64,000 nt of DNA from Antarctobacter sediminis. Lineage in GTDB: Bacteria; Pseudomonadota; Alphaproteobacteria; Rhodobacterales; Rhodobacteraceae. The translations under genes and the position numbers were made by a program. The first letter of the stretch is position 1. Every line of letters begins with the position of its first letter. Of this stretch, positions 1 to 64,000 are shown piece by piece. Below the pieces are notes generated by a model. The model had not been told where the DNA came from. It searched no databases and saw only the letters and a program-made list of their open reading frames with translations. The DNA is taken from contig NZ_JAHUZG010000001.1 in assembly GCF_019218285.1 (NCBI RefSeq), positions 186,001-250,000 of the forward strand, read 5' to 3'.

Positions 1-4
1 ATCA

Positions 5-29
5 ACCGCCGGCGCAAACGGCCGGCGGT
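5..29 (-). terminator. Hairpin downstream of selO
   Basis: A perfect 9-bp stem (5-13 with 21-29) with a 7-base loop lies 36 bases beyond the selO stop on the minus strand. No T-run can be seen before the window edge, so it may be a stabilising hairpin rather than an intrinsic terminator. Confidence 0.4.
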
Positions 30-65
30 GACAGTGACCTGATCCGCCGGGGCGGCGGGCCGTAA

Positions 66-1484
66 TCAGGTTCCGCAGAAGGTTGCCCGCACCTTTTCAT
101 GATTGGCCGGGGCCTGACGCAGATCTGCGAAGTCATCGTTCTCGGCCATCGGGGTGGCAAGCGCGGCGTTCAGTCGGTGGAACGGAGCGTCATCGCCCTC
201 AACGGCGGCGTCGATCATCTGTTCGATCCGATGGTTGCGCGGGATCAGAACGGGGTTCACCGCCCGCATCAGCCCGTGCGGATTGTCCTCTTGGTCCAGC
301 CGCTTTTGCCATCGTACCTGCCAGTCGGCAAAGCCGTCGCGGTCGGCGATCTGGTCCTTGGCTGTCCCCTCGCTCAACGCGCGGAAGGTGTTGGTGAAAT
401 CCGAACCTCCCGTCTGCATCAGCGTCAGCAATTCGCCGATCAGGTCGAGATCGTCCTCGGTGGCGTCATGCAGGCCGATCTTTTGACCAAAGCGCTTGCG
501 CCAGTGGCGGCGCAGCAGGTCTGGCATGGCATGAACGGCGGATGTGAAATCCTCGATCGCCTTGTCCGTGTCTGGCATCAGCGGCACCAGGGCGGTCGCC
601 AGTTGCGCCATGTTCCACACGATGATGTCCGCCTGCGCGGCATAGCCATAACGACCGAAGCGGTCGATGGAGGAAAATACCGTGTCCGGGTCATAGGCAT
701 CCATAAAAGCGCAGGGCCCATAGTCGATGGTTTCGCCGGACAGCGCGCAGTTGTCCGTGTTCATCACACCATGGATAAAGCCGACCGCCATCCAGCGCGT
801 GACCAGATCGGCCTGCCGGTCAATCACCGCTTTCAGCAGGTCCAACGGATCGCGTGCCTGCGGATAATGGCGTTCGACGGTGTAGTCGAACAGGGTTTGC
901 AGGCGGTCGTTGTCACGCCGGGCCGAAAACACCTGAAAGGTGCCGACACGGATATGGCTTTGCGCAACGCGGGTCAGGACCGCGCCGGGCAGGGGGCGTT
1001 CGCGGATCACCTCTTCGCCGGTGCGGGTGGCAGCAAGCGCGCGGGTGGTCGGGATGCCAAGCGCATGCATCGCCTCGGAGACGACGTATTCGCGCAGAAC
1101 CGGCCCCAGCCAGGCGCGTCCGTCGCCGCGCCTCGAGAAAGGCGTGGGACCGGAGCCCTTGAGCTGAATATCCCGGCGTATGCCGTCGCTGCCCACGACC
1201 TCGCCCAGAAGCAGGGCGCGCCCGTCGCCCAGTTGCGGGTTGAACTGGCCGAACTGGTGGCCGGCGTAGAGCTGTGCCAGCGGTTCGGCCCCGTCCGGCA
1301 GCGCATTTCCAGAGAACAGCGCGGCAAGGGCCGGATCATCTTCGCCGGTGATGCCCAGCAACTGCGCCAGCGGCTGGTTGAAGGCAACGGTTTGCGGGGC
1401 CTTGACCGGGGTCGGGCGCTGCCGGGCGAAGAAGCCGTCAGGCAGGCGGGCAAAGCTGTTGTCAAAGGGGATGTGCAGGGTCAT
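66..1484 (-). CDS. selO: Protein adenylyltransferase SelO (YdiU family)
   Basis: 472 residues, close to the usual length of the SelO/YdiU pseudokinase family, which transfers AMP from ATP to hydroxyl side chains of proteins. Visible hallmarks are Lys109 followed by a GSGPTPFSRRGDGRA segment (110-124), Asp244-Asn245 in a VMNTDN motif, and Asp254 in DYGP. The 10-residue spacing between the two Asp residues matches the catalytic-base and metal-binding pair known in SelO. The C-terminus ends in CGT: the selenocysteine position of eukaryotic SelO is here an ordinary Cys. It is the last gene of a leftward set after the acetyltransferase gene, with 72 bases between them. The start is ATG; the ribosome-binding site is weak. 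Confidence 0.93.
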   Translation of the reverse strand: MTLHIPFDNSFARLPDGFFARQRPTPVKAPQTVAFNQPLAQLLGITGEDDPALAALFSGNALPDGAEPLAQLYAGHQFGQFNPQLGDGRALLLGEVVGSDGIRRDIQLKGSGPTPFSRRGDGRAWLGPVLREYVVSEAMHALGIPTTRALAATRTGEEVIRERPLPGAVLTRVAQSHIRVGTFQVFSARRDNDRLQTLFDYTVERHYPQARDPLDLLKAVIDRQADLVTRWMAVGFIHGVMNTDNCALSGETIDYGPCAFMDAYDPDTVFSSIDRFGRYGYAAQADIIVWNMAQLATALVPLMPDTDKAIEDFTSAVHAMPDLLRRHWRKRFGQKIGLHDATEDDLDLIGELLTLMQTGGSDFTNTFRALSEGTAKDQIADRDGFADWQVRWQKRLDQEDNPHGLMRAVNPVLIPRNHRIEQMIDAAVEGDDAPFHRLNAALATPMAENDDFADLRQAPANHEKVRATFCGT

Positions 1485-1556
1485 GTGCGGGATATAGGCG
1501 GGCCGGGCCGTCTGTGCCAGATCAGGCGGCGGACTGGCGCGCCCGTGCAGGCGGGG

Positions 1557-2003
1557 TCACAGGGTGCGGGACATGAAAATATAGCGGTCCCGCGCCTCGA
1601 AACGGGCACGGCCATAGAAACGGCGGGCGCGGTCATCTTCGCGATCGACCTCAAGGTGCAAGGCGCGGACACCGGCTTGTTTCATCGCTTTGGCAATTCC
1701 GTCCAGCGCCTCCAGTCCCATGCCGCGGCCACGCACGGCGGGCCGGATAAAGATCTCGTCGACGATGGCGTCCAGACCGCCGAATTCCACCGACCAGCCG
1801 AAAGTCAGCACAATATAGCCCACCGGCGCGCGGCGCGGCCCGATCAGCCAGACCGCCCCGTGCGGCGACCCCTGCAAAAGCGGTGCCACCGCCTGCGCAC
1901 GGTGTTCGGCATCCGTGTCAAAGCCCATTTCAGAATGAAAGGCGGCGACAAGCGGCAGCAATTTGTCCGCGTCGTCTTCGCCTGCGAGATGCAGGGATTT
2001 CAT
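1557..2003 (-). CDS. GNAT family N-acetyltransferase
   Basis: 148 residues with the GNAT acetyl-CoA binding signature RGRGMG near residues 92-97, followed by a helix, and the C-terminal FYGRARF segment typical of the fold. It probably transfers an acetyl group to an amine; the substrate cannot be told from sequence. Its ATG overlaps the stop of the upstream nucleoside hydrolase gene by four bases, so the two are translationally coupled. The pairing suggests a role beside nucleoside or amine metabolism, but that is inference. Confidence 0.85.
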   Translation of the reverse strand: MKSLHLAGEDDADKLLPLVAAFHSEMGFDTDAEHRAQAVAPLLQGSPHGAVWLIGPRRAPVGYIVLTFGWSVEFGGLDAIVDEIFIRPAVRGRGMGLEALDGIAKAMKQAGVRALHLEVDREDDRARRFYGRARFEARDRYIFMSRTL

Positions 2004-2941
2004 AGGCGCGCGAGCCTTTCGGTCAGCAAGTCAAAGAAGCCGTCCGCGTCCAGATCGCCGATAAAGGTCGCATTTGCGGGTCGGTCCGTGACCCCCCACC
2101 AGTCCGCGACTGTCATCCCGCGTGTCAACGGCGATTGGGTTTCGATCTCGACATTGATGAAACGTCCGGTGAAGAGCTCGGGCCGGATCAGGTAGGCGGT
2201 CACGCAGGGATCATGCAGGGGGGCACCCTTGGACCCGTATTTGGCTTTGTCGAACCGTTCGAAGAAATCGGTCATCTGCGCCACGGCCAGCCCCACCGGG
2301 GTTCCAAGATCGCGGAAGGCTTCGTTCCGGGGTGTCGTCACCAGCGCCTTGTGCGTCACATCCAACGGCATCACGGTGATCGGTGCGCCGGATTTAAACA
2401 CGATTTCAGCGGCTTCCGGGTCGACGTAAATGTTGAACTCAGCCGCCGGGGTGATGTTGCCCACTTCGAAATAGGCGCCACCCATCAGAACGATCTCGCG
2501 GATGCGGGGCGCGATGTCAGGGGCTTTTTGCAGGGCTGTGCCGATATTGGTCAGAGGCCCCAAGGGGCAGAGCGTCACTGTTCCGGCCGGTTGGCTGCGA
2601 AGCGTTTCGATGATGAAATCGACCGCATGTTGCGGTTGTACCGGCATGGTGGGTTCAGGCAGGTCCGGACCGTCCAGCCCGGTTTTGCCATGCACATGCT
2701 CGGCGGTCACAAGCTCATGCGCCAGTGGCCGGTCACAGCCGGAATAGATCGGCGTTTCCGTCTTCCCGGCCAGTTCACAGACCTTGCGCGCGTTCTTGAG
2801 CGTCAGGTCCAGCGGGACATTGCCCGCGACCGCAGTAATGCCCAGAACCTCGATCTCTTCGGGCGAGGCCAGCGCCAGCAGGATGGCGACGGCGTCGTCT
2901 TGTCCGGGGTCGGTGTCGATGATGATCTTGCGCGGTGACAT
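2000..2941 (-). CDS. Inosine-uridine preferring nucleoside hydrolase
   Basis: 313 residues. The N-terminus carries the calcium-binding DTDPGQDD motif (9-16) of the IU-nucleoside hydrolase family. LGPLTNI, the NIYVDPEAA segment and the C-terminal HDPC metal ligand follow in order. The enzyme cleaves the N-glycosidic bond of ribonucleosides for purine or pyrimidine salvage in the cytoplasm. I start at the ATG giving MSPRK because AGGAGA lies eight bases before it and the metal-binding motif then sits at the usual place; a longer frame exists upstream but has no ribosome-binding site. It forms an operon with the acetyltransferase gene (4-base overlap). Confidence 0.93.
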   Translation of the reverse strand: MSPRKIIIDTDPGQDDAVAILLALASPEEIEVLGITAVAGNVPLDLTLKNARKVCELAGKTETPIYSGCDRPLAHELVTAEHVHGKTGLDGPDLPEPTMPVQPQHAVDFIIETLRSQPAGTVTLCPLGPLTNIGTALQKAPDIAPRIREIVLMGGAYFEVGNITPAAEFNIYVDPEAAEIVFKSGAPITVMPLDVTHKALVTTPRNEAFRDLGTPVGLAVAQMTDFFERFDKAKYGSKGAPLHDPCVTAYLIRPELFTGRFINVEIETQSPLTRGMTVADWWGVTDRPANATFIGDLDADGFFDLLTERLARL

Positions 2942-3049
2942 CTGGCGTTCTCCTGCTCGTTGAGCGAGCAGTGACATGCGGGCGGTGGCGGCGCAAGGCG
3001 GTTCGCGGTTTCGGCAAGGGCTTGCCGGGGCGTGGCGGGCAGGGTGCCG

Positions 3050-3997
3050 TTACGCCGAACAGCTTGCCCCGCCAAGGACGCAGAATTTGGCGCAATGGGG
3101 ATGATTCAAAGGCACATCGCGTTCAGCCTGTTCAAGGGTTTGACCCATGTCGAACTGGTCCTCGTAAGGCAGCAGGGTGCAGGCCACGACGGACGGGCTG
3201 TCAGCGCCCTTGCGTTTCACGACCATGCGGGACGAGGCGCACATGATGTCATCGGGGGATTTGTTCAGGATGCCCCAACAAGCGGTTGTGATCTCGGGCA
3301 CTTCGACGGTTAGGTCCATTTCCGGGAACAGAACGCATTGACTGGGGTCGCGCGCGTCGATGGCGAATCCTTCCGCCTCGAACACCCGGGCAAAGCCGTC
3401 ACGGGCGCTGGCGTCGTCTTCGTCCCACATGGTCCGCCCGGCCACTGTCATGCGGATGCCCGCGTCGCGCAGCCAACGCATGCCTTCGATCGTCTTGTCA
3501 TAAGTGCCGGCACCGCGTTCGGCGTCATGATTGGCGGCGGACCAATGGTCCAGTGAGATACGCAGGGTCAGGCGGTCTCCATGCTGCGTCTGCAATTCCT
3601 CCAGACCCTTGCGGACCGAAGGACGCATCATCGGACGCATGGCATTGGTGAGGATCAGAACCTCGTACCCACGGTCAAGACAGCGGCGTGTCATCTCGAT
3701 CATCTGGGGGTTCATGAAGGGCTCGCCACCGGTAAAGCCGATCTCTCGCACGCCCCAATTGCGCGCTTTCAACTGATCCAGATAGTCGCTGACCTCGTCC
3801 GCGGTGATATAGACCAACCTGTCGTTTTCAGGCGAACTTTCGATGTAGCAGTTCAGGCACTCGATGTTGCAGAGTGTCCCGGTATTGAACCACAGAGTCT
3901 GAGGGTTGCTGAGGGCCACATGGGCACGAGGTTCGCCTTTGGCGGTGACTGTGGGGTTTTCGAACTTGCCAGCGTTGGCGGCGGCGGAGTCTTTCAT
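3050..3997 (-). CDS. Radical SAM protein with Cys-rich C-terminus
   Basis: 315 residues. The radical SAM iron-sulfur cluster motif CxxxCxxC is at Cys43, Cys47 and Cys50, followed by an EIGFTGGEPFMNP segment that matches the SAM-binding GGEP motif. The last 20 residues contain three more cysteines (HCAKFC and ASC), suggesting an auxiliary metal or cluster site. The substrate is unknown and I do not recognise a named subfamily. The start is ATG with AAGGA eight bases upstream; the upstream in-frame extension is non-conserved in character. It lies 108 bases before the nucleoside hydrolase gene on the same strand. Confidence 0.85.
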   Translation of the reverse strand: MKDSAAANAGKFENPTVTAKGEPRAHVALSNPQTLWFNTGTLCNIECLNCYIESSPENDRLVYITADEVSDYLDQLKARNWGVREIGFTGGEPFMNPQMIEMTRRCLDRGYEVLILTNAMRPMMRPSVRKGLEELQTQHGDRLTLRISLDHWSAANHDAERGAGTYDKTIEGMRWLRDAGIRMTVAGRTMWDEDDASARDGFARVFEAEGFAIDARDPSQCVLFPEMDLTVEVPEITTACWGILNKSPDDIMCASSRMVVKRKGADSPSVVACTLLPYEDQFDMGQTLEQAERDVPLNHPHCAKFCVLGGASCSA

Positions 3998-4142
3998 GGG
4001 GCGTCCTTCGCGTCGTTCCCAAAGGCCTAGGCGGAAGGCAGTTGAGGTGCCAGTCCCAAGATTTTTCCTGACGCCATTGTGAAGGGGCACATGGATGTTA
4101 GACTTTCATCTGCACATGGGGTATGCGGTGCACGAATGTAAA

Positions 4143-4156
4143 CGTTAGCGCTAACG
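4143..4156. promoter_or_regulatory. LacI-type palindromic operator before zwf
   Basis: CGTTAGCGCTAACG is a perfect 14-bp palindrome with a central GC, the form bound by LacI/GalR family sugar regulators. It ends 50 bases before the zwf start. No LacI gene lies in the window, so the regulator must be elsewhere. Confidence 0.65.
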
Positions 4157-4206
4157 GGCGCTGCCAAAGGCGGGCGTTCCCGCCAAGTTGGAAAGGCACG
4201 GGACTC

Positions 4207-5661
4207 ATGGTTTCACGCGTTATTCCGGTCGACCCTTTCGATCTGGTGATCTTTGGTGCGACGGGCGATCTGGCCCGCCGCAAGATCCTGCCCGGGCTGT
4301 TCCGGCGATTCTGTAGCGGGCAGATGCCCGACGGCGCGCGCATCATCGGCGCTGCCCGGTCCGAGATGGACGGTGCAGGATTCCGTCGCATGGTGGCCGA
4401 AGCAGTGGCCGAGTTCGGTGGCGGTCGCCATTGCGAGGACGGCACGCTGGAACAGTTCCTCGAACGGGTGGAATACGAACCGGTTGACGCCATGGGGGAT
4501 GGCGGCTGGGAGGCATTGAAACGGCACCTGCGCCCGGATTGTGTACGCGCTTTCTATTTCTCGGTCGGGCCGTCGCTGTTCGGCGCCTTGGCAGAGCGGT
4601 TGCGTTCCTTCGGGCTGGCCGATGATGACAGCCGGGTCGTTGTCGAAAAACCCTTTGGCCATGACCTTGAAAGCGCGCGGGCGCTGAACGTCACGCTGCG
4701 GACCCATTTCGCCGAAGATCAGATCTATCGGATCGACCACTACCTTGGCAAAGAAACCGTGCAGAACCTGATGGCGGTCCGGTTCGGCAACATGCTGTTT
4801 GAACCTCTGTGGAATGCGCAATACGTCGATCATATCCAGATCACGGTGGCCGAAACCGTCGATGTTGGCGGGCGCGGGGGGTATTATGACAAGTCAGGCG
4901 CCATGCGGGACATGGTGCAGAACCACCTGATGCAGCTCTTGTGCCTGATCGCGATGGAGCCGCCGGCGCGCTTCGAACCAGACGCGGTGCGGGACGAAAA
5001 ACTCAAGGTGATCAGGGCACTGGATCCGGTGGATTACCACCACATCGTGCGCGGCCAATACAGCGCCGACGAGGAACAGCCCGGCTATCGGGAACACGTG
5101 GACAACCCGCGGTCCACCACCGAAAGCTTTGTGGCGATGAAGTGCCATATTTCCAACTGGCGATGGGCGGGTACGCCCTTTTACCTGCGGACCGGCAAAA
5201 AGCTGCGGGCGCGGGCCTCGGAAATCGCGGTTGTCTTCAAGGATGCGCCGCATTCGATCTTTGGTCCCGAGGCCGGAACCCATCGCAACGTTCTGTCGAT
5301 CCGGCTGCAACCGAACGAAGGCATGACGCTGGGTGTGACCATCAAGGAACCGGGGCCGGGGGGCATGCGTCTGGTTGACGTGCCGTTGGACATGAGCTTT
5401 GCCGAGGCGCTGGGACCAGAGGCCGAGGAAGTGCCAGACGCCTATGAGCGGTTGATCATGGACGTGATCCGGGGCAATCAGACCTTGTTCATGCGCGGCG
5501 ACGAGGTCGAGGCCGCCTGGGCCTGGACCGATCCGATCATCGCCGGATGGCAGAGCCGTGGCGAAGTGCCCAAGCCCTATGATCCCGGATCGGCCGGACC
5601 GGAAGATGCGCTGATGCTGATGCATCGGGACGGGCGCCGCTGGCGCGAAATCCGCGCGTGA
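4207..5661 (+). CDS. zwf: Glucose-6-phosphate 1-dehydrogenase
   Basis: 484 residues, the normal length for this enzyme. It oxidises glucose-6-phosphate to 6-phosphogluconolactone with NADP, the first step of the Entner-Doudoroff and oxidative pentose phosphate routes. The NADP-binding GATGDLARRK motif is at 17-26 and the active-site DHYLGKE motif near 177-183. The start MVSRVIPVD is preceded by GGAAAGG. It leads a zwf-pgl-pgi operon, with pgl beginning 27 bases downstream, and a LacI-type palindrome lies just upstream, suggesting induction by a sugar or sugar acid. Confidence 0.97.
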   Translation: MVSRVIPVDPFDLVIFGATGDLARRKILPGLFRRFCSGQMPDGARIIGAARSEMDGAGFRRMVAEAVAEFGGGRHCEDGTLEQFLERVEYEPVDAMGDGGWEALKRHLRPDCVRAFYFSVGPSLFGALAERLRSFGLADDDSRVVVEKPFGHDLESARALNVTLRTHFAEDQIYRIDHYLGKETVQNLMAVRFGNMLFEPLWNAQYVDHIQITVAETVDVGGRGGYYDKSGAMRDMVQNHLMQLLCLIAMEPPARFEPDAVRDEKLKVIRALDPVDYHHIVRGQYSADEEQPGYREHVDNPRSTTESFVAMKCHISNWRWAGTPFYLRTGKKLRARASEIAVVFKDAPHSIFGPEAGTHRNVLSIRLQPNEGMTLGVTIKEPGPGGMRLVDVPLDMSFAEALGPEAEEVPDAYERLIMDVIRGNQTLFMRGDEVEAAWAWTDPIIAGWQSRGEVPKPYDPGSAGPEDALMLMHRDGRRWREIRA

Positions 5662-5688
5662 GCCGAGCCAACCGAAGGAGGCGCAGGC

Positions 5689-6366
5689 ATGAACTATGAA
5701 TTCCTCACCTACCAGGATCGCGAGATGCTGGCCATCGACCTTGCCAACCAGCTTGCGGGTGAGTTGCGTCAGGCGCTGTCGCAGAACGACAGGGTGGCTT
5801 TTGCCGTGCCCGGCGGTACATCGCCGGGACCTGTCTTTGACGACCTGAATAATGTCGATCTGGACTGGTCGCGGGTGGATGTCATGTTGACCGACGAACG
5901 CTGGGTGCCCGAGGATCATGCCCGGTCCAACACAGGATTGCTGCGCGAACGCCTGCTGACGAACCGGGCGGCGGCGGCGGGATACCTGCCGCTTTATGCG
6001 CCCGCTGAAGAACCCGAGGGCGTGCTGGCGGCTCTTGAGGAACCGATTGCAAGGGAATTGCCCTTGGCGGTGGTCTTGCTGGGCATGGGGGCGGACATGC
6101 ATACCGCATCGCTGTTTCCCGGCGCGGACCGTCTGCAAGAGGCGCTGTCGTCCAAGGCGCCGATCCTTCTGCCCATGCGCGCGCCCGGTGCGCCCGAACC
6201 GCGCATCACGCTGAGCGCGCCGGTGCTGAATGGCGCACTGTCCAAACATGTGCTGATCTTTGGCGAGGAAAAGCGGGCGGCGCTGGAGGCCGCGCGCGGC
6301 AAACCCGCGCTTGAAGCTCCGATTAACGCTGTCCTGAGCGAAGCCAAGGTTCACTGGGCACCGTAG
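5689..6366 (+). CDS. pgl: 6-phosphogluconolactonase
   Basis: 225 residues of the DevB/SOL type. It hydrolyses 6-phosphogluconolactone to 6-phosphogluconate. The conserved N-terminal AVPGGTSP motif, the LTDERWVP motif and a LLGMGADMHTASLFPG segment are all present. The ribosome-binding site AAGGAGG lies nine bases before the ATG. It is the second gene of the zwf-pgl-pgi operon, and acts directly on the Zwf product. Confidence 0.95.
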   Translation: MNYEFLTYQDREMLAIDLANQLAGELRQALSQNDRVAFAVPGGTSPGPVFDDLNNVDLDWSRVDVMLTDERWVPEDHARSNTGLLRERLLTNRAAAAGYLPLYAPAEEPEGVLAALEEPIARELPLAVVLLGMGADMHTASLFPGADRLQEALSSKAPILLPMRAPGAPEPRITLSAPVLNGALSKHVLIFGEEKRAALEAARGKPALEAPINAVLSEAKVHWAP

Positions 6367-6447
6367 TCGCAAATCTGACATCTGCCGCCTGATATTGGGC
6401 GGGAAAGCATTTTCAACGGCCGCGAGAACGGCGGCGAGGGAGACGGA

Positions 6448-8031
6448 ATGTTCGAGGATCTCAAGGCATTGGCGGCGGGCATCGGCGATCGCCGGATCGA
6501 GGATCAATTCGCGGATGACACCCGGGCCGCGGCGTTCAGCCTTCGCGCCGAAGGCATGTTGTTCGACTACTCGAAAACCCAGATCGACCCCGAAGTGCGC
6601 AGCGCGCTGCTTGCGTTGGCCGAGGCGCGCGGCGTGGCCGAACGCCGCGACGCGATGTTCGCGGGCGCACGGATCAATGAAACCGAAGGCCGGGCCGTGC
6701 TGCATACCGCATTGCGCAATCTGGACGGCGCGCCGGTCGAGGTGGACGGCGTCGACGTCATGCCACCTGTGCTGAACACGCTGGGGCGAATGCAGGCACT
6801 GGCGCGTGACATCCGGGCCTCGGACGTGACGGATGTGGTGAATATCGGGATTGGCGGATCGGACCTTGGGCCGGTCATGGCGGTATTGGCGCTGGCACCT
6901 TACCATGACGGTCCGCGCACGCATTTCGTGTCCAACGTGGACGGTGCGGATATTGCCGATACGCTGGCAGGCTGTGATCCGGAAAGGACGATCTTCATCG
7001 TCGCGTCCAAGACCTTTACCACCATCGAGACCATGACCAACGCCCGCACGGCCAAGGATTGGCTGGCAGCCAAGGGAGTTTCGGATGCGGGCAAGTTCAT
7101 CGCCCTGTCGTCGAACCTTGAAAAGGCGGCAGAGTTCGGCATCCCCGCAGAGCGTGTCTTTGGTTTCGAGGATTGGGTTGGCGGGCGCTATTCCGTCTGG
7201 GGACCGATCGGCTTGTCGCTGATGCTGGCGGTCGGCCCCGAGCATTTCCGCGCCTTCCTGACCGGCGGCATGAAGATGGACCGCCATTTCCAAAGCGCGC
7301 CGCTGGCCGAAAACATGCCGGTTCTGCTGGCGTTGGTGGGGATCTGGCACAATCAGGTGCTGGGGCACGCGACACGCGCGGTGCTGCCTTATGACAACCG
7401 GTTGATGCGCCTGCCGGCCTATCTGCAACAACTGGAAATGGAATCGAACGGCAAGGGCGTCAGCATGGATGGCGCAGATCTGCCTTATGAATCCGGGCCA
7501 GTGGTCTGGGGCGAGCCGGGCACGAATGGCCAGCATGCCTTTTACCAGTTGATCCATCAGGGCACGCGGGTCATCCCGGCAGAGTTCCTTGTGGCCGCGC
7601 AGGGGCATGAGCCTGAGCTCAAGCACCATCACGACTTGCTGGTTGCCAATTGCCTTGCCCAGTCCGAGGCGCTGATGCGGGGCCGGTCGCTCGACGAGGC
7701 GCGCGCCAAGGTGGCGGGCAAGTTCGAAGGTGACGAGTTGGAACGGCAGGCGCGGCACCGGGTGTTCCCGGGCAATCGGCCGTCGACGACGCTGATCTAT
7801 CCGCTGCTTGATCCCGAAACACTGGGCAAGATCATCGCGCTGTATGAACACCGGGTTTTTGTCGAAGGCGTGATCCTTGGCATCAACTCTTTCGATCAAT
7901 GGGGCGTCGAACTGGGCAAGGAACTTGCCACCGCTCTGGGACCGATGGTGACAGGTGCGGCCAAGGTCGAAGGCAAGGACGGGTCCACCGCCCAACTTTT
8001 GAGCTTCGTGCATACGCACGGTCGCGGATGA
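6448..8031 (+). CDS. pgi: Glucose-6-phosphate isomerase
   Basis: 527 residues, within the family range. It interconverts glucose-6-phosphate and fructose-6-phosphate. Visible motifs are GIGGSDLGP in the first domain, [14 protein letters not shown] (signature 1) and [12 protein letters not shown] (signature 2 with the catalytic Lys region). GAGGGAGA precedes the ATG. It closes the operon; together the three genes feed gluconeogenic fructose-6-phosphate into the Entner-Doudoroff pathway, the usual arrangement in Rhodobacteraceae. Confidence 0.96.
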
Positions 8032-8125
8032 AGTTCCCTGAAAGGGAAAAAATATAGCGTGGAACGACAGGGGAAAATCGCGGGTTAGTCAGCCAGATCA
8101 AACGGAAACAAGGAAGGAATTCGAC

Positions 8126-8719
8126 ATGAACCGCTTCATGATGACCGTTGCTGCTACTGCCCTGATCCCCGCGGCTGCCTTTGCAGAAAGCCACGCGACA
8201 GGGGACACCATGGACCCGGCTGCGGACCCGGTGCCGATGGAACAAGCCGACCCGATGGCAGCCGACCCTGCCGCCGAAACCGATGCTCCGGACATGACCG
8301 ACAAGGACGTGGCCGAAGACGCGGACCCGATGACGCCGAAACCGGTGCCCTCGGACATGGCCAAGGCTGATGGCGCCAGCCAATCCGGCCTGATGGCTCC
8401 GGTCAAGGCTTCGGTGATCATCGGTGCGCCGATCTACACGCTTTCCGAGACCGGGGAGGCCGAATGGGACGCCAGCGTACGCTACGAGGCCGTGGCCGAC
8501 GAATGGACACGCATCGGGTCGATCGACGATTTCGTCGTCGATGAAAGCGGCAAGATCACCGGTCTTGTCGCCGAGGTCGGCGGCTTTCTGGGGCTGGGGG
8601 ACACTTTTGTCCTGCTGCCGCTGGACGAAGCAAAGATGGTGATGGTGAGCGAAACCTCCTACGCGGTGGTCACACCCTTCACCGGTGACCAACTGGCCGA
8701 TATGGAGCGCGTTCAGTAA
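8126..8719 (+). CDS. Secreted PRC-barrel domain protein
   Basis: 197 residues. Residues 1-20 form a signal peptide ending AFA before ES. A segment of about 70 residues follows, rich in Asp, Ala, Pro and Met with repeated ADPM-type units. A PRC-barrel domain covers roughly 95-165 (APIYTLSETGEAEW through IDDFVVDESGKITGLVAEVGGFLG). PRC barrels are small beta-barrel adaptor domains; in this family they occur in periplasmic proteins of unknown role. AAGGAAGG precedes the start. It stands alone, followed by a strong terminator. Confidence 0.8.
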   Translation: MNRFMMTVAATALIPAAAFAESHATGDTMDPAADPVPMEQADPMAADPAAETDAPDMTDKDVAEDADPMTPKPVPSDMAKADGASQSGLMAPVKASVIIGAPIYTLSETGEAEWDASVRYEAVADEWTRIGSIDDFVVDESGKITGLVAEVGGFLGLGDTFVLLPLDEAKMVMVSETSYAVVTPFTGDQLADMERVQ

Positions 8720-8741
8720 TCGAACGCCTGCTTGAATGCGG

Positions 8742-8772
8742 AACGCCCGGGGTCCACTCCCCCGGGCGTTTT
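8742..8772. terminator. Bidirectional intrinsic terminator
   Basis: A perfect 11-bp stem (8742-8752 with 8760-8770) ends in a short T-run on the plus strand. It separates the convergent PRC-barrel and cupin genes. Confidence 0.8.
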
Positions 8773-8782
8773 GCCGTTCGCG

Positions 8783-9208
8783 CTAGACTGGAATATCGAA
8801 CCCGGGTGCAGCCAGTTCGAACCCTTCAAACAGAAAGCCGGGCGATACGGTGCAGCCGACCAGCGTCCAGTCGCCCAGCGATTGCGCCGCCTGCCAATGG
8901 CCCGGTTCGACAATGCCTTGCGGTCGTTGTCCCGCGCTCAGGTCAGGACCAAGGAACATGTCCGTACGCGGTCCATGTTCCGTCGGGGCGCGCATCAGGC
9001 GCAGCGGTGCCCCTGCGTAGTAATGCCAGATTTCGCCTGCATCCACGCGGTGCCAATGGCTGCGTTCGTCCCCTTTCAGCAGGAAATAGATGCAGGTTCC
9101 GGCGGATCGCGTTCGCTCCGGTGCCTGTGCCTGCCATGTCTGCCGATAGTGCCCGCCTTCGGGGTGGGGCGAAAGTTCGAGCAGCGCGATGATCTCGTCA
9201 GCGGTCAT
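8783..9208 (-). CDS. Cupin, DUF985 family
   Basis: 141 residues beginning MTADEIIALL. The PHPEGGHYRQTW opening, the RSAGTCIYFLL strand and the SHWHRVDAGEIWHYYAG segment with its metal-type histidines identify the DUF985 cupins (YML079w-like). The fold is a small beta-barrel with a conserved pocket; no reaction is established for the family. A longer in-frame extension upstream is rejected because the conserved domain begins at this ATG and the extension would cover the promoter region shared with the endolysin gene. Confidence 0.85.
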   Translation of the reverse strand: MTADEIIALLELSPHPEGGHYRQTWQAQAPERTRSAGTCIYFLLKGDERSHWHRVDAGEIWHYYAGAPLRLMRAPTEHGPRTDMFLGPDLSAGQRPQGIVEPGHWQAAQSLGDWTLVGCTVSPGFLFEGFELAAPGFDIPV

Positions 9209-9230
9209 GCAACGTACGGTCCTCTGAGGA

Positions 9231-9238
9231 TTGGTTAA
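9231..9238 (-). promoter_or_regulatory. CtrA-type half-site before the endolysin gene
   Basis: The minus strand reads TTAACCAA, seven of eight bases of the CtrA half-motif TTAACCAT. It lies between the divergent cupin and endolysin genes. A paired upstream TTAA is not present (only CTGA at the right spacing), so this is weak on its own. Confidence 0.3.
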
Positions 9239-9292
9239 GGGCTGCGGCGCACCTTTTCTGCCATCGACAGCAAACCGAGCAGGAGAGACAAG

Positions 9293-9916
9293 ATGTCGAC
9301 TCTGACAACAGGCGTCCGCAAGATGGCCGAGGAAATCGTTGCCCGCGAAGGCGGGTATGTCAACGACCCGGACGATCCCGGCGGCGCAACCAAATATGGT
9401 GTGACGATTCACACCATGCGGCGGCTTGGCCTTGACCTAGACGGCAACGGTCGGGTGGATGCGCAGGACGTGCGCCAGATTACGCGTGAACAGGCGGTGA
9501 CGATCTTTCTGACCCATTATTTTGTCAAACCACGGATCGCTGAACTGCCCTCGGCACTGCATGAGACCGTCTTTGATATGTACGTCAATGCCGGGGGTAA
9601 TGCGGTGAAGATCCTTCAGCGGTTGCTGAACCAGATGGGCGAAAAGGTCAGCGTCGACGGGGCCATTGGGCCGCAGACCGTTGGCGCAACGGCGCGGGCC
9701 TACTCCAAGGCGCCTGACCACATGGTCGATGCCTATGGCATTGCCCGGCGCAACTATTACTTTCGCATCGCCGACAATCGCCCGGCCAGCCGCAAATACG
9801 CCCGCACCCGCGCAGGCGGCAAAGGGGGGTGGATCAAACGGGCCGAAGAGTTCATCTCGCCGCGCTATCACCTGACGGAGGCCGAGTTTCAGGCACGGGT
9901 GGCAGCATGGGGCTGA
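9293..9916 (+). CDS. GH108 N-acetylmuramidase (endolysin)
   Basis: 207 residues. The family 108 glycoside hydrolase motif with catalytic Glu19 (EGGYVNDPDDPGG) and GATKYGVT follow the start, and the C-terminal half carries the peptidoglycan-binding PG_binding_3 type domain (GAIGPQTVGA). It cleaves murein glycan strands. Between the two, residues near 49-61 read DLDGNGRVDAQDV, an EF-hand or dockerin-like calcium loop. There is no signal peptide, so export needs a holin, which is encoded by the next gene with a 10-base overlap. The pair resembles the lysis cassette that releases gene transfer agent particles in Rhodobacter capsulatus; this match is inferred from gene type and lineage. Confidence 0.88.
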   Translation: MSTLTTGVRKMAEEIVAREGGYVNDPDDPGGATKYGVTIHTMRRLGLDLDGNGRVDAQDVRQITREQAVTIFLTHYFVKPRIAELPSALHETVFDMYVNAGGNAVKILQRLLNQMGEKVSVDGAIGPQTVGATARAYSKAPDHMVDAYGIARRNYYFRIADNRPASRKYARTRAGGKGGWIKRAEEFISPRYHLTEAEFQARVAAWG

Positions 9917-10470
9917 TTGGTCAGATCCTTGGCGTGCTCTTTGGGTCGGGCCGCAACGTGGTTGCGGAAACCGCCGAGGTGTTTCGCGTCAACGCAGAGG
10001 CACAGGCCCAAAGAGGGCACGACGCGCAGTCGGCTTCGCTGGCCCAGATGGCGGGAGAGTTCCGCGTTGTGCGGCGTAGCTGGTTCGACAGCCTGATGGA
10101 TGCGCTGAACCGGGTGCCGCGCCCGGCGATGGCGTTGGGAACGCTGGGAATGTTCGTGGCGGCCATGGTTGATCCCATCTGGTTCGCCGCGCGCATGGCC
10201 GGGATTGCTTTGGTGCCAGAGCCGCTGTGGTGGCTTTTGGCGGCGATCGTCAGCTTTTACTTCGGCGCACGGCATCAGGCCAAGGGGCAGGACTTCCAGC
10301 GCGAGATGGCTGCAACTATCGCCACCGTGCCGCAGGTCGTGCGCACCGTCCGCGACGTAGAGGCGTTGCGCGATGTCACACCCGAGGGCGCGCGCCCGGA
10401 GGATCCGGCAACTTTTGACGTGCCAGCCGACAACCCTGCGCTGGCGGACTGGCACCGCAGCCGCGGCTAG
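9907..10470 (+). CDS. Holin (3TM phage holin type)
   Basis: 187 residues starting MGLIGQILG, overlapping the endolysin gene by ten bases. It has an amphipathic N-terminus, then two or three membrane segments around residues 73-95 and 105-122, and a charged C-terminal tail. The layout fits the 3TM holin family, which opens the inner membrane so the endolysin can reach murein. The overlap with the muramidase gene and the terminator straight after it mark a two-gene lysis unit. No other phage genes are near. Confidence 0.8.
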   Translation: MGLIGQILGVLFGSGRNVVAETAEVFRVNAEAQAQRGHDAQSASLAQMAGEFRVVRRSWFDSLMDALNRVPRPAMALGTLGMFVAAMVDPIWFAARMAGIALVPEPLWWLLAAIVSFYFGARHQAKGQDFQREMAATIATVPQVVRTVRDVEALRDVTPEGARPEDPATFDVPADNPALADWHRSRG

Positions 10471-10503
10471 CGCCAAACGTATTGCGACATTGTGATCTGA
10501 AAG

Positions 10504-10532
10504 GCGGGCCGATTTCGATTGGCCCGCTTTTT
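10504..10532 (+). terminator. Intrinsic terminator of the lysis unit
   Basis: A 7-bp GC stem (10504-10510 with 10521-10527) is followed by five T bases. It lies 33 bases after the holin stop and only 21 bases before the ccmF start, so the ccmF promoter must lie within or upstream of it. Confidence 0.8.
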
Positions 10533-10553
10533 CGTGCGCCCTATAGTCCGGGC

Positions 10554-12521
10554 ATGATTACAGAGCTCGGACATTTCGCCCTTATCCTGGCCTTCGTGGT
10601 CTCGCTGGTTCAGATGGTGATGCCATTGGTGGGCGCACACAAGCGTTGGCCCGGGTGGATGGCGGTGGCGGAACCGGCTGCGACGCTGCAATTCCTGTTG
10701 GTCGCGTCCAGCTTTGCGGCGCTGACCTATGCTTTCGTGGTCTCGGATTTCTCGCTGAAGCTGGTCTATCAGAACAGCCATTCGGCCAAACCGATGCTTT
10801 ACAAAGTGTCCGGCGTCTGGGGAAACCACGAGGGGTCGATGCTGCTTTGGGTGCTGATCCTTGCCCTTTTCGGGGCCTGCGCCGCGTGGTTCGGATCGAA
10901 TATTCCGCCGACTTTGCGCGCCCGGGTACTGGCGGTGCAATCCTCTGTTTCGGCAGCGTTTTATGCCTTTATCATCTTTACGTCCAATCCCTTCACCCGG
11001 CTGCCGGTGCCGCCGATTGACGGCACCGACCTGAACCCGCTGTTGCAGGATCCCGGCCTCGCCTTCCATCCGCCGTTCCTTTACCTTGGGTATGTCGGGC
11101 TTTCGATCTGCTTTTCCTTTGCAGTCGCCGCCTTGATCGAGGGGCGGGTGGATGCCGCATGGGGCCGCTGGGTACGGCCATGGACGCTGGCGGCGTGGAT
11201 CTTTCTAACCATCGGTATCGCGCTGGGATCGTGGTGGGCCTATTACGAACTGGGCTGGGGCGGTTTCTGGTTCTGGGATCCGGTCGAAAACGCCTCGTTC
11301 ATGCCTTGGCTCTTTGCTGCCGCGCTGCTGCATTCGGCCATCGTGGTGGAAAAACGCGAGTCGCTGAAAAGCTGGACCATTCTGCTGGCGATCCTTGCCT
11401 TCGGCTTTTCCCTGATCGGCACGTTCATCGTGCGATCCGGCCTGCTGACTTCGGTTCATGCCTTCGCCAATGACCCGGTGCGGGGCCAGTTTATCCTGTA
11501 TATCCTGCTGTTCTTCACCGGCGGGGCGCTGACGCTGTTCGCCGCGCGTGCCAACGTGATGGAGGCCAAGGGCGTCTTTGGCGTGGTCAGCCGCGAAAGC
11601 GCGCTGGTGGCGAATAATATCCTGCTGGCGGTGTCGAGCTTTGTCGTCTTTGTCGGCACCATGTGGCCCTTCGTTGCGGAGATGCTGTTTGACCGCAAAC
11701 TCTCGGTTGGCGCGCCTTTCTTCAATATGGCCTTTACGCCGTTCATGGTGGTCCTCGGCCTGATCCTGCCCGTGGGGGCGATGATCAGTTGGAAACGGGG
11801 CAAGCTTGACCGCGTGCTGAAATCCCTGACCCCGGCCTTTGTCCTTGCGATTGCGCTGATGGGTCTGGTCTGGGCAATGCAGACGGGCCGCAGCCTGATG
11901 GGGCCGATCGGCGTCTTCCTTGGCACATGGATGGTGGCGGGCGCGGTGACGGACCTTCTCTCGCGTACTGGCCAGTCTCGTGACTTGTCGCGGTTGTTCC
12001 GCCTGCCGCGCGCCGAATGGGGCAAGGCCGTGGCGCATGCGGGCCTTGGCATCACCATGCTGGGGATTGCCGGGCTTCTGGCCTGGCAGGAGGAAGACAT
12101 CCGCGTCGCCCGTATTGGAGAAGCCTTCACCGTTGGCGATTTCGAATTCACGCTGCGTTCGGTCGATCGTGTGCAGGGGCCAAACTATATCTCGACCATG
12201 GGCGACGTTCTGGTCACCCAAAACGGGCGTGAGATCGCGGAACTGAACCCCGAGAAACGCGTCTACCCGGTTGCGGCCATGCCGACGACCGAAGCGGCCA
12301 TTGATTATCGGATCATGCGCGACGTCTATGTCGTGATCGGTGATCCGCAGGACGATGGCGGCTGGGTGATGCGTGTCTATATCAAGCCGCTGGCGAACTG
12401 GATCTGGGCCGGGGCCATCATCATGGCGCTGGGTGGCTGTCTGAGCCTTTCGGATCGCCGCTATCGGATCGCCGCCGGCGCGCGCAAGACGGCCCCGGCA
12501 CAGGGAGTGCCTGCGGAATGA
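10554..12521 (+). CDS. ccmF: Cytochrome c heme lyase subunit CcmF (Ccl1)
   Basis: 655 residues with about fifteen hydrophobic segments. The tryptophan-rich WWD motif GGFWFWDPVENASFMPW lies near residues 236-252, and a conserved GNHEGSMLLW segment occurs earlier. CcmF works with CcmH and CcmI to attach heme to the CXXCH cysteines of apocytochromes on the periplasmic side. The start MITELGHFAL fits the family. Its stop overlaps the ccmH start by four bases. The two-gene layout without ccmE or argC next to it matches the ccl1-ccl2 operon described in Rhodobacter capsulatus. Confidence 0.96.
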   Translation: MITELGHFALILAFVVSLVQMVMPLVGAHKRWPGWMAVAEPAATLQFLLVASSFAALTYAFVVSDFSLKLVYQNSHSAKPMLYKVSGVWGNHEGSMLLWVLILALFGACAAWFGSNIPPTLRARVLAVQSSVSAAFYAFIIFTSNPFTRLPVPPIDGTDLNPLLQDPGLAFHPPFLYLGYVGLSICFSFAVAALIEGRVDAAWGRWVRPWTLAAWIFLTIGIALGSWWAYYELGWGGFWFWDPVENASFMPWLFAAALLHSAIVVEKRESLKSWTILLAILAFGFSLIGTFIVRSGLLTSVHAFANDPVRGQFILYILLFFTGGALTLFAARANVMEAKGVFGVVSRESALVANNILLAVSSFVVFVGTMWPFVAEMLFDRKLSVGAPFFNMAFTPFMVVLGLILPVGAMISWKRGKLDRVLKSLTPAFVLAIALMGLVWAMQTGRSLMGPIGVFLGTWMVAGAVTDLLSRTGQSRDLSRLFRLPRAEWGKAVAHAGLGITMLGIAGLLAWQEEDIRVARIGEAFTVGDFEFTLRSVDRVQGPNYISTMGDVLVTQNGREIAELNPEKRVYPVAAMPTTEAAIDYRIMRDVYVVIGDPQDDGGWVMRVYIKPLANWIWAGAIIMALGGCLSLSDRRYRIAAGARKTAPAQGVPAE

Positions 12522-13024
12522 CGGTGTTCGGACAGGCGGTGCGCAAGACGTGCGCGCCTTACGCAATCGCGGCTCTGATCGCCTTTGCCAGCGTTGCGGG
12601 CGCGGTTCAGCCCGACGAGGTGCTGGAGGACCCGGCGCTGGAGGCAAGGGCGCGCGACATTTCGGCCGGGTTGCGCTGTCTGGTCTGCCAGAACGAAAGC
12701 ATCGACGAAAGCAATGCTTCGCTGGCGCGGGATCTGCGCCTGCTGGTCAGAGAGCGTCTGCTGGCAGGTGACACGGACAAGGAAGTGGTTGCCTTCATCG
12801 TCGACCGTTATGGCGAATTTGTCCTGCTTCGGCCCACGACCGGCGGTTGGAACTGGTTGCTCTGGGCCTCTGGGCCGGGTCTGTTCGTGTTGGCTCTGGG
12901 GTTGGGGGTGGCCTACGTCCGCCGCCGTTCGGCTGCGGGGACGGGGGAGGCAGACACAGGCCTGTCCGTTGACGAGCAAAAGCGGCTGGATGAACTGCTG
13001 AAAGGGGACGGGCAGGGCGGTTAA
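12518..13024 (+). CDS. ccmH: Cytochrome c maturation protein CcmH (Ccl2)
   Basis: 168 residues. An N-terminal signal or anchor covers about 1-29, the thioredox motif LRCLVCQN has Cys54 and Cys57, and a single membrane helix lies near 107-128, followed by a short charged tail. CcmH reduces or holds apocytochrome cysteines for heme attachment. Translation is coupled to ccmF through a 4-base overlap. A substrate for this pathway, two c-type cytochromes, is encoded near 44.3-45.6 kb. Confidence 0.95.
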   Translation: MTVFGQAVRKTCAPYAIAALIAFASVAGAVQPDEVLEDPALEARARDISAGLRCLVCQNESIDESNASLARDLRLLVRERLLAGDTDKEVVAFIVDRYGEFVLLRPTTGGWNWLLWASGPGLFVLALGLGVAYVRRRSAAGTGEADTGLSVDEQKRLDELLKGDGQGG

Positions 13025-13042
13025 CCCGCCCCGAACCTGTGG

Positions 13043-13420
13043 TCAGGCGGGTGCGCCCATCTGCTTGGACACATACCATTGGGTGCCGCAGGGCGTGCGA
13101 AACCCGCCGCGCCGGTCGCCGTCACCTTTTTCCATCATCGGCTGCAATTCTTCGGCGCCCAGGGCCATGGCCTTGGCAAAGGCTGTGTCCGGGTCGGGCA
13201 GGTACAGGTGCAGCATCGCGCCGGCACCGCCTTCGGCCCCGCCGATCATCAGGACGGAATCGCCTATTCGGCATTCCGCGTGAATGATCCGATCTCCGTC
13301 GTGAAAGACCCGCAACCGGGTTGCGTCAAAAACCTCTTCGCAGAACCGCAGCACGATTTCCGGATCCGGCACGATGAGGTAGGGGGACAGGTCACTATAG
13401 CCGTCGGGTTTGTAGGTCAT
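13043..13420 (-). CDS. VOC superfamily (glyoxalase/PhnB-like) protein
   Basis: 125 residues with the paired beta-alpha-beta-beta-beta modules of the vicinal oxygen chelate fold. The N-terminal YLIVPDPEIVLRFCEEVF and the C-terminal FRTPCGTQWYVSKQ segments are typical of the PhnB-like branch. Such proteins include dioxygenases, isomerases and resistance proteins, so no reaction is assigned. It converges on ccmH with 18 bases between the stops. Confidence 0.8.
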   Translation of the reverse strand: MTYKPDGYSDLSPYLIVPDPEIVLRFCEEVFDATRLRVFHDGDRIIHAECRIGDSVLMIGGAEGGAGAMLHLYLPDPDTAFAKAMALGAEELQPMMEKGDGDRRGGFRTPCGTQWYVSKQMGAPA

Positions 13421-13643
13421 GGCATCAGCCTCGCAGGGCTGTAGGAACCGGTCAACATCCGTGATGGACCTGCGCGGGCCGCTCTGCTACCCGTTCCTGC
13501 AGGGTCCGCAGTTCACCCAGGCGCCGCCTTTCGCTAAACCTGCCTTGAACTTCTGACCATGGATTGCCCTCGCGATGCCCATGGACAAGGGCGGCCCTCC
13601 TCTCCCCGTTACGGGGACGCGGTATCGGTGATGGAGCAGACCC

Positions 13644-14147
13644 ATGTCTCGTGATCCTATTGCCCTGACCATTCCGGACCTGTCCGCCTTTGCCAAGGCG
13701 CTGCGCTCTGGCATGGACAGTCCTCCCTCGCATCTGGAGATGCTGGGGCTGATCTCCCGCGCGGCGGGCTATCGCAACTATCAGCATCTGCGCGCGCGGT
13801 TGACGGAAACCCCGGATGAACCGGTGGACGAGAAATCCGTTGCCCGGGCGGCCCGGTTCTTCGATCCGGAACGGCGGTTCATTGACTGGCCCGGGCGCAC
13901 ATCCATTCAGGGACTGTGCCTCTGGGTGATCTGGGCGCAACTGCCGCCGGGGCAAAGCTGGACCGAACGCCAGATCAGCACCGCCCTCGACGCGCTTTGC
14001 ACCTTTCGGGATGCGGCGCAGATCCGGCGGTCGATGATCGAACACGGCCTGTTGCGGCGGGACAGGGACGGCAGCGCCTATGAACGCGTCGAACGCAAAC
14101 CGCCTCCCGAGGCTCGCGCTTTGATCGCCCGTATCCTGCGGTCGTGA
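13644..14147 (+). CDS. DUF2087 domain protein
   Basis: 167 residues. The C-terminal 90 residues (ERRFIDWPGR through AYERVE) match the DUF2087 pattern: a helical domain with WTERQI followed by a RRSMIEHGLLRRDRDG wing-like segment, suggestive of a winged-helix nucleic-acid fold. The N-terminal part has a GYRNYQHLRAR segment often found fused to DUF2087. Function is unknown. GGAG precedes the ATG. The 223 bases upstream, back to the convergent-side VOC gene, show nothing I can name. Confidence 0.65.
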   Translation: MSRDPIALTIPDLSAFAKALRSGMDSPPSHLEMLGLISRAAGYRNYQHLRARLTETPDEPVDEKSVARAARFFDPERRFIDWPGRTSIQGLCLWVIWAQLPPGQSWTERQISTALDALCTFRDAAQIRRSMIEHGLLRRDRDGSAYERVERKPPPEARALIARILRS

Positions 14148-14216
14148 CGTGGCGTTTGGCTTTGCCTTTCGCTTGGCGGGCATGTTTGATGCCCGCCAAG
14201 AGATGGGAGCACGCCG

Positions 14217-14993
14217 ATGCAATACGACATGATTACCTACGCGGTGGCTGAGGATATCGCCACGGTCACCTTGAACCGACCGGACGTGATGAACGCGTTG
14301 AACACACAGATGCGCGCAGAAATCGCCGAAGCGGTTCAGCGCGGCGGACGCGAGGCGCGAGTTGTTATTCTGACCGGCGCGGGCAAGGCCTTTTGTTCCG
14401 GGCAGGACCTTGGAGATGGGGCCAACGCGGCCAACCTTGATCTGGAACGCACGCTGCGGGACGAATACGTGCCGATGCTGCGGGCCATCCACGACTGCCC
14501 TGTGCCGACCATCAGCGCGGTCAACGGAGCAGCGGCCGGCGCTGGGGCGAATCTTGCGCTGGCGGCGGACGTGGTGATCGCGGCGGAATCGGCCTTTTTC
14601 CTTCAGGCCTTTACCCGGATCGGGCTGATCCCGGATGCTGGCGGCACATGGCTTTTGCCGCGCCAGATGGGCTTGGCCAAGGCCATGGGCGCGGCGCTTT
14701 TTGCGGAAAAGATCACCGCCGCACAGGCGGATGACTGGGGAATGATCTGGGAAGCGGTGGCCGACGATGTCTTTGGCGCCCACGTCAAGGCGCGCGCTCT
14801 GCATCTGGCCAAGGGGCCGACGGCGGCCTACCAGCGTGTGAAACAGGCCATCCGCGCTTCGTTCGAAAACGATCTCGACGCGCAGTTGGGCATTGAATCC
14901 AAATTGCAGGGGGAATGCGGCAAGACCCGCGATTTCAAGGAAGGCGTTGTCGCCTTCAACGAAAAACGCCCCGCCGTCTACGAAGGGCGCTGA
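14217..14993 (+). CDS. Enoyl-CoA hydratase/isomerase, PaaG-like
   Basis: 258 residues of the crotonase superfamily. The oxyanion-hole segments are AFCSGQDLGD near 60-70 and NGAAAGAGANLALAADVVIA near 100-120, and RIGLIPDAGGTW follows. FCSGQDL and the GIPDAGG-type loop resemble PaaG, the ring-1,2-epoxyphenylacetyl-CoA isomerase, but no other phenylacetate genes lie near. A general beta-oxidation role is therefore equally possible. GGGAG precedes the ATG, and a strong terminator follows. Confidence 0.85.
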   Translation: MQYDMITYAVAEDIATVTLNRPDVMNALNTQMRAEIAEAVQRGGREARVVILTGAGKAFCSGQDLGDGANAANLDLERTLRDEYVPMLRAIHDCPVPTISAVNGAAAGAGANLALAADVVIAAESAFFLQAFTRIGLIPDAGGTWLLPRQMGLAKAMGAALFAEKITAAQADDWGMIWEAVADDVFGAHVKARALHLAKGPTAAYQRVKQAIRASFENDLDAQLGIESKLQGECGKTRDFKEGVVAFNEKRPAVYEGR

Positions 14994-15025
14994 CGTCCCT
15001 TTCCACAACGGACACCGGCAAATGA

Positions 15026-15054
15026 AAAGGCCCGGCAGCAGGTGCCGGGCCTTT
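15026..15054. terminator. Bidirectional intrinsic terminator
   Basis: A perfect 12-bp stem (15026-15037 with 15043-15054) with a 5-base loop is flanked by A and T tracts. It separates the convergent enoyl-CoA hydratase and gltA genes. Confidence 0.85.
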
Positions 15055-15077
15055 CCTTTGTGGGGTCAATGCGACGC

Positions 15078-16373
15078 TCAGCGGTCTTCGATGTCCACGT
15101 AGTCGCGCAGGGTTTCGCCAAGGTACAACTGGCGCGGACGGCCGATTTTCATCTGAGGATCTGCCAGCTGTTCTTTCCACTGCGAAATCCAGCCAACGGT
15201 CCGCGACAGTGCGAAGATCGGGGTGAACATCGAGGTCGGGAAGCCCATCGCCTCGAGGATGATGCCCGAATAGAAATCGACGTTCGGGAACAGCTTTTTC
15301 TCAGCGAAATAGGGATCGGCCAGCGCCTGCTGTTCCAGTTCCTTCGCGGTGGCGAGGATCGGGTTGTTCTCGACACCCAGCAGATCCAGCACCTCGTCGG
15401 CGGACTGTTTCATCACGGTCGCGCGCGGGTCGAAGTTCTTGTAGACGCGGTGGCCAAAGCCCATCAGGCGGAACGGGTCGTTCTTGTCCTTGGCGCGGGC
15501 GATGTACTCGGGGATACGCTCGGGCGAGCCGATTTCCTTGAGCATCTCCAGGCAGGCCTGGTTTGCGCCACCGTGCGCGGGGCCCCAGAGGCAAGCGATA
15601 CCGGCAGCGATGCAGGCAAAGGGGTTTGCGCCCGACGAGGACGCAAGGCGCACGGTCGAGGTCGAAGCATTCTGTTCGTGGTCGGCGTGCAGCGTAAAGA
15701 TCCGGTCCATCGCGCGGCTGAGGATCGGGTCGACCACGTATTCCTCGGCCGGAACCGAAAAGCACATGTGCAGGAAGTTGGCCGCGTAATCCAGATCGTT
15801 GCGCGGGTACACGAAGGGCTGGCCGATCGAATACTTGTAGGCCATGGCCGCGATGGTCGGCATCTTGGCGATCAGGCGGTGGCTGGCGATTTCGCGCTGG
15901 CGCGGGTCGCTGATGTCGGTCGAGTCGTGGTAGAAGGCGGACATGGCGCCGACCACGCCGACCATGGTGGCCATGGGATGCGCATCGCGGCGGAACCCGC
16001 GGAAGAAGTTGTGCATCTGCTCATGGATCATGGTGTGGCGGGTGATCGTGCTTTCGAACTCTTCAAGTTCGTTCGCCTTGGGCAGATAGCCGTAAAGCAG
16101 CAGGAAGCAGACCTCGAGGTAATGCGATTTCGACGCCAGCTGGTCGATCGGATACCCTCGGTGCAGCAGTTCGCCCTTGTCACCGTCGATGAAGGTGATG
16201 GTCGAGTCGCAGGAAGCGGTCGAGGTAAAGCCGGGGTCATAGGTAAAGACACCGGCCTGGCCATAGAGCTTGCGAATGTCGATCACATCCGGGCCCGCGG
16301 TGGGCGAATGCATCGGCAGATCATATGTGGCGCCGTCGATTGTAAGCGTCGCGGTCTTGCTGGTCTCAGCCAT
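15078..16373 (-). CDS. gltA: Citrate synthase
   Basis: 431 residues of the type II hexameric citrate synthase family. It condenses oxaloacetate with acetyl-CoA at the entry of the TCA cycle. The catalytic segments [14 protein letters not shown], a [10 protein letters not shown] loop and [13 protein letters not shown] are all visible. Two ATG codons lie three codons apart; the second (MAETSK) is chosen because GAGGG is nine bases upstream of it but only one base from the first. It follows gltX on the same strand with 81 bases between. Confidence 0.97.
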
Positions 16374-16454
16374 GCTGGTCATCCCTCTTATATCGTGGAG
16401 CGGGGCCGCCCGGCGGCCCTGCCGATTGAAGTCACATGGCCGATGCGGGGCTTG

Positions 16455-17870
16455 TTATCCCTCTTGGTCGGCCGCCGCCCGGGCCAGCCGCGCGAGGCTT
16501 TCGTCGCGGCCCAGGACAAGCATCATGTCGAAGACCGAAGGGGTCACCGCGCGCCCTGCAAGCGCCGCCCGAAGCGGGCCGGCCAGCTTGCCGAACTTGG
16601 TTCCCTGATCTTCGGCGAAACGGTTGAGCACCGCCTCCAATTCGTCTCGGGACCAGCTAGCATCTTGCAACTGCGGCGTCAACGCGGCCAGTATACCACG
16701 GGATACCGTGTCGAGGTTCTTCAGCGCCTTGGCATCCGGCTCGATCGGCGTGTCCGTCAGGACAAAGTGAGCCTTTTCAAGAAGTTCAGGGAACGTCTTG
16801 GCCCTGTCCTTGAGGCAATACATCGCACGAAGCAAACCGTCCCTCTTGGACGGGCGCAAGGGATTTTCATCAGTTGCCGCAAGGAAATCTTCGATTTCTT
16901 GCAGCAGCGCAGCATCGTCGCCCACGGCGATATGCTGGCCACAGAGGTTTTCCAGTTTCTTCAGGTCGAAACGGGCGGGCGATTTGCCGATCCCGTCAAA
17001 GCCGAACCACTCTTGTGCCTGCGCATCCGTAAAGAATTCGTCATCGCCATGGCTCCAGCCGAGGCGTGCAAGATAGTTGCGCATTCCGGCGGCCGGATAC
17101 CCCATCTTCTGGTATTCATCGGCGCCAAGCGCGCCGTGACGTTTCGACAGTTTCTTGCCGTCCGGCCCGTGGATCAGCGGGATATGGGCGTAGACCGGCA
17201 GGTCCCATCCCATCGCTGTATAGATGCCCATCTGGCGGGCCGCGTTATTAAGGTGGTCATCGCCCCGGATCACATGGGTCACCCCCATGTCATGATCATC
17301 GACCACAACGGCCAGCATGTAGACGGGCGTGCCGTCCGAGCGCAGCAGAACCATGTCGTCCAACTGGTCGTTGCGGATGGTGACCGTGCCTTGCACCTCG
17401 TCCCGAATAACGGTTTCGCCCTCCGTCGGGGTCTTCAGCCGCACAACAAAGGGCGCATCCGGGTGGCTGGCAGGATCGGCGTCGCGCCACGGGCTTTGGA
17501 ACAGGGTCGATCTGCCCTCGGCGCGGGCCGCCTCGCGGAAGGCTTCGATTTCTTCCTGTGTGGAAAAACACTTGTAGGCCGCGCCCTTGGCCAACAGGGC
17601 GTGCGCGACTTCGGCGTGGCGGCCGGCCCGTTCAAACTGCGAGATCACCTCGCCGTCATGGTCGAGGCCCAGCCAGTCAAGCCCGCGCAGGATGGCCTCG
17701 GTGGCTTCCGGTGTCGAACGGGCGCGGTCGGTGTCTTCGATCCGCAGCAGGAACTTGCCGCCCCGGCCACGGGCATAGAGCCAGTTGAACAGCGCGGTGC
17801 GTGCGCCGCCGATATGCAGGAAACCGGTGGGCGAGGGGGCAAAGCGGGTGACGACCTGTGCGTCGGACAT
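16455..17870 (-). CDS. gltX: Glutamyl-tRNA synthetase
   Basis: 471 residues, a class I aminoacyl-tRNA synthetase. The HIGH signature appears as HIGG at 19-22 and the KMSKS signature as KLSKR in the middle of the protein. It charges tRNA-Glu, and in alphaproteobacteria often also tRNA-Gln, which is later transamidated. The C-terminal helical anticodon-binding domain is complete. It is divergent from comEC, with 76 bases between them holding a CtrA-like box, and is probably co-transcribed with gltA. Confidence 0.96.
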
Positions 17871-17875
17871 CGTGG

Positions 17876-17890
17876 TTAACCTTTTCCTAA
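17876..17890 (+). promoter_or_regulatory. Near-consensus CtrA box before comEC
   Basis: The sequence is TTAA, seven bases, then CTAA followed by C: seven of eight positions of the CtrA box TTAA-N7-TTAA. It ends 56 bases before the comEC start. CtrA control of comEC is known in Rhodobacter capsulatus. Confidence 0.5.
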
Positions 17891-17946
17891 CGGCGGGAGG
17901 ACTATCTTGGGCCGTTCCTTAACGAGCCACCCATCGGGGGGCAAGC

Positions 17947-20013
17947 ATGGGTCAAGCCCTGACATGGCTGGCGCTCCTTTTGCTGGGGCAACGCGGCCAC
18001 CTGTTTCCCTGGGCGCCGGTCTGCCTTGCAACCGGCATCGGGATCTTCTTTGCCCTGCGGGTGGAACCGCCCGTTGCGCTGCTGTGGCTATGCGGTGGGG
18101 TGGGTGCGCTGGTTCTGCTGCAACATCGGGCTGGTCCTCTTTGGGGGCCGATCCTTGGGGCGGTGACGCTGGCCGCGCTGGGATTCGCGCTGGCCGGGGC
18201 GCGGGCGCATCAGGTGGCGGGGCCTGTTCTGGACTTTCGGCATTATGGCGCGGTCGAAGGCCGTATCGTTGCCATCGACCGGTCCGCCTCGGACGCGCTG
18301 CGGCTGACGCTGGATCATGTTGTGCTGGAACGGATGGACCCGGAAGAAATACCGCGCCGGGTGCGCGTCTCTTTGCACGGCAAGACCCGATACCATGACC
18401 CAAGACCGGGGCAAGTGGTGATCCTGACCGGGCACCTTGGCCCGCCCGGCGGCGCGGTCGAGCCGGGCGGATTTGATTTCCGCCGGCACGCATGGTTCCT
18501 GCGGCTGGGGGCGGTCGGCTATACACGCAATCCGGTGCTGTTGCTGCAAGAGGCGGACGCGCGGCTTCCGGTTGCGCGATTGCGCTTGTGGTTGTCGGCC
18601 CGAGTGCAGGCGGCGTTGCCGGGCGAACGTGGTGCCTTTGCGGCGGCAATCATGACCGGGGATCGCTCTGGCATGGGGCAGGCGACCTTGCAGGCGCTGC
18701 GGGACAGCAACCTTGCGCATCTGCTGGCGATTTCCGGGCTGCATATGGGGTTGCTGGCGGGGTTCGTCTTTGCCGCGCTGAGGCTGGCGCTGTTGGTGTC
18801 CCCGCATACGCGCCACCACTGGCCGGGCAAAAAGCTGGCGGCGGCGGGGGCCTTGATGGCGGCGGCGGGCTACCTTGCTCTGTCGGGGGGCAATGTCGCG
18901 ACCGAGCGGGCCTTTATCATGGTGGCCGCCGCGCTTTGTGCGCTGATGCTGGATCGCCGTGCCTTGTCGTTGCGCAGCGTCGCCATCGCGGCCCTGATCG
19001 TCCTTGTCTTGCGGCCCGAAGCCCTGCTGGGGCCTGGGTTCCAGATGTCTTTTGCCGCGACCACGGCGTTGGTGGCTGTCTTTGAACGGATGAGCCTGAT
19101 CCAACGCGACAGGACTTGGCCGCGCTGGATCGCGCCGATCCTGTCGGTGGTGCTGTCCTCCGCTGTGGCCGGGGCTGCGACTGCTCCGGTGGGCATGGCC
19201 CATTTCAACCAGGTGGCGCATTTCGGTCTGGTGGCCAATCTTGTCGCGGTGCCGGTCATGGGACTCTGGGTGGTGCCGCTGGCAGTGCTGGCAGCGCTCT
19301 TGATGCCTTTCGGGTTGGACTGGGTTGCCTTGCAGGTCATGGCGCTGGGGCTGGACTGGATCCTTGGTGTCGCCCATACGGTTTCAGACTGGCAGGGCGC
19401 GGTCGGGCATGTGGTGGCTCCGGGGCCAGCCGTCCTGCCGCTGATTGCGCTGGGAGGGCTTTTGCTGTGCCTTTGGCGTGGCAAGGGCCGCTTGGTTGGC
19501 GTGGTGCCTGTGACCGTTGCGGTCATTCTTTGGATCGGGACGGAGCGGCCTGCCGTCTTGATCGCGGACAACGGCACGCTGGTGGGCATCATGACCCCGC
19601 AGGGCCGCGCGCTTTCCCGAGACCGCGGTGCCGGCTTCGTGGCCGGGGTCTGGTTGGAAAACGACGGTCGGGGGCAGGCCCAGCCCGAGTCGGCACGGTT
19701 GTGGCCCGGCGAGACCGAAGGGCGCCTTGCCCGCGCGCCCCTTGGCGCGGGCGAGATCCTGCATGTTCAGGGCAAACGCGCGGCGCAGGCGCTGACCAGT
19801 TGCCACAAGGATCAGATCGTTGTGTCCAGCGTGACGCTGTCCTTGCCGGGGGGCTGCCGGATCTTTGATCCGCCGCGCCTGAAAGACAGCGGATCGGTGG
19901 CCTTGTGGCTGGATGACGGCCCGCGTGTCGTCACGGACCGGCAGGTATCGGGGTGGCGGTTGTGGCACGGTGCCACGACCTTGCCGCTGCAACTGGCGCT
20001 GAAAGCTCAGTAG
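17947..20013 (+). CDS. comEC: DNA uptake channel ComEC/Rec2
   Basis: 688 residues. An N-terminal DUF4131 region (about 1-190, with two or three membrane helices around a soluble domain) precedes the multi-helix Competence domain (about 215-490), which includes the conserved [11 protein letters not shown] segment. ComEC carries single-stranded DNA across the inner membrane. The C-terminal 150 residues are hydrophilic but do not show the HxHxDH metal motif of the beta-lactamase-like domain found in longer ComEC proteins. Its stop overlaps that of the convergent lexA gene by seven bases. Confidence 0.9.
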
Positions 20014-20702
20014 GTGCGGATCAGTCCGACCAGCCGACCCTGCACACTGACCGCCCCTTGCGGCAGCACGCGCGGTTCATAGGCGGGGTTCGCGGCCTCG
20101 AGGATGATCATGTCACCCTTGCGGCGAAAGCGCTTCAGCGTTGCCTCGTACCCTTCGATCTGCGCCACGACGATGTCGCCGTCTGCCGCCGCCGAGGTTT
20201 CGCGGATCACCACGACGTCACCGTCATTGATCCCTGCCTCGATCATCGAGTCGCCCTTGACCTCCAACGCGTAGTGCCGCCCTTGTCCGTGCAGCATCTG
20301 GCCGGGGACCGATACGCCCGGCGCCGGGTCGTTGATGGCTTCGATCGGACGACCAGCGGCGATGCTGCCCACAAGCGGCAGTTCGGCAAGACTGGCCGGA
20401 CCGAGGTCGAAAGCCCCGTTGGGGCGGCTGTCGGCGCGGTCGCCTTCGATGATCTTGGGGGTAAAGCCCGCAGGCGCACCGCCAAGGCTTTCGGGCAGTT
20501 TCACGATCTCGATCGCGCGGGCGCGATGCGCCAGCCGGCGGATGAAGCCGCGTTCCTCGAGCGCGGTGATCAGCCGGTGGATGCCGGACTTGGACCGCAG
20601 GTCCAGCGCATCCTTCATTTCATCGAAACTGGGCGGGACACCATCGCGCGCCATCCGCTTGTTGATGAAGTCGAGAAGGTCGAGTTGTTTCTTTGTCAGC
20701 AT
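20007..20702 (-). CDS. lexA: SOS repressor LexA
   Basis: 231 residues. The winged helix-turn-helix spans about 1-65. The RecA-stimulated self-cleavage site is Ala116-Gly117, and the catalytic Ser152 (GDSM) and Lys190 form the S24 peptidase dyad. It represses DNA damage genes until cleaved. The start [10 protein letters not shown] is the family N-terminus; GGGGTGG precedes it. A perfect GTTC-N7-GTTC operator overlaps its promoter, so it is autoregulated. moeA lies upstream on the same strand but 186 bases away. Confidence 0.97.
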
Positions 20703-20730
20703 GCCGCCACCCCGGATTTTGTTAACTTTT

Positions 20731-20759
20731 GTTCTACGGGTGTTCTTGTTTTGTGTCAA
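20731..20759 (-). promoter_or_regulatory. lexA promoter with SOS box
   Basis: On the minus strand a TTGACA -35 box (20754-20759) is followed after 17 bases by TAGAAC (20731-20736). The direct repeat GAAC-N7-GAAC (20731-20745), the alphaproteobacterial LexA operator, overlaps the -10 box and spacer. Confidence 0.88.
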
Positions 20760-20810
20760 GAATGACGCGTTTTGCCCAAACGGACTGTGGCGTCAGGGCG
20801 TCAGGATGCA

Positions 20811-20872
20811 GGGGGCGCTGCCCCCTCGGCCTGCGGCCTCACCCCCGGGATATTTCGGGACAGAAGAAACGC
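20811..20872. repeat. Dispersed Rhodobacteraceae intergenic repeat
   Basis: Two adjacent small hairpins (GGGGGC-GCT-GCCCCC and GGCC-TGC-GGCC) are followed by CCCCCGGGATATTTCGGGAC. I recall this composite as a common intergenic repeat of this bacterial family. It fills the gap between the lexA promoter and the 3' end of moeA. Confidence 0.6.
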
Positions 20873-20888
20873 AGGGGCAGCGTGCGGA

Positions 20889-22055
20889 TCAGAGCGGCAG
20901 GTAGTCGACCCGGTCGCCGATTTCGCGGGGCGGATCACCGACCGGGCGGATCAGCAGGGCGTTGGCGGCACCAAGGACGCTGAGCAGGCTGGAATCCTGC
21001 CGGTCAAGGGCCTGGATGCCGTCGTTGGTCAGCTGCGCACGCATGTAGTGTTCGCGTGGGCCATTGGCGGTCAGCGCTTTGCTCAGGCGGGCGGTGTGGC
21101 GCGGTGCGGGGGCGGCAGGCAGGCCCAAGAGGCTGCGGATGACGGGCGCGACGAAGACATGGCCGCAGACCATGGCCGAAACCGGATTGCCCGGCAGCCC
21201 GATCATCATCGCGTCTTGCAGGCGGCCGGACATGAGCGGTTTGCCCGGGCGCATCGCAACCTTGTGAAACGCGCGATCCATGCCCAGTTCCTCTGCCACC
21301 GGGGCGACGAGATCGTGGTCGCCGACCGATGCGCCGCCGATGGTCAGCACGAGGTCCGCGTCTTCGATCAGGCCAAAGGCGTGGATCAGCGACTCGCGCG
21401 TGTCGCGGGCGATGGGGAGGATGCGGGCCTCGGCCCCCAGATCGCGCAGGAGAGCGGCCAGTCCAAAGGTGTTGGAGGCGATGATCTGATCGGGCCCGGG
21501 TGTGTCGCCGGGCATCACAAGTTCGTCGCCGGTGGAAATCAGGGCGACCTTCGGGCGCCGCGTGACCGGCACCTCGGCGATGTTCATGGCGGCCAGAAGG
21601 GCCACGTCTTGCGGGCCGAGGCGGCGCGGGGCTTCCACGGTCTGACCGTTGCGGAAGTCGGTGCCTGCGGGGCGGATGTAGGGATTGTCGTCGAGCGTCG
21701 CCTTCAGGGTGATCCTGTCGTCGTCGCGGGTGACGTCCTCTTGGATTACGACGCGGGTTGCGCCGGGGGGCACCGGCGCGCCGGTGAAGATGCGCACCGC
21801 CTGGCCGGGTCCGACCCGACCGTCGAAGCGGTGGCCTGCGGCGCTTTCGCCGATGACGGTGAACCGGTCGCCGGGGGCGGCGGTCGTGACCGCATAGCCA
21901 TCCATGGCGGAGGCGGGAAAGGGGGGCTGGTCACGACGGGCGGATACCGGGCGGGCCAGAACGCGGCCCGCCGCGCGGTCGAGCGGTACGGTTTCCGTTT
22001 CCAGCGCGGAGGCCAGCGAGAACAGGTGGTCGAGGGCTTCGGAAACGGAGATCAT
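20889..22055 (-). CDS. moeA: Molybdopterin molybdenumtransferase
   Basis: 388 residues. It inserts molybdenum into adenylated molybdopterin. The MoeA core is clear: PPFPASAMDGYA near the N-terminus, a TGAPVPPGATRVV loop, the ISTGDELV segment, TIGGASVGDHD, and MRPGKPLMSGRL followed by LPGNPVSAMV. The chosen ATG overlaps the stop of the upstream GIY-YIG gene by four bases; moaC lies beyond that gene. It is the last gene of the trp-moa chain. Confidence 0.96.
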   Translation of the reverse strand: MISVSEALDHLFSLASALETETVPLDRAAGRVLARPVSARRDQPPFPASAMDGYAVTTAAPGDRFTVIGESAAGHRFDGRVGPGQAVRIFTGAPVPPGATRVVIQEDVTRDDDRITLKATLDDNPYIRPAGTDFRNGQTVEAPRRLGPQDVALLAAMNIAEVPVTRRPKVALISTGDELVMPGDTPGPDQIIASNTFGLAALLRDLGAEARILPIARDTRESLIHAFGLIEDADLVLTIGGASVGDHDLVAPVAEELGMDRAFHKVAMRPGKPLMSGRLQDAMMIGLPGNPVSAMVCGHVFVAPVIRSLLGLPAAPAPRHTARLSKALTANGPREHYMRAQLTNDGIQALDRQDSSLLSVLGAANALLIRPVGDPPREIGDRVDYLPL

Positions 22056-22936
22056 GTGACACTTCTCAATTCGGTTTCTTCCCACTGCCGGTATTTCAAA
22101 CCGGTCTTGTCGTGAATGAGCAGTTCCAATCCGCTTGTGGCCTGACCGATAACAAAGTCGCTGGCCCCTGATGGGCTTTTGAAAGCAACGTTCTCCAACA
22201 AAACGTCGTGATCCGCTGAGCTCGTGAGCGCACCAGTTTCACTCAACCGGCGTCGTTTCTTGGAGACCGAAGTGAGCGAAGGCGGAATGTCATCGGTTGG
22301 GCGTAGTTTGGCGCCCGCAAGCATCACGAATTCACCGTCAATCAAATCAATCTTGGCCTGCCATCCTTTGGCGTGCTGAACGTGGAATCGTTCTGCGCCT
22401 TCTGCAGGGTCACCTGATGCTGGTTTTGCGGGACGTCTTACAGTTTCAAAAAGGTCCACTCGGATTGCAGGAAGAACCATCAAAACGGTTTCGACAAAGG
22501 TTTCCATGTTCGCAGTCGCGGCCTCGTTCAGGCTGGACCGTGGGGGGACATTCCCGTTCATCAAATGTGCATTCCCAGCTGACGTCGCCAACTCGACAAG
22601 ACGGCTTTCCAAATACTTGGCATGGGCCTTATGCAAAGCATCTCCGGCGGTCGTTACGATTACGACCTCGTCCCACCATTCTTTGCTGGTATCGTGATCC
22701 GGAATGCGTTTCGCGACGTTTTCGGCTTCGCCGATATAGGCGAGGGGGCCTTGATCATTGGAGCCAATCAGGAGGTAGACTCCGGTTTGTTGGCACTGCG
22801 CGCGTCTAAGGCCATCCGCCAGACGAGTACGGGGAATGCGCAAGATGTGGCCGGTCCAATTGAAAACTTCCGCCGTGAGCATTCCGTCCGGGCGTCCATC
22901 GACGAAGTAGAGCTCCAGGGAACGTCCGGCGCTCAT
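22052..22936 (-). CDS. GIY-YIG nuclease-like protein with DUF4357
   Basis: 294 residues. A GIY-YIG endonuclease core lies at about 50-125: GVYLLIG at 52-58, [13 protein letters not shown] at 66-78, and a Glu in YLESRLVEL where the metal ligand is expected. The last 50 residues ([11 protein letters not shown] onward) match DUF4357. Proteins of this shape are found beside defence and accessory genes; the function is unknown. It sits between moaC and moeA with 4-base overlaps on both sides. Sampled 60-base stretches give about 52-62 percent GC against 75 percent in adjacent moaC, suggesting it was acquired. Confidence 0.75.
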
Positions 22937-23409
22937 GTCGCCTCGTAACGTCCTGACTTGCCGCCGTCTTTCAAGAGGACGCGGATGCCGCCGATGGTCA
23001 TCGCCTTGTCCACGGCCTTGACCATGTCATAGACCGTCAGCGCGGCGGTGGAGACGGCGGTCAGTGCCTCCATCTCGACGCCGGTCTGGCCCGAGGTCTT
23101 GACCGTGGCCGTGATCCGCAGGCCGGGCAGGTCGGGGTCGGCGGTCAGGTCGACGGTGACCTTGGTCACGGGCAGCGGATGGCAGAGCGGGATCAGGTCA
23201 GGTGTCTTTTTCGCCCCCATGATCCCGGCCAGACGGGCCACGCCGATCACGTCACCCTTTTTGGCGCGGCCTTCGGTGATCATGGCGAAGGTCTCGGGCG
23301 CCATGATCACATGGCCTTCGGCGGTGGCGATGCGGTCGGTCACCGGCTTGTCCGAGACATCGACCATATGGGCGTTGCCCTGATCGTCGAAATGGGTCAG
23401 CCCGCTCAT
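22933..23409 (-). CDS. moaC: Cyclic pyranopterin monophosphate synthase
   Basis: 158 residues, the usual size. It converts the MoaA product to cyclic pyranopterin monophosphate in molybdenum cofactor synthesis. The conserved [23 protein letters not shown], and [12 protein letters not shown] segments and the terminal [18 protein letters not shown] are present. It overlaps trpC by four bases upstream and the GIY-YIG gene by four bases downstream. Confidence 0.97.
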
Positions 23410-24209
23410 GCCGGCACCGGGTTCTTGAGCAGCGCGCGGGTGGCCTCGGTCACGTCGGCCTGCCGCATCAGGCTTTCGCCGATAAGGAAGGCGCGGGCGC
23501 GATGGGCGGCCATGTCGGCAAGGTCGGCGGGGGTGTTCAGCCCGGATTCGGAGACAAGGAAACGGTCGTCCGGCAAATGTTTCGACAGCTCGCGCGTGGT
23601 GTCCAGCGAGGTCTCGAAGGTCTTGAGATTGCGATTGTTCACGCCGATCAGCGGGCTTTTGAGGTCCAGCGCGCGATCCAGTTCGGCGCGGTCATGCACT
23701 TCGATCAGCACGTCCATGCCCCAACCCTGCGCGGCGTCCTCAAGCTCTTGCGCCTGAGTGTCCGAGACCGAGGCCATGATGATCAGGATGCAATCGCCGC
23801 CAAGCGCGCGCGCCTCGGCCACCTGATAGGTGTCATACATGAAATCCTTGCGCAGCGCGGGGAGCGAGCAGGCCTCACGCGCTGCGCTCAGGAAGGGCTT
23901 GGCCCCCTGAAAAGACGGTGTGTCGGTCAGCACCGACAGGCAGGTTGCGCCGCCGGCCTCATAGGCGCGGGCCAGCGTGGCCGGGTCGAAATCGGCGCGG
24001 ATCAATCCCTTGGAGGGGGAGGCTTTCTTGACCTCGGCGATCAGCCCATAGCCCTTTTCGGCGGCCTCCATCAGCGCACCGGCGAACCGGCGCACCGGCG
24101 GGGCGGCGCGGGCCTCGTCCTCGACCGTGCTGAGCGGCTTGGCGGATTTGTCGGCGGCCACTTCCTCCAGCTTGTAGGCCTTGATCTTGTCGAGGATGGT
24201 CGTGGTCAT
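23406..24209 (-). CDS. trpC: Indole-3-glycerol phosphate synthase
   Basis: 267 residues of the TIM-barrel TrpC family. It closes the ring of carboxyphenylamino-deoxyribulose phosphate to give indole-3-glycerol phosphate. The catalytic Lys region [25 protein letters not shown] and SESGL segments are present. It is joined by 4-base overlaps to ung upstream and moaC downstream. Monofunctional: no TrpF domain is attached. Confidence 0.97.
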
Positions 24210-24892
24210 TGGGCGGTTCCCCCGGTCCAGTTGATCGGCGTCTGGCCCCTGTCCTTAAGCCAGTCATTGATGCGGGAAAAGGGGCGCGAGCCGAAAAAGC
24301 CCCGCCGCGCGGAGAGCGGCGACGGATGGGCGCTGGTCAGGATCAGGTGATCGTCCCCGGTGATATGTCTGGCAAAACCCTGCGCGTTGTTTCCCCAGAG
24401 CAGGAAGGCGCGGGGATGATCGGACAGCGCCGCCAGCACCTGTTCTGTGAGTTTGGACCAGCCAAGCCGCGCGTGGGCGCCCGCCTTGCCTGCCTCGACC
24501 GTCAGAGCCGTATTGAGCAGAAGCACGCCTTGCGACGCCCACGGGCGAAGGTCGCCGTTTTCAGGCGCACCGCCCAGATCCTCGGCCAGATCCTCGGCCA
24601 GTTCCTTGTAGATATTGGTCAGCGACCGGGGCAGGGGCCGCACCTCCGGTTCGACGGAGAAGGCAAGCCCATGCGCATGGCCGGGTGTCGGGTAAGGGTC
24701 TTGTCCAAGGATCACCACGCGGGTCGCCCCGGGTGCGCAGGCGTCCAGCGCGGCAAAGACCTTTGGCGCGGGTGGCAGGATCTGCGCGTCCCTTTGCGCA
24801 AGGTTTTCGGCGATCCGGGGCAGATCCTGTGCGAAAAACGGCAGGTGCCGCCAATGTTCCGGCGGCACCATCTTGTAGGCGCTTCGGGTCAC
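24206..24892 (-). CDS. ung: Uracil-DNA glycosylase
   Basis: 228 residues, family 1. It removes uracil from DNA. The catalytic Asp65 lies in [13 protein letters not shown] (the more usual GQDPYH has Pro here), [15 protein letters not shown] and the [11 protein letters not shown] loop with the catalytic His follow. Residues 98-105 are a tandem LAED duplication matching an exact 12-base direct repeat in the DNA. The gene is inserted between trpD and trpC with 4-base overlaps at both ends. Confidence 0.95.
24575..24598. repeat. 12-base tandem duplication in ung
   Basis: Two exact, adjacent copies of a 12-base unit (24575-24586 and 24587-24598) encode a repeated LAED in the loop after the active-site region. 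It keeps the frame and looks like a recent slippage event. Confidence 0.7.
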
Positions 24893-25908
24893 GCGGCCTG
24901 CGTCGCCTTGGCCAGTGCCTGCACCTTGCCAAGCGCGGCACCGCTGTCGATGCTTTCGCGTGCCATTGCCACGCCTTCACGCAGGTCGGCGGCCTTGCCC
25001 GAGATGGTCAGCGCGGCGGCGGCGTTCAACAGCACGGCGTCGCGATAGGCCGATTGCGCGCCGTCGAGCAGCGCGCGCATGGCCTCGGCGTTTTCCTGCG
25101 GAGAGCCGCCGACGATGGCCTCGAAGGGATGCACGGGCAGACCCGCATCCTCGGGGTGGATCTCGGCCTCGCGGATAGATCCGTCCTCTTCCAGCGCAGC
25201 GATCCAGCTGACGCCGGTGATGGTCAGTTCATCGGTGCCGTCGGAGCCGTGCACCAGCCATGCGTGTTCGCTTCCCAACTGGCCCAGCGTTTCGGCCATG
25301 GGACGGATCAGGTCGCGGGTAAAGGCGCCGGTCAATTGACGCTTGACGCCTGCCGGGTTGGTGAGCGGCCCAAGGATGTTAAAGATCGTCCGCGTGCCAA
25401 GCTCGGCCCGGACGGGGCCGACATGGGCCATGGCCGGGTGATGCATGGGGGCCATCATGAAACAGATTCCGACCTCGGCCAGTGCCTGTTCCACCTTGTC
25501 GGCAGACAGCATGACCTCGATCCCCATCTGGCCCAAAGCATCCGCCGCGCCCGATTTGGACGACAGGTTGCGGTTGCCGTGCTTGGCGACGGTTACGCCG
25601 GCCCCCGCTACCACAAAGGCCGTGGCGGTCGAGATGTTCAGCGTGCCCTTGCCGTCGCCGCCGGTGCCGACAATGTCCATAGCGTCCGCAGGCGCCGCGA
25701 CCTTGTTGCATTTGGCGCGCATGACGGCGGCGGCGGCGGCATATTCATCCACCGTTTCGCCGCGCGTGCGCAGCGCCATCAGCAAACCGCCGATCTGGGC
25801 GGGGGTCGCCTGCCCTTCGAAGAGGATGCCAAAGGCGGTTTCAGCCTCGGCGCGGCTTAGCGCGCGGTCGGCGGCGGTGCCGATGAGGGGGCGCAGATCG
25901 TCGCTCAT
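24889..25908 (-). CDS. trpD: Anthranilate phosphoribosyltransferase
   Basis: 339 residues. It joins anthranilate to phosphoribosyl pyrophosphate. The PRPP-binding [14 protein letters not shown] motif, KHGNR, the [12 protein letters not shown] segment and NILGPLTNP are present. It overlaps trpG upstream and ung downstream by four bases each. Confidence 0.97.
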
Positions 25909-26486
25909 GCCGGCACCTTCAGGACATCGAGGAAGTTCTGGAGCATGGCGTGGCCATGTTCCGAGGCGATGGATTCGGGATGAAACTGCACGCCGTGAAT
26001 GGGCAATTCGCGGTGCATCAGGCCCATGATCGTCCCATCCTCAAGCTCGGCTGTGACCTTGAGGCATTCCGGCAGGTCCGAGCGGCGCACGACCAGCGAA
26101 TGATAGCGTGTCGCCTTGACGGGCGAAGGCAGGCCCTTGAACACGCTTTCGCCGTTGTGGTGCATCAGGCCCATCTTGCCGTGCACGATTTCATCGTGCC
26201 GGACAACGGTGCCGCCAAAGACCTGACCGATGGTCTGGTGTCCTAGGCAGACGCCCATCAGCGGCGTGCGGGTTTCGGCGGCGGCCTGCGTCAGCGCAAG
26301 GCAGATACCGGACTGGTCCGGGGTGCCGGGGCCGGGGGACAGGACGATGCCCTCGGGCTTGAGTGCCATGGCCTGTTGCACATCCAGCGCGTCGTTTCGC
26401 CAGACCTCGACATCCGCGCCCAGCTCGCCCAGGAAGTGGACGAGGTTGTAGGTGAAGCTGTCATAGTTGTCGATCAGGAGAAGCAT
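25905..26486 (-). CDS. trpG: Anthranilate synthase glutamine amidotransferase
   Basis: 193 residues of the class I amidotransferase type. The oxyanion motif LSPGPGTP, the nucleophile Cys in GVCLGHQ and the HPES catalytic histidine are present. It supplies ammonia to TrpE, whose gene is not in the window. In this family the same subunit can also serve aminodeoxychorismate synthase (PabA). It is the first gene of the leftward chain; the 189 bases between it and the divergent deacetylase gene must hold both promoters, but no clear boxes or trp leader stand out. Confidence 0.95.
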
Positions 26487-26675
26487 GGCGCGGCCTTACT
26501 CTTCAGGCTTGCGGTTCGGGGCGAATTGCGGGCGACATGAACGGGGGGCTGGTGGCCCGGGCCCACGTCGCGGTATACATGCGCAGGCCCTCCCGGTGGC
26601 GTCAAGCCCGCCAAGGGGATGGGACAGCAGGACAAAGGCACCGGGACAGGTGCGCGAGAGGTCGGAGAGAGCAGC

Positions 26676-28301
26676 ATGGCACGGGGTTTTCTGTCTGGAG
26701 CGATCTGGGGTGCGGTGTTTTCGGGGGCCGGACTGGCGGCGATTTCGCTGAACGCGCCCTTGCCTGACGGCGCCGAAATCGTGCCGCCGGCGGGCGGCGC
26801 GGTCGACAGCAGTCTGTTGACGGAAACGCCCGACGCGACACCCGATTCCGAACCGCCCCTTCCCGCCGATCCGCCGGTGGCCGAGGTCGACGACCCGGCG
26901 CCCGAGGCATCGGCCCCCTTGGTCGTGGTCGCTCCCGAAAACGGCGAAGTGGCCAAGCCGAAACCGGACCTGTCGCAACCCGGGCGCCGCCCGGAACCGG
27001 AATCCGGCGTGGACCGGCCTATAGCGCCCGCCGTTGCGCCTGCCGCGCCCTCCGGGCCGGTGGCCGTGGGCGCGGACACCGCTCCGCTGGCCCCGCCGCG
27101 GGTCAGCGATGCGCCGGATGCGCCCGAAGGCGTGACCCCGGAACCGGCATCGGCACCGCCGGTTCTTGGCCGGGACGCGCCGGTCAAACCGGGAGCCAAG
27201 GCTGCGGCGGCCCCCGGTGCGCCCCGTCCCGAGGCACAGCCCGTCATCGTGACCGGCCCGGCGCAACCGCCAGCCCCCGCCGTGCCCGGCGGCGACAGCG
27301 CGCTTGTGACGGAAAGGGTGGATGTTGCCCCGGCTGATCCAGATGCCGATCCGATCCTGCCCGCCGAAACGCCCGAACCCGAACCAGAGGTCGCCGCGCC
27401 TGTGGCGGTAGAGCCGGTGCCGGAACCTGCCGCACCGGTGGCCACTCTGGATGACCCCGAGCCCGAGCCCGAGCCGGAAACGCCTGACGCGAGCGGCCCC
27501 GGCATCGGCAAACCGGCGCGATCGCTTGTGACACGTGCGCCAGAGCCCGTTTTGGATCCCGAACCGCAAGAGACCGGCCCGGCCGCGCAACCCGCAGCCT
27601 TTGCGGCCCTGGCAGAGGACAGCCCGCTGGTCCGTTTCGCGACACCGGTGGATGTGTCGCCAGAGGTGCCGCGCATGGCGGTTGTGCTGATCGACGATGG
27701 CAGCGGCCCGCTTGGCCCGTCGGGGCTGGAGGCCTTCCCCTTTCCGATCAGCTTCGCCATCGCCCCGACCCATCCCGACGCGGCCAATGCCGCCAAGGGC
27801 TATCGTGATCTTGGCTTTGAGGTGCTGGTGCTGGGCGATATGCCGGACGGGGCAACCGCCGCCGATGTTGAGGTTGCGATGCAGGGGTTGATCGGCGCGG
27901 TGCCGCAGGCGGTTGCCGTGCTGGAAGATCCCGAGGGCGGTTTACAGGACAACCGTGAGGTTTCGGCGCAGGTCGCGGCCTTTCTTGCCAGCAGCGGTCA
28001 CGGGTTGATCACCCAGCCCAAGGGGCTGAACACAGCGCAGAAACTGGCGCTGAAGGACGGTGTGCCCTCGGTGACATTGTTCCGGGATTTCGATGGCGAG
28101 GGGCAGGATGCGACGATGATCCGTCGCACGCTGGATCAGGCCGCGCTGCGCGCCCGTCAGGACAGCGGTGTTGTCATGATGGGGCGGCTGCGGGCCGATA
28201 CGATTTCGGCGCTGGTGCTGTGGGGGTTGCAGGACCGCAGCGGCAGCATCGCCCTGGTGCCGGTTTCGGTGGTGCTGGCCGAGTCGCTGGCGACGGACTA
28301 G
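26676..28301 (+). CDS. Divergent polysaccharide deacetylase (YibQ/DUF610 family)
   Basis: 541 residues. After an N-terminal membrane segment (about 5-25) comes a linker of roughly 290 residues made almost only of Pro, Ala, Glu, Asp, Val and Gly. The C-terminal 220 residues hold the deacetylase-like domain: MAVVLIDDG, FPISFAIAPTHPDA, and VMMGRLRADTISAL. The family is a distant NodB-like relative and its substrate is unknown; a role at the cell envelope is likely, with the linker spanning the periplasm. GGAGAGA precedes the start. The shared-stop CTAG joins it to the convergent DUF1638 gene. Confidence 0.85.
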   Translation: MARGFLSGAIWGAVFSGAGLAAISLNAPLPDGAEIVPPAGGAVDSSLLTETPDATPDSEPPLPADPPVAEVDDPAPEASAPLVVVAPENGEVAKPKPDLSQPGRRPEPESGVDRPIAPAVAPAAPSGPVAVGADTAPLAPPRVSDAPDAPEGVTPEPASAPPVLGRDAPVKPGAKAAAAPGAPRPEAQPVIVTGPAQPPAPAVPGGDSALVTERVDVAPADPDADPILPAETPEPEPEVAAPVAVEPVPEPAAPVATLDDPEPEPEPETPDASGPGIGKPARSLVTRAPEPVLDPEPQETGPAAQPAAFAALAEDSPLVRFATPVDVSPEVPRMAVVLIDDGSGPLGPSGLEAFPFPISFAIAPTHPDAANAAKGYRDLGFEVLVLGDMPDGATAADVEVAMQGLIGAVPQAVAVLEDPEGGLQDNREVSAQVAAFLASSGHGLITQPKGLNTAQKLALKDGVPSVTLFRDFDGEGQDATMIRRTLDQAALRARQDSGVVMMGRLRADTISALVLWGLQDRSGSIALVPVSVVLAESLATD

Positions 28302-28960
28302 GCGGCGGGCGCTTTGGCCCAGCCCTCCAATACGGCGGCCAGATCGCCGTAGCCGGTAAAACGCCGTTCAAAAGCCAGCCCCATCCGTTCGGCACAGGCC
28401 TCTGCCCGGGCGGTCAGATCGGCGTCTTCCGTCTGGGCGAGATAGACCAGCCGTTCATAGTGGCCGAAATACATGTCACGCAGCTGTGGGTGACGGTCCA
28501 GCCCCAAGGGTTTCCAGACGAAGGCATCGAACTGGCGGCATAGAAAATCCGTCAGGTAAAAGGCGGTGATCTCGTCCCGTTCCTCGAAAGCGGCCAACCC
28601 GTCGAAAAAGGCGTAACAATGCGGGCCGGGCACCATCTGCACCCCCATCTCGTCACAGGCCGCCTGCAACAGGCCACCCGTGCCGCAATCGGCGTAGACC
28701 ACGCAGATGCGCGCGTAATTTGCGCGGTGTTTGTCCACCGCGGCGCGCACGGCATCGGTGATCTTTTCCGGATGGTTGTGCAGAATCGCCGGCAGACAGG
28801 CCAGATCCATATGCTCCCACCCGTTGAGGCGGATCAGGGCCAGGATCTCCCGGGCCAGAGCACCACAGGCGAGAAGCAGCACGCGACCGTCGCCTTTGGG
28901 GCGCAGGCCATCCTCTGTCAGGTCGTGATCGGAAAGCGTGTCAGGTACGGCTGTCATCAT
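28298..28960 (-). CDS. DUF1638 protein of corrinoid methyltransferase clusters
   Basis: About 220 residues. DUF1638 is recognisable by LLACGALAREILAL, YADCGTGGLL with its conserved Cys, and GPHCYAFFDG. Genes of this family accompany corrinoid-dependent methyltransferases of the MttB type; one of those and its corrinoid protein are in this window. No reaction is established. The start is uncertain: two adjacent ATG codons lack a clear ribosome-binding site, and the gene overlaps the end of the upstream small membrane gene by about 20 bases. Confidence 0.8.
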   Translation of the reverse strand: MMTAVPDTLSDHDLTEDGLRPKGDGRVLLLACGALAREILALIRLNGWEHMDLACLPAILHNHPEKITDAVRAAVDKHRANYARICVVYADCGTGGLLQAACDEMGVQMVPGPHCYAFFDGLAAFEERDEITAFYLTDFLCRQFDAFVWKPLGLDRHPQLRDMYFGHYERLVYLAQTEDADLTARAEACAERMGLAFERRFTGYGDLAAVLEGWAKAPAA

Positions 28961-29114
28961 AAGGCACATGCGCAAGGGCCCAACGGGCAAGGAGCGCAAG
29001 CGCGAGGAGGACGGGCATGACCGTCAGAACCCCGAAGATCGACATCGCCCAAACCGTCAGACCGGCTGCTAGGATTGCGGCACATACAAGCAGGGCAAAG
29101 GATGTCACTGGCAT
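28941..29114 (-). CDS. Small membrane protein, unknown
   Basis: 57 residues starting MPVTSFALL, with two hydrophobic segments (about 5-22 and 27-46) and a charged tail. GGAGGAAGGAGA before the ATG is a strong ribosome-binding site, which supports the gene. No family recognised. The gene at 29523-29738 has similar size and layout. Confidence 0.6.
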   Translation of the reverse strand: MPVTSFALLVCAAILAAGLTVWAMSIFGVLTVMPVLLALALLARWALAHVPYDDSRT

Positions 29115-29155
29115 CGGGGTCTCCTTCCTCCTTCTAATATGGGCCAAAGGTTACA

Positions 29156-29185
29156 AAAGAAAAAGCCCAATCCGGCAGTTGGGCT
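29156..29185 (-). terminator. Intrinsic terminator after ybjQ-type gene
   Basis: A perfect 7-bp stem (29164-29170 with 29179-29185) is followed on the minus strand by a T-rich tract (29156-29163). Confidence 0.75.
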
Positions 29186-29205
29186 ATTCGTGATCAAGGA
29201 TCTGC

Positions 29206-29523
29206 CTACGATGTCAGCTTGACCGCGGTGCCGTAGGCGACGATTTCCGATGCCCCGCGGGTGATGGCCGAAGTCTGCATCCGCATGCAGATCACGGCAT
29301 CCGCACCAAGCGCCTCCGCCTCGGCTGCCATCCGGTCCAGCGCCTGCTCGCGTGCACCCGCCATAAGCGAAGAATAGCCGGTCAGTTCGCCGCCGACGAG
29401 CATCTTGAGCGCGGCCACGATGTCGGTGCCCAGATGCTTGGCACGCACGGTGGCCCCGCGCACAAGGCCAAGCGTCTGGGTGACCTCGCGCCCGGCGACG
29501 GATTCGGTGGTGACGATCAACAT
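29206..29523 (-). CDS. YbjQ/UPF0145 family protein
   Basis: 105 residues of the YbjQ family: LIVTTESVAGREV, the RAKHLGTDIVAALKMLVGGEL segment and the GADAVICMRM strand. Family members form ring-shaped oligomers; a metal-binding role has been suggested but not shown. The start codon overlaps the stop of the upstream small membrane gene by one base, so the two form a unit. Confidence 0.88.
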   Translation of the reverse strand: MLIVTTESVAGREVTQTLGLVRGATVRAKHLGTDIVAALKMLVGGELTGYSSLMAGAREQALDRMAAEAEALGADAVICMRMQTSAITRGASEIVAYGTAVKLTS

Positions 29524-29738
29524 CAGTGGTTCATCCTGTCGTAGTGGTCCTCTTCTTCATTGCCGACCCGTTCGGCGATGACGCGGTAGAGGATGTAGCC
29601 AACCAGACCAGCGGGCAAGAGCGCCAGACCCGCGAAGGGCACACTGAGCGCGGCCAGCAATAGCATGGACAGCCAGAAAGTGAACGCGCTGCCAGCCAGC
29701 ACGCAGACAATGATCAGAACAAGCGTGTCGAGTTTCAT
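29523..29738 (-). CDS. Small membrane protein upstream of the YbjQ-type gene
   Basis: 71 residues with two membrane segments (about 5-25 and 28-52) and an acidic His-containing tail. GGAGGATC before the ATG is a good ribosome-binding site. It is coupled to the YbjQ-type gene by a one-base overlap, so it may anchor or partner it. No family recognised. Confidence 0.65.
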   Translation of the reverse strand: MKLDTLVLIIVCVLAGSAFTFWLSMLLLAALSVPFAGLALLPAGLVGYILYRVIAERVGNEEEDHYDRMNH

Positions 29739-29825
29739 GGGCGATCCTCCGAGGTCATCCTGCCTGCGGCGACGCCAAAAGAAAAGCGGCGGGACCGAAG
29801 CCCCGCCTGCAAACCGTCAGACAGA

Positions 29826-30530
29826 TCAGCCAGCGGCCATCTGGTTGTGCTTGCGCGCGATGAAGTCTTTTGCAGTCTCCACCGCGACGGCGGCATCACG
29901 ACAGTAGGCGTCGGCTCCGATGGCCTTGCCGAATTCCTCGTTCAGCGGCGCACCGCCAACAAGGACGATATAGTCGTCGCGGATGCCCAGTTCGACCATC
30001 GTGTCGATCACGACCTTCATGTAGGGCATCGTGGTCGTCAGCAGCGCGGACATGCCAAGAATGTCAGCCTCTTCTGCCTTGATCGCTTCAAGATAGTTTT
30101 CGACCGGGTTGTTGATGCCAAGGTCCACGACCTCGAAACCGGCACCTTCCATCATCATCGACACAAGGTTCTTGCCGATGTCATGGATGTCGCCCTTGAC
30201 GGTGCCGATAACCATCTTGCCCATGCGCGGCGCGCCGGTTTCCGCCAGCAGCGGTTTGAGGATGGCCATGCCGCCCTTCATCGCGTTGGCGGCCAGCAGA
30301 ACCTCGGGGACGAACAGGATACCGTCGCGGAAGTCATTGCCGACGATGGTCATGCCGCCAACCAGCGCCTCTGTCAGGACGCGGTAGGGGGCCCAACCCC
30401 GGTCCAGAAGGATCTGTACGCCCTCTTCGATCTCTTCCTTGAGACCGTCGTAGAGGTCGTCGAACATCTGTTGGACAAGCTCGTCGTCATCGAGTTCGGA
30501 CAGGATGATGTCGTCTTCTTCGTCGGACAT
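29826..30530 (-). CDS. Corrinoid (B12-binding) protein, MttC/MtbC type
   Basis: 234 residues. A four-helix cap (about 15-105) precedes a Rossmann-like B12 domain with the DxHxxG motif at 114-119, where His116 would be the lower cobalt ligand, then SAL at 161-163 and a GG at 192-193. It carries methyl groups on cobalt between a methyltransferase such as the MttB homolog in this window and a tetrahydrofolate acceptor enzyme. The start MSDEEDD is chosen because the acidic N-terminus is typical and the upstream extension would run through the divergent promoter. Confidence 0.92.
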   Translation of the reverse strand: MSDEEDDIILSELDDDELVQQMFDDLYDGLKEEIEEGVQILLDRGWAPYRVLTEALVGGMTIVGNDFRDGILFVPEVLLAANAMKGGMAILKPLLAETGAPRMGKMVIGTVKGDIHDIGKNLVSMMMEGAGFEVVDLGINNPVENYLEAIKAEEADILGMSALLTTTMPYMKVVIDTMVELGIRDDYIVLVGGAPLNEEFGKAIGADAYCRDAAVAVETAKDFIARKHNQMAAG

Positions 30531-30551
30531 GGCGCGATTCCCTTGATTTGA

Positions 30552-30565
30552 CATGCCATGGCATG
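30552..30565. promoter_or_regulatory. 14-bp palindrome between corrinoid and radical SAM genes
   Basis: CATGCCATGGCATG is a perfect palindrome 22 bases before the corrinoid protein start. It may be an operator in the divergent promoter region; no known regulator consensus matches it. Confidence 0.35.
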
Positions 30566-30703
30566 CCGCCGTTTGAACGACTATTCGTCGTTTTCCGTTG
30601 GGTTCAATTGGTGGATTGCGACATTGGACAAACCTGTACCGACCTGTCGCGGGTTGATCTGGCATTTCTTGCCAATGTTCACGTTGCGTTCTATCATCGG
30701 GCG

Positions 30704-31789
30704 ATGAATTCTCCAGCACGCCCCGTCGATCCTGACCGCGCCCGCGGTCGCGCCGCCCTCAGCCGCGATTGCGGCCGGTATGAACGGCTGCGGCGCGAAG
30801 ATGAACACGATGGCTGGGACCTGCCCGAGGAGGGCGCCGTATTCCGGACCGAGGTCAGTGAGGAACGGCCAAGGTCCATCATCAATTACGTCCGGTCGCC
30901 TGATCTGCCGTTCGACAGGACGCTTAATCCCTATCGGGGCTGCGAGCATGGTTGCATCTATTGTTTCGCGCGGCCGACGCACGCCTGGCTGGGTCTGTCG
31001 CCGGGGCTGGATTTCGAAACGCGGCTGGTGGCGCGCCCCGCAGCACCAGAGGTGCTGGCGCGCGAATTGCGGGCCAGAAAATACAGCGTCGCTCCGCTGG
31101 CGATCGGCACCAATACGGACCCCTACCAACCGGTCGAACGGGACCGGGGAATCATGCGCGCCTGCCTTGAGGTGCTGCGCGATTTCCGGCACCCGGTGGC
31201 CATCGTGACCAAGGGCGCGTTGATCGAACGCGACATAGACATCCTGTCTGACATGGCGGCGCAGGGGCTGGCGCGTGTGGGGATTTCCGTCACCACGCTG
31301 GACGACCGGCTGTCGCGCCGGATGGAGCCGCGCGCGCCGGGCCCAAAACGCCGTCTGGCCGCCATCAAGCGCCTGACAGAGGCCGGGGTTCCGGTGCGTG
31401 TCATGGCCTCGCCGATGATTCCGGCGCTGACCGACCCTGAGCTTGAGGCGATCCTTGCGGCCGGGGCCGAGGCAGGGGCGGATGCCGCCAGCTGGATCAT
31501 GTTGCGCTTGCCGCTGGAGGTATCCCAGCTGTGGCAGGACTGGCTGCGCGAACATTACCCGGATCGGGCCAATCGCATCATGGGCCACCTGCGCGACATG
31601 CACGGGGGCGAGGTGTATTCCGCCAAGTGGTTCAACCGTATGCGCGGCGAAGGCCCCTATGCGGATCTGATGGCCGCCCGGTTCCGCCGGGCGGTCCGTG
31701 CGCTGGGGCTGGATCGTGACCAGCCGCCCCTGCGGTGCGATCTGTTTGCGCCGCCGCCCCGCAAGGGCGATCAACTGAGCCTGTTCTAG
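30704..31789 (+). CDS. PA0069 family radical SAM protein
   Basis: 361 residues related to spore photoproduct lyase. The radical SAM motif is CEHGCIYCF after LNPYRG, and AIGTNTDPYQPVE follows, typical of the PA0069 group. The reaction is unknown; relatives act on nucleic acids or unknown substrates. The start MNSPARPVD is chosen over a longer frame that would run through the divergent promoter. It shares a CTAG stop with the convergent DUF4242 gene. Confidence 0.88.
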   Translation: MNSPARPVDPDRARGRAALSRDCGRYERLRREDEHDGWDLPEEGAVFRTEVSEERPRSIINYVRSPDLPFDRTLNPYRGCEHGCIYCFARPTHAWLGLSPGLDFETRLVARPAAPEVLARELRARKYSVAPLAIGTNTDPYQPVERDRGIMRACLEVLRDFRHPVAIVTKGALIERDIDILSDMAAQGLARVGISVTTLDDRLSRRMEPRAPGPKRRLAAIKRLTEAGVPVRVMASPMIPALTDPELEAILAAGAEAGADAASWIMLRLPLEVSQLWQDWLREHYPDRANRIMGHLRDMHGGEVYSAKWFNRMRGEGPYADLMAARFRRAVRALGLDRDQPPLRCDLFAPPPRKGDQLSLF

Positions 31790-32058
31790 CCGGCTGTCGT
31801 GGGGTCGATCACGGTCTTGATTTCGGTGATCGTGTCGGCGGGGAAGCCGCTGAGCTGTGCATGTTCGCGGATCACGTCCTCGTTCTCGGCCAGATAGACA
31901 CAAAACGTCTTGTCCCCGGCGACGTAGGAATGGTTCCATTGTACGCGTGGTGCCAGCTTGGCAAGCGCGGCACAGGACGCGCCCGCCGCACCGGACAGTT
32001 CCTCGGCCGACATGCTGCCTGCGCCGGGGATATTGCGTTCGATCACATAGGTTTTCAT
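31786..32058 (-). CDS. DUF4242 family protein
   Basis: 90 residues, ferredoxin-like DUF4242 type: YVIERNIPGAG at the start and CVYLAENEDVIREHAQLSGFPADTI later. Some members are described as nickel-binding; the function is not established. It is divergent from a LysR-type gene, which probably regulates it. Its TAG stop is the same CTAG tetranucleotide that ends the convergent radical SAM gene. Confidence 0.82.
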   Translation of the reverse strand: MKTYVIERNIPGAGSMSAEELSGAAGASCAALAKLAPRVQWNHSYVAGDKTFCVYLAENEDVIREHAQLSGFPADTITEIKTVIDPTTAG

Positions 32059-32151
32059 GGCTCTCTCCCTGCTGGTCCGGGCCGTCTGGCCCTGCTGACA
32101 GTAGAGCGCAGTAGGTCGGGAGGGTCATTTGAGATAATGTAGCGGCGTGCT

Positions 32152-32165
32152 GACAAAATCTTGTC
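32152..32165. promoter_or_regulatory. Inverted repeat before the LysR gene
   Basis: GACAA-N4-TTGTC, a 5-bp inverted repeat, ends nine bases before the LysR start. It may be an autoregulatory site. Short arms make it uncertain. Confidence 0.3.
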
Positions 32166-32173
32166 GGGGGATC

Positions 32174-33109
32174 ATGTCGCTTTCGCATCTCAACGCATGG
32201 CGTGCCGTGGATGCGGTGCTGCGCGAGAAATCCGTGGCCCGCGCGGCGGAAGATCTGTCGGTGACGCAGGCCGCGGTCAGCGCACAGATCCGGCGTTTGG
32301 AGGAATGGCTGGGCCGCAGCCTGTTTCGCCGAACACCCGGCGGGCTGGAACCGGTCGAGGATCTGGCCGCTTTGGCCGCTGCATTGCGTGCGGGCTTTGC
32401 CGGGATCACCAGCGTGCAGGACGCGCTGCGCAGCGGCGTGTCCGAGCGTCGCCTGTCGCTGACCGTGACACAGACCTTTGCCGAAAGCTGGCTGCCGCAT
32501 CACCTGCCGGATCTTTTTGCGCGGATCGGCGCGGTCGACCTGCGCATCGACGCCACCTGGGACGTGGTCGATCTGGCCTGTGCCGATGTGCATTTCGCCA
32601 TTCGTTTCATGCCGCCGCCCGAAGAGGGATATTGCGCGGTGGACCTGCTGCCCAGCGGCGTGGTGCCGGTTTGCACGCCGGCTTTCGCGCAACGCTACGG
32701 GCTTGCGCCCGGTCAGGCCAACCTTGGCGAATTGCCGATCGTGCATATCGACGTGCCGACCTCGGACGAAACCTGGCTGGATTGGGCGGGGTGGAGCCGC
32801 GAAACCGGCATCGACATCTCGAGCGCCAGCGGTGCGCCGCAGTTTGCCCTGACGGGCAGCGGCGCACGGATCGCCCGTGCGGGGATCGGGCTGGTGCTTG
32901 GAGGATTGTCTGACGTGGTTCATGCGGTGGAAAGCGGGGACCTAGTGATGCCTTTCGGGCAAAGCTCGATTGTTCCGGCGCGTTATTGGCACCGGTTGCT
33001 CTGGTACGAGAAACGCCCGTTGGGGCCTGTTCAGCGCAAGTTCCGTGACTGGATTGCCGAGCGCGCCGCCGAGGACCGCGCGCGTATGCAACGCCTTTTC
33101 GGGGTCTGA
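32174..33109 (+). CDS. LysR family transcriptional regulator (GcvA-like)
   Basis: 311 residues. The N-terminal winged helix (about 3-62) has the LysR pattern KSVARAAEDLSVTQAAVSAQIRRLE, followed by a substrate-binding domain with the GcvA-like YxxRxxWYEK end (ARYWHRLLWYEKRP). The effector is unknown. A GGGGG ribosome-binding site precedes the ATG. Divergent orientation to the DUF4242 gene suggests that gene as a target. Confidence 0.9.
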   Translation: MSLSHLNAWRAVDAVLREKSVARAAEDLSVTQAAVSAQIRRLEEWLGRSLFRRTPGGLEPVEDLAALAAALRAGFAGITSVQDALRSGVSERRLSLTVTQTFAESWLPHHLPDLFARIGAVDLRIDATWDVVDLACADVHFAIRFMPPPEEGYCAVDLLPSGVVPVCTPAFAQRYGLAPGQANLGELPIVHIDVPTSDETWLDWAGWSRETGIDISSASGAPQFALTGSGARIARAGIGLVLGGLSDVVHAVESGDLVMPFGQSSIVPARYWHRLLWYEKRPLGPVQRKFRDWIAERAAEDRARMQRLFGV

Positions 33110-33117
33110 CCGCCTGC

Positions 33118-34131
33118 CTAGCCGCGCCGACGGCGACCGCGGCGTTCGCGGGTGGGGCCGTCGTCGCCGGTGCCATCGCTGTCCGAGGAAAAGCCACCAA
33201 GCGCGGTGGCGATCTGGTCCAGCGTCGGGCGCGGGCCCGGCGCGCGGGTTTCCAACGCCTCGCGCATGGCGCGCAGGTGGTCCGGCATGGTGCCACAGCA
33301 GCCGCCGATGATCCGCGCCCCGGAATCCCGTGCCATGACAGCGTAGTCGGCCATCAGCGCGGGGGTGCCGTCATAATGGATGTGTCCATCGACATATTTC
33401 GGAATGCCCGCGTTGCCTTTGGCGATCATCGGGCGTTCGGTGCCTTGCGCGGCAAATCCCAGAACGGTGCGCAACAGGTCCGAGGCGCCGACACCGCAAT
33501 TTGCACCAAAGGCCAGCGGCGCGTTGGGCAGGCTGTCGACCATCTTGACCATATCGGCCGAGGTCACGCCCATCATGGTGCGCCCGGCGGTGTCAAAACT
33601 CATGGTGCCACACCATGGCATGTCAGCATTGGCAAAGGCTTCGGCGGCGGCTTTGAATTCTTCGGGGGCCGAGATCGTCTCGACCCAGAGCACATCCGCG
33701 CCGCCGTCCTTCAGGCCGCGGGCGGTTTCCTCGAACATCTCGACTGCGCTTTCATGGCTGAGGCTGCCGGCCTCTCCCATGATTTCGCCGGTCGGCCCGA
33801 CCGACCCCGCGACAATCACGTCACGCCCTGCGCTGTCGGCGATTTCGCGGCCCAGTTCGGCCGCGAGTTTCGACAGTTCATAGGCGCGGTGCGCGGCGTC
33901 GTGCAGTTTCAGACGCGAAGCATTGGCCCCGAAGCTGTTGGTCAGGAACAGATCCGATCCGGCCTCGACCGCGCCACGGTACAGCGCGCGGATCTTGTCG
34001 GGTTCGTTTTCGTTCCAGAATTCCGGAGCGTCACCGGACATCAGGCCCATGTTGAAGAGATTGGTGCCCGTGGCCCCATCCGCCAGAAGCCAGTCGCGTT
34101 GCGCCAGCGCCTTGGAGAGTGCGTCGCTCAT
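33118..34131 (-). CDS. bmt: Homocysteine S-methyltransferase, betaine-type (Bmt)
   Basis: 337 residues of the zinc-dependent homocysteine methyltransferase family. Zinc ligands are Cys212 in GANCG and Cys278-Cys279 in GGCCGT; ADGATGTNLF is the N-terminal hallmark. It moves a methyl group from a methylated donor, probably glycine betaine or a sulfonium compound, to homocysteine. The C-terminus ends in a very basic RRGRRRRG tail. It lies in a region with other methyl-transfer genes and 36 bases after the ydcF-like gene on the same strand. Confidence 0.9.
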   Translation of the reverse strand: MSDALSKALAQRDWLLADGATGTNLFNMGLMSGDAPEFWNENEPDKIRALYRGAVEAGSDLFLTNSFGANASRLKLHDAAHRAYELSKLAAELGREIADSAGRDVIVAGSVGPTGEIMGEAGSLSHESAVEMFEETARGLKDGGADVLWVETISAPEEFKAAAEAFANADMPWCGTMSFDTAGRTMMGVTSADMVKMVDSLPNAPLAFGANCGVGASDLLRTVLGFAAQGTERPMIAKGNAGIPKYVDGHIHYDGTPALMADYAVMARDSGARIIGGCCGTMPDHLRAMREALETRAPGPRPTLDQIATALGGFSSDSDGTGDDGPTRERRGRRRRG

Positions 34132-34167
34132 GTCGGTTGCCTTTCCGCAAGCTTTTGGGGCCGTGTT

Positions 34168-34875
34168 TCACATCTGCCGCCACGAGGCAAATTCATAATC
34201 ATCATCATTTACATGAGCCGGGCTTGGGAACGCCTGGGCCAAAAGGCCCAGCGGAATGCGTCCTTTGAAGCCAAGCTGTTCGCCAAGGCTCCATGTGGCG
34301 GCGCGCACAAGGTTCAGCCCCCATGCGGCCGGTTCGCGCAGCATCGTCTGAATGGTCTTTGCCAAGGGGAGTTCGGGACTGGGGGCGGCGCAGGCGGCCC
34401 CGGGGCGTCCCGCCCATGCAAAAGAGGCCTGCGCGCGCCACGCGTGATAGCCATCGGTCACGATGATGACACGCGCCTCTTGCGGCAGGTCCGGCTTTGA
34501 AAACAACGCGTTTTGCAGTGTGGAGAGCGAATCAGGTTCCAGGGTCATGGCCGCTTCCGGAATGCCGTGGGCCCGGGCAACGCCTGCCATTCGGGGGGCG
34601 TTCGATGCATTGGCCATCGCCGGGCCGCCGGTCAGATGCAGCCGCGATACGGCGTGCCGGTCGAACAGGTCAATGGCGGCGTGCACGCGGCCTTTGCGCT
34701 CGCGCATTACGCGCGGCCCCATCACGGACCCGCCGCCCAGAACGACGGCGATGTCGTAGGTTTCATCGACTTCGGCGCAGCCCGGCGTCAGCACCGCCGA
34801 ACCCAGCGCCAAGAGGACGCAGACCGCCACATAGGCCGCCAACAGGCGACCAATCCAGCGTGTCAGGCGTCTCAT
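34168..34875 (-). CDS. YdcF/ElyC (DUF218) family membrane protein
   Basis: 235 residues with one N-terminal membrane helix (about 8-30), then a periplasmic DUF218 domain: [24 protein letters not shown], and [12 protein letters not shown]. Relatives (SanA, ElyC) affect the envelope, but the activity is unknown. The ATG overlaps the guaA stop by four bases, so it is translated from the guaA message. Confidence 0.85.
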
Positions 34876-36440
34876 TCCCACTCGATCGTGCCCGGAGGCT
34901 TCGAGGTTACGTCATATGTGACGCGGTTGATGCCTTTGACTTCGTTGATGATCCGCGTCGCGGTTTCGCCAAGGAACTCGTGGCTGAACGGGTAGTAATC
35001 CGCCGTCATGCCATCGACCGAGGTCACCGCGCGCAGGGCGCAGGCATAGTCGTATGTCCGTCCGTCGCCCATGACACCCACGGTGCGCACGGGGAGGATG
35101 GCCACGAAGGCCTGCCAGATCTCGTCATACAGCCCGTGCTTGCGGATCTGGTCGATGTAGACCGCGTCGGCCTTGCGCAGGATCTCCAGCTTTTCGCGGG
35201 TGATCTCGCCGGGGCAGCGGATCGCCAGACCCGGCCCGGGGAAGGGGTGACGGCCGATAAAGCTGGCCGGCAGGCCCAGTTCGTGCCCCAGCGCGCGCAC
35301 CTCGTCCTTGAACAGTTCGCGCAGCGGTTCGACCAGTTTCAGGCCCATCTTTTCCGGAAGGCCACCGACGTTGTGGTGCGATTTGATCGTCACCGAAGGC
35401 CCGCCGCTGAACGACACGCTTTCGATCACGTCCGGGTAGAGGGTGCCCTGGGCGAGGAATTTCGCGCCCTCGATCTGGTCGGCGTATTTCTGGAACACGT
35501 CGATGAACAGCTTGCCGATGATCTTGCGCTTGGTTTCGGGGTCGGAGACGCCGTCCAGTTCGCCAAGGAACAGTTCCTGTTCCTGTGCATGGATCACTTG
35601 CAGGTTCATGTGGTCGCGGAACATGCCGACCACTTCTTCGGCCTCGTGCAGGCGCAGCAGGCCGTGATCGACAAAGACGCAGGTCAACTGATCGCCGACG
35701 GCTTCGTGAATCAGTGCCGCCGCGACGGTGGAATCGACCCCGCCCGACAGCCCGCAGATCACCTTGGCGTCGCCCACCTGTTCGCGGATCTTGGCAATCG
35801 CCTCTTCGCGGTAGGCGCCCATGGTCCAGTCACCCTTGAACCCGGCTTCGCGTACAAAGTTTTCGTACAGCGTCTTGCCGTTGGGCGTGTGGTGCACCTC
35901 GGGGTGGAACTGCACCGCGTAGAAGCGCCGCGCGGGATCGGCGGTAATGGCAAAGGGCGCTCCGGTGGAGGTGCCGAAGACCTCGAAACCGGGCGCGATT
36001 TCCGAGACGTGGTCGCCGTGGCTCATCCAGACCTGTTCGCGGCCCGACCCGTCCATGAACCAGCCGGTCAGCATGTCCAGACGTTTGTCCGAAGGAGAGA
36101 CGTAGGCGCGACCGAATTCGGCGGTGCCTTCGCCTGCGATGACCTTGCCGCCGAGGTCCTGCATCATGACCTGCTGGCCATAACAGATGCCGAGGATCGG
36201 CACGCCCAGGTCATAGACGCCCTTCGGCGGGCGCGGGCTGCCCTCGCGGGTCACCGAATCGGGACCGCCCGAGAAGATCACCGCTTTCGGAGCGAAGTCG
36301 CTCAGGAAAGCCTCGGTGACATTCTGGTAAGGGTGGATTTCGCAATAGACATTCAGCTCTCGCAGGCGGCGCGCGATCAGCTGCGTCACCTGGCTGCCAA
36401 AGTCGATGATAAGAAGGCGGTCGTGCTGGGTCTCGGTCAT
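34872..36440 (-). CDS. guaA: GMP synthase (glutamine-hydrolysing)
   Basis: 522 residues. Class I amidotransferase domain first, with the nucleophile Cys in GICYGQQ and the HPE motif in FHPEVHHT. The ATP pyrophosphatase domain with GLSGGVDST follows, then the C-terminal dimerisation domain ending in TIEWE. It converts XMP to GMP. The start MTETQHDR fits the family. A YdcF-like gene overlaps its 3' end. Confidence 0.97.
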
Positions 36441-36481
36441 GGGTTTCCCATAGGCAGGGCGGGCGAAAATGGCAATGTGCC

Positions 36482-37654
36482 TCAATCACCAAGGAAGGCT
36501 TCCGTCCGTGTCAGCGCCTCATCCCATGCCGGATCATGCGGCAAAAGCATGTGGCTGCGGGTCTTGAGCCGGACAAGCCGGGCATCGGGGAGATGCGCGG
36601 CCAACAGTTGGCCCTGACTGATGGGGTGGATCGCGTCGCCCTCGGCGTGAAAGATCAGGGTCGGCGCGCGGACGTTTGGCAGATCCTCCATCACGTCGAA
36701 ACGGTCGATCACGCCGCGTAGGGTGACCGCGGTGTCCGGGCTGGCCGAAGACAGCTGCATCCGGACCAGTTCATCCAGCTGGGGCCGCGTTGCGTCGGGG
36801 GCAAAGATCGTCGAAAACGCTTGCATGAAAGGGCTGTCTGCCTTGCCCCATCCGGCGCGGATCATGGCAAGGATCGTATCCTCGTCGACCGAATCGGCGC
36901 CCTCGGGCCGGTGGACCCGGCCCTGGGCATAGCCGCCGACAATTACCATCCGGCGCACGCGATCCGGCCAGCGGGCGGCAAAGCGGATGGCCACCGGCGC
37001 GGCCTGCGAGGCGGCGAAGACATCAAAGCGGTCAAGGCCCGCCGCATCGGCAACAGCGGCCATGTCCTCGACAAAAACGTCGATTCCGCTGAGCGGTGCA
37101 TCGCGTGACGACAGGCCGGTGCCGCGCAGGTCATAGCGCACAAGGTGATGACGCGAAGCCAGACGTGCGATCAGAGGCCCCCAGATCGTTCCGCTCGAAT
37201 CCAGTTCGAGATGAGACAGCCAATGCCCGATCCGCATCAGCGGCGGGCCCTCGCCGATACCCGTCCACGCGATCACGCTGCCATCGGCAGACCGGGTATA
37301 GGACACCTCGGGCATATCGGAAGGCTGTGGGGCAGGGGGGCTGTCCGGGCTGTGCAGGTCGGCGACAAAGGCCAGCCCCCGGCGCGGAATCGTCCGCAGG
37401 ATGGCTTGTTCCTTGCCGGAATCTCCCACCGCCGCGCGCGCCGCGCTGATCCTTGCGGCGATCGTGGCGTCGGAAACCGCCAGCCCGTTCCAGATGGTTT
37501 CCACCAGCCTGTCCTTGGAAACCACAGCCCCGCCGGATTGCGCCATGAAGGCAAGAAGGTCAAAAACCTGCGGTTCCACATGCACTTCTTCCTTGCCCCG
37601 CCAAAGCTGGCGACGGTCAAGATCCATCCGGCAATCCCCGAAGCGCAAAATCAT
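36482..37654 (-). CDS. Winged-helix regulator fused to alpha/beta hydrolase
   Basis: 390 residues in two domains. Residues 1-100 are an OmpR/ToxR-type winged helix ([55 protein letters not shown]). Residues 115-390 are an alpha/beta hydrolase with a complete putative triad: Ser216, Asp340 and His368. The nucleophile elbow reads AASQA instead of GxSxG, so activity may be altered or the pocket may sense a ligand. No receiver domain or membrane helix is present. It is 41 bases upstream of guaA on the same strand; target genes are unknown. Confidence 0.82.
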
Positions 37655-37813
37655 GCACCGAGTGTCCCCGAAGCCGGAGCCGAGCCAAAGCGTTTTCTGC
37701 ATCCGAAGGCAAAGACAAGGGTTTCGCAAGGCAATCAGAAGGCACTCTTCAAGCGGCCCGCCAGGGGACGTGTTGAACTGGGTACATCACACCGCCAACC
37801 CGGAGTAACCGCC

Positions 37814-37993
37814 ATGACCCGCCAGCAAGAAAACATCCGCACCCGCGCCGACGGTTCGATCGACACCGCCTATTATATGGCGCGCGGTCGCCGCCTGCGG
37901 TCCGAAGCCGCCCACGCCATGTTCCAGCCCGAGCCGAAAGTTCGGCGGCCGCGGCGCGGCATTGCGCGGCTGTTTGGCGGTGTCTTTGCCTGA
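37814..37993 (+). CDS. Small basic protein, unknown
   Basis: 59 residues, strongly basic (many Arg), starting MTRQQENIRTRADGS and containing an IDTAYYMARGRRLRSEAAH segment. GGAG lies 11 bases before the ATG. I recall similar small proteins in this bacterial family but know no function. It is followed by a long inverted repeat. Confidence 0.6.
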   Translation: MTRQQENIRTRADGSIDTAYYMARGRRLRSEAAHAMFQPEPKVRRPRRGIARLFGGVFA

Positions 37994-38016
37994 CGTGCCG
38001 GGCCAGCCGTCAGGCA

Positions 38017-38065
38017 GACCCCGCGTGCCGAAAATGACCCCGGTCATTCTGCGGTGCGCGGGGTC
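38017..38065. repeat. Nested inverted repeat between convergent genes
   Basis: An outer perfect 9-bp arm pair (38017-38025 with 38057-38065) encloses an inner 7-bp pair (38033-38039 with 38042-38048), with partly pairing bases between. There is no T-run. It may act as a transcript-end hairpin for the convergent genes. Confidence 0.6.
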
Positions 38066-38078
38066 ATCTGGTTTGGGC

Positions 38079-38780
38079 TCATCCCATGGAGTGTGATTTC
38101 TCGTGTCCGCGCTGGCGTCCGCGCTGGACATCCGACCGCCATGACCACAGCGCCAGTCCGGCGGCTGTCGTGATATAGATCACTCCGCCCGCCACCAGCA
38201 CCTCTCCCGGAACGGGGCCGACGTCGGCCCGGTCGAGGGCCTCTTGCCAGCTTTGGACGGCGGTTGGATGCACCGCCAGCTTGCCTGCGAAGGCCAGCGA
38301 CTGGATCAGTAAAATCCAAAGGTAATTCGAACGGATGCGCCGTCCGATGGCAGTCATCAGGGTGACGTGATAGGTCGGCCTCATATAATCTTTGGCCAAG
38401 GTCTTTTGCCAGCATTCTTCAAGATGCAGGTCACCGTCATCCAGCATGGGCGCGTAGAAATGCTGTTCCATCCAGCGACAGCGCGCGCGCCAGACGTTGA
38501 AATAGCGATACCGCCGCGCCTCCAGCATCAGGAAAAGCAGGATCAGCACGCCCACGAGCACAAGAGGCAAAGGCGAAGAATCTGGGGAAGCAAAGGAAAT
38601 GGACAGCGCCACGCCCAAAGTCACCACCGCCCAGTTGGTCGTTGTGTCCAGCCGGGTGCGCCAGATCGTGCTGCGGTAAACCTCGCCCCGATACAGATGG
38701 GCGACGGCGGTGATTTCGGACGAACTCAGCGTCTTGCGCTCCATTGCCTGTGCAGGCTGCGGCGCGGGCTCTCCTCCCAT
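38079..38780 (-). CDS. DUF2270 integral membrane protein
   Basis: 233 residues. The DUF2270 signature TAVAHLYRGEVYRSTIWRTR is followed by membrane pairs near 48-85 and a helix near 150-168 and 190-212. Function unknown. Two starts are possible: the first ATG (used here) or Met13, both with modest ribosome-binding sites. Confidence 0.82.
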   Translation of the reverse strand: MGGEPAPQPAQAMERKTLSSSEITAVAHLYRGEVYRSTIWRTRLDTTTNWAVVTLGVALSISFASPDSSPLPLVLVGVLILLFLMLEARRYRYFNVWRARCRWMEQHFYAPMLDDGDLHLEECWQKTLAKDYMRPTYHVTLMTAIGRRIRSNYLWILLIQSLAFAGKLAVHPTAVQSWQEALDRADVGPVPGEVLVAGGVIYITTAAGLALWSWRSDVQRGRQRGHEKSHSMG

Positions 38781-38908
38781 GGGGCCGGTATCCTTGTCTT
38801 TTCCCCAGTCTGGCGTGAAAGCGGCGACAGGTCAAAGCCGCGGCGCGACGGGGGCTTGCCTTTCGATGCAGAGCGGGGTCCGCTGCGACCATCAAGGATG
38901 GAGAGATC

Positions 38909-39250
38909 ATGATCGTTCTGACGGAATTCGGGATGGGTACGTCGTTAAGGCGCGGCGATTACACCGAGGCGGCGGCACGCGCCTTGCGCGATGCGCTTTG
39001 GAAGAGTTCGATCAATGCCGCCGAATGGCTGGGGCGCCAGAAGATGGATATGCGTCTGGGTGTTCAGATCGCGGTACAGCGCCCCGAAGAGGTGGAAGTC
39101 GCCAAGCTGGCAGAGGTATTTCCCTATGGTTCAGCCGAGATCACGGTCGGCTTTGGCGGGCTGGATGTGCCGCGCCCCGAGGGCACGGGACATCCGACGG
39201 TTCTGGCACATGCGGCCATCACCGTCCGGTTCGAGGAGGATGAGGTGTGA
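38909..39250 (+). CDS. Lin0512 family protein, copy A
   Basis: 113 residues matching the Lin0512 family: EFGMGTSLRRGDYTEAA at the start, PYGSAEITVGFGGLDVPRP in the middle, and an AAITVRFE end. The function is unknown. GGATGGAGAG precedes the ATG. Its stop overlaps the GTG start of the next gene, which encodes a diverged copy of the same fold. Both lie directly before an MttB-type methyltransferase gene. Confidence 0.85.
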   Translation: MIVLTEFGMGTSLRRGDYTEAAARALRDALWKSSINAAEWLGRQKMDMRLGVQIAVQRPEEVEVAKLAEVFPYGSAEITVGFGGLDVPRPEGTGHPTVLAHAAITVRFEEDEV

Positions 39251-39576
39251 GCGGGCAAGGACACAGGCTGATCGTGCGGATGGGCACTGGCATCGGAGAC
39301 ACCGTGCTGGAGGCAGCGCGAAAGGCGCTGGCAGATGCGCAGACGCGGGCGCGCCTGTACGTGGACGTGGAATGCCGCGTGGTGGTGACGCTTGGCCTGC
39401 CCAAGGCGGCCGGGGAAGTTGATACCGGCGCACTGCCTGTCGGGGATCTGGGGGACGACGTGGAAATGCGTGTCGTGCCGGGCGGCATGATGGTCGATCA
39501 GCCCAACGGCAGGCCGGTTTGTATTGTCAGTGCCGCAATCGAGCACTTTCCCAAAGCGCTTTCGGCGCGTGGCTAG
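39247..39576 (+). CDS. Diverged Lin0512-like protein, copy B
   Basis: 109 residues from a GTG start, coupled to copy A by a 4-base overlap. Aligning by eye, MGTGIGDTVLEAARKALADA corresponds to MGTSLRRGDYTEAAARALRDA of copy A. VVPGGMMVDQPNG likewise corresponds to its GGLDVPRPEG segment, so the two genes are tandem paralogs. The function is unknown. The 136 bases to the next gene hold no terminator, so co-transcription with the methyltransferase gene is possible. Confidence 0.75.
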   Translation: MSGQGHRLIVRMGTGIGDTVLEAARKALADAQTRARLYVDVECRVVVTLGLPKAAGEVDTGALPVGDLGDDVEMRVVPGGMMVDQPNGRPVCIVSAAIEHFPKALSARG

Positions 39577-39712
39577 GCCCTCTGCGACCGGTTCATGTCG
39601 CTTTTTCCCGCCAAGCGCCGCAATCGCGCAAAGCCGCAGAGCTGGAACGGGATAGATACAGGAACACAGTTTTTCCGGGCGCATTTGCGCTCTTTGCGGT
39701 CGAGGACGACAA

Positions 39713-41257
39713 ATGGCAGACGTGGCAGCGCGTAAACGGTCCAGAGGTGGCGGCGGGGCCGCACGTCGGGCAGAGCGAACTTCGGTTCAGGTGGAAACCG
39801 CCCGTTACATCGAGCGGAAGATTCCGAACCTCGAGATTCTGGACGAGGCCGCGCTGGAACTGATCGAAGATCACGCCGAGCAGGTGCTGGAAGAGATCGG
39901 CGTCAACTTTGTCAACAATCCCGGCGCACTGGACCGCTGGCGCGAGGCTGGCGCGCAGATCGACGGCGAGCGTGTGCGCATTCCGCGCGGTCTGGCCCGC
40001 AAGCTGGTGGCCACGGCACCGTCGCAATTCACCCAGCACGCCCGCAACCCGGAACGTTCGGTCGAAATCGGCGGACGCAACCTTGTGTTGGCGCCGGTCT
40101 ATGGCCCGCCCTTCGTGCGCGATGCCGAAGGTGGTCGTCGCTATGCGACGATGGAGGATTTTCGCAAGTTCGTGAAGCTGGGCCAGATGTCGAAATGGCT
40201 GCATCACTCGGGCGGGACGGTCTGTGAACCGACCGATATTCCGGTGAACAAGCGCCATCTGGACATGTTGCTGGCGCATATGACCCTGTCGGACAAACCT
40301 TTCATGGGCTCCGTGACCGAACCCAGCCGCGCGCAGGACAGCGTCGACATGGCGGGGATCCTGTTCGGCAAGGACTTTGTGCGAGACAACACCGTGATGA
40401 CCTCGCTCATCAACATCAACTCGCCGCTGACCTTCGACGACGTGATGATGGGCGCGCTGGAGGTCTATGCCTCCAATATGCAGGCCTGCATCATCTCGCC
40501 GTTCATCGTAGGCGGGGCCATGGCGCCGGTTTCCGTTGCGGGTACCCTTGTGCAGGTTCTGGCCGAGGTCTTGGCAGGGGTGGCGTACAGCCAGCTTGTC
40601 CGTCCCGGCGCGCCGGTGATCTTTGGCGCATTCGTGACCTCGATCGACATGAACTCGGGCGCGCCGACCTTCGGTACGCCAGAAGCATCGCAGATCACCT
40701 ATGGCGCGGGCCAGCTGGCACGTCGTCTTGGGCTGCCCTATCGTTCGGCAGGGTCCTTCTGCGGGTCCAAACTGCCCGATGCGCAGGCCGCCTATGAGAC
40801 TGCGAATTCACTGAACATGGGGCTTTTGTCGGGAGTGAACTTCATGCTGCACGCCTGTGGCTGGCTCGAAGGCGGTCTGGTTTCCTCGTTCGAGAAATTC
40901 GTGATGGATGCGGACCAGCTGGGCACATTGCACAAGATGGCGCAGGGTGTGACGGTGGACACCGATACGCTGGCGATGGACGCAATCCGGGAAGTCGGCC
41001 CCGGCGGGCACTATCTGGGCTGCGCGCACACGCAGGCCAATTTCAAAACCGCCTTCTGGCGCTCTGAACTGTTGGATTACAAACCTTATGAAACATGGTC
41101 CGAGGAAGGTGCGCGGGATACCGTCGCGCTGGCCTCTGCCCGGGTTCAAAAGCTGTTGGACACCTATCAGCAGCCGATGCTGGACCCGGCGATCAACGAG
41201 GCGCTCAACGCCTATGTGACCGAAAAGAAGGCGTCTATGCCCGACGCCTTTTCCTGA
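39713..41257 (+). CDS. MttB family (non-pyrrolysine) methyltransferase
   Basis: 514 residues of the trimethylamine methyltransferase family. No in-frame amber codon interrupts the gene, so it belongs to the large non-pyrrolysine branch, whose known member MtgB demethylates glycine betaine. It would pass a methyl group to a corrinoid protein such as the one at 29.8 kb. GAGGACGAC precedes the ATG. The substrate cannot be told; glycine betaine or another quaternary amine is the best guess. Confidence 0.9.
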   Translation: MADVAARKRSRGGGGAARRAERTSVQVETARYIERKIPNLEILDEAALELIEDHAEQVLEEIGVNFVNNPGALDRWREAGAQIDGERVRIPRGLARKLVATAPSQFTQHARNPERSVEIGGRNLVLAPVYGPPFVRDAEGGRRYATMEDFRKFVKLGQMSKWLHHSGGTVCEPTDIPVNKRHLDMLLAHMTLSDKPFMGSVTEPSRAQDSVDMAGILFGKDFVRDNTVMTSLININSPLTFDDVMMGALEVYASNMQACIISPFIVGGAMAPVSVAGTLVQVLAEVLAGVAYSQLVRPGAPVIFGAFVTSIDMNSGAPTFGTPEASQITYGAGQLARRLGLPYRSAGSFCGSKLPDAQAAYETANSLNMGLLSGVNFMLHACGWLEGGLVSSFEKFVMDADQLGTLHKMAQGVTVDTDTLAMDAIREVGPGGHYLGCAHTQANFKTAFWRSELLDYKPYETWSEEGARDTVALASARVQKLLDTYQQPMLDPAINEALNAYVTEKKASMPDAFS

Positions 41258-41283
41258 GACGGTACCAGGGTTTTGACATTGCG

Positions 41284-41303
41284 GGCGGCCTTAGTAGGCC
41301 GCC
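41284..41303. terminator. Hairpin after the MttB gene
   Basis: An 8-bp perfect stem (41284-41291 with 41296-41303) with loop TAGT spans the end of the convergent DUF6477 gene. No T-run follows on either strand. Confidence 0.45.
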
Positions 41304-41578
41304 TCGCGCAGGATGCGGGCCTCGCCCATCATGGCGGTCAGAACCTCGACGTGGCGGCTTACGGAATAGGCTGCATCGTCGGTGTGACGCTTGTCATTCA
41401 ACTCTGCCTCGATCTCGACCAGTTGCATCAGCGCGGCCCCGGGTCGGGGCAGCGCACCATAGCCCAGCAACCGGTTGAGATGGGGGTTGCGGCGATAGTC
41501 CTGTGCGCCGATCCGGGCCGCCCGGATCAAAAGCCGGGGACGACGCAGATCGTTCAGCAAACCAAGAATGTCCTTCAT
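41291..41578 (-). CDS. DUF6477 family protein
   Basis: 95 residues starting MKDILGLLNDLRRPRLLIRAARIG, which I recognise as the DUF6477 pattern of Rhodobacteraceae. It has no membrane segment. AGGAG lies seven bases before the chosen ATG; upstream in-frame residues are rejected because they extend into the regulatory region. It is divergent from the DUF6456 gene across a region with two CtrA-like boxes. Function unknown. Confidence 0.75.
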   Translation of the reverse strand: MKDILGLLNDLRRPRLLIRAARIGAQDYRRNPHLNRLLGYGALPRPGAALMQLVEIEAELNDKRHTDDAAYSVSRHVEVLTAMMGEARILREAAY

Positions 41579-41679
41579 CGCATCGCTCCTCGTTTTTTGC
41601 GAATGTGAGGGAACTATGCACAGCCAAACCGGGTGTTGCGCGAGCAACGATCGGTCCGTACGCATGGTAAAGGGCTGGT

Positions 41680-41694
41680 TTAACTTTCTTATAA
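41680..41694. promoter_or_regulatory. CtrA-like box 1 (DUF6477/DUF6456 intergenic)
   Basis: TTAA, seven bases, ATAA: seven of eight positions of the TTAA-N7-TTAA CtrA box, in an AT-rich stretch between two divergent genes. Confidence 0.45.
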
Positions 41695-41717
41695 ATAATC
41701 ATTTTTGCGGTGTTCTG

Positions 41718-41732
41718 TTAACTGTCCAGTAA
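41718..41732. promoter_or_regulatory. CtrA-like box 2 (DUF6477/DUF6456 intergenic)
   Basis: TTAA, seven bases, GTAA: again seven of eight positions, preceded by TG and 38 bases from box 1. Confidence 0.45.
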
Positions 41733-41808
41733 GGAACACACGTCTAGGTTGCGATTATAGCTAATGGGGATAAGTCTGTGGAAAATACCCCTGGAAAGGA
41801 AAGCGCGA

Positions 41809-42924
41809 ATGCGTGACGCGCGTCTCGACACCCCGGCAGAAGAACTGCCGAACTGGGTGCCCGATGCGGCGCGCGTCTACCTTGCGCATACCGAACAGGG
41901 GTGCTCGATCAGGGAACTCGCGCGGCAAGCTGGGTGCCACGCGTCGACCGTCTTGCGTCAGGTGCGCAAGATCGAGACCCGCAGGGACGATCCTCTTGTC
42001 GATGCGGCTTTGTGCAACCTGGGGGCAGCCGGGGCGGAAACTCCGGCACTTGAGACCAGAAAGGACAAGGACCCGATGAACGCTGCCATGATACCCACGC
42101 CCCCGGACGAGGTCACACTCGCCCGCGAGGCCCGGCGCGTGCTGCGCCGTTTGTGCGAAAGTGGCGCAGTCCTGGCCGTTGCGGCCGAAATGGACAAGGC
42201 CGTGGTCGTGCGGGACACCGGTGACGGTGGCAATACGCGAACCGCGGTTGTGGATGTGGCCGTGGCCCAGGCCATGGCGCTGAAGGATTGGATCGGTTGC
42301 GACGCGCCCGGGCGGATCTCACGTTATCGGATTACCTCGGCAGGGCGTGCGGCCCTGAACCGGCTGGTGGCCGAACAGGAAAGCCGCGTAAGGGGTTTCG
42401 CCGAGGCGCAGGCCGGGTTCGAAACCGGACGGGATGCCGAGGCCGCGCTGGACGAGGTCGAACGCGACCCGCGTGCCCGCAAGGGGCGCTACATGTTGGC
42501 GGAAAGTCCGCTGACCGCTCTTGGGCGGCGTCGGGACAAGGACGGCACGCCCTTCCTGTCCGAGGAGCTGATCGCTGCCGGGGAACGGTTGCGGGAGGAT
42601 TTCGAATTGGCTCAAATGGGCCCGCGCACGGCGCAGAACTGGGACCAGTTCCTGACCGCGGGTGTTTCGACCGGCCCCTCTGGGGGCGGAGAGGTTGGGT
42701 CCAGTGCCGCGCAGGGCCGTCTTCAGGCTGCGCTGCGCGATCTTGGCCCCGGGCTGGGGGACGTTGCGCTGCGCTGCTGCTGCTACCTCGAAGGGTTGGA
42801 GACCACGGAAAAGCGGCTTGGCTGGTCTGCGCGGTCGGGCAAGATCGTTCTGCGGATCGCCCTGCAACGGCTGCGCCGCCACTATGAGGAACGCAGCAAG
42901 GGCGGCGGCGACCTTATCCGCTGA
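41809..42924 (+). CDS. Helix-turn-helix protein with DUF6456 domain
   Basis: 371 residues. A helix-turn-helix lies near 32-58 (GCSIRELARQAGCHASTVLRQVRKI) and the C-terminal 150 residues, ending in LGWSARSGKIVLRIALQRLRRHY, match DUF6456. This suggests a DNA-binding regulator, but targets are unknown. The ATG at MRDARLD has AAAGGAAAG seven bases upstream; a 15-residue longer start is less likely. A GC-rich hairpin follows 45 bases after the stop. Confidence 0.8.
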   Translation: MRDARLDTPAEELPNWVPDAARVYLAHTEQGCSIRELARQAGCHASTVLRQVRKIETRRDDPLVDAALCNLGAAGAETPALETRKDKDPMNAAMIPTPPDEVTLAREARRVLRRLCESGAVLAVAAEMDKAVVVRDTGDGGNTRTAVVDVAVAQAMALKDWIGCDAPGRISRYRITSAGRAALNRLVAEQESRVRGFAEAQAGFETGRDAEAALDEVERDPRARKGRYMLAESPLTALGRRRDKDGTPFLSEELIAAGERLREDFELAQMGPRTAQNWDQFLTAGVSTGPSGGGEVGSSAAQGRLQAALRDLGPGLGDVALRCCCYLEGLETTEKRLGWSARSGKIVLRIALQRLRRHYEERSKGGGDLIR

Positions 42925-42969
42925 TCCCGGCCCTGACGGGAGTGCAACCCTGTCCGGCCCTGATTGCAT

Positions 42970-43002
42970 GGCCCCGGAGTGGCGAAGAGCCGCTCCGGGG
43001 CC
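42970..43002 (+). terminator. GC-rich hairpin after the DUF6456 gene
   Basis: A 13-bp stem (42970-42982 with 42990-43002) with one G-T pair and a 7-base loop. There is no T-run, so it may be an end-protecting or Rho-assisted terminator. The rest of the 224-base gap before lipA shows nothing else I can name. Confidence 0.5.
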
Positions 43003-43148
43003 TAAGTCTTTGACACAGCCGGGAAAGGTGCAGGGGGCACTCGCTAACATCGGGGATTGGCCGCCGGGTGAGCGACCGGGTACACTGGAAACACCCCCTG
43101 CATTCCGGTAATAAGGATCAAGCCGCCGCAATATGAGGGGAAATTTCC

Positions 43149-44096
43149 GTGCGCGATCTCAAAATGCCTGCCGAGCGCCATCCGGAAAAGGCGCACCGCC
43201 CCGACAACGTTCAGCCCAAGAAACCGGAGTGGATCCGGGTTAAGGCACCGGGCGGACAGGGCTATGCCGAAACCCGCCGCATCATGCGCGAGCACAACCT
43301 TGTGACCGTCTGCGAAGAGGCGGGCTGCCCCAATGCCGGCGAATGCTGGAACCAGGGTCACGCCACGATGATGATCATGGGCGAGATCTGTACCCGTGGC
43401 TGTACCTTCTGCAACGTGGCCACCGGGCGCCCGGATACGCTGGACGTGTTCGAACCGGGCCGCGTGGCGGATGCCGTGCAGAAGCTGGGCCTGAACCATG
43501 TTGTGATCACTTCTGTCGACCGGGACGATCTTGACGATGGCGGGGCCGAACATTTTGCCCAGACCATCCGTGCCGTGCGCCATCGCGCGCCGGGCACCAC
43601 GATCGAGATCCTGACCCCGGACTTTCTGAAATGTGGTCCCGAGGCGCTGGAGATCGTGGTTGCCGCCAAGCCGGACGTCTTTAACCACAACCTTGAAACC
43701 GTGCCGGGCCTGTACCCGGAGGTGCGACCCGGTGCGCGGTATTTCCACTCTCTGCGGCTTTTGCAGCGGGTCAAGGAGATCGACCCCTCGATCTTTACCA
43801 AGTCGGGGATCATGGTGGGACTGGGCGAAGACCGTCAGTCGGTCACGCAGGTCATGGATGACATGCGCGCGGCGGATGTCGATTTCCTGACCATCGGCCA
43901 GTACTTGCAACCGACCCCGAAACACCACCGTGTCGACCGTTTCGTGACCCCGGAGGAATTCGCGGCCTACGAAAAGTCAGCTTATGGCAAAGGTTTCCTG
44001 ATGGTTTCGGCCACACCGCTGACCCGGTCGTCTTACCATGCGGGCGATGATTTCGCCCGTTTGCGCGCGGCGCGTGAGGCAAAGCTGGCGCGCTAA
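43149..44096 (+). CDS. lipA: Lipoyl synthase
   Basis: 315 residues from a GTG start preceded by GAGGGGAAA. The auxiliary cluster cysteines are Cys55, Cys60 and Cys66 ([12 protein letters not shown]) and the radical SAM cysteines Cys81, Cys85 and Cys88 (CTRGCTFC). It inserts two sulfur atoms into octanoyl groups on lipoyl-dependent enzymes. It stands alone, followed by a terminator shared with the convergent cytochrome gene. Confidence 0.97.
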
Positions 44097-44213
44097 GGGT
44101 CGCGGCTCTGTCTCTGGGGGGCGGAGCAATGTGAAGATCGTTGCGGTCTGGAGGCGTCGGCGCGCACCAATACAAAATCCGAACGGTGGCATGGTGCGGC
44201 TGGTAACACATGA

Positions 44214-44243
44214 AAAAGGCCGGGGTTTGAAACCCGGCCTTTT
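44214..44243. terminator. Bidirectional intrinsic terminator
   Basis: A perfect 11-bp stem (44214-44224 with 44233-44243) is flanked by A and T tracts, between the convergent lipA and diheme cytochrome genes. Confidence 0.85.
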
Positions 44244-44273
44244 GTGTTTTCAGGGTGCTTTTGCGACCTGCTG

Positions 44274-45152
44274 TCAGTTGCCCAAAGGGGGCAAGGCCTT
44301 GACGTAGGCGGCGACTGCCTGCCGATCCTCAGCCGACAGATGGGCAAAGTTTTCGACAACTTCGGCCATATGCCCGCCAACGGCGTCGAAGCTGGGGGTG
44401 AACCCGGATTCGAGGTAGTAGGCCACGTCTTCGGCAGACCAGTCCAGTTTGTCAGGCGTCAGCGGCGGGATTGTCCCGCTGCCTGAGGGGTTCGGTGCCC
44501 CGCCCATCCAGCGACCCTTGTCCAATGCCCCCAGCGCATTGCGCGGAGTATGGCATTCGGCACAATGCGCCAGCGTTTCCACCAGATAGCGGCCGCGTTC
44601 GTTTCCATTGGCCTCCATCACGTAGTTGTCCGACATGAAGAGGAATTTCCAGCCGCCCACCGAACGGCGGATGTTGAACGGAAATCCAACGTCGTGCGGT
44701 TTGCTGGCCACATCGCTGGCAGGCAACGTCTGCATATAGGCCCAGAGATCGACGAGGTCCTGGTCTTCCATCTTGACGTAGGAGCCATAGGGGAAGGCCG
44801 GGTAGTAATGCTGGCCCTTGGGGTTTACGCCGCGCGTCACCGCGTTGGCGAAATCCTCAAGGCTCCACCCGCCAATGCCGTGATCCTGGTCGGGCGAGAT
44901 GTTCGGCGCGTAGAACGTGCCGAAGTCAGATACAAATTCCATCCCGCCGGTCAGAACCAGCTTGTCCTCGGCCCCTTTTGTGTGGTGGCACGAGGCGCAG
45001 CCAGCCGCGGTAAAGACCGTCTCTCCCCGTGTGGCATCGCCGGTCAGCCCGCTGAACTTGTCCGCGTCGACGCGATCCGGCGCAGTGACCCACAAGCCGA
45101 CCCCGGCGCCGACAATCGCCGCCAGGACCACGAGTTTCAGGAACGTCCGCAC
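44274..45152 (-). CDS. Membrane-anchored diheme cytochrome c
   Basis: 292 residues. An uncleaved signal or anchor lies at 1-22. The two heme-binding sites are CASCH at 52-56 and CAECH at 197-201, each followed by a cytochrome c domain. It carries electrons on the periplasmic face, partner unknown. Translation begins at GTG six bases after the stop of the cytochrome c' gene, so the pair is one unit. Both need the Ccm system encoded at 10.5 kb. Confidence 0.9.
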   Translation of the reverse strand: MRTFLKLVVLAAIVGAGVGLWVTAPDRVDADKFSGLTGDATRGETVFTAAGCASCHHTKGAEDKLVLTGGMEFVSDFGTFYAPNISPDQDHGIGGWSLEDFANAVTRGVNPKGQHYYPAFPYGSYVKMEDQDLVDLWAYMQTLPASDVASKPHDVGFPFNIRRSVGGWKFLFMSDNYVMEANGNERGRYLVETLAHCAECHTPRNALGALDKGRWMGGAPNPSGSGTIPPLTPDKLDWSAEDVAYYLESGFTPSFDAVGGHMAEVVENFAHLSAEDRQAVAAYVKALPPLGN

Positions 45153-45158
45153 CGGGAA

Positions 45159-45611
45159 TTACTCGGGCGCGCGATAGGTATCGTGGCAGCCTTTGCAGGA
45201 TGCGCCGAGGGCACCCATGTTCGGGCCGATCGCGTCCTTGCCGGTGCCGGCGGCCGACGCCATCGCGGTGGCCGCTTCGCCGAAGGCGGCCCATTTGGCC
45301 GAGAAATCATCCATGTTTTCCCAGATCGCCGGTTGGGCGCGGGTGCCGTCCAGCGACATTGCGTCGGTGCCATCGGCCCACATTGCGGCCTGCGACAGCT
45401 TGGACACGGCCACCAGCGAATCGGCTGCGGCCTGTGCGGCGTCGGCGTCGTAATCCACCGAACCGCGGGCCATGCCGCCAAGAATGCCGAGGTTCAGCGC
45501 CATGATGTTGAATTGGCCCTGACGCGCCTTGACCGGCTGGGGAAGGTCCTGAGCGAAGGCGGGGGCGGCAATAACGGCCAGTGCGGCCAATGCAGCAAAC
45601 GAGGTTTTCAT
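45159..45611 (-). CDS. Cytochrome c' (cytochrome c-prime)
   Basis: 150 residues. A signal peptide (1-20, ending AFA) precedes a four-helix bundle with the C-terminal heme site CKGCH at 139-143, the place typical of class II cytochromes c. Cytochromes c' bind nitric oxide and protect against it. AGGGAGA precedes the ATG. A -10-like TATTAT lies near 45642-45647 and a 15-bp palindrome at 45658-45672 upstream of it, suggesting control by a redox or NO-responsive regulator. Confidence 0.92.
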   Translation of the reverse strand: MKTSFAALAALAVIAAPAFAQDLPQPVKARQGQFNIMALNLGILGGMARGSVDYDADAAQAAADSLVAVSKLSQAAMWADGTDAMSLDGTRAQPAIWENMDDFSAKWAAFGEAATAMASAAGTGKDAIGPNMGALGASCKGCHDTYRAPE

Positions 45612-45657
45612 GGGTATCTCCCTGTGTTGAATACCTGCAGCATAATATCGCAGGCGG

Positions 45658-45672
45658 ATGTGACAATCACAT
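45658..45672. promoter_or_regulatory. Palindrome upstream of the cytochrome c' gene
   Basis: ATGTGACAATCACAT has 6-bp arms around a 3-base centre. The arms recall the CRP/FNR family TGTGA half-site, but the usual spacer is longer. It lies 47-61 bases before the cytochrome c' start, and also between the divergent Sel1 gene. Confidence 0.45.
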
Positions 45673-45806
45673 TCTCGTATCCCGATTTCCTCAGCCGTGC
45701 CAAGCGGTCGGCTGCACAAATCCGCGGCGGATCTTGGCGTTTGACCGGGATATGGGCGCCTGTCTATCCTTCGGAGGTAACACATTTTTTTCACGGAGGA
45801 ATTTTC

Positions 45807-46751
45807 ATGTCCCGCATTCTTGCCGCAGCGATCGCGCTTTGGCCCGTGGTGGCCCCCGCGCAGGGTACGCTGGATGTGCCGATTTCCGCCGCTTTGGCCG
45901 AGGCGAGGGACGCATGGCTGGACGGTCGCTATGACGGTATCTGGCAGATCGTGCGCGAGGCCGCCGAGGCGGGGAACCCGGTGGCACAGAATATCCTTGG
46001 TGCCAGCCTGACGGAAAAGGATGGCGGCAAGGGCTTGGCCTATGATCCGGCCAAGGGGCTGGAATGGTATCGGCGCGCCGCCGAACAGGGATATGCCCGC
46101 GCGCATTTCAACATGGCCCTGTTCTGGCAGAATGACCATGATGGTTTCGGCGTCGACTTTGACCAGATGCGGGCCGAGGCGGAAAAGGCCATCGCGCTGG
46201 ATTATCCAGAGGCGTGGAACCTCTTGGGCGACATGTATTACCACGGCCGTGGCGTGGCAGAGGACAAGGCGCAGGCGCTGGCCATGTACCGCAAGGGCGC
46301 GGATGCCGGCACCTTTAACGGCCTGCGCGAGGTTGGCTACGCCTATTACCACGGCAACGGTGTCGCGCCGGACGTAGATCTTTCACGCCTGTATCTTGAA
46401 CGGGCGGTGGCCGCGGGCGACAGGAAATCCATCCCCGACCTCGCATGGCTTTACGAAGGCAATGACGGGATCGCGCAAGACCTGCTGAAATCCTATCTGC
46501 TCTACATGATGGGGGTCGAACGGGGCGTCCCCAAGGCCGCCTACGAGCTGGGGCTTTTCGTGGCTTGGAAGGATTATGAAGGCTTCTGGCACGATCCGGT
46601 CAAAGGGTACGGATACTGCCTGTTGTCGCTGGACTGGGGGTATACCTTGTCCGACGGCGATGCCACCGCCGAATGCGAAGAGATCGCAGAAGGGTTTGAC
46701 GCGGGACAGCGTGCAGCTGCCCGCGCCTTTGCCGACACGCTGAAGCGCTGA
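45807..46751 (+). CDS. Secreted Sel1/TPR repeat protein
   Basis: 314 residues. A short signal peptide (about 1-18, ending APA) is followed by Sel1-like repeats, for example YDPAKGLEWYRRAAEQGYARA and AEDKAQALAMYRKGADAG. Such repeats mediate protein contacts in the periplasm. The ribosome-binding site GGAGGA precedes the ATG; a much longer in-frame extension upstream overlaps the cytochrome genes and is not used. It converges on hpt with ten bases between stops. Confidence 0.85.
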   Translation: MSRILAAAIALWPVVAPAQGTLDVPISAALAEARDAWLDGRYDGIWQIVREAAEAGNPVAQNILGASLTEKDGGKGLAYDPAKGLEWYRRAAEQGYARAHFNMALFWQNDHDGFGVDFDQMRAEAEKAIALDYPEAWNLLGDMYYHGRGVAEDKAQALAMYRKGADAGTFNGLREVGYAYYHGNGVAPDVDLSRLYLERAVAAGDRKSIPDLAWLYEGNDGIAQDLLKSYLLYMMGVERGVPKAAYELGLFVAWKDYEGFWHDPVKGYGYCLLSLDWGYTLSDGDATAECEEIAEGFDAGQRAAARAFADTLKR

Positions 46752-46761
46752 GGCGGCGCGG

Positions 46762-47301
46762 TCAGTCCGTAAACCGCACCTTGCCGATATAGGGCAGGTT
46801 GCGGTTTCTCTGGGCAAAGTCGATGCCGTATCCGACGACAAATTCATCGGGGATCTCGAAGCCGGTCCAGTCGGCCTTGACCTCGACCTCGCGGCGCGAG
46901 GGTTTGTCCAGAAGGGCGATCACCCTAAGCTTGCGCGGCCCACGCGCCTGCAACAGGTGGACGACGTGGCTCATGGTGAAGCCGGTGTCGATGATGTCCT
47001 CGACCACCAGAACGTCGCGGCCTTCGATGCCAGAGCGCAGATCCTTGAGGATGCGCACTTCGCGGCTGCTTTCCATGCCGTCACCGTAGGAGGAGGCTTC
47101 GAGGAAATCGACCTCGACCGGCAGGTTCAATTCTCGCACGAGATCGGCGATAAAGACGAAACTGCCGCGCAGCAGGCCGACAACCACCAGTTTGTCGGTG
47201 TCCGCGAATTCACGGTCGATCTCGCGCGCCAGCGCCTCGATCCGGGCGGCTATAGCCTTGGCCGAGATCATTTGGTCTACGACATAAGGACGCTTTGTCA
47301 T
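46762..47301 (-). CDS. hpt: Hypoxanthine phosphoribosyltransferase
   Basis: 179 residues. The PRPP-binding motif VVEDIIDTG and the [12 protein letters not shown] loop identify it; LDKPSRREV and [16 protein letters not shown] complete the family pattern. It salvages hypoxanthine to IMP. AAGGGAAAG precedes the ATG of MTKRPYVV. It is divergent from the Coq10-like gene. Confidence 0.95.
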
Positions 47302-47372
47302 GGCTTTCCCTTGAAATTTCCGCCTGACAATACGAAATCCCGCCGCATTGTTCAGTCCCCAAAAAGAGCGAC

Positions 47373-47816
47373 ATGCCGACCCACTCTGAAACCCGCAATC
47401 TGCCCTACACCGCCCAACAGATGTACGATCTGGTTGGGGATGTGGCCTCATACCCGAAATTCCTGCCGTGGACAGCGGCGGCGCGCATCCGGTCGCGCGA
47501 GGATCACGGAGACCACGAGGTGATGCTTGCGGACCTGGTGATCTCGTTCAAGGTCTTCCGCGAGAAATTCGGATCGCGCGTGACGCTCTGGCCCGAGGAT
47601 CGGCGGATCGACACCGAATACCTCGACGGGCCGTTTCACCACATGGTGTCAAAGTGGGGCTTCAAGGATGTCGAAGGCGGATGCGAAGTGTCCTTCTTCG
47701 TGGATTTCGAATTTCGCAACCGCATCCTGCAAGGGGCGGCGGGCATGTTCTTTTACGATGCGATGCAGCGGATCGTGCGTGCATTTGAGCGGCGCGCGGC
47801 GGAACTTTACGGCTAG
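47373..47816 (+). CDS. Coq10/RatA-type START domain protein
   Basis: 147 residues of the SRPBCC fold: [22 protein letters not shown] is the family hallmark and [16 protein letters not shown] the C-terminal helix region. Coq10 relatives bind ubiquinone and help its use in respiration; some are named RatA, after a ribosome-association toxin. The ubiquinone role is more likely here. Confidence 0.88.
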
Positions 47817-47960
47817 GTCAGGGGCAAGAGGACAGGCGGCGCCTTCCCTGGATCTGCAAATACGCGGTTAACCACGCCGCGTGATCCCGGGGTATGTGCC
47901 CCTGTTTCGTCAGATTTCCGGCGCATCCTTGGCCAAAGCCTTGATGACCGGATCCGCGCC

Positions 47961-48470
47961 ATGCCTGCCGTTTTCAACATCGCCGCGATCAAACTGCCCT
48001 TGGTGCAGCTTTTGTCCATGCCGCAGGCGGCCAAGAACGCCGCGCAGAAAGTTCCGCCGGGACAGGCGCAGCACGCCGCGCAATCCGCCCCCACGGCGGT
48101 CGCGCCCAACGGGGCTGGCGCGCCCATGGCCACCGGCGCGGTGTTGCCACCCTCGGCGCAGTTGCCGGTTCCGGCACCGCCGCCGGTGGTTTCGACCAGC
48201 CAGACAGGGCGCCTTGCCGCCGCTGCGATCAACGGGCTGGAGCGTCAGCCGGAGGACCGGCGAGGACAGAGGCAAGGACAAGGGCAGGGCGACCGACACC
48301 GGCATGGCGACCCGGCGCAGGGCGATGACCCCGAACATCCGCCGCAGGCCCAGACCGCATCTCATGACAGTCTGCCCGGCGGTCTGGCCCCCTTGTCATC
48401 AGATCCACAGACCACCCGTGCTGCTCCGGGGTATGCTGCCGCGCGGGCGGCTACCCGCAGCGGTTCGTGA
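47961..48470 (+). CDS. Possible Pro/Ala/Gln-rich hypothetical protein
   Basis: 169 codons from an ATG without a clear ribosome-binding site. The first 80 codons use GC-ending third positions like real genes here; the rest are Gln, Arg, His and Pro rich. It looks like a low-complexity protein, but the region between the Coq10-like gene and the amt terminator (47817-48480) also has open frames in other phases, so this may not be coding. No family recognised. Confidence 0.35.
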   Translation: MPAVFNIAAIKLPLVQLLSMPQAAKNAAQKVPPGQAQHAAQSAPTAVAPNGAGAPMATGAVLPPSAQLPVPAPPPVVSTSQTGRLAAAAINGLERQPEDRRGQRQGQGQGDRHRHGDPAQGDDPEHPPQAQTASHDSLPGGLAPLSSDPQTTRAAPGYAAARAATRSGS

Positions 48471-48480
48471 CGGACGCAAA

Positions 48481-48505
48481 GAAAAACGGGCCCCGAAGGG
48501 CCCGT
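48481..48505 (-). terminator. Intrinsic terminator of amt
   Basis: An 8-bp stem (48486-48493 with 48498-48505) with loop CGAA is followed on the minus strand by five T bases, 29 bases after the amt stop. Confidence 0.85.
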
Positions 48506-48533
48506 CCGTTGCGGCTTGTCTGTTTGTGGCGGA

Positions 48534-49712
48534 TCAGCTTGCGTGATCGTAGGCCCGTTCGCCATGCACGCTGATGTCCAGCCCGTTGACCTCGGTCTCT
48601 TCGTCGACCCGCAGCGGGAACACCGCCTTGACCACGAAGATCAGAACCACGGTCACGACTGTGGTGAAAACACCGACAACCACCAGCGATCCCAGTTGCG
48701 CCGCCCAAGACCCAAGGCCAAAGACCGCGATCATGATGGTGCCAAAGATCCCGCCAACTCCGTGGACGGCAAAGACGTCCAGTGTGTCGTCGATCTTTAG
48801 CTTGTTGCGGATCAGGTTGACGGCTTCCTGACAAAGGATGCCAGCCACCGCGCCGATGATCAGCGCCTGCACCGGACCGACAAAGCCAGAGGCCGGGGTG
48901 ATCGAGGCGAGGCCCGCGATCGTGCCCGTCACCATGCCCACCATCGAGGCTTTGCCGAACTTCACCTTTTCCCACAGCGCCCAGGTCAGCGAGGCCGCTG
49001 CCGCGCTCAGGTGTGTCACGGTCAGCGCCATGGCCGCGCCACCGTCCGCCGCCAGTTGCGAGCCGCCGTTGAAGCCGAACCAGCCGACCCAAAGCATCGC
49101 CGCGCCGATCATCACGTAGCCGGGGTTATGCGGGGGATGGGTGGTGGTGCGGCGCGGACCAAGGAAAACCGCGATCAGCAGCGCCGCAAGGCCAGCGGTT
49201 TCATGCACCACGATGCCACCGGCAAAATCCTTGACCGCCTCACCGAACAGCGGGGTATCTCCGGCCAGCAGGCCGCCGCCCCAGACCCAATGCGTCACCG
49301 GCGCGTAACACAGCAACATCCACAGGCCCGAAAACACCAGCACAAAGCCAAAGCCCACGCGTTCTACGTAGGCGCCCACGATCAGCGCCGGGGTGATGAT
49401 GGCAAAGGTCATCTGGAAGGCAAAGAACAGCACTTCGGGCAGGGTGCCCGCCAGCGTGTCGGCGTCGATGCCGTTCAGAAACGCCTTGCCCAGACCGCCC
49501 CACAGGGCGTTGCCCTCACCAAAGGCGATGGAATAGCCCAAGGCGAACCAGAGCACGCTCATCAGGCAGGCGATGGCATAACAATGCATAAAGACGCTGA
49601 GCACGTTCCGTGCCCGCACAAGGCCGCCGTAAAACAGCGCCAGCCCCGGCAGCGTCATGAACAGCACAAGTGCTGTGGCTACGATGATCCAGGCGGTGTC
49701 CGCTCCGTTCAT
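48534..49712 (-). CDS. amt: Ammonium transporter
   Basis: 392 residues with eleven membrane segments of the Amt/Rh family. The channel histidines are in VVHETAGLAALL and FAVHGVGGIFGT. It imports ammonium and is normally gated by a GlnK protein, whose gene is not adjacent here. The start MNGADTAWI follows GGAGGG. Upstream, two copies of a 19-base AT-cored palindrome also found before dusB-ntrBC suggest nitrogen control. Confidence 0.95.
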   Translation of the reverse strand: MNGADTAWIIVATALVLFMTLPGLALFYGGLVRARNVLSVFMHCYAIACLMSVLWFALGYSIAFGEGNALWGGLGKAFLNGIDADTLAGTLPEVLFFAFQMTFAIITPALIVGAYVERVGFGFVLVFSGLWMLLCYAPVTHWVWGGGLLAGDTPLFGEAVKDFAGGIVVHETAGLAALLIAVFLGPRRTTTHPPHNPGYVMIGAAMLWVGWFGFNGGSQLAADGGAAMALTVTHLSAAAASLTWALWEKVKFGKASMVGMVTGTIAGLASITPASGFVGPVQALIIGAVAGILCQEAVNLIRNKLKIDDTLDVFAVHGVGGIFGTIMIAVFGLGSWAAQLGSLVVVGVFTTVVTVVLIFVVKAVFPLRVDEETEVNGLDISVHGERAYDHAS

Positions 49713-49828
49713 ATCCCATGTCCCTCCGTTGATTGGCGGGCACAAAGACGGATTCGACTGCGGATAAAAACAGCAGGCATGTTTTGAGGCGCGTAAAAAC
49801 CCGGCCTTTTGCAAACTGCACAAAATAT

Positions 49829-49847
49829 GTGCTTAAAAATTTGGCGT
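49829..49847. promoter_or_regulatory. AT-cored palindrome, amt copy 1 (candidate NtrC site)
   Basis: GTGCTTAAAAATTTGGCGT matches the copy before dusB in 16 of 19 positions. Its centre is 126 bases before the amt start. A GCAC-N7-GTGC inverted repeat (49818-49832), the classical NtrC half-site spacing, overlaps its left end. Confidence 0.55.
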
Positions 49848-49935
49848 TGCGCGGGTTTTGGGCGGTTCGGAAACCGCCAATATGCGTGGGGTTTCAAGTA
49901 TCGCTGACCGAACGGGCTGTGCGCCGCTTGATGAT

Positions 49936-49954
49936 TTGCCTAAAAATTAGTCAC
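49936..49954. promoter_or_regulatory. AT-cored palindrome, amt copy 2 (candidate NtrC site)
   Basis: TTGCCTAAAAATTAGTCAC matches the dusB copy in 16 of 19 positions and lies 107 bases from copy 1, close to ten helical turns. The 283-base gap between amt and cinA holds these two sites and a small hairpin at 49861-49878. Confidence 0.55.
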
Positions 49955-49995
49955 ATTTGGGTCAAGGACGGCCTGTCAGTCACTGCGGCAGCCCG

Positions 49996-50463
49996 TTATT
50001 TCAACGCCGCAAGGATCATCGACAGCGCATGTTCGGTTGCGGCAGCGCGAACCGCTGCACGGCCAAGCGCACCGTGTTCGATGGTCTCGCTTGTCACCCC
50101 TCGCGGGGTGGCAAGGCCGTAACACACGCGGCCTTCGGGTTTGAACTCTGACCCGCCGGGGCCGGCGATGCCGCTGATGGCGACGGCAATATCGGCGCCC
50201 GCTCCCGACAGCGCGCCCTGCGCCATCTCGCGCACAACTTCCTCGGACACCGCACCATGCGCGTCCAGCGTCGCGGGGGACACGCCCAACATTTCGGTCT
50301 TGGCGGTGTTGGAATAGGTGACAAAGCCGCGTTCGAAAATATTGGACGATCCGGCCACATCGGTAAGCGCCGCGGCAACCTTGCCGCCTGTACAGCTTTC
50401 GGCACAGGTGATGTGCAGCCGCCTGTTCATGGCCGCCTCCAGGATTTGCTCGGCAAGGCTCAC
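49996..50463 (-). CDS. pncC: CinA-type nicotinamide-nucleotide amidohydrolase
   Basis: 155 residues, the stand-alone C-terminal domain of CinA: ITCAESCTGGKVAAALTDV near the start and ISGIAGPGGSEFKPEG later. It deamidates nicotinamide mononucleotide in NAD recycling. Translation starts at GTG, overlapping the pgpA stop by four bases. It is the last gene of ispDF-pgpA-cinA. Confidence 0.88.
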   Translation of the reverse strand: MSLAEQILEAAMNRRLHITCAESCTGGKVAAALTDVAGSSNIFERGFVTYSNTAKTEMLGVSPATLDAHGAVSEEVVREMAQGALSGAGADIAVAISGIAGPGGSEFKPEGRVCYGLATPRGVTSETIEHGALGRAAVRAAATEHALSMILAALK

Positions 50464-50945
50464 ATCAATACTCCATGAGAAAGACCGGCCAGCAGGATGG
50501 AAACGACGGCGGCAAAGACCCCGGCGACCACATCATCCAGCATGACCCCCAAAGGCGTGCCCATGCGGTCGGCCCGGCCCACCAGCCAGGGTTTCCAGAT
50601 GTCGAAGAGGCGGAACAAGAGGAACCCCGCCAGCCATCCGGGCCATAGCCGCCAAAGTTCGACGGACATGAGCATCGCACCGTAACTGACGGGAAAGATT
50701 GCGATCCATTGGCCCACAAGCTCGTCGATGACAACCCAGGAGGGATCTTCGCCATGGCCCTGCGCGGTCAGCCGGTCTACGGCCCACCAACCAAGGGCAA
50801 AGGCGACAAGCGTCAGCGCCAGAAGCAACCAAAAACCACCAACAAGGTGGACACCATAGGCCAGCGGCAGCGCCGCCAGCGATCCCCAGGTGCCGGGGGC
50901 CGGTCGCAGAAAACCTGCGCCGCCCAGTGCCGCGAACCACCTCAT
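50460..50945 (-). CDS. pgpA: Phosphatidylglycerophosphatase A
   Basis: 161 residues with four hydrophobic segments. The PgpA pattern [15 protein letters not shown] and [11 protein letters not shown], then [10 protein letters not shown] and [10 protein letters not shown], is complete. It removes phosphate from phosphatidylglycerophosphate to make phosphatidylglycerol in the inner membrane. It overlaps ispDF upstream and cinA downstream by four bases each. Confidence 0.93.
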
Positions 50946-52072
50946 GCCGCCACCAGAGTCGCGGTGGCCAGCGCGGCGATCCCTTCTTCGCGGCCGGTAA
51001 AGCCCAGCCTTTCTGAAGTTGTGGCCTTGATCGATACGCGGGACGGGTCCAGCGTCATGATCTCGGCCATTCTGGCGGTCATTTCGGCCGCGTGCGGACC
51101 AACTTTGGGCCGTTCGCAGATCAGGGTGAGGTCGATATTGCCAATGTCAAAGCCGCGCGACCGGGCCAGATCGACCGCATGGCGCAGAAAGATCTCGCTC
51201 GCGGCGCCTTTCCATTGCGGATCTGAAGGCGGGAAGTGGCGGCCAATGTCGCCCTCTGCCATTGCGCCGTATAATGCGTCAGTGACCGCGTGCATGCCAA
51301 CGTCGGCGTCGGAATGGCCTTTGAGTTTATGTGTATGCGGGATCTTTACGCCGCAGAGGATCACGTGATCGCCTTGCTCAAAGGCATGCACGTCAAATCC
51401 GTTGCCCAGTCGAATGTCCATTTGTCCTCGCAACTGTTTGGCGGCCCTGAGGAAATCCTCCGGGCCGGTAATCTTCAGATTGGCTTCGTCGCCGGGGACG
51501 ATGGCCACATCCATGCCCGCCGCCCGAGCCACCGCCACATCATCCGCCGCACCGCCAGGATGAGCGCGATGCGCCGCAAGGATGCCTGCGTAGTCAAACC
51601 CTTGCGGGGTTTGCGCGCGGTACAGGCCTGCGCGGTCGCGGGTGCCGCTGACCAGGTCATCGTCGCCGGTCCAAAGCGCGTCCGTCACGGCCAGCGCAGG
51701 GGCCGCGCCGGGATGATGGTCCAGTGCGTCGATCACCGATCTGATCACCCGGGGGGCGATGCAGGGGCGGGCGACATCGTGGATCAGCACCTTTTGCGGG
51801 GCGCGCGGCTCCAAAGCTTCCAGCCCGGCGCGAACAGAGGCAGAGCGTTCCGCGCCGCCTGCCACCAGTTGAACCTCCAGCCCCTTGGTCACGGTGGTGG
51901 CAATGTCGCGATCATCTGGGTGAATCACCATGACCAACGGGCCGAATCCGGCAAAAGCCTCCAACGTCCAGCGCGCCACCGGTTTTCCGGCAATCTCGCG
52001 CCATTGTTTCGGCTGACCGCCGCCCGCCCGCGTGCCGCGTCCGGCGGCCACGATGATGATCCCAGTCTGCAT
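50942..52072 (-). CDS. ispDF: Bifunctional IspD/IspF enzyme of the MEP pathway
   Basis: 376 residues. Residues 1-215 are IspD, 2-C-methylerythritol 4-phosphate cytidylyltransferase ([18 protein letters not shown] nucleotide loop). Residues 216-376 are IspF, the cyclodiphosphate synthase ([11 protein letters not shown] with metal ligands Asp and His, and [16 protein letters not shown]). The fusion is common in alphaproteobacteria. The start MQTGIIIV follows ACGGAAAAG. It is divergent from dusB. Confidence 0.96.
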
Positions 52073-52138
52073 GGCTTTTCCGTCTTTTGCCGGTTTGTCA
52101 TAGGCGCAGCGGCGAGGCGGCGCAATCACGCGGGGAAA

Positions 52139-52157
52139 GTGCCTAAAAATTAGGCGC
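52139..52157. promoter_or_regulatory. AT-cored palindrome before dusB-ntrBC (candidate NtrC site)
   Basis: GTGCCTAAAAATTAGGCGC contains the perfect inverted repeat GCCTAA-AAA-TTAGGC (52141-52155). It lies 112 bases before the dusB start and 67 before the divergent ispDF start. Two near copies precede amt. Confidence 0.6.
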
Positions 52158-52268
52158 GACGATCTGCGTCGCCCTAGAAATGGGCCTCTCAGATTGAAGA
52201 AAACACTGGTTCCTCATAAATCTGACTTGAACAAAAGAGTTGAACGCCATCGCACAAGGACTGGGCAT

Positions 52269-53249
52269 TTGGGTTTTGATCTAGGAGATCGGCAGATCAC
52301 GGAACCGGTCTTGCTGGCGCCACTGGCGGGAATCACCGATCTGCCGTTCCGAACGCTGGTTTCGCGGTTCGGTGCCGGGCTGGTGGTGTCCGAGATGATT
52401 GCCAGCGGCGAGTTCCTGACCGAACGCCCCGGAACACGGGAAAAGGCGGAATTGGGCGCGCAGATCGAAAACACCTCGGTCCAGATTGCGGGACGCGAGG
52501 CCGGGCCGATGGCCGAAGCCGCGCGCATGGTCGCGGACATGGGCGCGCGGGTGATCGACATCAATATGGGGTGTCCGGCCAAGAAAGTGACCGGAGGATG
52601 GTCCGGGTCGGCGCTGATGCAAGTGCCCGACCACGCGCTGCGCCTGATCGAGGCGGTCGTCGCCGCGGTGGATCTGCCGGTGACGCTGAAGACCCGTCTG
52701 GGGTGGGACAACGACTGTCTGAACGCCGCGGAAATCGCCCGGCGGGCCGAGGCGGCGGGTGTGCGAATGATCGTCATTCACGGTCGCACGCGCTGTCAGT
52801 TTTACAAGGGGTCGGCCGATTGGGCGGCCATATCGGAGGTGAAGAACGCGGTGCAAGTACCTGTAATCGCGAATGGAGATGTCGTCAGCCCCGCCACCGC
52901 GCGACAGGCGCTGGCGCGCTCTGGCGCAGATGGTGTGATGATTGGGCGCGGCGCGCAGGGCGCGCCCTGGCGGCTGGCTCAGGTGGCGCATGCCCTTTAT
53001 GGCGCACCGGCGCCGGTCGTGCCGCAAGGCACCGATCTGGTCGACATGGTCTCGGGCCATTACGACGCCATGCTGGCGTTCTATGGCAAGACTCTCGGCA
53101 ACCGCGTCGCCCGCAAACATCTGGGATGGTACATGGACGAGGCCGGGACCCCGGCAGCCTTGCGCAAACGCCTGTTGACCGAGCGCGATACCGGCGCCGT
53201 TCTGAACCTGTTGCCCGAGGCGCTGTTGACCCCGGCGGAGGCAGCGTGA
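52269..53249 (+). CDS. dusB: tRNA dihydrouridine synthase B (NifR3)
   Basis: 326 residues from a TTG start with AAGGA eight bases upstream; no ATG or GTG lies at the family N-terminus, and a longer TTG start lacks a ribosome-binding site. The FMN barrel signature LLAPLAGITDLPF opens the protein and the catalytic Cys is in NMGCPAKKV. It reduces uridine in the tRNA D-loop. In Rhodobacter this gene, called nifR3, leads the ntrBC operon, as here; its stop overlaps ntrB by one base. Confidence 0.93.
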   Translation: MGFDLGDRQITEPVLLAPLAGITDLPFRTLVSRFGAGLVVSEMIASGEFLTERPGTREKAELGAQIENTSVQIAGREAGPMAEAARMVADMGARVIDINMGCPAKKVTGGWSGSALMQVPDHALRLIEAVVAAVDLPVTLKTRLGWDNDCLNAAEIARRAEAAGVRMIVIHGRTRCQFYKGSADWAAISEVKNAVQVPVIANGDVVSPATARQALARSGADGVMIGRGAQGAPWRLAQVAHALYGAPAPVVPQGTDLVDMVSGHYDAMLAFYGKTLGNRVARKHLGWYMDEAGTPAALRKRLLTERDTGAVLNLLPEALLTPAEAA

Positions 53250-54331
53250 TGGGGGACGGGGATCTCAATATCTGGTCGTCGCTGCCGGTTCCGGCAATCC
53301 TGATCGACGAACATGACCGCATCGGAGACCTCAACCCGGCGGCCGAGGGGTTCATGAACAACTCGGCCAAATGGCTGGTAGAGCAACCGATCTGGGATCG
53401 TCTGGCGGTGGACGCACCGCTAGAGGAAAGTTTTGCCCGCGCCCGGGCGCAGGGTACGCCGTTGTTCGTCAATGATGTTGACGTGGGCACCGGATCGCGC
53501 CCGCCGCTGGTCTGCAACCTGCAAATCGCGCCGCTGTCGGGCAAGCCGGGCTGGATGGTCATGTTGATTTCGCCGCGCGAACTGGCGGGACGCATGACGC
53601 AAAGCCATTCGGTCAAATCGGCGGCGAAATCGGCCATCGGCATGGCCGAGATGCTGGCCCATGAGATCAAGAACCCGCTGGCGGGCATCACCGGTGCGGC
53701 GCAGCTTCTCAGCATGAGCCTTGGTCCGGAAGACCTTGAATTCACGGATCTTATCGTGGCCGAGACCCGGCGCATCGTAAAACTGCTGGAACAGGTCGAG
53801 CAATTCGGCAACCTGTCGGCCCCCGAGGTGCGCGAGGTCAATATTCACGATGTGCTGGACCGGGCGCGGCGGTCTTCGCTGCTGGGCTTTGGCGCGCACA
53901 TGAAGATCGTCGAGGATTACGACCCCTCGCTTCCGATGGCGCTGGGAGACCCCGACCAGTTGTTGCAGGTGGTGCTGAACCTGATCAAGAACGCCTCCGA
54001 GGCGGCCGATGGCAAGGAGGGCGGCACGATCCGCCTGCATACCTTCTACGAGCACAGCTTTCGCCTGCGCCGCGCCGATGGCAGCGGCCAGACCCTGCCT
54101 TTGCAGGTCGAGATCATCGACGACGGCCCGGGCCTGCCGCCGGACATCAAGGGCGACATCTTTGATCCCTTTGTGTCTGGCAAGGAGAACGGCACCGGGC
54201 TTGGACTGGCGCTGGTCAGCAAGATCATCTCGGACCATGACGGGTGGATTTCTGTCGACAGCGTCCCGGGCAAGACGGTTTTTCGCATTTCGCTGCCGCG
54301 GGCGCCCGCGGCACCAAAGGAGAGCAGCTAA
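53249..54331 (+). CDS. ntrB: Nitrogen regulation sensor kinase NtrB
   Basis: 360 residues. A PAS domain (about 5-115) precedes the dimerisation helix with phosphorylated His138 (LAHEIKNPLAG) and the ATPase domain with N box (NLIKNASEA), DDGPGLP and GTGLGLALV. No membrane segment, so it is cytoplasmic and senses nitrogen status through PII proteins. GGAGG precedes the ATG. It phosphorylates NtrC, encoded immediately after with no gap. Confidence 0.95.
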   Translation: MGDGDLNIWSSLPVPAILIDEHDRIGDLNPAAEGFMNNSAKWLVEQPIWDRLAVDAPLEESFARARAQGTPLFVNDVDVGTGSRPPLVCNLQIAPLSGKPGWMVMLISPRELAGRMTQSHSVKSAAKSAIGMAEMLAHEIKNPLAGITGAAQLLSMSLGPEDLEFTDLIVAETRRIVKLLEQVEQFGNLSAPEVREVNIHDVLDRARRSSLLGFGAHMKIVEDYDPSLPMALGDPDQLLQVVLNLIKNASEAADGKEGGTIRLHTFYEHSFRLRRADGSGQTLPLQVEIIDDGPGLPPDIKGDIFDPFVSGKENGTGLGLALVSKIISDHDGWISVDSVPGKTVFRISLPRAPAAPKESS

Positions 54332-55702
54332 ATGGATGGCACAGTACTGGTCGCCGATGACGACCGCACGATCCGCACGGTTCTGACGCAGGCTTTGACG
54401 CGGGCGGGCTGCAAGGTGCATGCCACCTCCAGCCTTACGACGCTGATGCGCTGGGTCAGCGAAGGCAAGGGCGACGTGGTGATTTCCGATGTGGTCATGC
54501 CCGATGGCAACGGGCTTGAGATGCTGCCCAAGATTTCCGAGGACCGTCCCGGGCTGCCGGTGATCGTGATTTCGGCGCAGAACACGATCATGACCGCGAT
54601 TCAGGCCGCCGAGGCCGAAGCCTATGATTACCTGCCCAAGCCCTTTGACCTGCCGGACCTGATGAAGCGGACCGCGCGGGCGCTGGAAAACCGCAACCGG
54701 ACGCCCAAACGCGAAGAACCGGTGGTTGGCGCAGATGAGCCGGACGAACTGCCGCTGGTGGGCAAGACGCCTGCGATGCAGGGGCTGTACAGGCTGGTGG
54801 CCCGCGTGATGAACACCGATCTGCCGGTCCTCATCACCGGCGAGAGTGGCACCGGAAAATCGCTGATTGCCCGTGCGTTGCACGATTTTTCGGACCGGCG
54901 GACGCTGCCGTTCATCACGGTGACCGGTGCGGACCTCTCTGATCTGGACGGCCCCGCGCGGGTTCTGGCGCGGGTCAAGGGCGGCACGCTGCTGATCGAC
55001 GAAATCGCCGACATTCCTGATGAGTTGCAGGCACGGATCGTGCGCATGATGGATGTGCCGGGCGATCACGTGCCACGCTTTCTTGCCTCGTCGCAGCATG
55101 ATCCGCAGTCGCTGATCGAGGGCGGAAAAGTGCGGCAGGACCTGTTCTATCGTCTCGACGGGGCGGCCATCGCGGTGCCATCCCTGCGCGAACGGGTCGA
55201 GGATATTCCGCTGCTTGCCGAACATTTCCTCAACCGGGCCGAGCGGGAAGGAGCGCCGAAACGTTGGCTGTCCGAAGGGGCCGCGGAACTGTTCCGCGTT
55301 TATTCGTGGCCGGGCAACGTTCGCCAGTTGGAAAACGCGGTGCGCCGCCTGTCGCTGACCAGCCGGGCCGAAGAGATCACCCGCGCCGAGGTCGAAGCGG
55401 TACTGGGCAACCAGCCCGAAACCGGTCCGGTTCTGCGCGGTGGCGACAGCGACAAGTTGGGCGAAAGCGTCGGCCGCCATTTGCGGCGCTATTTCGATCT
55501 CCATGGGGCGATGTTGCCGCCGCCGGGCCTGTACGGACGCATCCTGCGCGAGGTCGAAGCCCCGCTGATCGAGATCGCGCTGGAAGCGACCGGTGGCAAT
55601 CAGGCCAAATGCGCCGACCTTCTTGGCATCAACCGCAATACCCTGCGCAAGAAGATCACCGATCTGGATATTCGCGTGACACGCCGCCGCAAGTTGATGT
55701 AA
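54332..55702 (+). CDS. ntrC: Nitrogen response regulator NtrC lacking GAFTGA
   Basis: 456 residues: receiver domain with Asp53, an AAA+ domain with Walker A GESGTGKS at 170-177 and [13 protein letters not shown] (Walker B), and a C-terminal Fis-type helix-turn-helix ([20 protein letters not shown]). Between the strand after Walker A (PFITVTGAD) and Walker B only a short stretch remains; the loop carrying GAFTGA, which contacts sigma-54, is deleted. This matches Rhodobacter capsulatus NtrC, which activates sigma-70-type promoters. AAGGAGA precedes the ATG. Confidence 0.94.
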
Positions 55703-55704
55703 AA

Positions 55705-55724
55705 GGGCCACATATGTGTGGCCC
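55705..55724 (+). terminator. Hairpin between ntrC and ntrY
   Basis: GGGCCACA and TGTGGCCC form an 8-bp stem three bases after the ntrC stop, with loop TATG and no T-run. It may limit read-through from ntrBC into ntrYX, or protect the transcript end. Confidence 0.45.
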
Positions 55725-55812
55725 CGCCGCCTCGGCGTGGTGAGAAGGCCACAAAATATGGCGGTCGCCGGGCTCTGGTTTCCCAGAACCGGCACATTGG
55801 CGAGGTTAGGCT

Positions 55813-58092
55813 GTGGCCACACGGGCACGCACCATGTTCAGGTTCCCGACGTGGGAGACATTCTCACGCCTGCGTCGGACAAGGCTTTTTCAGAATATCA
55901 TCGCATTGTTGCTGGTGGCGCTGGGGCCTGCGCTGGCCTTTGCCACCTTCATGGTGCTGGGGCCGCTGGATCAGGGGGCAGGGGCGCTTAGCCTGCGGTT
56001 GGTTCTGCTGGCGGATCTGGTCTATGTCCTGCTGCTGGCGGCGCTGCTCTTGGCGCGTGTGGCGCGCATGGTGGCGGATCGTCGGGCGCAATCGGCGGGA
56101 TCCCGCCTGCACCTGCGGCTGACCGCGGCCTTTGCGCTGATGGCGCTTTTGCCGACGGTCACGGTGGCGGTTTTCGCGGTTCTGACGATCAACATCGGGC
56201 TGGAGACATGGTTCTCGAGCCGGGTGCAGAACGTGGTGGGCGCATCGCTGTCCGCCGCCGAAGCCTATGAGGCCGAAAGCCGCGCCGGGCTGATTCAGGA
56301 TGCGCGCGCGCTTGCGGGTTTTCTTGATGCCAACCGCCGCCGCAACTTTGTCATGGACGACGGCGAACTGCGGCAGGTGCTCAGCCAGGGGCAAGCGCAG
56401 ATCCAGCGAGGGCTGCGCGAGGCCTTTGTGATCGACAGCGCCGGAGAGATCCGCGCCCGCGGCGAACGTTCCTACCTGTTTGATTTCGAAAAGCCCGGTC
56501 AGACCGATTTCCTGCGCGCCGACGCCGAGGGCGTCACGCTGATCCCGGATTGGGACAACAACGAATTCCGCGCGCTGCTGCCGCTGGAGGCCTTTGCCGA
56601 CCGGTATCTCTATATCAGTCGCGAAGTTGACGGTCAGATCCTGAACCTGCTGGACGAAACGCAGGAAACCGCACGCTTTTATCAACAACAGGAAAGCGAA
56701 CGGGGGCGGCGGCTTTTTGACTTTGCGCTGCTCTATCTTGGCTTTGCGCTGTTGCTGATCCTTGCGGCCACCTGGGCGGGCCTTTGGTTCGCCGAACGGC
56801 TCAGCCGCCCGGTGGGGCGTCTGACCGGGGCGGCGCAGCGTGTCGGTTCAGGCGATCTGGACGTGCAGGTTCAGGAAGAAGAGGGCGACGACGAGATTTC
56901 CATGCTCGGGCGCTATTTCAACCAGATGACCCGCCAGCTGAAGGCACAGCGCGAAACGCTGTTGGAAAACACCCGCCAGATCGAACGCCGCCAGCGCTTG
57001 TTCGACTCTGTTCTGTCTTCGGTGACTTCGGGCGTGGTCGGTCTGGATGCCGAAGGAAAGGTGACCTTCGTCAACCGCTCGGCAGAGCGGTTGTTGGGAT
57101 GGCATGAAACGCATCGCGCCGTGCCTTTGGGTGTGGCCGTGCCAGAGTTTGGCGCGCTGTTTGACCGGTTGCGGACCGAAACGCTGGAAACCGCGCAGGA
57201 AGAGGTCAAGGTCAGCCGCGAAGGCCGTCTGGAACACCTGCTGGTGCGCCTTTCCACGCGCCGCCGCGACGATCGTTCGCTTGAGGGGTATGTTGTGGCC
57301 TTTGACGATGTGACCAACCTTGTCAGCGCCCAGCGGATGGCGGCATGGGGCGATGTGGCCCGCCGCATCGCGCATGAAATCAAAAACCCGCTGACCCCGA
57401 TCAAACTGTCGGCGGAACGCATCCAGCGCAGTTTCGCGACCAAGCTGGAGGGGCGCGACGTCGAACGGGTCACCGACCTGACCGGACGGATCGTGCGCCA
57501 GACGGAAACGCTGAAACGGATTGTCGACGAATTTTCGCGCTTTGCCCGGATGCCGGAACCGGATCGCAAACCCGAGGACGTGGGTGCGCTGTTGCGCGAG
57601 GCTGCGCTTTTGCAGGAAACGGGGCAGCCGGGCATCCGGTTTCACATCGACATTCCCGACACGCCCATGTGGGCGGATCTGGATGCGGGCATGATCGGCG
57701 GGCAGGCTTTCTTGAATCTCATCAAGAACGCGGGCGAGGCGATCCAGAGCCTGCACGACAAGGGCACGCCCGAGGATTACCACCCCGAGGTGCGCGTTTC
57801 GGCGGAGGTGGCCGAAGATGGCCGCGCCGAAATCCGCATCATGGACAATGGCATCGGCCTGCCCGAAGACCGGGCGCGGCTGTTCGAACCCTATGTGACC
57901 ACCCGCGACGAAGGCACCGGCCTTGGCCTGCCGATCGTCAAGAAGATCATCGAGGAACACGGTGGAACGCTGGCGCTGGAGGATGCGCCCGCCTTCTCCG
58001 AAGGTGCCCATCGCGGCGCCATGGCAGTTATCCGGCTGCCGCTGAACCCCGCGGCCGAGGCTGTTCCGCCGACCGCATTGGAAAGTGTTTGA
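55813..58092 (+). CDS. ntrY: Nitrogen/redox sensor kinase NtrY
   Basis: 759 residues from GTG with GAGG ten bases upstream. Membrane helices at about 27-48, 58-80 and 100-122, a large extracytoplasmic region to about 310, another helix near 312-335, then HAMP, a PAS domain, the phosphorylated His521 (IAHEIKNPLTP) and the ATPase domain with NLIKNAGEA and GTGLGLPIV. It pairs with NtrX, next downstream after 27 bases. Confidence 0.94.
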   Translation: MATRARTMFRFPTWETFSRLRRTRLFQNIIALLLVALGPALAFATFMVLGPLDQGAGALSLRLVLLADLVYVLLLAALLLARVARMVADRRAQSAGSRLHLRLTAAFALMALLPTVTVAVFAVLTINIGLETWFSSRVQNVVGASLSAAEAYEAESRAGLIQDARALAGFLDANRRRNFVMDDGELRQVLSQGQAQIQRGLREAFVIDSAGEIRARGERSYLFDFEKPGQTDFLRADAEGVTLIPDWDNNEFRALLPLEAFADRYLYISREVDGQILNLLDETQETARFYQQQESERGRRLFDFALLYLGFALLLILAATWAGLWFAERLSRPVGRLTGAAQRVGSGDLDVQVQEEEGDDEISMLGRYFNQMTRQLKAQRETLLENTRQIERRQRLFDSVLSSVTSGVVGLDAEGKVTFVNRSAERLLGWHETHRAVPLGVAVPEFGALFDRLRTETLETAQEEVKVSREGRLEHLLVRLSTRRRDDRSLEGYVVAFDDVTNLVSAQRMAAWGDVARRIAHEIKNPLTPIKLSAERIQRSFATKLEGRDVERVTDLTGRIVRQTETLKRIVDEFSRFARMPEPDRKPEDVGALLREAALLQETGQPGIRFHIDIPDTPMWADLDAGMIGGQAFLNLIKNAGEAIQSLHDKGTPEDYHPEVRVSAEVAEDGRAEIRIMDNGIGLPEDRARLFEPYVTTRDEGTGLGLPIVKKIIEEHGGTLALEDAPAFSEGAHRGAMAVIRLPLNPAAEAVPPTALESV

Positions 58093-58119
58093 GTACCAAG
58101 GAATGAGAGGGCAGAGGAA

Positions 58120-59535
58120 ATGAGCGACATTCTGATCGTCGACGACGAGCGCGATATCCGGGAATTGATCGGCGACATCCTTGAGGACGAGGGCTTTGCC
58201 ACCCGTCTGGCCGGAAACAGCCAAGAGGCGATGGCCGAAATCAACGCCGAACCGCCCGCGCTGCTGATCCTCGACATCTGGCTGAAGGACAGCAAGATGG
58301 ACGGGATCGACATTCTCAAGACCGTCAAGCGCGACAACCCCGACATTCCCGTGGTCATCATTTCCGGCCACGGCAATATCGAAATCGCCGTGGCCGCCAT
58401 CAAGCAGGGGGCCTATGACTTTATCGAAAAGCCGTTCAACATCGACCAGCTTCTGGTGGTGATCCGGCGCGCGATGGAAACCTCTCTGCTGCGGCGCGAA
58501 AACCTGCAACTGAAGCGGGGCGAGGTGAAATCCGCCGAGATGATCGGCGAAAGCGCGGCCTTCCGCGCCTTGCTGAGCCAGCTGGAAAAAGTGACGAAAT
58601 CGAACGGTCGCGTGATGCTGACAGGTCCGGCGGGATGCGGCAAGGAGGTCGCGGCGCGTTATATCCACGCGCAATCGGGCCGCGCCAAATCGCCTTTCGT
58701 CACGGTCAACTGCGCCGGGGTGGAACCCGAAATGATGGAGGCCATGCTTTTTGGCCGCGAAACCGCCAAGCGCGGGGTCGAGCCGGGGCTGCTGGAACAG
58801 GCGCATGGCGGTGTGATCTATTTCGACGAAGTGGCAGACATGCCTTCGGGCACACAGTCCAAGATCCTGCGCGTGCTGGTCGATCAGCAATTCACCCGCG
58901 TGGGTGGCAATGACAAGGTGCGGGTGGATCTGCGGGTGATTTCCTCGACCAACCGCGACCTGCAAGAGGAAATCGCCGCCGGGCGGTTCCGCGAGGAGCT
59001 ATACCACCGTCTGAACGTGGTCCCGATCGCGGTGCCGTCGCTGGCTGAGCGACGCGAGGATATTCCGGTTCTGGCAGGCCACTTCATCGGGCAATACAAC
59101 CAGTCGCAAGGGCTTCCGATCCGGGAACTGACCGAAGAGGCCGTGGCGCTGATGCAGACGATGACCTGGCCCGGCAACGTGCGCCAGTTGAAGAACCTCG
59201 TGGAACGGGTGCTGATCCTTGGCGATGGCACCGGCCCGATCGAAGCACGCGAACTCCCTCAGGAAACCGCTCCGGGCGAAGACGCGGACGGGCGTGTTGT
59301 CCTGTCGGGCACGCTTGCGACTCTGCCGCTGCGCGAGGCGCGTGAGGCATTCGAGCGGGAATACCTGCTGACGCAAATCAACCGGTTCGGGGGCAATATC
59401 TCGCGGACGGCGTCTTTTGTGGGGATGGAACGTTCGGCCCTGCACCGCAAGCTCAAGTCGCTTGGGGTTGTGACCTCGGCCAAGTCGGGTGCGCGGGTGG
59501 CGCGGCTGGACGAACCCTTTACCGAAGCTTCCTGA
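58120..59535 (+). CDS. ntrX: Response regulator NtrX lacking GAFTGA
   Basis: 471 residues: receiver domain with Asp52, AAA+ domain with Walker A GPAGCGK, Walker B GGVIYFDEVADMP and arginine finger region RFREELYHRLN, and a C-terminal Fis helix-turn-helix. As in other alphaproteobacterial NtrX proteins, the GAFTGA tip of loop 1 is missing: after AMLFGRE the chain goes to TAKRGVEPGLLEQ. AGAGG precedes the ATG. Partner of NtrY. Confidence 0.94.
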   Translation: MSDILIVDDERDIRELIGDILEDEGFATRLAGNSQEAMAEINAEPPALLILDIWLKDSKMDGIDILKTVKRDNPDIPVVIISGHGNIEIAVAAIKQGAYDFIEKPFNIDQLLVVIRRAMETSLLRRENLQLKRGEVKSAEMIGESAAFRALLSQLEKVTKSNGRVMLTGPAGCGKEVAARYIHAQSGRAKSPFVTVNCAGVEPEMMEAMLFGRETAKRGVEPGLLEQAHGGVIYFDEVADMPSGTQSKILRVLVDQQFTRVGGNDKVRVDLRVISSTNRDLQEEIAAGRFREELYHRLNVVPIAVPSLAERREDIPVLAGHFIGQYNQSQGLPIRELTEEAVALMQTMTWPGNVRQLKNLVERVLILGDGTGPIEARELPQETAPGEDADGRVVLSGTLATLPLREAREAFEREYLLTQINRFGGNISRTASFVGMERSALHRKLKSLGVVTSAKSGARVARLDEPFTEAS

Positions 59536-59545
59536 GGGCGCGGGC

Positions 59546-60154
59546 ATGTCCCTGACGCGACGGGCCATGTTGAGCCTTGGAGCCGCGGCGGCCCTGGCGG
59601 GCTGTGCGGCGCCTTCGGCGGAGGTGGCCACTGGTCCGGGCTTTGCCGAAACGCCCGGCGCCGACGCGCTGACCGGCAAGATCGCGGCGGTCGAACGGGC
59701 GGTACTGGCCCTGGGCCCGGGCGTGAACCCGCAGGAGGCGGCCTTTGTCGCGCGTGTTTCTGTCCGCGATCCGCTGGTCTGGGCGCGGGAATGGGGGGCG
59801 GTGGATCCGCCGCTGATCCATAACATCCAGGTCAACACCGGCCGCAAACCCCGGGGTCTGTGCAAACACTGGGCCGATGACCTTGAGGCGCGGTTGAAAA
59901 AGGAAGGGTTGCAAAGCCTGTCCCTGCATCGTGCCATTGCCAATGCCGACAACCTGCGGATTGAACATTCGACGGTGATCGTCTCGGCCAAGGGGGCCGC
60001 GATGGATAAGGGGCTGGTGCTTGACCCGTGGCGACTGGGGCAGGGGCAGTTGTGGTTTGGCCCGGTGGCGACTGATCCGAAATACCGCTGGGTGCCGCGA
60101 GCCGAGGTTTTTGCCATGAAACGCGCGCGTCGGGCGCGGCGCGGCGGGCCGTAG
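59546..60154 (+). CDS. Lipoprotein with transglutaminase-like Cys-His-Asp set
   Basis: 202 residues. A lipoprotein signal with a twin-arginine-like TRRAML start ends in the lipobox LAGC, Cys20. Later come Cys106 (GLCKHWADDL), His141 (IEHSTVIVS) and Asp160 (LVLDPWR), in the order and spacing of a transglutaminase or papain-like catalytic triad. The protein ends in a basic RRARRGGP tail. I do not recognise a named family. It begins 10 bases after ntrX and so is probably co-transcribed with ntrYX. Confidence 0.75.
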   Translation: MSLTRRAMLSLGAAAALAGCAAPSAEVATGPGFAETPGADALTGKIAAVERAVLALGPGVNPQEAAFVARVSVRDPLVWAREWGAVDPPLIHNIQVNTGRKPRGLCKHWADDLEARLKKEGLQSLSLHRAIANADNLRIEHSTVIVSAKGAAMDKGLVLDPWRLGQGQLWFGPVATDPKYRWVPRAEVFAMKRARRARRGGP

Positions 60155-60204
60155 TGTCTGTCCTGTCGGCCGTCGATTTCGGACAGGCTGTCGGGACGGG
60201 ACTG

Positions 60205-60223
60205 GTTGCGGCTGCGCCGCAAC
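60205..60223 (+). other. Hairpin in the lipoprotein-trkA gap
   Basis: A perfect 8-bp stem (60205-60212 with 60216-60223), loop TGC, no T-run. It lies in the 235-base gap before trkA, which otherwise shows only GC-rich sequence without recognisable signals. Confidence 0.4.
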
Positions 60224-60389
60224 ATGCGCCCGCCCGCCAACCCGCATGCGCGCCGCCGGCCAGGGTGGCCGCCCCGGGAAGCCGCAGGGCGCAACGGCTT
60301 GGGGCCGCGGGCCATTGACGGCGGCGCGCCTGCATGCGAGGCAGTGAGGCTGAAGCCGGGACGCGGTGCAGGATCGGAGCGCAGGGCGC

Positions 60390-61766
60390 ATGAAGGTCAT
60401 CATTTGCGGGGCAGGTCAGGTTGGCTGGCAGATTGCCCGTCACCTCGCCGGGGAGCGCAACGACGTAACGGTTGTGGACAACAACCCTGATCTTGTGCGC
60501 CGGGCCACCGATACGCTGGACGTACAGGGGATCGCGGGGTTCGCCTCTTATCCTGATGTGCTGGAAAAGGCGGGAGCGCGCGATGCCGATATGGTCATTG
60601 CCGCGACATATTCGGACGAGGTCAACATGGTCACCTGTCAGGTGGCGCATTCGGTCTTTGCCGTGCCGCGCAAAATCGCCCGGCTGCGGGCCGAAAGCTA
60701 TCTGACCGCGATCTATTCCGATCTGTACCGGCGCGATCACATGCCGATCGACGTGGTCATCAGCCCCGAGCGGGAAGTGGCCGAGGCGGCGCTTCAGCGC
60801 CTTGCGGCACCCGCGGCCTTTGACACCGAGTCATTTCTTGATGGCCGGGTTCAGCTGATGGGGCTGACCATCGACGAAGACTGTCCCATCGTGAACACGC
60901 CGTTGCGACAACTGACGGATCTGTTCTCGACCCTGCGGTCCGTCGTGGTGGGGGTCCGCCGGGAAGGACAGCTATTCGCCCCCGAATCCGGAGACCAGTT
61001 GTTCGAAGGCGACAGCTGTTACGTCATGGTGCATGCCGACGACGTGCAGAGAACCATGGAAATTTTTGGCAAGGCGCATCACAAGCAAGAGCGTGTGGTC
61101 ATCGTCGGCGGCGGCAATGTCGGCCTATCGGTTGCGCGCGCGCTGGAAACCGGCAAGACCCGTGTCCGCGCCAAGATGATCGAGCGCAACCGCAAGAACG
61201 CCGAACGCGCCGCCGAAGAGCTGGAACGCACCATTGTCCTGCATGGCGACGGTCTTGACGCAGCCCTGATGGTCGAGGCCGGGGTGGCACGCGCGGATGC
61301 CGCGCTTTGTGTGACCGACGACGACAAGGTCAACATGCTGGCCGCGGTCCGGGCCAAGGCCGCAGGATGCCCCATGGTGATCGCGCTGATCAACGACCCG
61401 ACGTTGGTGCCCTTGATGGAGCCGTTGGGCATTGATGCCTATATCAACCCGCGCTCGACCACGGTCAGTTCGATCCTGCGGCACATCCGCCATGGCCGTG
61501 TCAGCCAAGTCTATTCCATCGGTGACGCCGAAGCCGAGGTGATCGAGGCCGAGGTCCTGTCGACCTCACCGATTGCCGGGAACATGATCCGCGAGGTCGA
61601 TTTCCCCGAGGGGGTGCTGGTGGGAGCCGTGCGCAAGGGCGACAAGGTGGTGAAACCCACCGGTGCCCTGCGGATCGAGGAAGGCGACCAGATCGTCATC
61701 TTTTCCCTTGCGGGCGACGTGCCCGAGGTCGAGCGCCTGTTGCAGGTCTCGATCGATTTCTTCTAG
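60390..61766 (+). CDS. trkA: Trk potassium uptake regulatory protein TrkA
   Basis: 458 residues in two halves, each an RCK_N Rossmann domain followed by RCK_C. The nucleotide-binding loops are GAGQVGWQIA near 7-16 and GGGNVGLSVA near 237-246. It binds NAD/ATP on the cytoplasmic face and gates TrkH. The start MKVIICGAGQ follows AGGG. trkH begins 69 bases downstream. Confidence 0.96.
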   Translation: MKVIICGAGQVGWQIARHLAGERNDVTVVDNNPDLVRRATDTLDVQGIAGFASYPDVLEKAGARDADMVIAATYSDEVNMVTCQVAHSVFAVPRKIARLRAESYLTAIYSDLYRRDHMPIDVVISPEREVAEAALQRLAAPAAFDTESFLDGRVQLMGLTIDEDCPIVNTPLRQLTDLFSTLRSVVVGVRREGQLFAPESGDQLFEGDSCYVMVHADDVQRTMEIFGKAHHKQERVVIVGGGNVGLSVARALETGKTRVRAKMIERNRKNAERAAEELERTIVLHGDGLDAALMVEAGVARADAALCVTDDDKVNMLAAVRAKAAGCPMVIALINDPTLVPLMEPLGIDAYINPRSTTVSSILRHIRHGRVSQVYSIGDAEAEVIEAEVLSTSPIAGNMIREVDFPEGVLVGAVRKGDKVVKPTGALRIEEGDQIVIFSLAGDVPEVERLLQVSIDFF

Positions 61767-61835
61767 GCGCGGTCCGCCTGTGATGGACGCTGTGCTGCCT
61801 TGCCGCATCGCCGCCCCGGCCTTGGGGGGCTGCCG

Positions 61836-63344
61836 ATGAAGGCGATTGCGCGGCTGCCGCTGTTCCTCTTGCTGACGGGGCTTGGCTCTGTCTCGATGCT
61901 GCTGCCTGCGGGTTTTGCCTATGCAATCGAGGAGTTTCACGACGCGCGCAGCTTTTTCTACGGTGCCATTCTGGGGCTGATCCTGACGACGCTGGTGGCG
62001 CTGGCGCTTGGCAATCGTCAACATAACGAAAGCGCCTTGCGACAGTTGGTGGCGCTGGCGGCGGGCGTGGTCTTTATGCCGCTGGTTTTTGCGGTGCCTT
62101 TCCACGAAGCCGTTCGGACCACCGGGTTCAGCAATGCCTATTTCGAGATGGTGTCCAGTTTCACCACAACAGGCGCGACACTGTTTGACGCCGCGCGCCT
62201 GTCGGGCCCAGAGCATCTGTGGCGGGCGCAGGTTGGCTGGATGGGCGGTCTGGTGATGTGGATCGCGGCCTCGGCCATCCTTGCGCCGCTGGCGCTTGGC
62301 GGGTTCGAAGTGACAGCGAGCGGCGAACCGGGGCAATCCTTCGGGCAGGGCGCCTTGAACACCGGACCGACCAGCCCTGCGCAACGGCTGATGCGCAGCA
62401 CAGAGGTGCTGTTTCCGATCTACACGGGCCTGACCATCGCGCTTGCGGTGATGTTGCTGGTGGCAGGTGATCCTCCGCTGGTGGCGCTGAGCCACGCGAT
62501 GTCGGTCATGTCGACCTCGGGGATCAGCCCCCTGCCGGATCCGGGCGCCGCGCCCAGCGGGCTGGCGGGTGAAATGATCCTGTTCTGTTTTCTGGTCTTT
62601 GCGCTGTCGCGACTGACCTTTTCCACCGACACCCGCCAGGAACGCGGGCTGGTCTATGACCCGGAATTCCGGCTGGGCCTGATCATCGTCGTCGCGGTGC
62701 CGCTGGCGCTGTTCATGCGTCACTGGGTGGCGGCCTTTGACGTGGGCGAGGAACAGAACTGGGTTGCGGGCCTGCGCGCGCTTTGGGGCGGGCTGTTCAC
62801 GGCGGCGTCTTTTCTCACCACCACGGGATTCGTCAGCGGTGACTGGGATACCGCGCAAGACTGGTCGGGGCTGCCGACGCCGGGAATCATTCTGGTGGGA
62901 CTTGCGCTGATTGGCGGCGGGGTGGCGACCACAGCCGGAGGGGTCAAGCTGTTGCGGGTTTACGCGCTGTATCTGAACGGCAAGCGTGAAATCGAGCGGC
63001 TGGTCCATCCCAGCTCTGTTGGCCGGGCTGGTCCGATGGGGCGGCGAATCCGGCGCGAAGGGGCCTTTATCGCTTGGGTTTTCTTCATGTTTTTTGCGCT
63101 GGCATTGGCCGCGCTGACCCTGATCCTTGGCCTTTACGGTGTGGACTTTGAACGGGCGATCGTGCTGACCATTGCCACGCTTTCAAACACCGGCCCGCTG
63201 ATCGGAGCAGCCTCTGCCGCGCCCATCGACCTGACTGCGATGGGCTGGGATGCGCGATTGATCCTTTGCGGGGCAATGGTGCTGGGACGGCTGGAACTCT
63301 TGGCGATCATCGTGATGATCAGCCCGGATGTCTGGCGCGAGTAG
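61836..63344 (+). CDS. trkH: Trk potassium uptake channel subunit TrkH
   Basis: 502 residues with the four membrane-pore-membrane repeats of the TrkH/KtrB superfamily. Selectivity-loop segments such as [23 protein letters not shown], and [14 protein letters not shown] are visible. It imports potassium together with TrkA. The start MKAIARLPL follows GGGGGG. The pairing with ntrYX upstream is usual in this family. Confidence 0.96.
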
Positions 63345-63480
63345 TGGCCCACAAACACTAAGGCACGATTGGCCTTGCCAAATCGCGCTTTTTCGGCTGG
63401 AAACTCCTGCGTTGGCATATCATACTCGCGCAAACGAGGGTAGCCCGGCGCGCGGGCACGGCAAGAATAAAGGCAATTCA

Positions 63481-63720
63481 ATGGCTTCTGATAGACAGAA
63501 CCTGCAGGACGCATTTCTGAACCACGTCCGCAAAACCAAGGTCCCGGTTACCGTATTCCTGATCAACGGGGTCAAGTTGCAGGGCGTCATCACCTGGTTC
63601 GACAATTTCTGCGTTCTTCTGCGCCGTGACGGCCAGTCGCAGCTTGTCTACAAGCACGCAATTTCGACCATTATGCCCAGCCAGCCGATCAATCTGTATG
63701 ACGGCGAAGGGGACGCGTGA
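63481..63720 (+). CDS. hfq: RNA chaperone Hfq
   Basis: 79 residues. The Sm1 segment ([20 protein letters not shown]) and Sm2 ([10 protein letters not shown]) are clear; ring formation and small-RNA binding follow from the family. AAAGG lies ten bases before the ATG. The 136-base gap after trkH probably holds its promoter. Its TGA overlaps the GTG of hflX. Confidence 0.97.
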
Positions 63721-64000
63721 AGGAACACGCTACGCCTGTGACCCGCGCCTGGGTCCTGCATCCCGACATCAAAAGCGATCAGGACCGGCGTGATGCGCGG
63801 ATGGCCTTGGACGAGGCTGTCTCGCTTGCGCGTGCGCTGCCGGGGCTTGAGGTCGCTGGCGCCGAAGTTGTGCCTTTGCCGCGCCCGCATCCCGGTGCGC
63901 TGTTCGGGTCTGGCAAGATCGAGGAATTGCGCAACCGGCTTCATGACGAAGAGATCGAGCTTGTCCTGATCGACGGGCCGGTGACGCCAGTCCAGCAGCG
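63717..64000 (+). CDS. hflX: GTPase HflX, N-terminal part
   Basis: The first 94 codons of HflX, cut by the window edge. It begins at GTG, overlapping the hfq stop by four bases. The family marks [12 protein letters not shown] and VTPVQQR are visible near residues 64-75 and 88-94; the GTPase domain lies beyond the window. HflX splits stalled ribosomes. The hfq-hflX order is the usual one. Confidence 0.93.

Follow-up and report, generated by a model that had tools for sequence, protein, structure and literature searches.

Which regulator reads the AT-cored palindrome that recurs upstream of amt and of dusB-ntrBC in Antarctobacter sediminis, and what else might it control? The features bearing on this question within the window (the whole stretch of 64,000 nucleotides that was analyzed) are as follows, with scores in bits from the matrix described below:

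48534..49712, minus strand: amt, ammonium transporter (PF00909, E 9e-102; TIGR00836 above cut-off, 378 vs 343 bits); its ATG start (complement at 49710-49712) was chosen by eye.
49817..49833: TGCACAAAATATGTGCT, classical GCAC-N7-GTGC geometry, centre ~113 bp 5′ of the amt ATG (14.1 bits).
49829..49847: amt-proximal palindrome, predicted NtrC-type operator, centre ~125 bp 5′ of the amt ATG (16/19; 18.3 bits).
49936..49954: amt-distal palindrome, predicted NtrC-type operator, centre ~233 bp 5′ of the amt ATG (16/19; 24.1 bits).
52139..52157: palindrome upstream of dusB-ntrBC (operator 1), centre ~121 bp 5′ of the dusB start (exact; 23.6 bits).
52194..52222, plus strand: likely housekeeping promoter of dusB-ntrBC, TTGAAG-N17-TAAATC, placed by eye.
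52251..52267: operator 2, CGCACAAGGACTGGGCA, overlapping the Shine-Dalgarno sequence AAGGA and ending just 5′ of the dusB TTG start.
52269..53249, plus strand: dusB (nifR3), tRNA-dihydrouridine synthase (PF01207, E 6e-94); its TTG start at 52269 was chosen by eye.
53249..54331, plus strand: ntrB, histidine kinase (HisKA, HATPase_c), named from its position.
54332..55702, plus strand: ntrC, response regulator with Fis-type DNA-binding domain (Response_reg, Sigma54_activat, HTH_8).
55813..58092, plus strand: ORF of a histidine kinase that we take, from position and recall, to be ntrY-type; it served as the NtrY query.
58120..59535, plus strand: ntrX (NF051870 above cut-off, 750 vs 600 bits).

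The palindrome GTGCCTAAAAATTAGGCGC was found exactly at 52139-52157 and with three mismatches at 49829-49847 and at 49936-49954, which were the only sites in the window within three mismatches. Shuffled windows contained 0.01 such sites on average and one at most, and three matches occurred in none of 100 shuffles. The preliminary description of three 19-bp palindromes, with two amt copies that each agree with the dusB one at 16 of 19 positions and lie 107 bases apart (49829 to 49936), was thus accurate, as was its remark that the classical GCAC-N7-GTGC form overlaps one amt copy: TGCACAAAATATGTGCT lies across the one at 49829. A position matrix, trained on the dusB-upstream sites of 80 relatives and the window, returned four sites above 9 bits, namely, the three palindromes and the overlapping TGCACAAAATATGTGCT, whereas the reversed window yielded a single site of 10.6 bits.

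With a probability of roughly 0.9, we regard the palindromes as predicted sigma-54-independent operators of the window's own NtrC. This had been the proposal from the outset, and regulon-type targets, the missing GAFTGA motif, and a published consensus all speak for it. When the translation of the window NtrC was searched for GAFTGA, the motif was absent, and the Sigma54_activat match was split in two stretches. NCBIfam ntrC was the best model for this protein, yet scored below its cut-off (410 vs 559 bits), which is expected of a loop-deleted form, though no proof of it. NtrC without GAFTGA is stated for Rhodobacterales and Caulobacter in the available text of PMC10274813. A classical sigma-54 NtrC enhancer, which needs an activator with the GAFTGA loop, was therefore rejected for this locus. 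The preliminary description knew of no published consensus of exactly the palindrome's form, but one of this form is in print for P. denitrificans, (T/C)GC(C/A)N4TTN2T(G/A)GCA, and mutation of the nasT site led to loss of induction there (available portion of PMC5424462). The window sites agree with this 17-bp palindrome form imperfectly, at 10/11 (dusB), 10/11 (amt-proximal), and 9/11 (amt-distal) positions (better strand, by eye). The same motif also precedes glnB (with one mismatch), glnK-amtB, nasT, and ntrBC. The sigma-54-independent NtrC regulon of Rhodobacterales (R. capsulatus, P. denitrificans; RegPrecise NtrC) thus has in common with the present one the 17-bp YGCM...TRGCA palindrome, the target genes, and an NtrC without GAFTGA; unlike there, the window places its amt sites 107 bp apart and adds a classical site that overlaps one of them, operator 2 of dusB sits on the Shine-Dalgarno sequence, and uvrC has the best-conserved copy of the family. 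The operators of amt and dusB-ntrBC add a good new case to a regulon that is already known.

From the sequence, we infer NtrC binding, its regulatory sign, and the position of the dusB promoter. Under nitrogen shortage, phosphorylated NtrC would bind the palindromes via its Fis-type DNA-binding domain and, because it is devoid of the sigma-54-contacting GAFTGA, should act with housekeeping RNA polymerase. At amt, the operators centred ~125 bp 5′ of the start (together with the overlapping classical site) and ~233 bp 5′ of it would most likely confer activation. At dusB-ntrB-ntrC, operator 1 would lie above the likely promoter and operator 2 on the ribosome-binding site, therefore overlapping the early transcribed region; this placement over the dusB Shine-Dalgarno sequence most likely reflects autorepression by NtrC. 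The six arm bases of operator 2 were present in 41 of 81 loci (shuffles: mean 2.6, maximum 7); in the window, it scores 4.5 bits only, its core being constrained by the Shine-Dalgarno sequence. Where both operators were found (36 loci), they are 91-93 bp apart in 26, compared with 111 bp in the window. TTG-N17 boxes resembling the dusB promoter were seen by eye at similar positions in some relatives. NtrC autorepression is described, in the accessible parts of the respective papers, for Caulobacter by ChIP-seq and RNA-seq (PMC10274813) and for S. meliloti, where PdusB is called negatively autoregulated and yet becomes more active in nitrogen-poor medium (PMC10746234). Both organisms have the gene order dusB-ntrB-ntrC in common with A. 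sediminis, and their NtrC binds in the dusB promoter; unlike there, two operators flank the likely promoter here.

As a scanner, the pattern GCCTAA-N3-TTAGGC contained in the preliminary description was of little use: it had one exact occurrence (at dusB), five occurrences when one mismatch was allowed, and 57 when two were, versus 259 for the reversed pattern. YGCHYAWWWWWTRDGCR, in contrast, matched the A. sediminis genome exactly at four sites (reversed: 0), which precede dusB-ntrBC, glnK-amtB, nasT (the gene supported by an ANTAR domain), and uvrC. With one mismatch, there were 21 matches versus seven reversed, including the glnB and amt sites. The AT-core form alone separates signal from noise, unlike the N3-core form. 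The site at C1:149239 was first assigned to nnrD from the ORFs; glnB was then found on the other strand. Across 25 genomes of the family, 56 exact sites faced six in the reversed-pattern control. Among the 52 of these that were examined for their genes, 20 precede nitrogen genes (dusB, 6; glnB, glnK, or amt, 7; nasT, 5; a nitrate-transporter-like gene, 2, by eye), so that the expected tie to nitrogen genes is real, but it is not exclusive, as the other 32 precede uvrC (13), phosphatase genes (4), or others (15). Outside the family, the AT-core pattern was less clean (24 vs 10 reversed across 16 genomes of the class). Conservation before both genes, the lack of which had been named as evidence against the motif, was evident: dusB-upstream sites were present in 73 of 81 loci (80 relatives and the window; the matrix was trained on these same sites), 58 of them centred 94-125 bp 5′ of the start, and 24 of 28 relatives had amt-upstream sites, frequently with a partner near 27, 31, or 58 bp, a spacing from which the 107 bp of the window differ.

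The uvrC copy, which lies outside the window, is the best-conserved one in the family. It is mostly located 74 bp from a cluster of three DnaA boxes, beside an IHF-like site, and class-wide, this distance is 74-76 bp in 23 of 30 loci (the class-wide loci being those of 30 of 66 genomes with the motif; another set of loci covered the best 30 of 60 matches). In 35 aligned rows, the IHF-like site, the palindrome, and the three DnaA boxes are in one ungapped register. These rows are what remained of 47 loci after removal of two that did not pass the cut for palindrome or length and of 10 without a central box at exactly +70; six element-less loci (rhizobial genomes, Chelativorans, Labrenzia) and one weak second match were left out. 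Because the rows were chosen for palindrome and central box, the inverted box and box III are the unselected parts. The inverted box had G85 in 35 rows, T86 in 31, G87 in 35, G88 in 35, and A89 in 34, and box III, which is weak in the middle, had T58 in 29, T59 in 33, C62 in 32, C65 in 33, and A66 in 31. Of the IHF-like TCARN4TTR, the invariant CA and TT were present in at least 33 of the 35 rows, and 17 of 30 class-wide loci had the complete motif. Rfam, at gathering thresholds, matched no known RNA in five uvrC-upstream loci. The TTATCCACA boxes had suggested an oriC at uvrC, which was rejected because no GC-skew switch occurred there in three genomes (G014, G008, and G018), as judged from sparse 20-kb samples; G002 and G090 gave no readable skew.

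The three boxes adopt the arrangement of E. coli DARS1 and DARS2 (the E. coli boxes were assigned by eye), with an identical 9-3-9-6-9 geometry and the last box inverted. An IHF-type site is found on the box III side in both DARS2, at 98 bp from the central box, and the uvrC element, at ~93 bp. Moreover, the element is near a uvr gene, as DARS1 is: the E. coli bioD-uvrB stretch contains a DARS1-like box cluster, which is presumably DARS1 itself. Unlike DARS2, the uvrC element has an NtrC-type palindrome at 74-76 bp, between the boxes and the IHF-like site; the IHF-like match of DARS2 runs in the opposite direction, and only one exact match to the Fis 15-mer was found in the scanned stretch, at a distance of 134 bp. 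Both an IHF-like site and an NtrC/Fis-type palindrome are present at uvrC, in an order unlike that of DARS2. With its NtrC-type site at a fixed position, the element looks like a chromosome replication switch. According to the available text of a review (PMC10380432), many proteobacterial species have conserved DARS-like sequences, and alphaproteobacterial DARS may therefore not be wholly unreported; the DARS2 core is called gammaproteobacterial in part of another paper (PMC4245941). Titles and abstracts retrieved for uvrC with NtrC, oriC, or DARS (covering few subscription papers) contained no report of this element, and neither did those on non-enteric DARS or on Fis-like proteins with NtrC/dusB.

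The uvrC copy could also be an ordinary promoter operator, with NtrC, IHF, and DnaA regulating transcription of uvrC and nothing else, which we consider possible but rather doubtful. In its favour, a conserved CTTG box stands at a fixed distance past the DnaA boxes; the DARS1-like cluster of E. coli likewise lies in the bioD-uvrB stretch, and DnaA is reported there to regulate uvrB (available text of PMC6015884). However, while the register within the element is ungapped, its distance to uvrC varies, from 142 to 290 bp (palindrome, family) and from 25 to 293 bp (central box, 25 class-wide loci), and a box geometry equal to that of DARS1 and DARS2 likewise speaks against this reading.

Far less probable is that the palindromes are sites of a different regulator with a Fis domain, NtrX being the foremost candidate, and merely resemble NtrC sites. 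NtrX has an HTH_8 domain, too, and is encoded in the same locus, just downstream; furthermore, two genomes (G111 and G110) have a strong palindrome at the DARS-like element, with neither a full-length NtrC nor a lone NtrC-type domain among the matches listed, both assemblies being fragmented and that of G110 71% complete. Against NtrX, glnB, glnK-amtB, nasT, and ntrBC, before which the motif occurs, are classical NtrC targets, and the P. denitrificans work, in its available portion, links it to NtrC (PMC5424462). In addition, five other alphaproteobacterial genomes without full-length NtrC contain dusB followed by a lone NtrC-type DNA-binding domain and then ntrY (among the matches listed), and the five lone domains behind dusB match the NtrC DNA-binding domain with 48-57% identity, whereas the NtrX query gave no match there. 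Mere coincidence of AT-rich promoter DNA is next to negligible: GC-rich genomes often have AT-cored palindromes near promoters, and the loose N3 pattern shows no enrichment, but three similar copies contrast with a chance expectation of 0.01 in the window, exact sites in the family with six reversed ones, and the sites are conserved 5′ of both dusB and amt.

In three of the five lone-domain genomes, the palindrome scored above threshold at the DnaA boxes; G186 was rejected as a sixth case, as its ORF reaches the contig end and may be a cut NtrC. The palindrome fits G-N2-YR-N2-W-N2-YR-N2-C, which we take to be the Fis consensus, and Fis was reportedly derived from NtrC (Morett and Bork, 1998, as cited in PMC7166090 and PMC7482072). 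In E. coli and Salmonella, dusB is followed by a Fis-domain protein, as in dusB-ntrBC; unlike there, the Fis-type domain is here part of NtrC, and stand-alone in the five genomes. The dusB-fis operon is autorepressed by Fis, as described in the available text of PMC7482072. We tentatively propose, at somewhat less than even odds, that NtrC doubles as the Fis of alphaproteobacteria; by analogy, its role at the uvrC element may be that of Fis at DARS2.

An NtrC-type site in an element that resembles a DARS core in its DnaA boxes, and that is found across alphaproteobacterial families, outweighs the regulon example. The lone NtrC-type domains behind dusB mirror dusB-fis of E. coli and suggest an origin for the link between Fis and replication. 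They also offer a directly testable way in which nutrient status could act on the initiation of replication in alphaproteobacteria. If the proposal is true, E. coli dusB-fis and Fis-DARS2 would descend from, or parallel, dusB-ntrBC and NtrC-DARS.

The preliminary description's three palindromes were all present in the window, where 0.01 matches would be expected in shuffled sequence, and a classical-type site indeed overlaps one amt copy. Along the stretch, amt on the minus strand comes first, then a group including ispDF, and then the plus-strand genes dusB, ntrB and ntrC; an ntrY-type kinase ORF and ntrX lie downstream of ntrC. Site scores in bits refer to a position matrix trained on dusB-upstream sites.

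49817-49833: TGCACAAAATATGTGCT, classical-type site overlapping the amt-proximal palindrome
49829-49847: copy of the palindrome with three mismatches, amt-proximal
49936-49954: copy with three mismatches, spaced 107 bases from the other
52139-52157: GTGCCTAAAAATTAGGCGC, the 19-base palindrome upstream of dusB-ntrBC (operator 1)
52251-52267: CGCACAAGGACTGGGCA, palindrome overlapping the dusB Shine-Dalgarno sequence (operator 2), weak by the matrix (4.5 bits)

Conservation of the motif in relatives, proposed earlier as a test, was borne out at both genes. Among 81 dusB loci (80 from relatives, plus the window), an upstream site scored above 8 bits in 73, the matrix being trained on these same sites, and 58 of the 73 were centred 94–125 bp before the start. 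At amt, a site above 9 bits was found in 24 of the 28 relatives with amt on that side, partner sites often lying ∼27, 31 or 58 bp away. A TGCCTCTTTTTTCCGCA-like stretch recurs ∼54–63 bp before the amt start (L022, L026, L028, L056, and L083), closer to the gene than the operators, and is perhaps a promoter or leader element. The second palindrome at dusB, overlapping the Shine-Dalgarno sequence, was recognized in 41 of the 81 loci, all six of its arm bases falling within the last 45 bp (200 shuffles: mean 2.6, maximum 7); of the 36 loci with both dusB sites, 26 had them 91–93 bp apart. Because its arm bases are kept in loci with neither AAGG nor AGGA in the site (all six in L034 and L079, five of six in L055), the arms of operator 2 arguably do more than form part of a ribosome-binding site.

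Domain searches on the window's NtrC gave a receiver domain and a Fis-type HTH_8 domain, with two separate stretches matching an ATPase domain; the best NCBIfam model for the protein is ntrC, but below the cut-off (410 versus 559 bits). GAFTGA was absent from its ATPase domain, and a Caulobacter study describes this loop as missing from Rhodobacterales NtrC (PMC10274813). The preliminary description named no published consensus of exactly the palindrome's form; one is, however, in print, because a report on Paracoccus denitrificans gives the RegPrecise-derived NtrC site (T/C)GC(C/A)N4TTN2T(G/A)GCA, which precedes glnBA, amtB, nasTS and ntrBC; induction was lost there when the site at nasT was mutated (PMC5424462). 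The window sites fit 9 or 10 of its 11 specified bases (by eye). With an NtrC lacking GAFTGA, nitrogen genes as company and conserved sites, the earlier reading of the palindromes as candidate NtrC operators of the sigma-54-independent type holds. NtrC would most likely activate amt under nitrogen limitation via the housekeeping polymerase. The likely dusB-ntrBC promoter (TTGAAG-N17-TAAATC, by eye) has one operator above and one below it, an arrangement that suggests autorepression by NtrC. NtrC is described as an autorepressor in Caulobacter (PMC10274813) and as a negative autoregulator in S. meliloti, yet there dusB promoter activity was up in nitrogen-poor medium (PMC10746234). The window sites thus add one more member to a known regulon, the arrangement at dusB being a modest novelty.

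The genome scan suggested with the motif succeeded with one form and failed with another. Without its outer bases, the motif (GCCTAA-N3-TTAGGC) had one exact match in the A. sediminis genome (dusB) and five with at most one mismatch; at up to two mismatches it was useless, because the reversed control was richer (57 versus 259 sites). The AT-core form YGCHYAWWWWWTRDGCR gave 4 exact sites versus 0 for the reversed pattern, and 21 versus 7 with one mismatch. The exact sites sit before dusB-ntrBC, glnK-amtB, nasT (identified by its ANTAR domain) and uvrC; a one-mismatch site (C1:149239) lies upstream of glnB. Exact sites numbered 56 versus 6 in the control in 25 Rhodobacteraceae genomes, and 24 versus 10 in 16 other alphaproteobacterial genomes. 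Contexts were read for 52 of the 56 family sites: 6 precede dusB, 7 glnB/glnK/amt, 5 nasT and 2 a nitrate-transporter-like gene (by eye), 13 are upstream of uvrC, and 19 lie elsewhere. Four of these 19 (L139, L143, L149, and L161; four genomes) precede a mannosyl-3-phosphoglycerate phosphatase-like gene (TIGR01486 was passed by the one of four tested), which may point to a nitrogen-free osmolyte under NtrC control; the other 15 are of mixed kinds by eye or without assigned target. A one-mismatch palindrome of A. sediminis (G000:C1:524866-524882; L105) precedes a transglutaminase/DUF2126 amidoligase gene (Pfam), as does a palindrome in one relative (L167) a gene resembling it by eye.

Upstream of uvrC, an NtrC-type palindrome, a DnaA-box core resembling that of a DnaA-reactivating sequence (DARS) and an IHF-like site stand in rigid register, mostly 74–76 bp, across alphaproteobacterial families. 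The element of A. sediminis lies at G000:C3:573498-573600 (L099 1501-1600; other loci, L225-L254 and L302-L331); a second DnaA-box pair, TTGTCCACA-N6-GTGGA, occurs at G000:C2:188411-188430. A UvrC search of 61 family genomes gave 60 matches. The best 30 of these, each from a different genus, contained the palindrome (>9 bits) in 29 and TT(A/G)TCCACA in 27; where both were present, their centres were 74 bp (25 loci) or 75 bp (2 loci) apart, and the palindrome was 142–290 bp from uvrC. With 17 further loci (six without the element left out), 45 of 47 passed the palindrome and length cut, and the 35 with the central box at exactly +70 were aligned ungapped. In these rows, IHF-like TCA(A/G)N4TTR directly precedes the palindrome, and the central DnaA box is preceded at 3 bp by a weak box and followed at 6 bp by an inverted one. 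Among 20 further genomes, Rhodobacterales mostly had the element, the exceptions being Salipiger bermudensis (8.4 bits), Palleronia (9.1 bits, differently placed), and Cereibacter and one MAG (no exact DnaA box); it was missing from rhizobial, Chelativorans and Labrenzia loci; in the rhizobial loci inspected, the upstream gene ends almost at uvrC. Limibaculum has the element.

Class-wide, TTRTCCACA-N6-GTGGA was present in 66 of 190 alphaproteobacterial genomes and the reversed pattern in 3. In 25 of 30 loci examined from these 66 genomes, uvrC follows closely, its start being 25–293 bp from the central box. A palindrome above 9 bits stands at 74–76 bp in 23 of the 30, four more have a weak best palindrome at 75–76 bp, and the full IHF-like form is present in 17. 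NtrC content was scored among the matches listed, with small numbers and several fragmentary assemblies: the palindrome occurred in 16 of 17 assessable genomes with a full-length NtrC match (18 in all; G132 ends too early), in four of six with only a lone NtrC-like domain (including G221, domain 37% identical), in G186 (L367), where the contig end truncates the NtrC match, and in two (G111 and G110) of five in which neither a full-length NtrC nor a lone domain was found.

The 9-3-9-6-9 arrangement of DnaA boxes in the uvrC element is that of E. coli DARS2 and of DARS1, the latter in the bioD-uvrB stretch (boxes read by eye); in DARS2, Fis-type and IHF sites stand in a different order. An ordinary uvrC promoter under DnaA control is a serious rival, and DnaA is reported to regulate E. 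coli uvrB (PMC6015884). The element is probably not oriC, because it lies off the skew switch in three genomes (sparse samples).

For the DARS-like reading, a role for NtrC is suggested by several observations taken together. Five genomes (G037, G187, G030, G026, and G232; L362, L363, L364, L365, and L366) have, between dusB and ntrY, a small ORF whose only match is to the DNA-binding domain of NtrC; ntrB and the remainder of ntrC are absent there. Behind ntrY, ntrX follows in four, and the G030 stretch ends earlier. Pfam HTH_8 is passed by all five lone domains, and in NCBIfam the single domain tested best matched Fis models, below their cut-offs. Fis autorepresses dusB-fis in Salmonella (PMC7482072), DARS2 is activated by Fis and IHF (PMC4245941), a Fis-NtrC relation has been noted (PMC7166090), and Caulobacter NtrC is reported to bind upstream of hdaA, the gene for a DnaA inactivator (PMC10274813). 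The interest of the analysis was raised mainly by this DARS-like element, which lies outside the window and came unexpectedly. Together, these observations suggest that NtrC may hold the role of Fis at an alphaproteobacterial DARS-like locus, with NtrC binding, DARS activity and an effect on replication as candidate properties.
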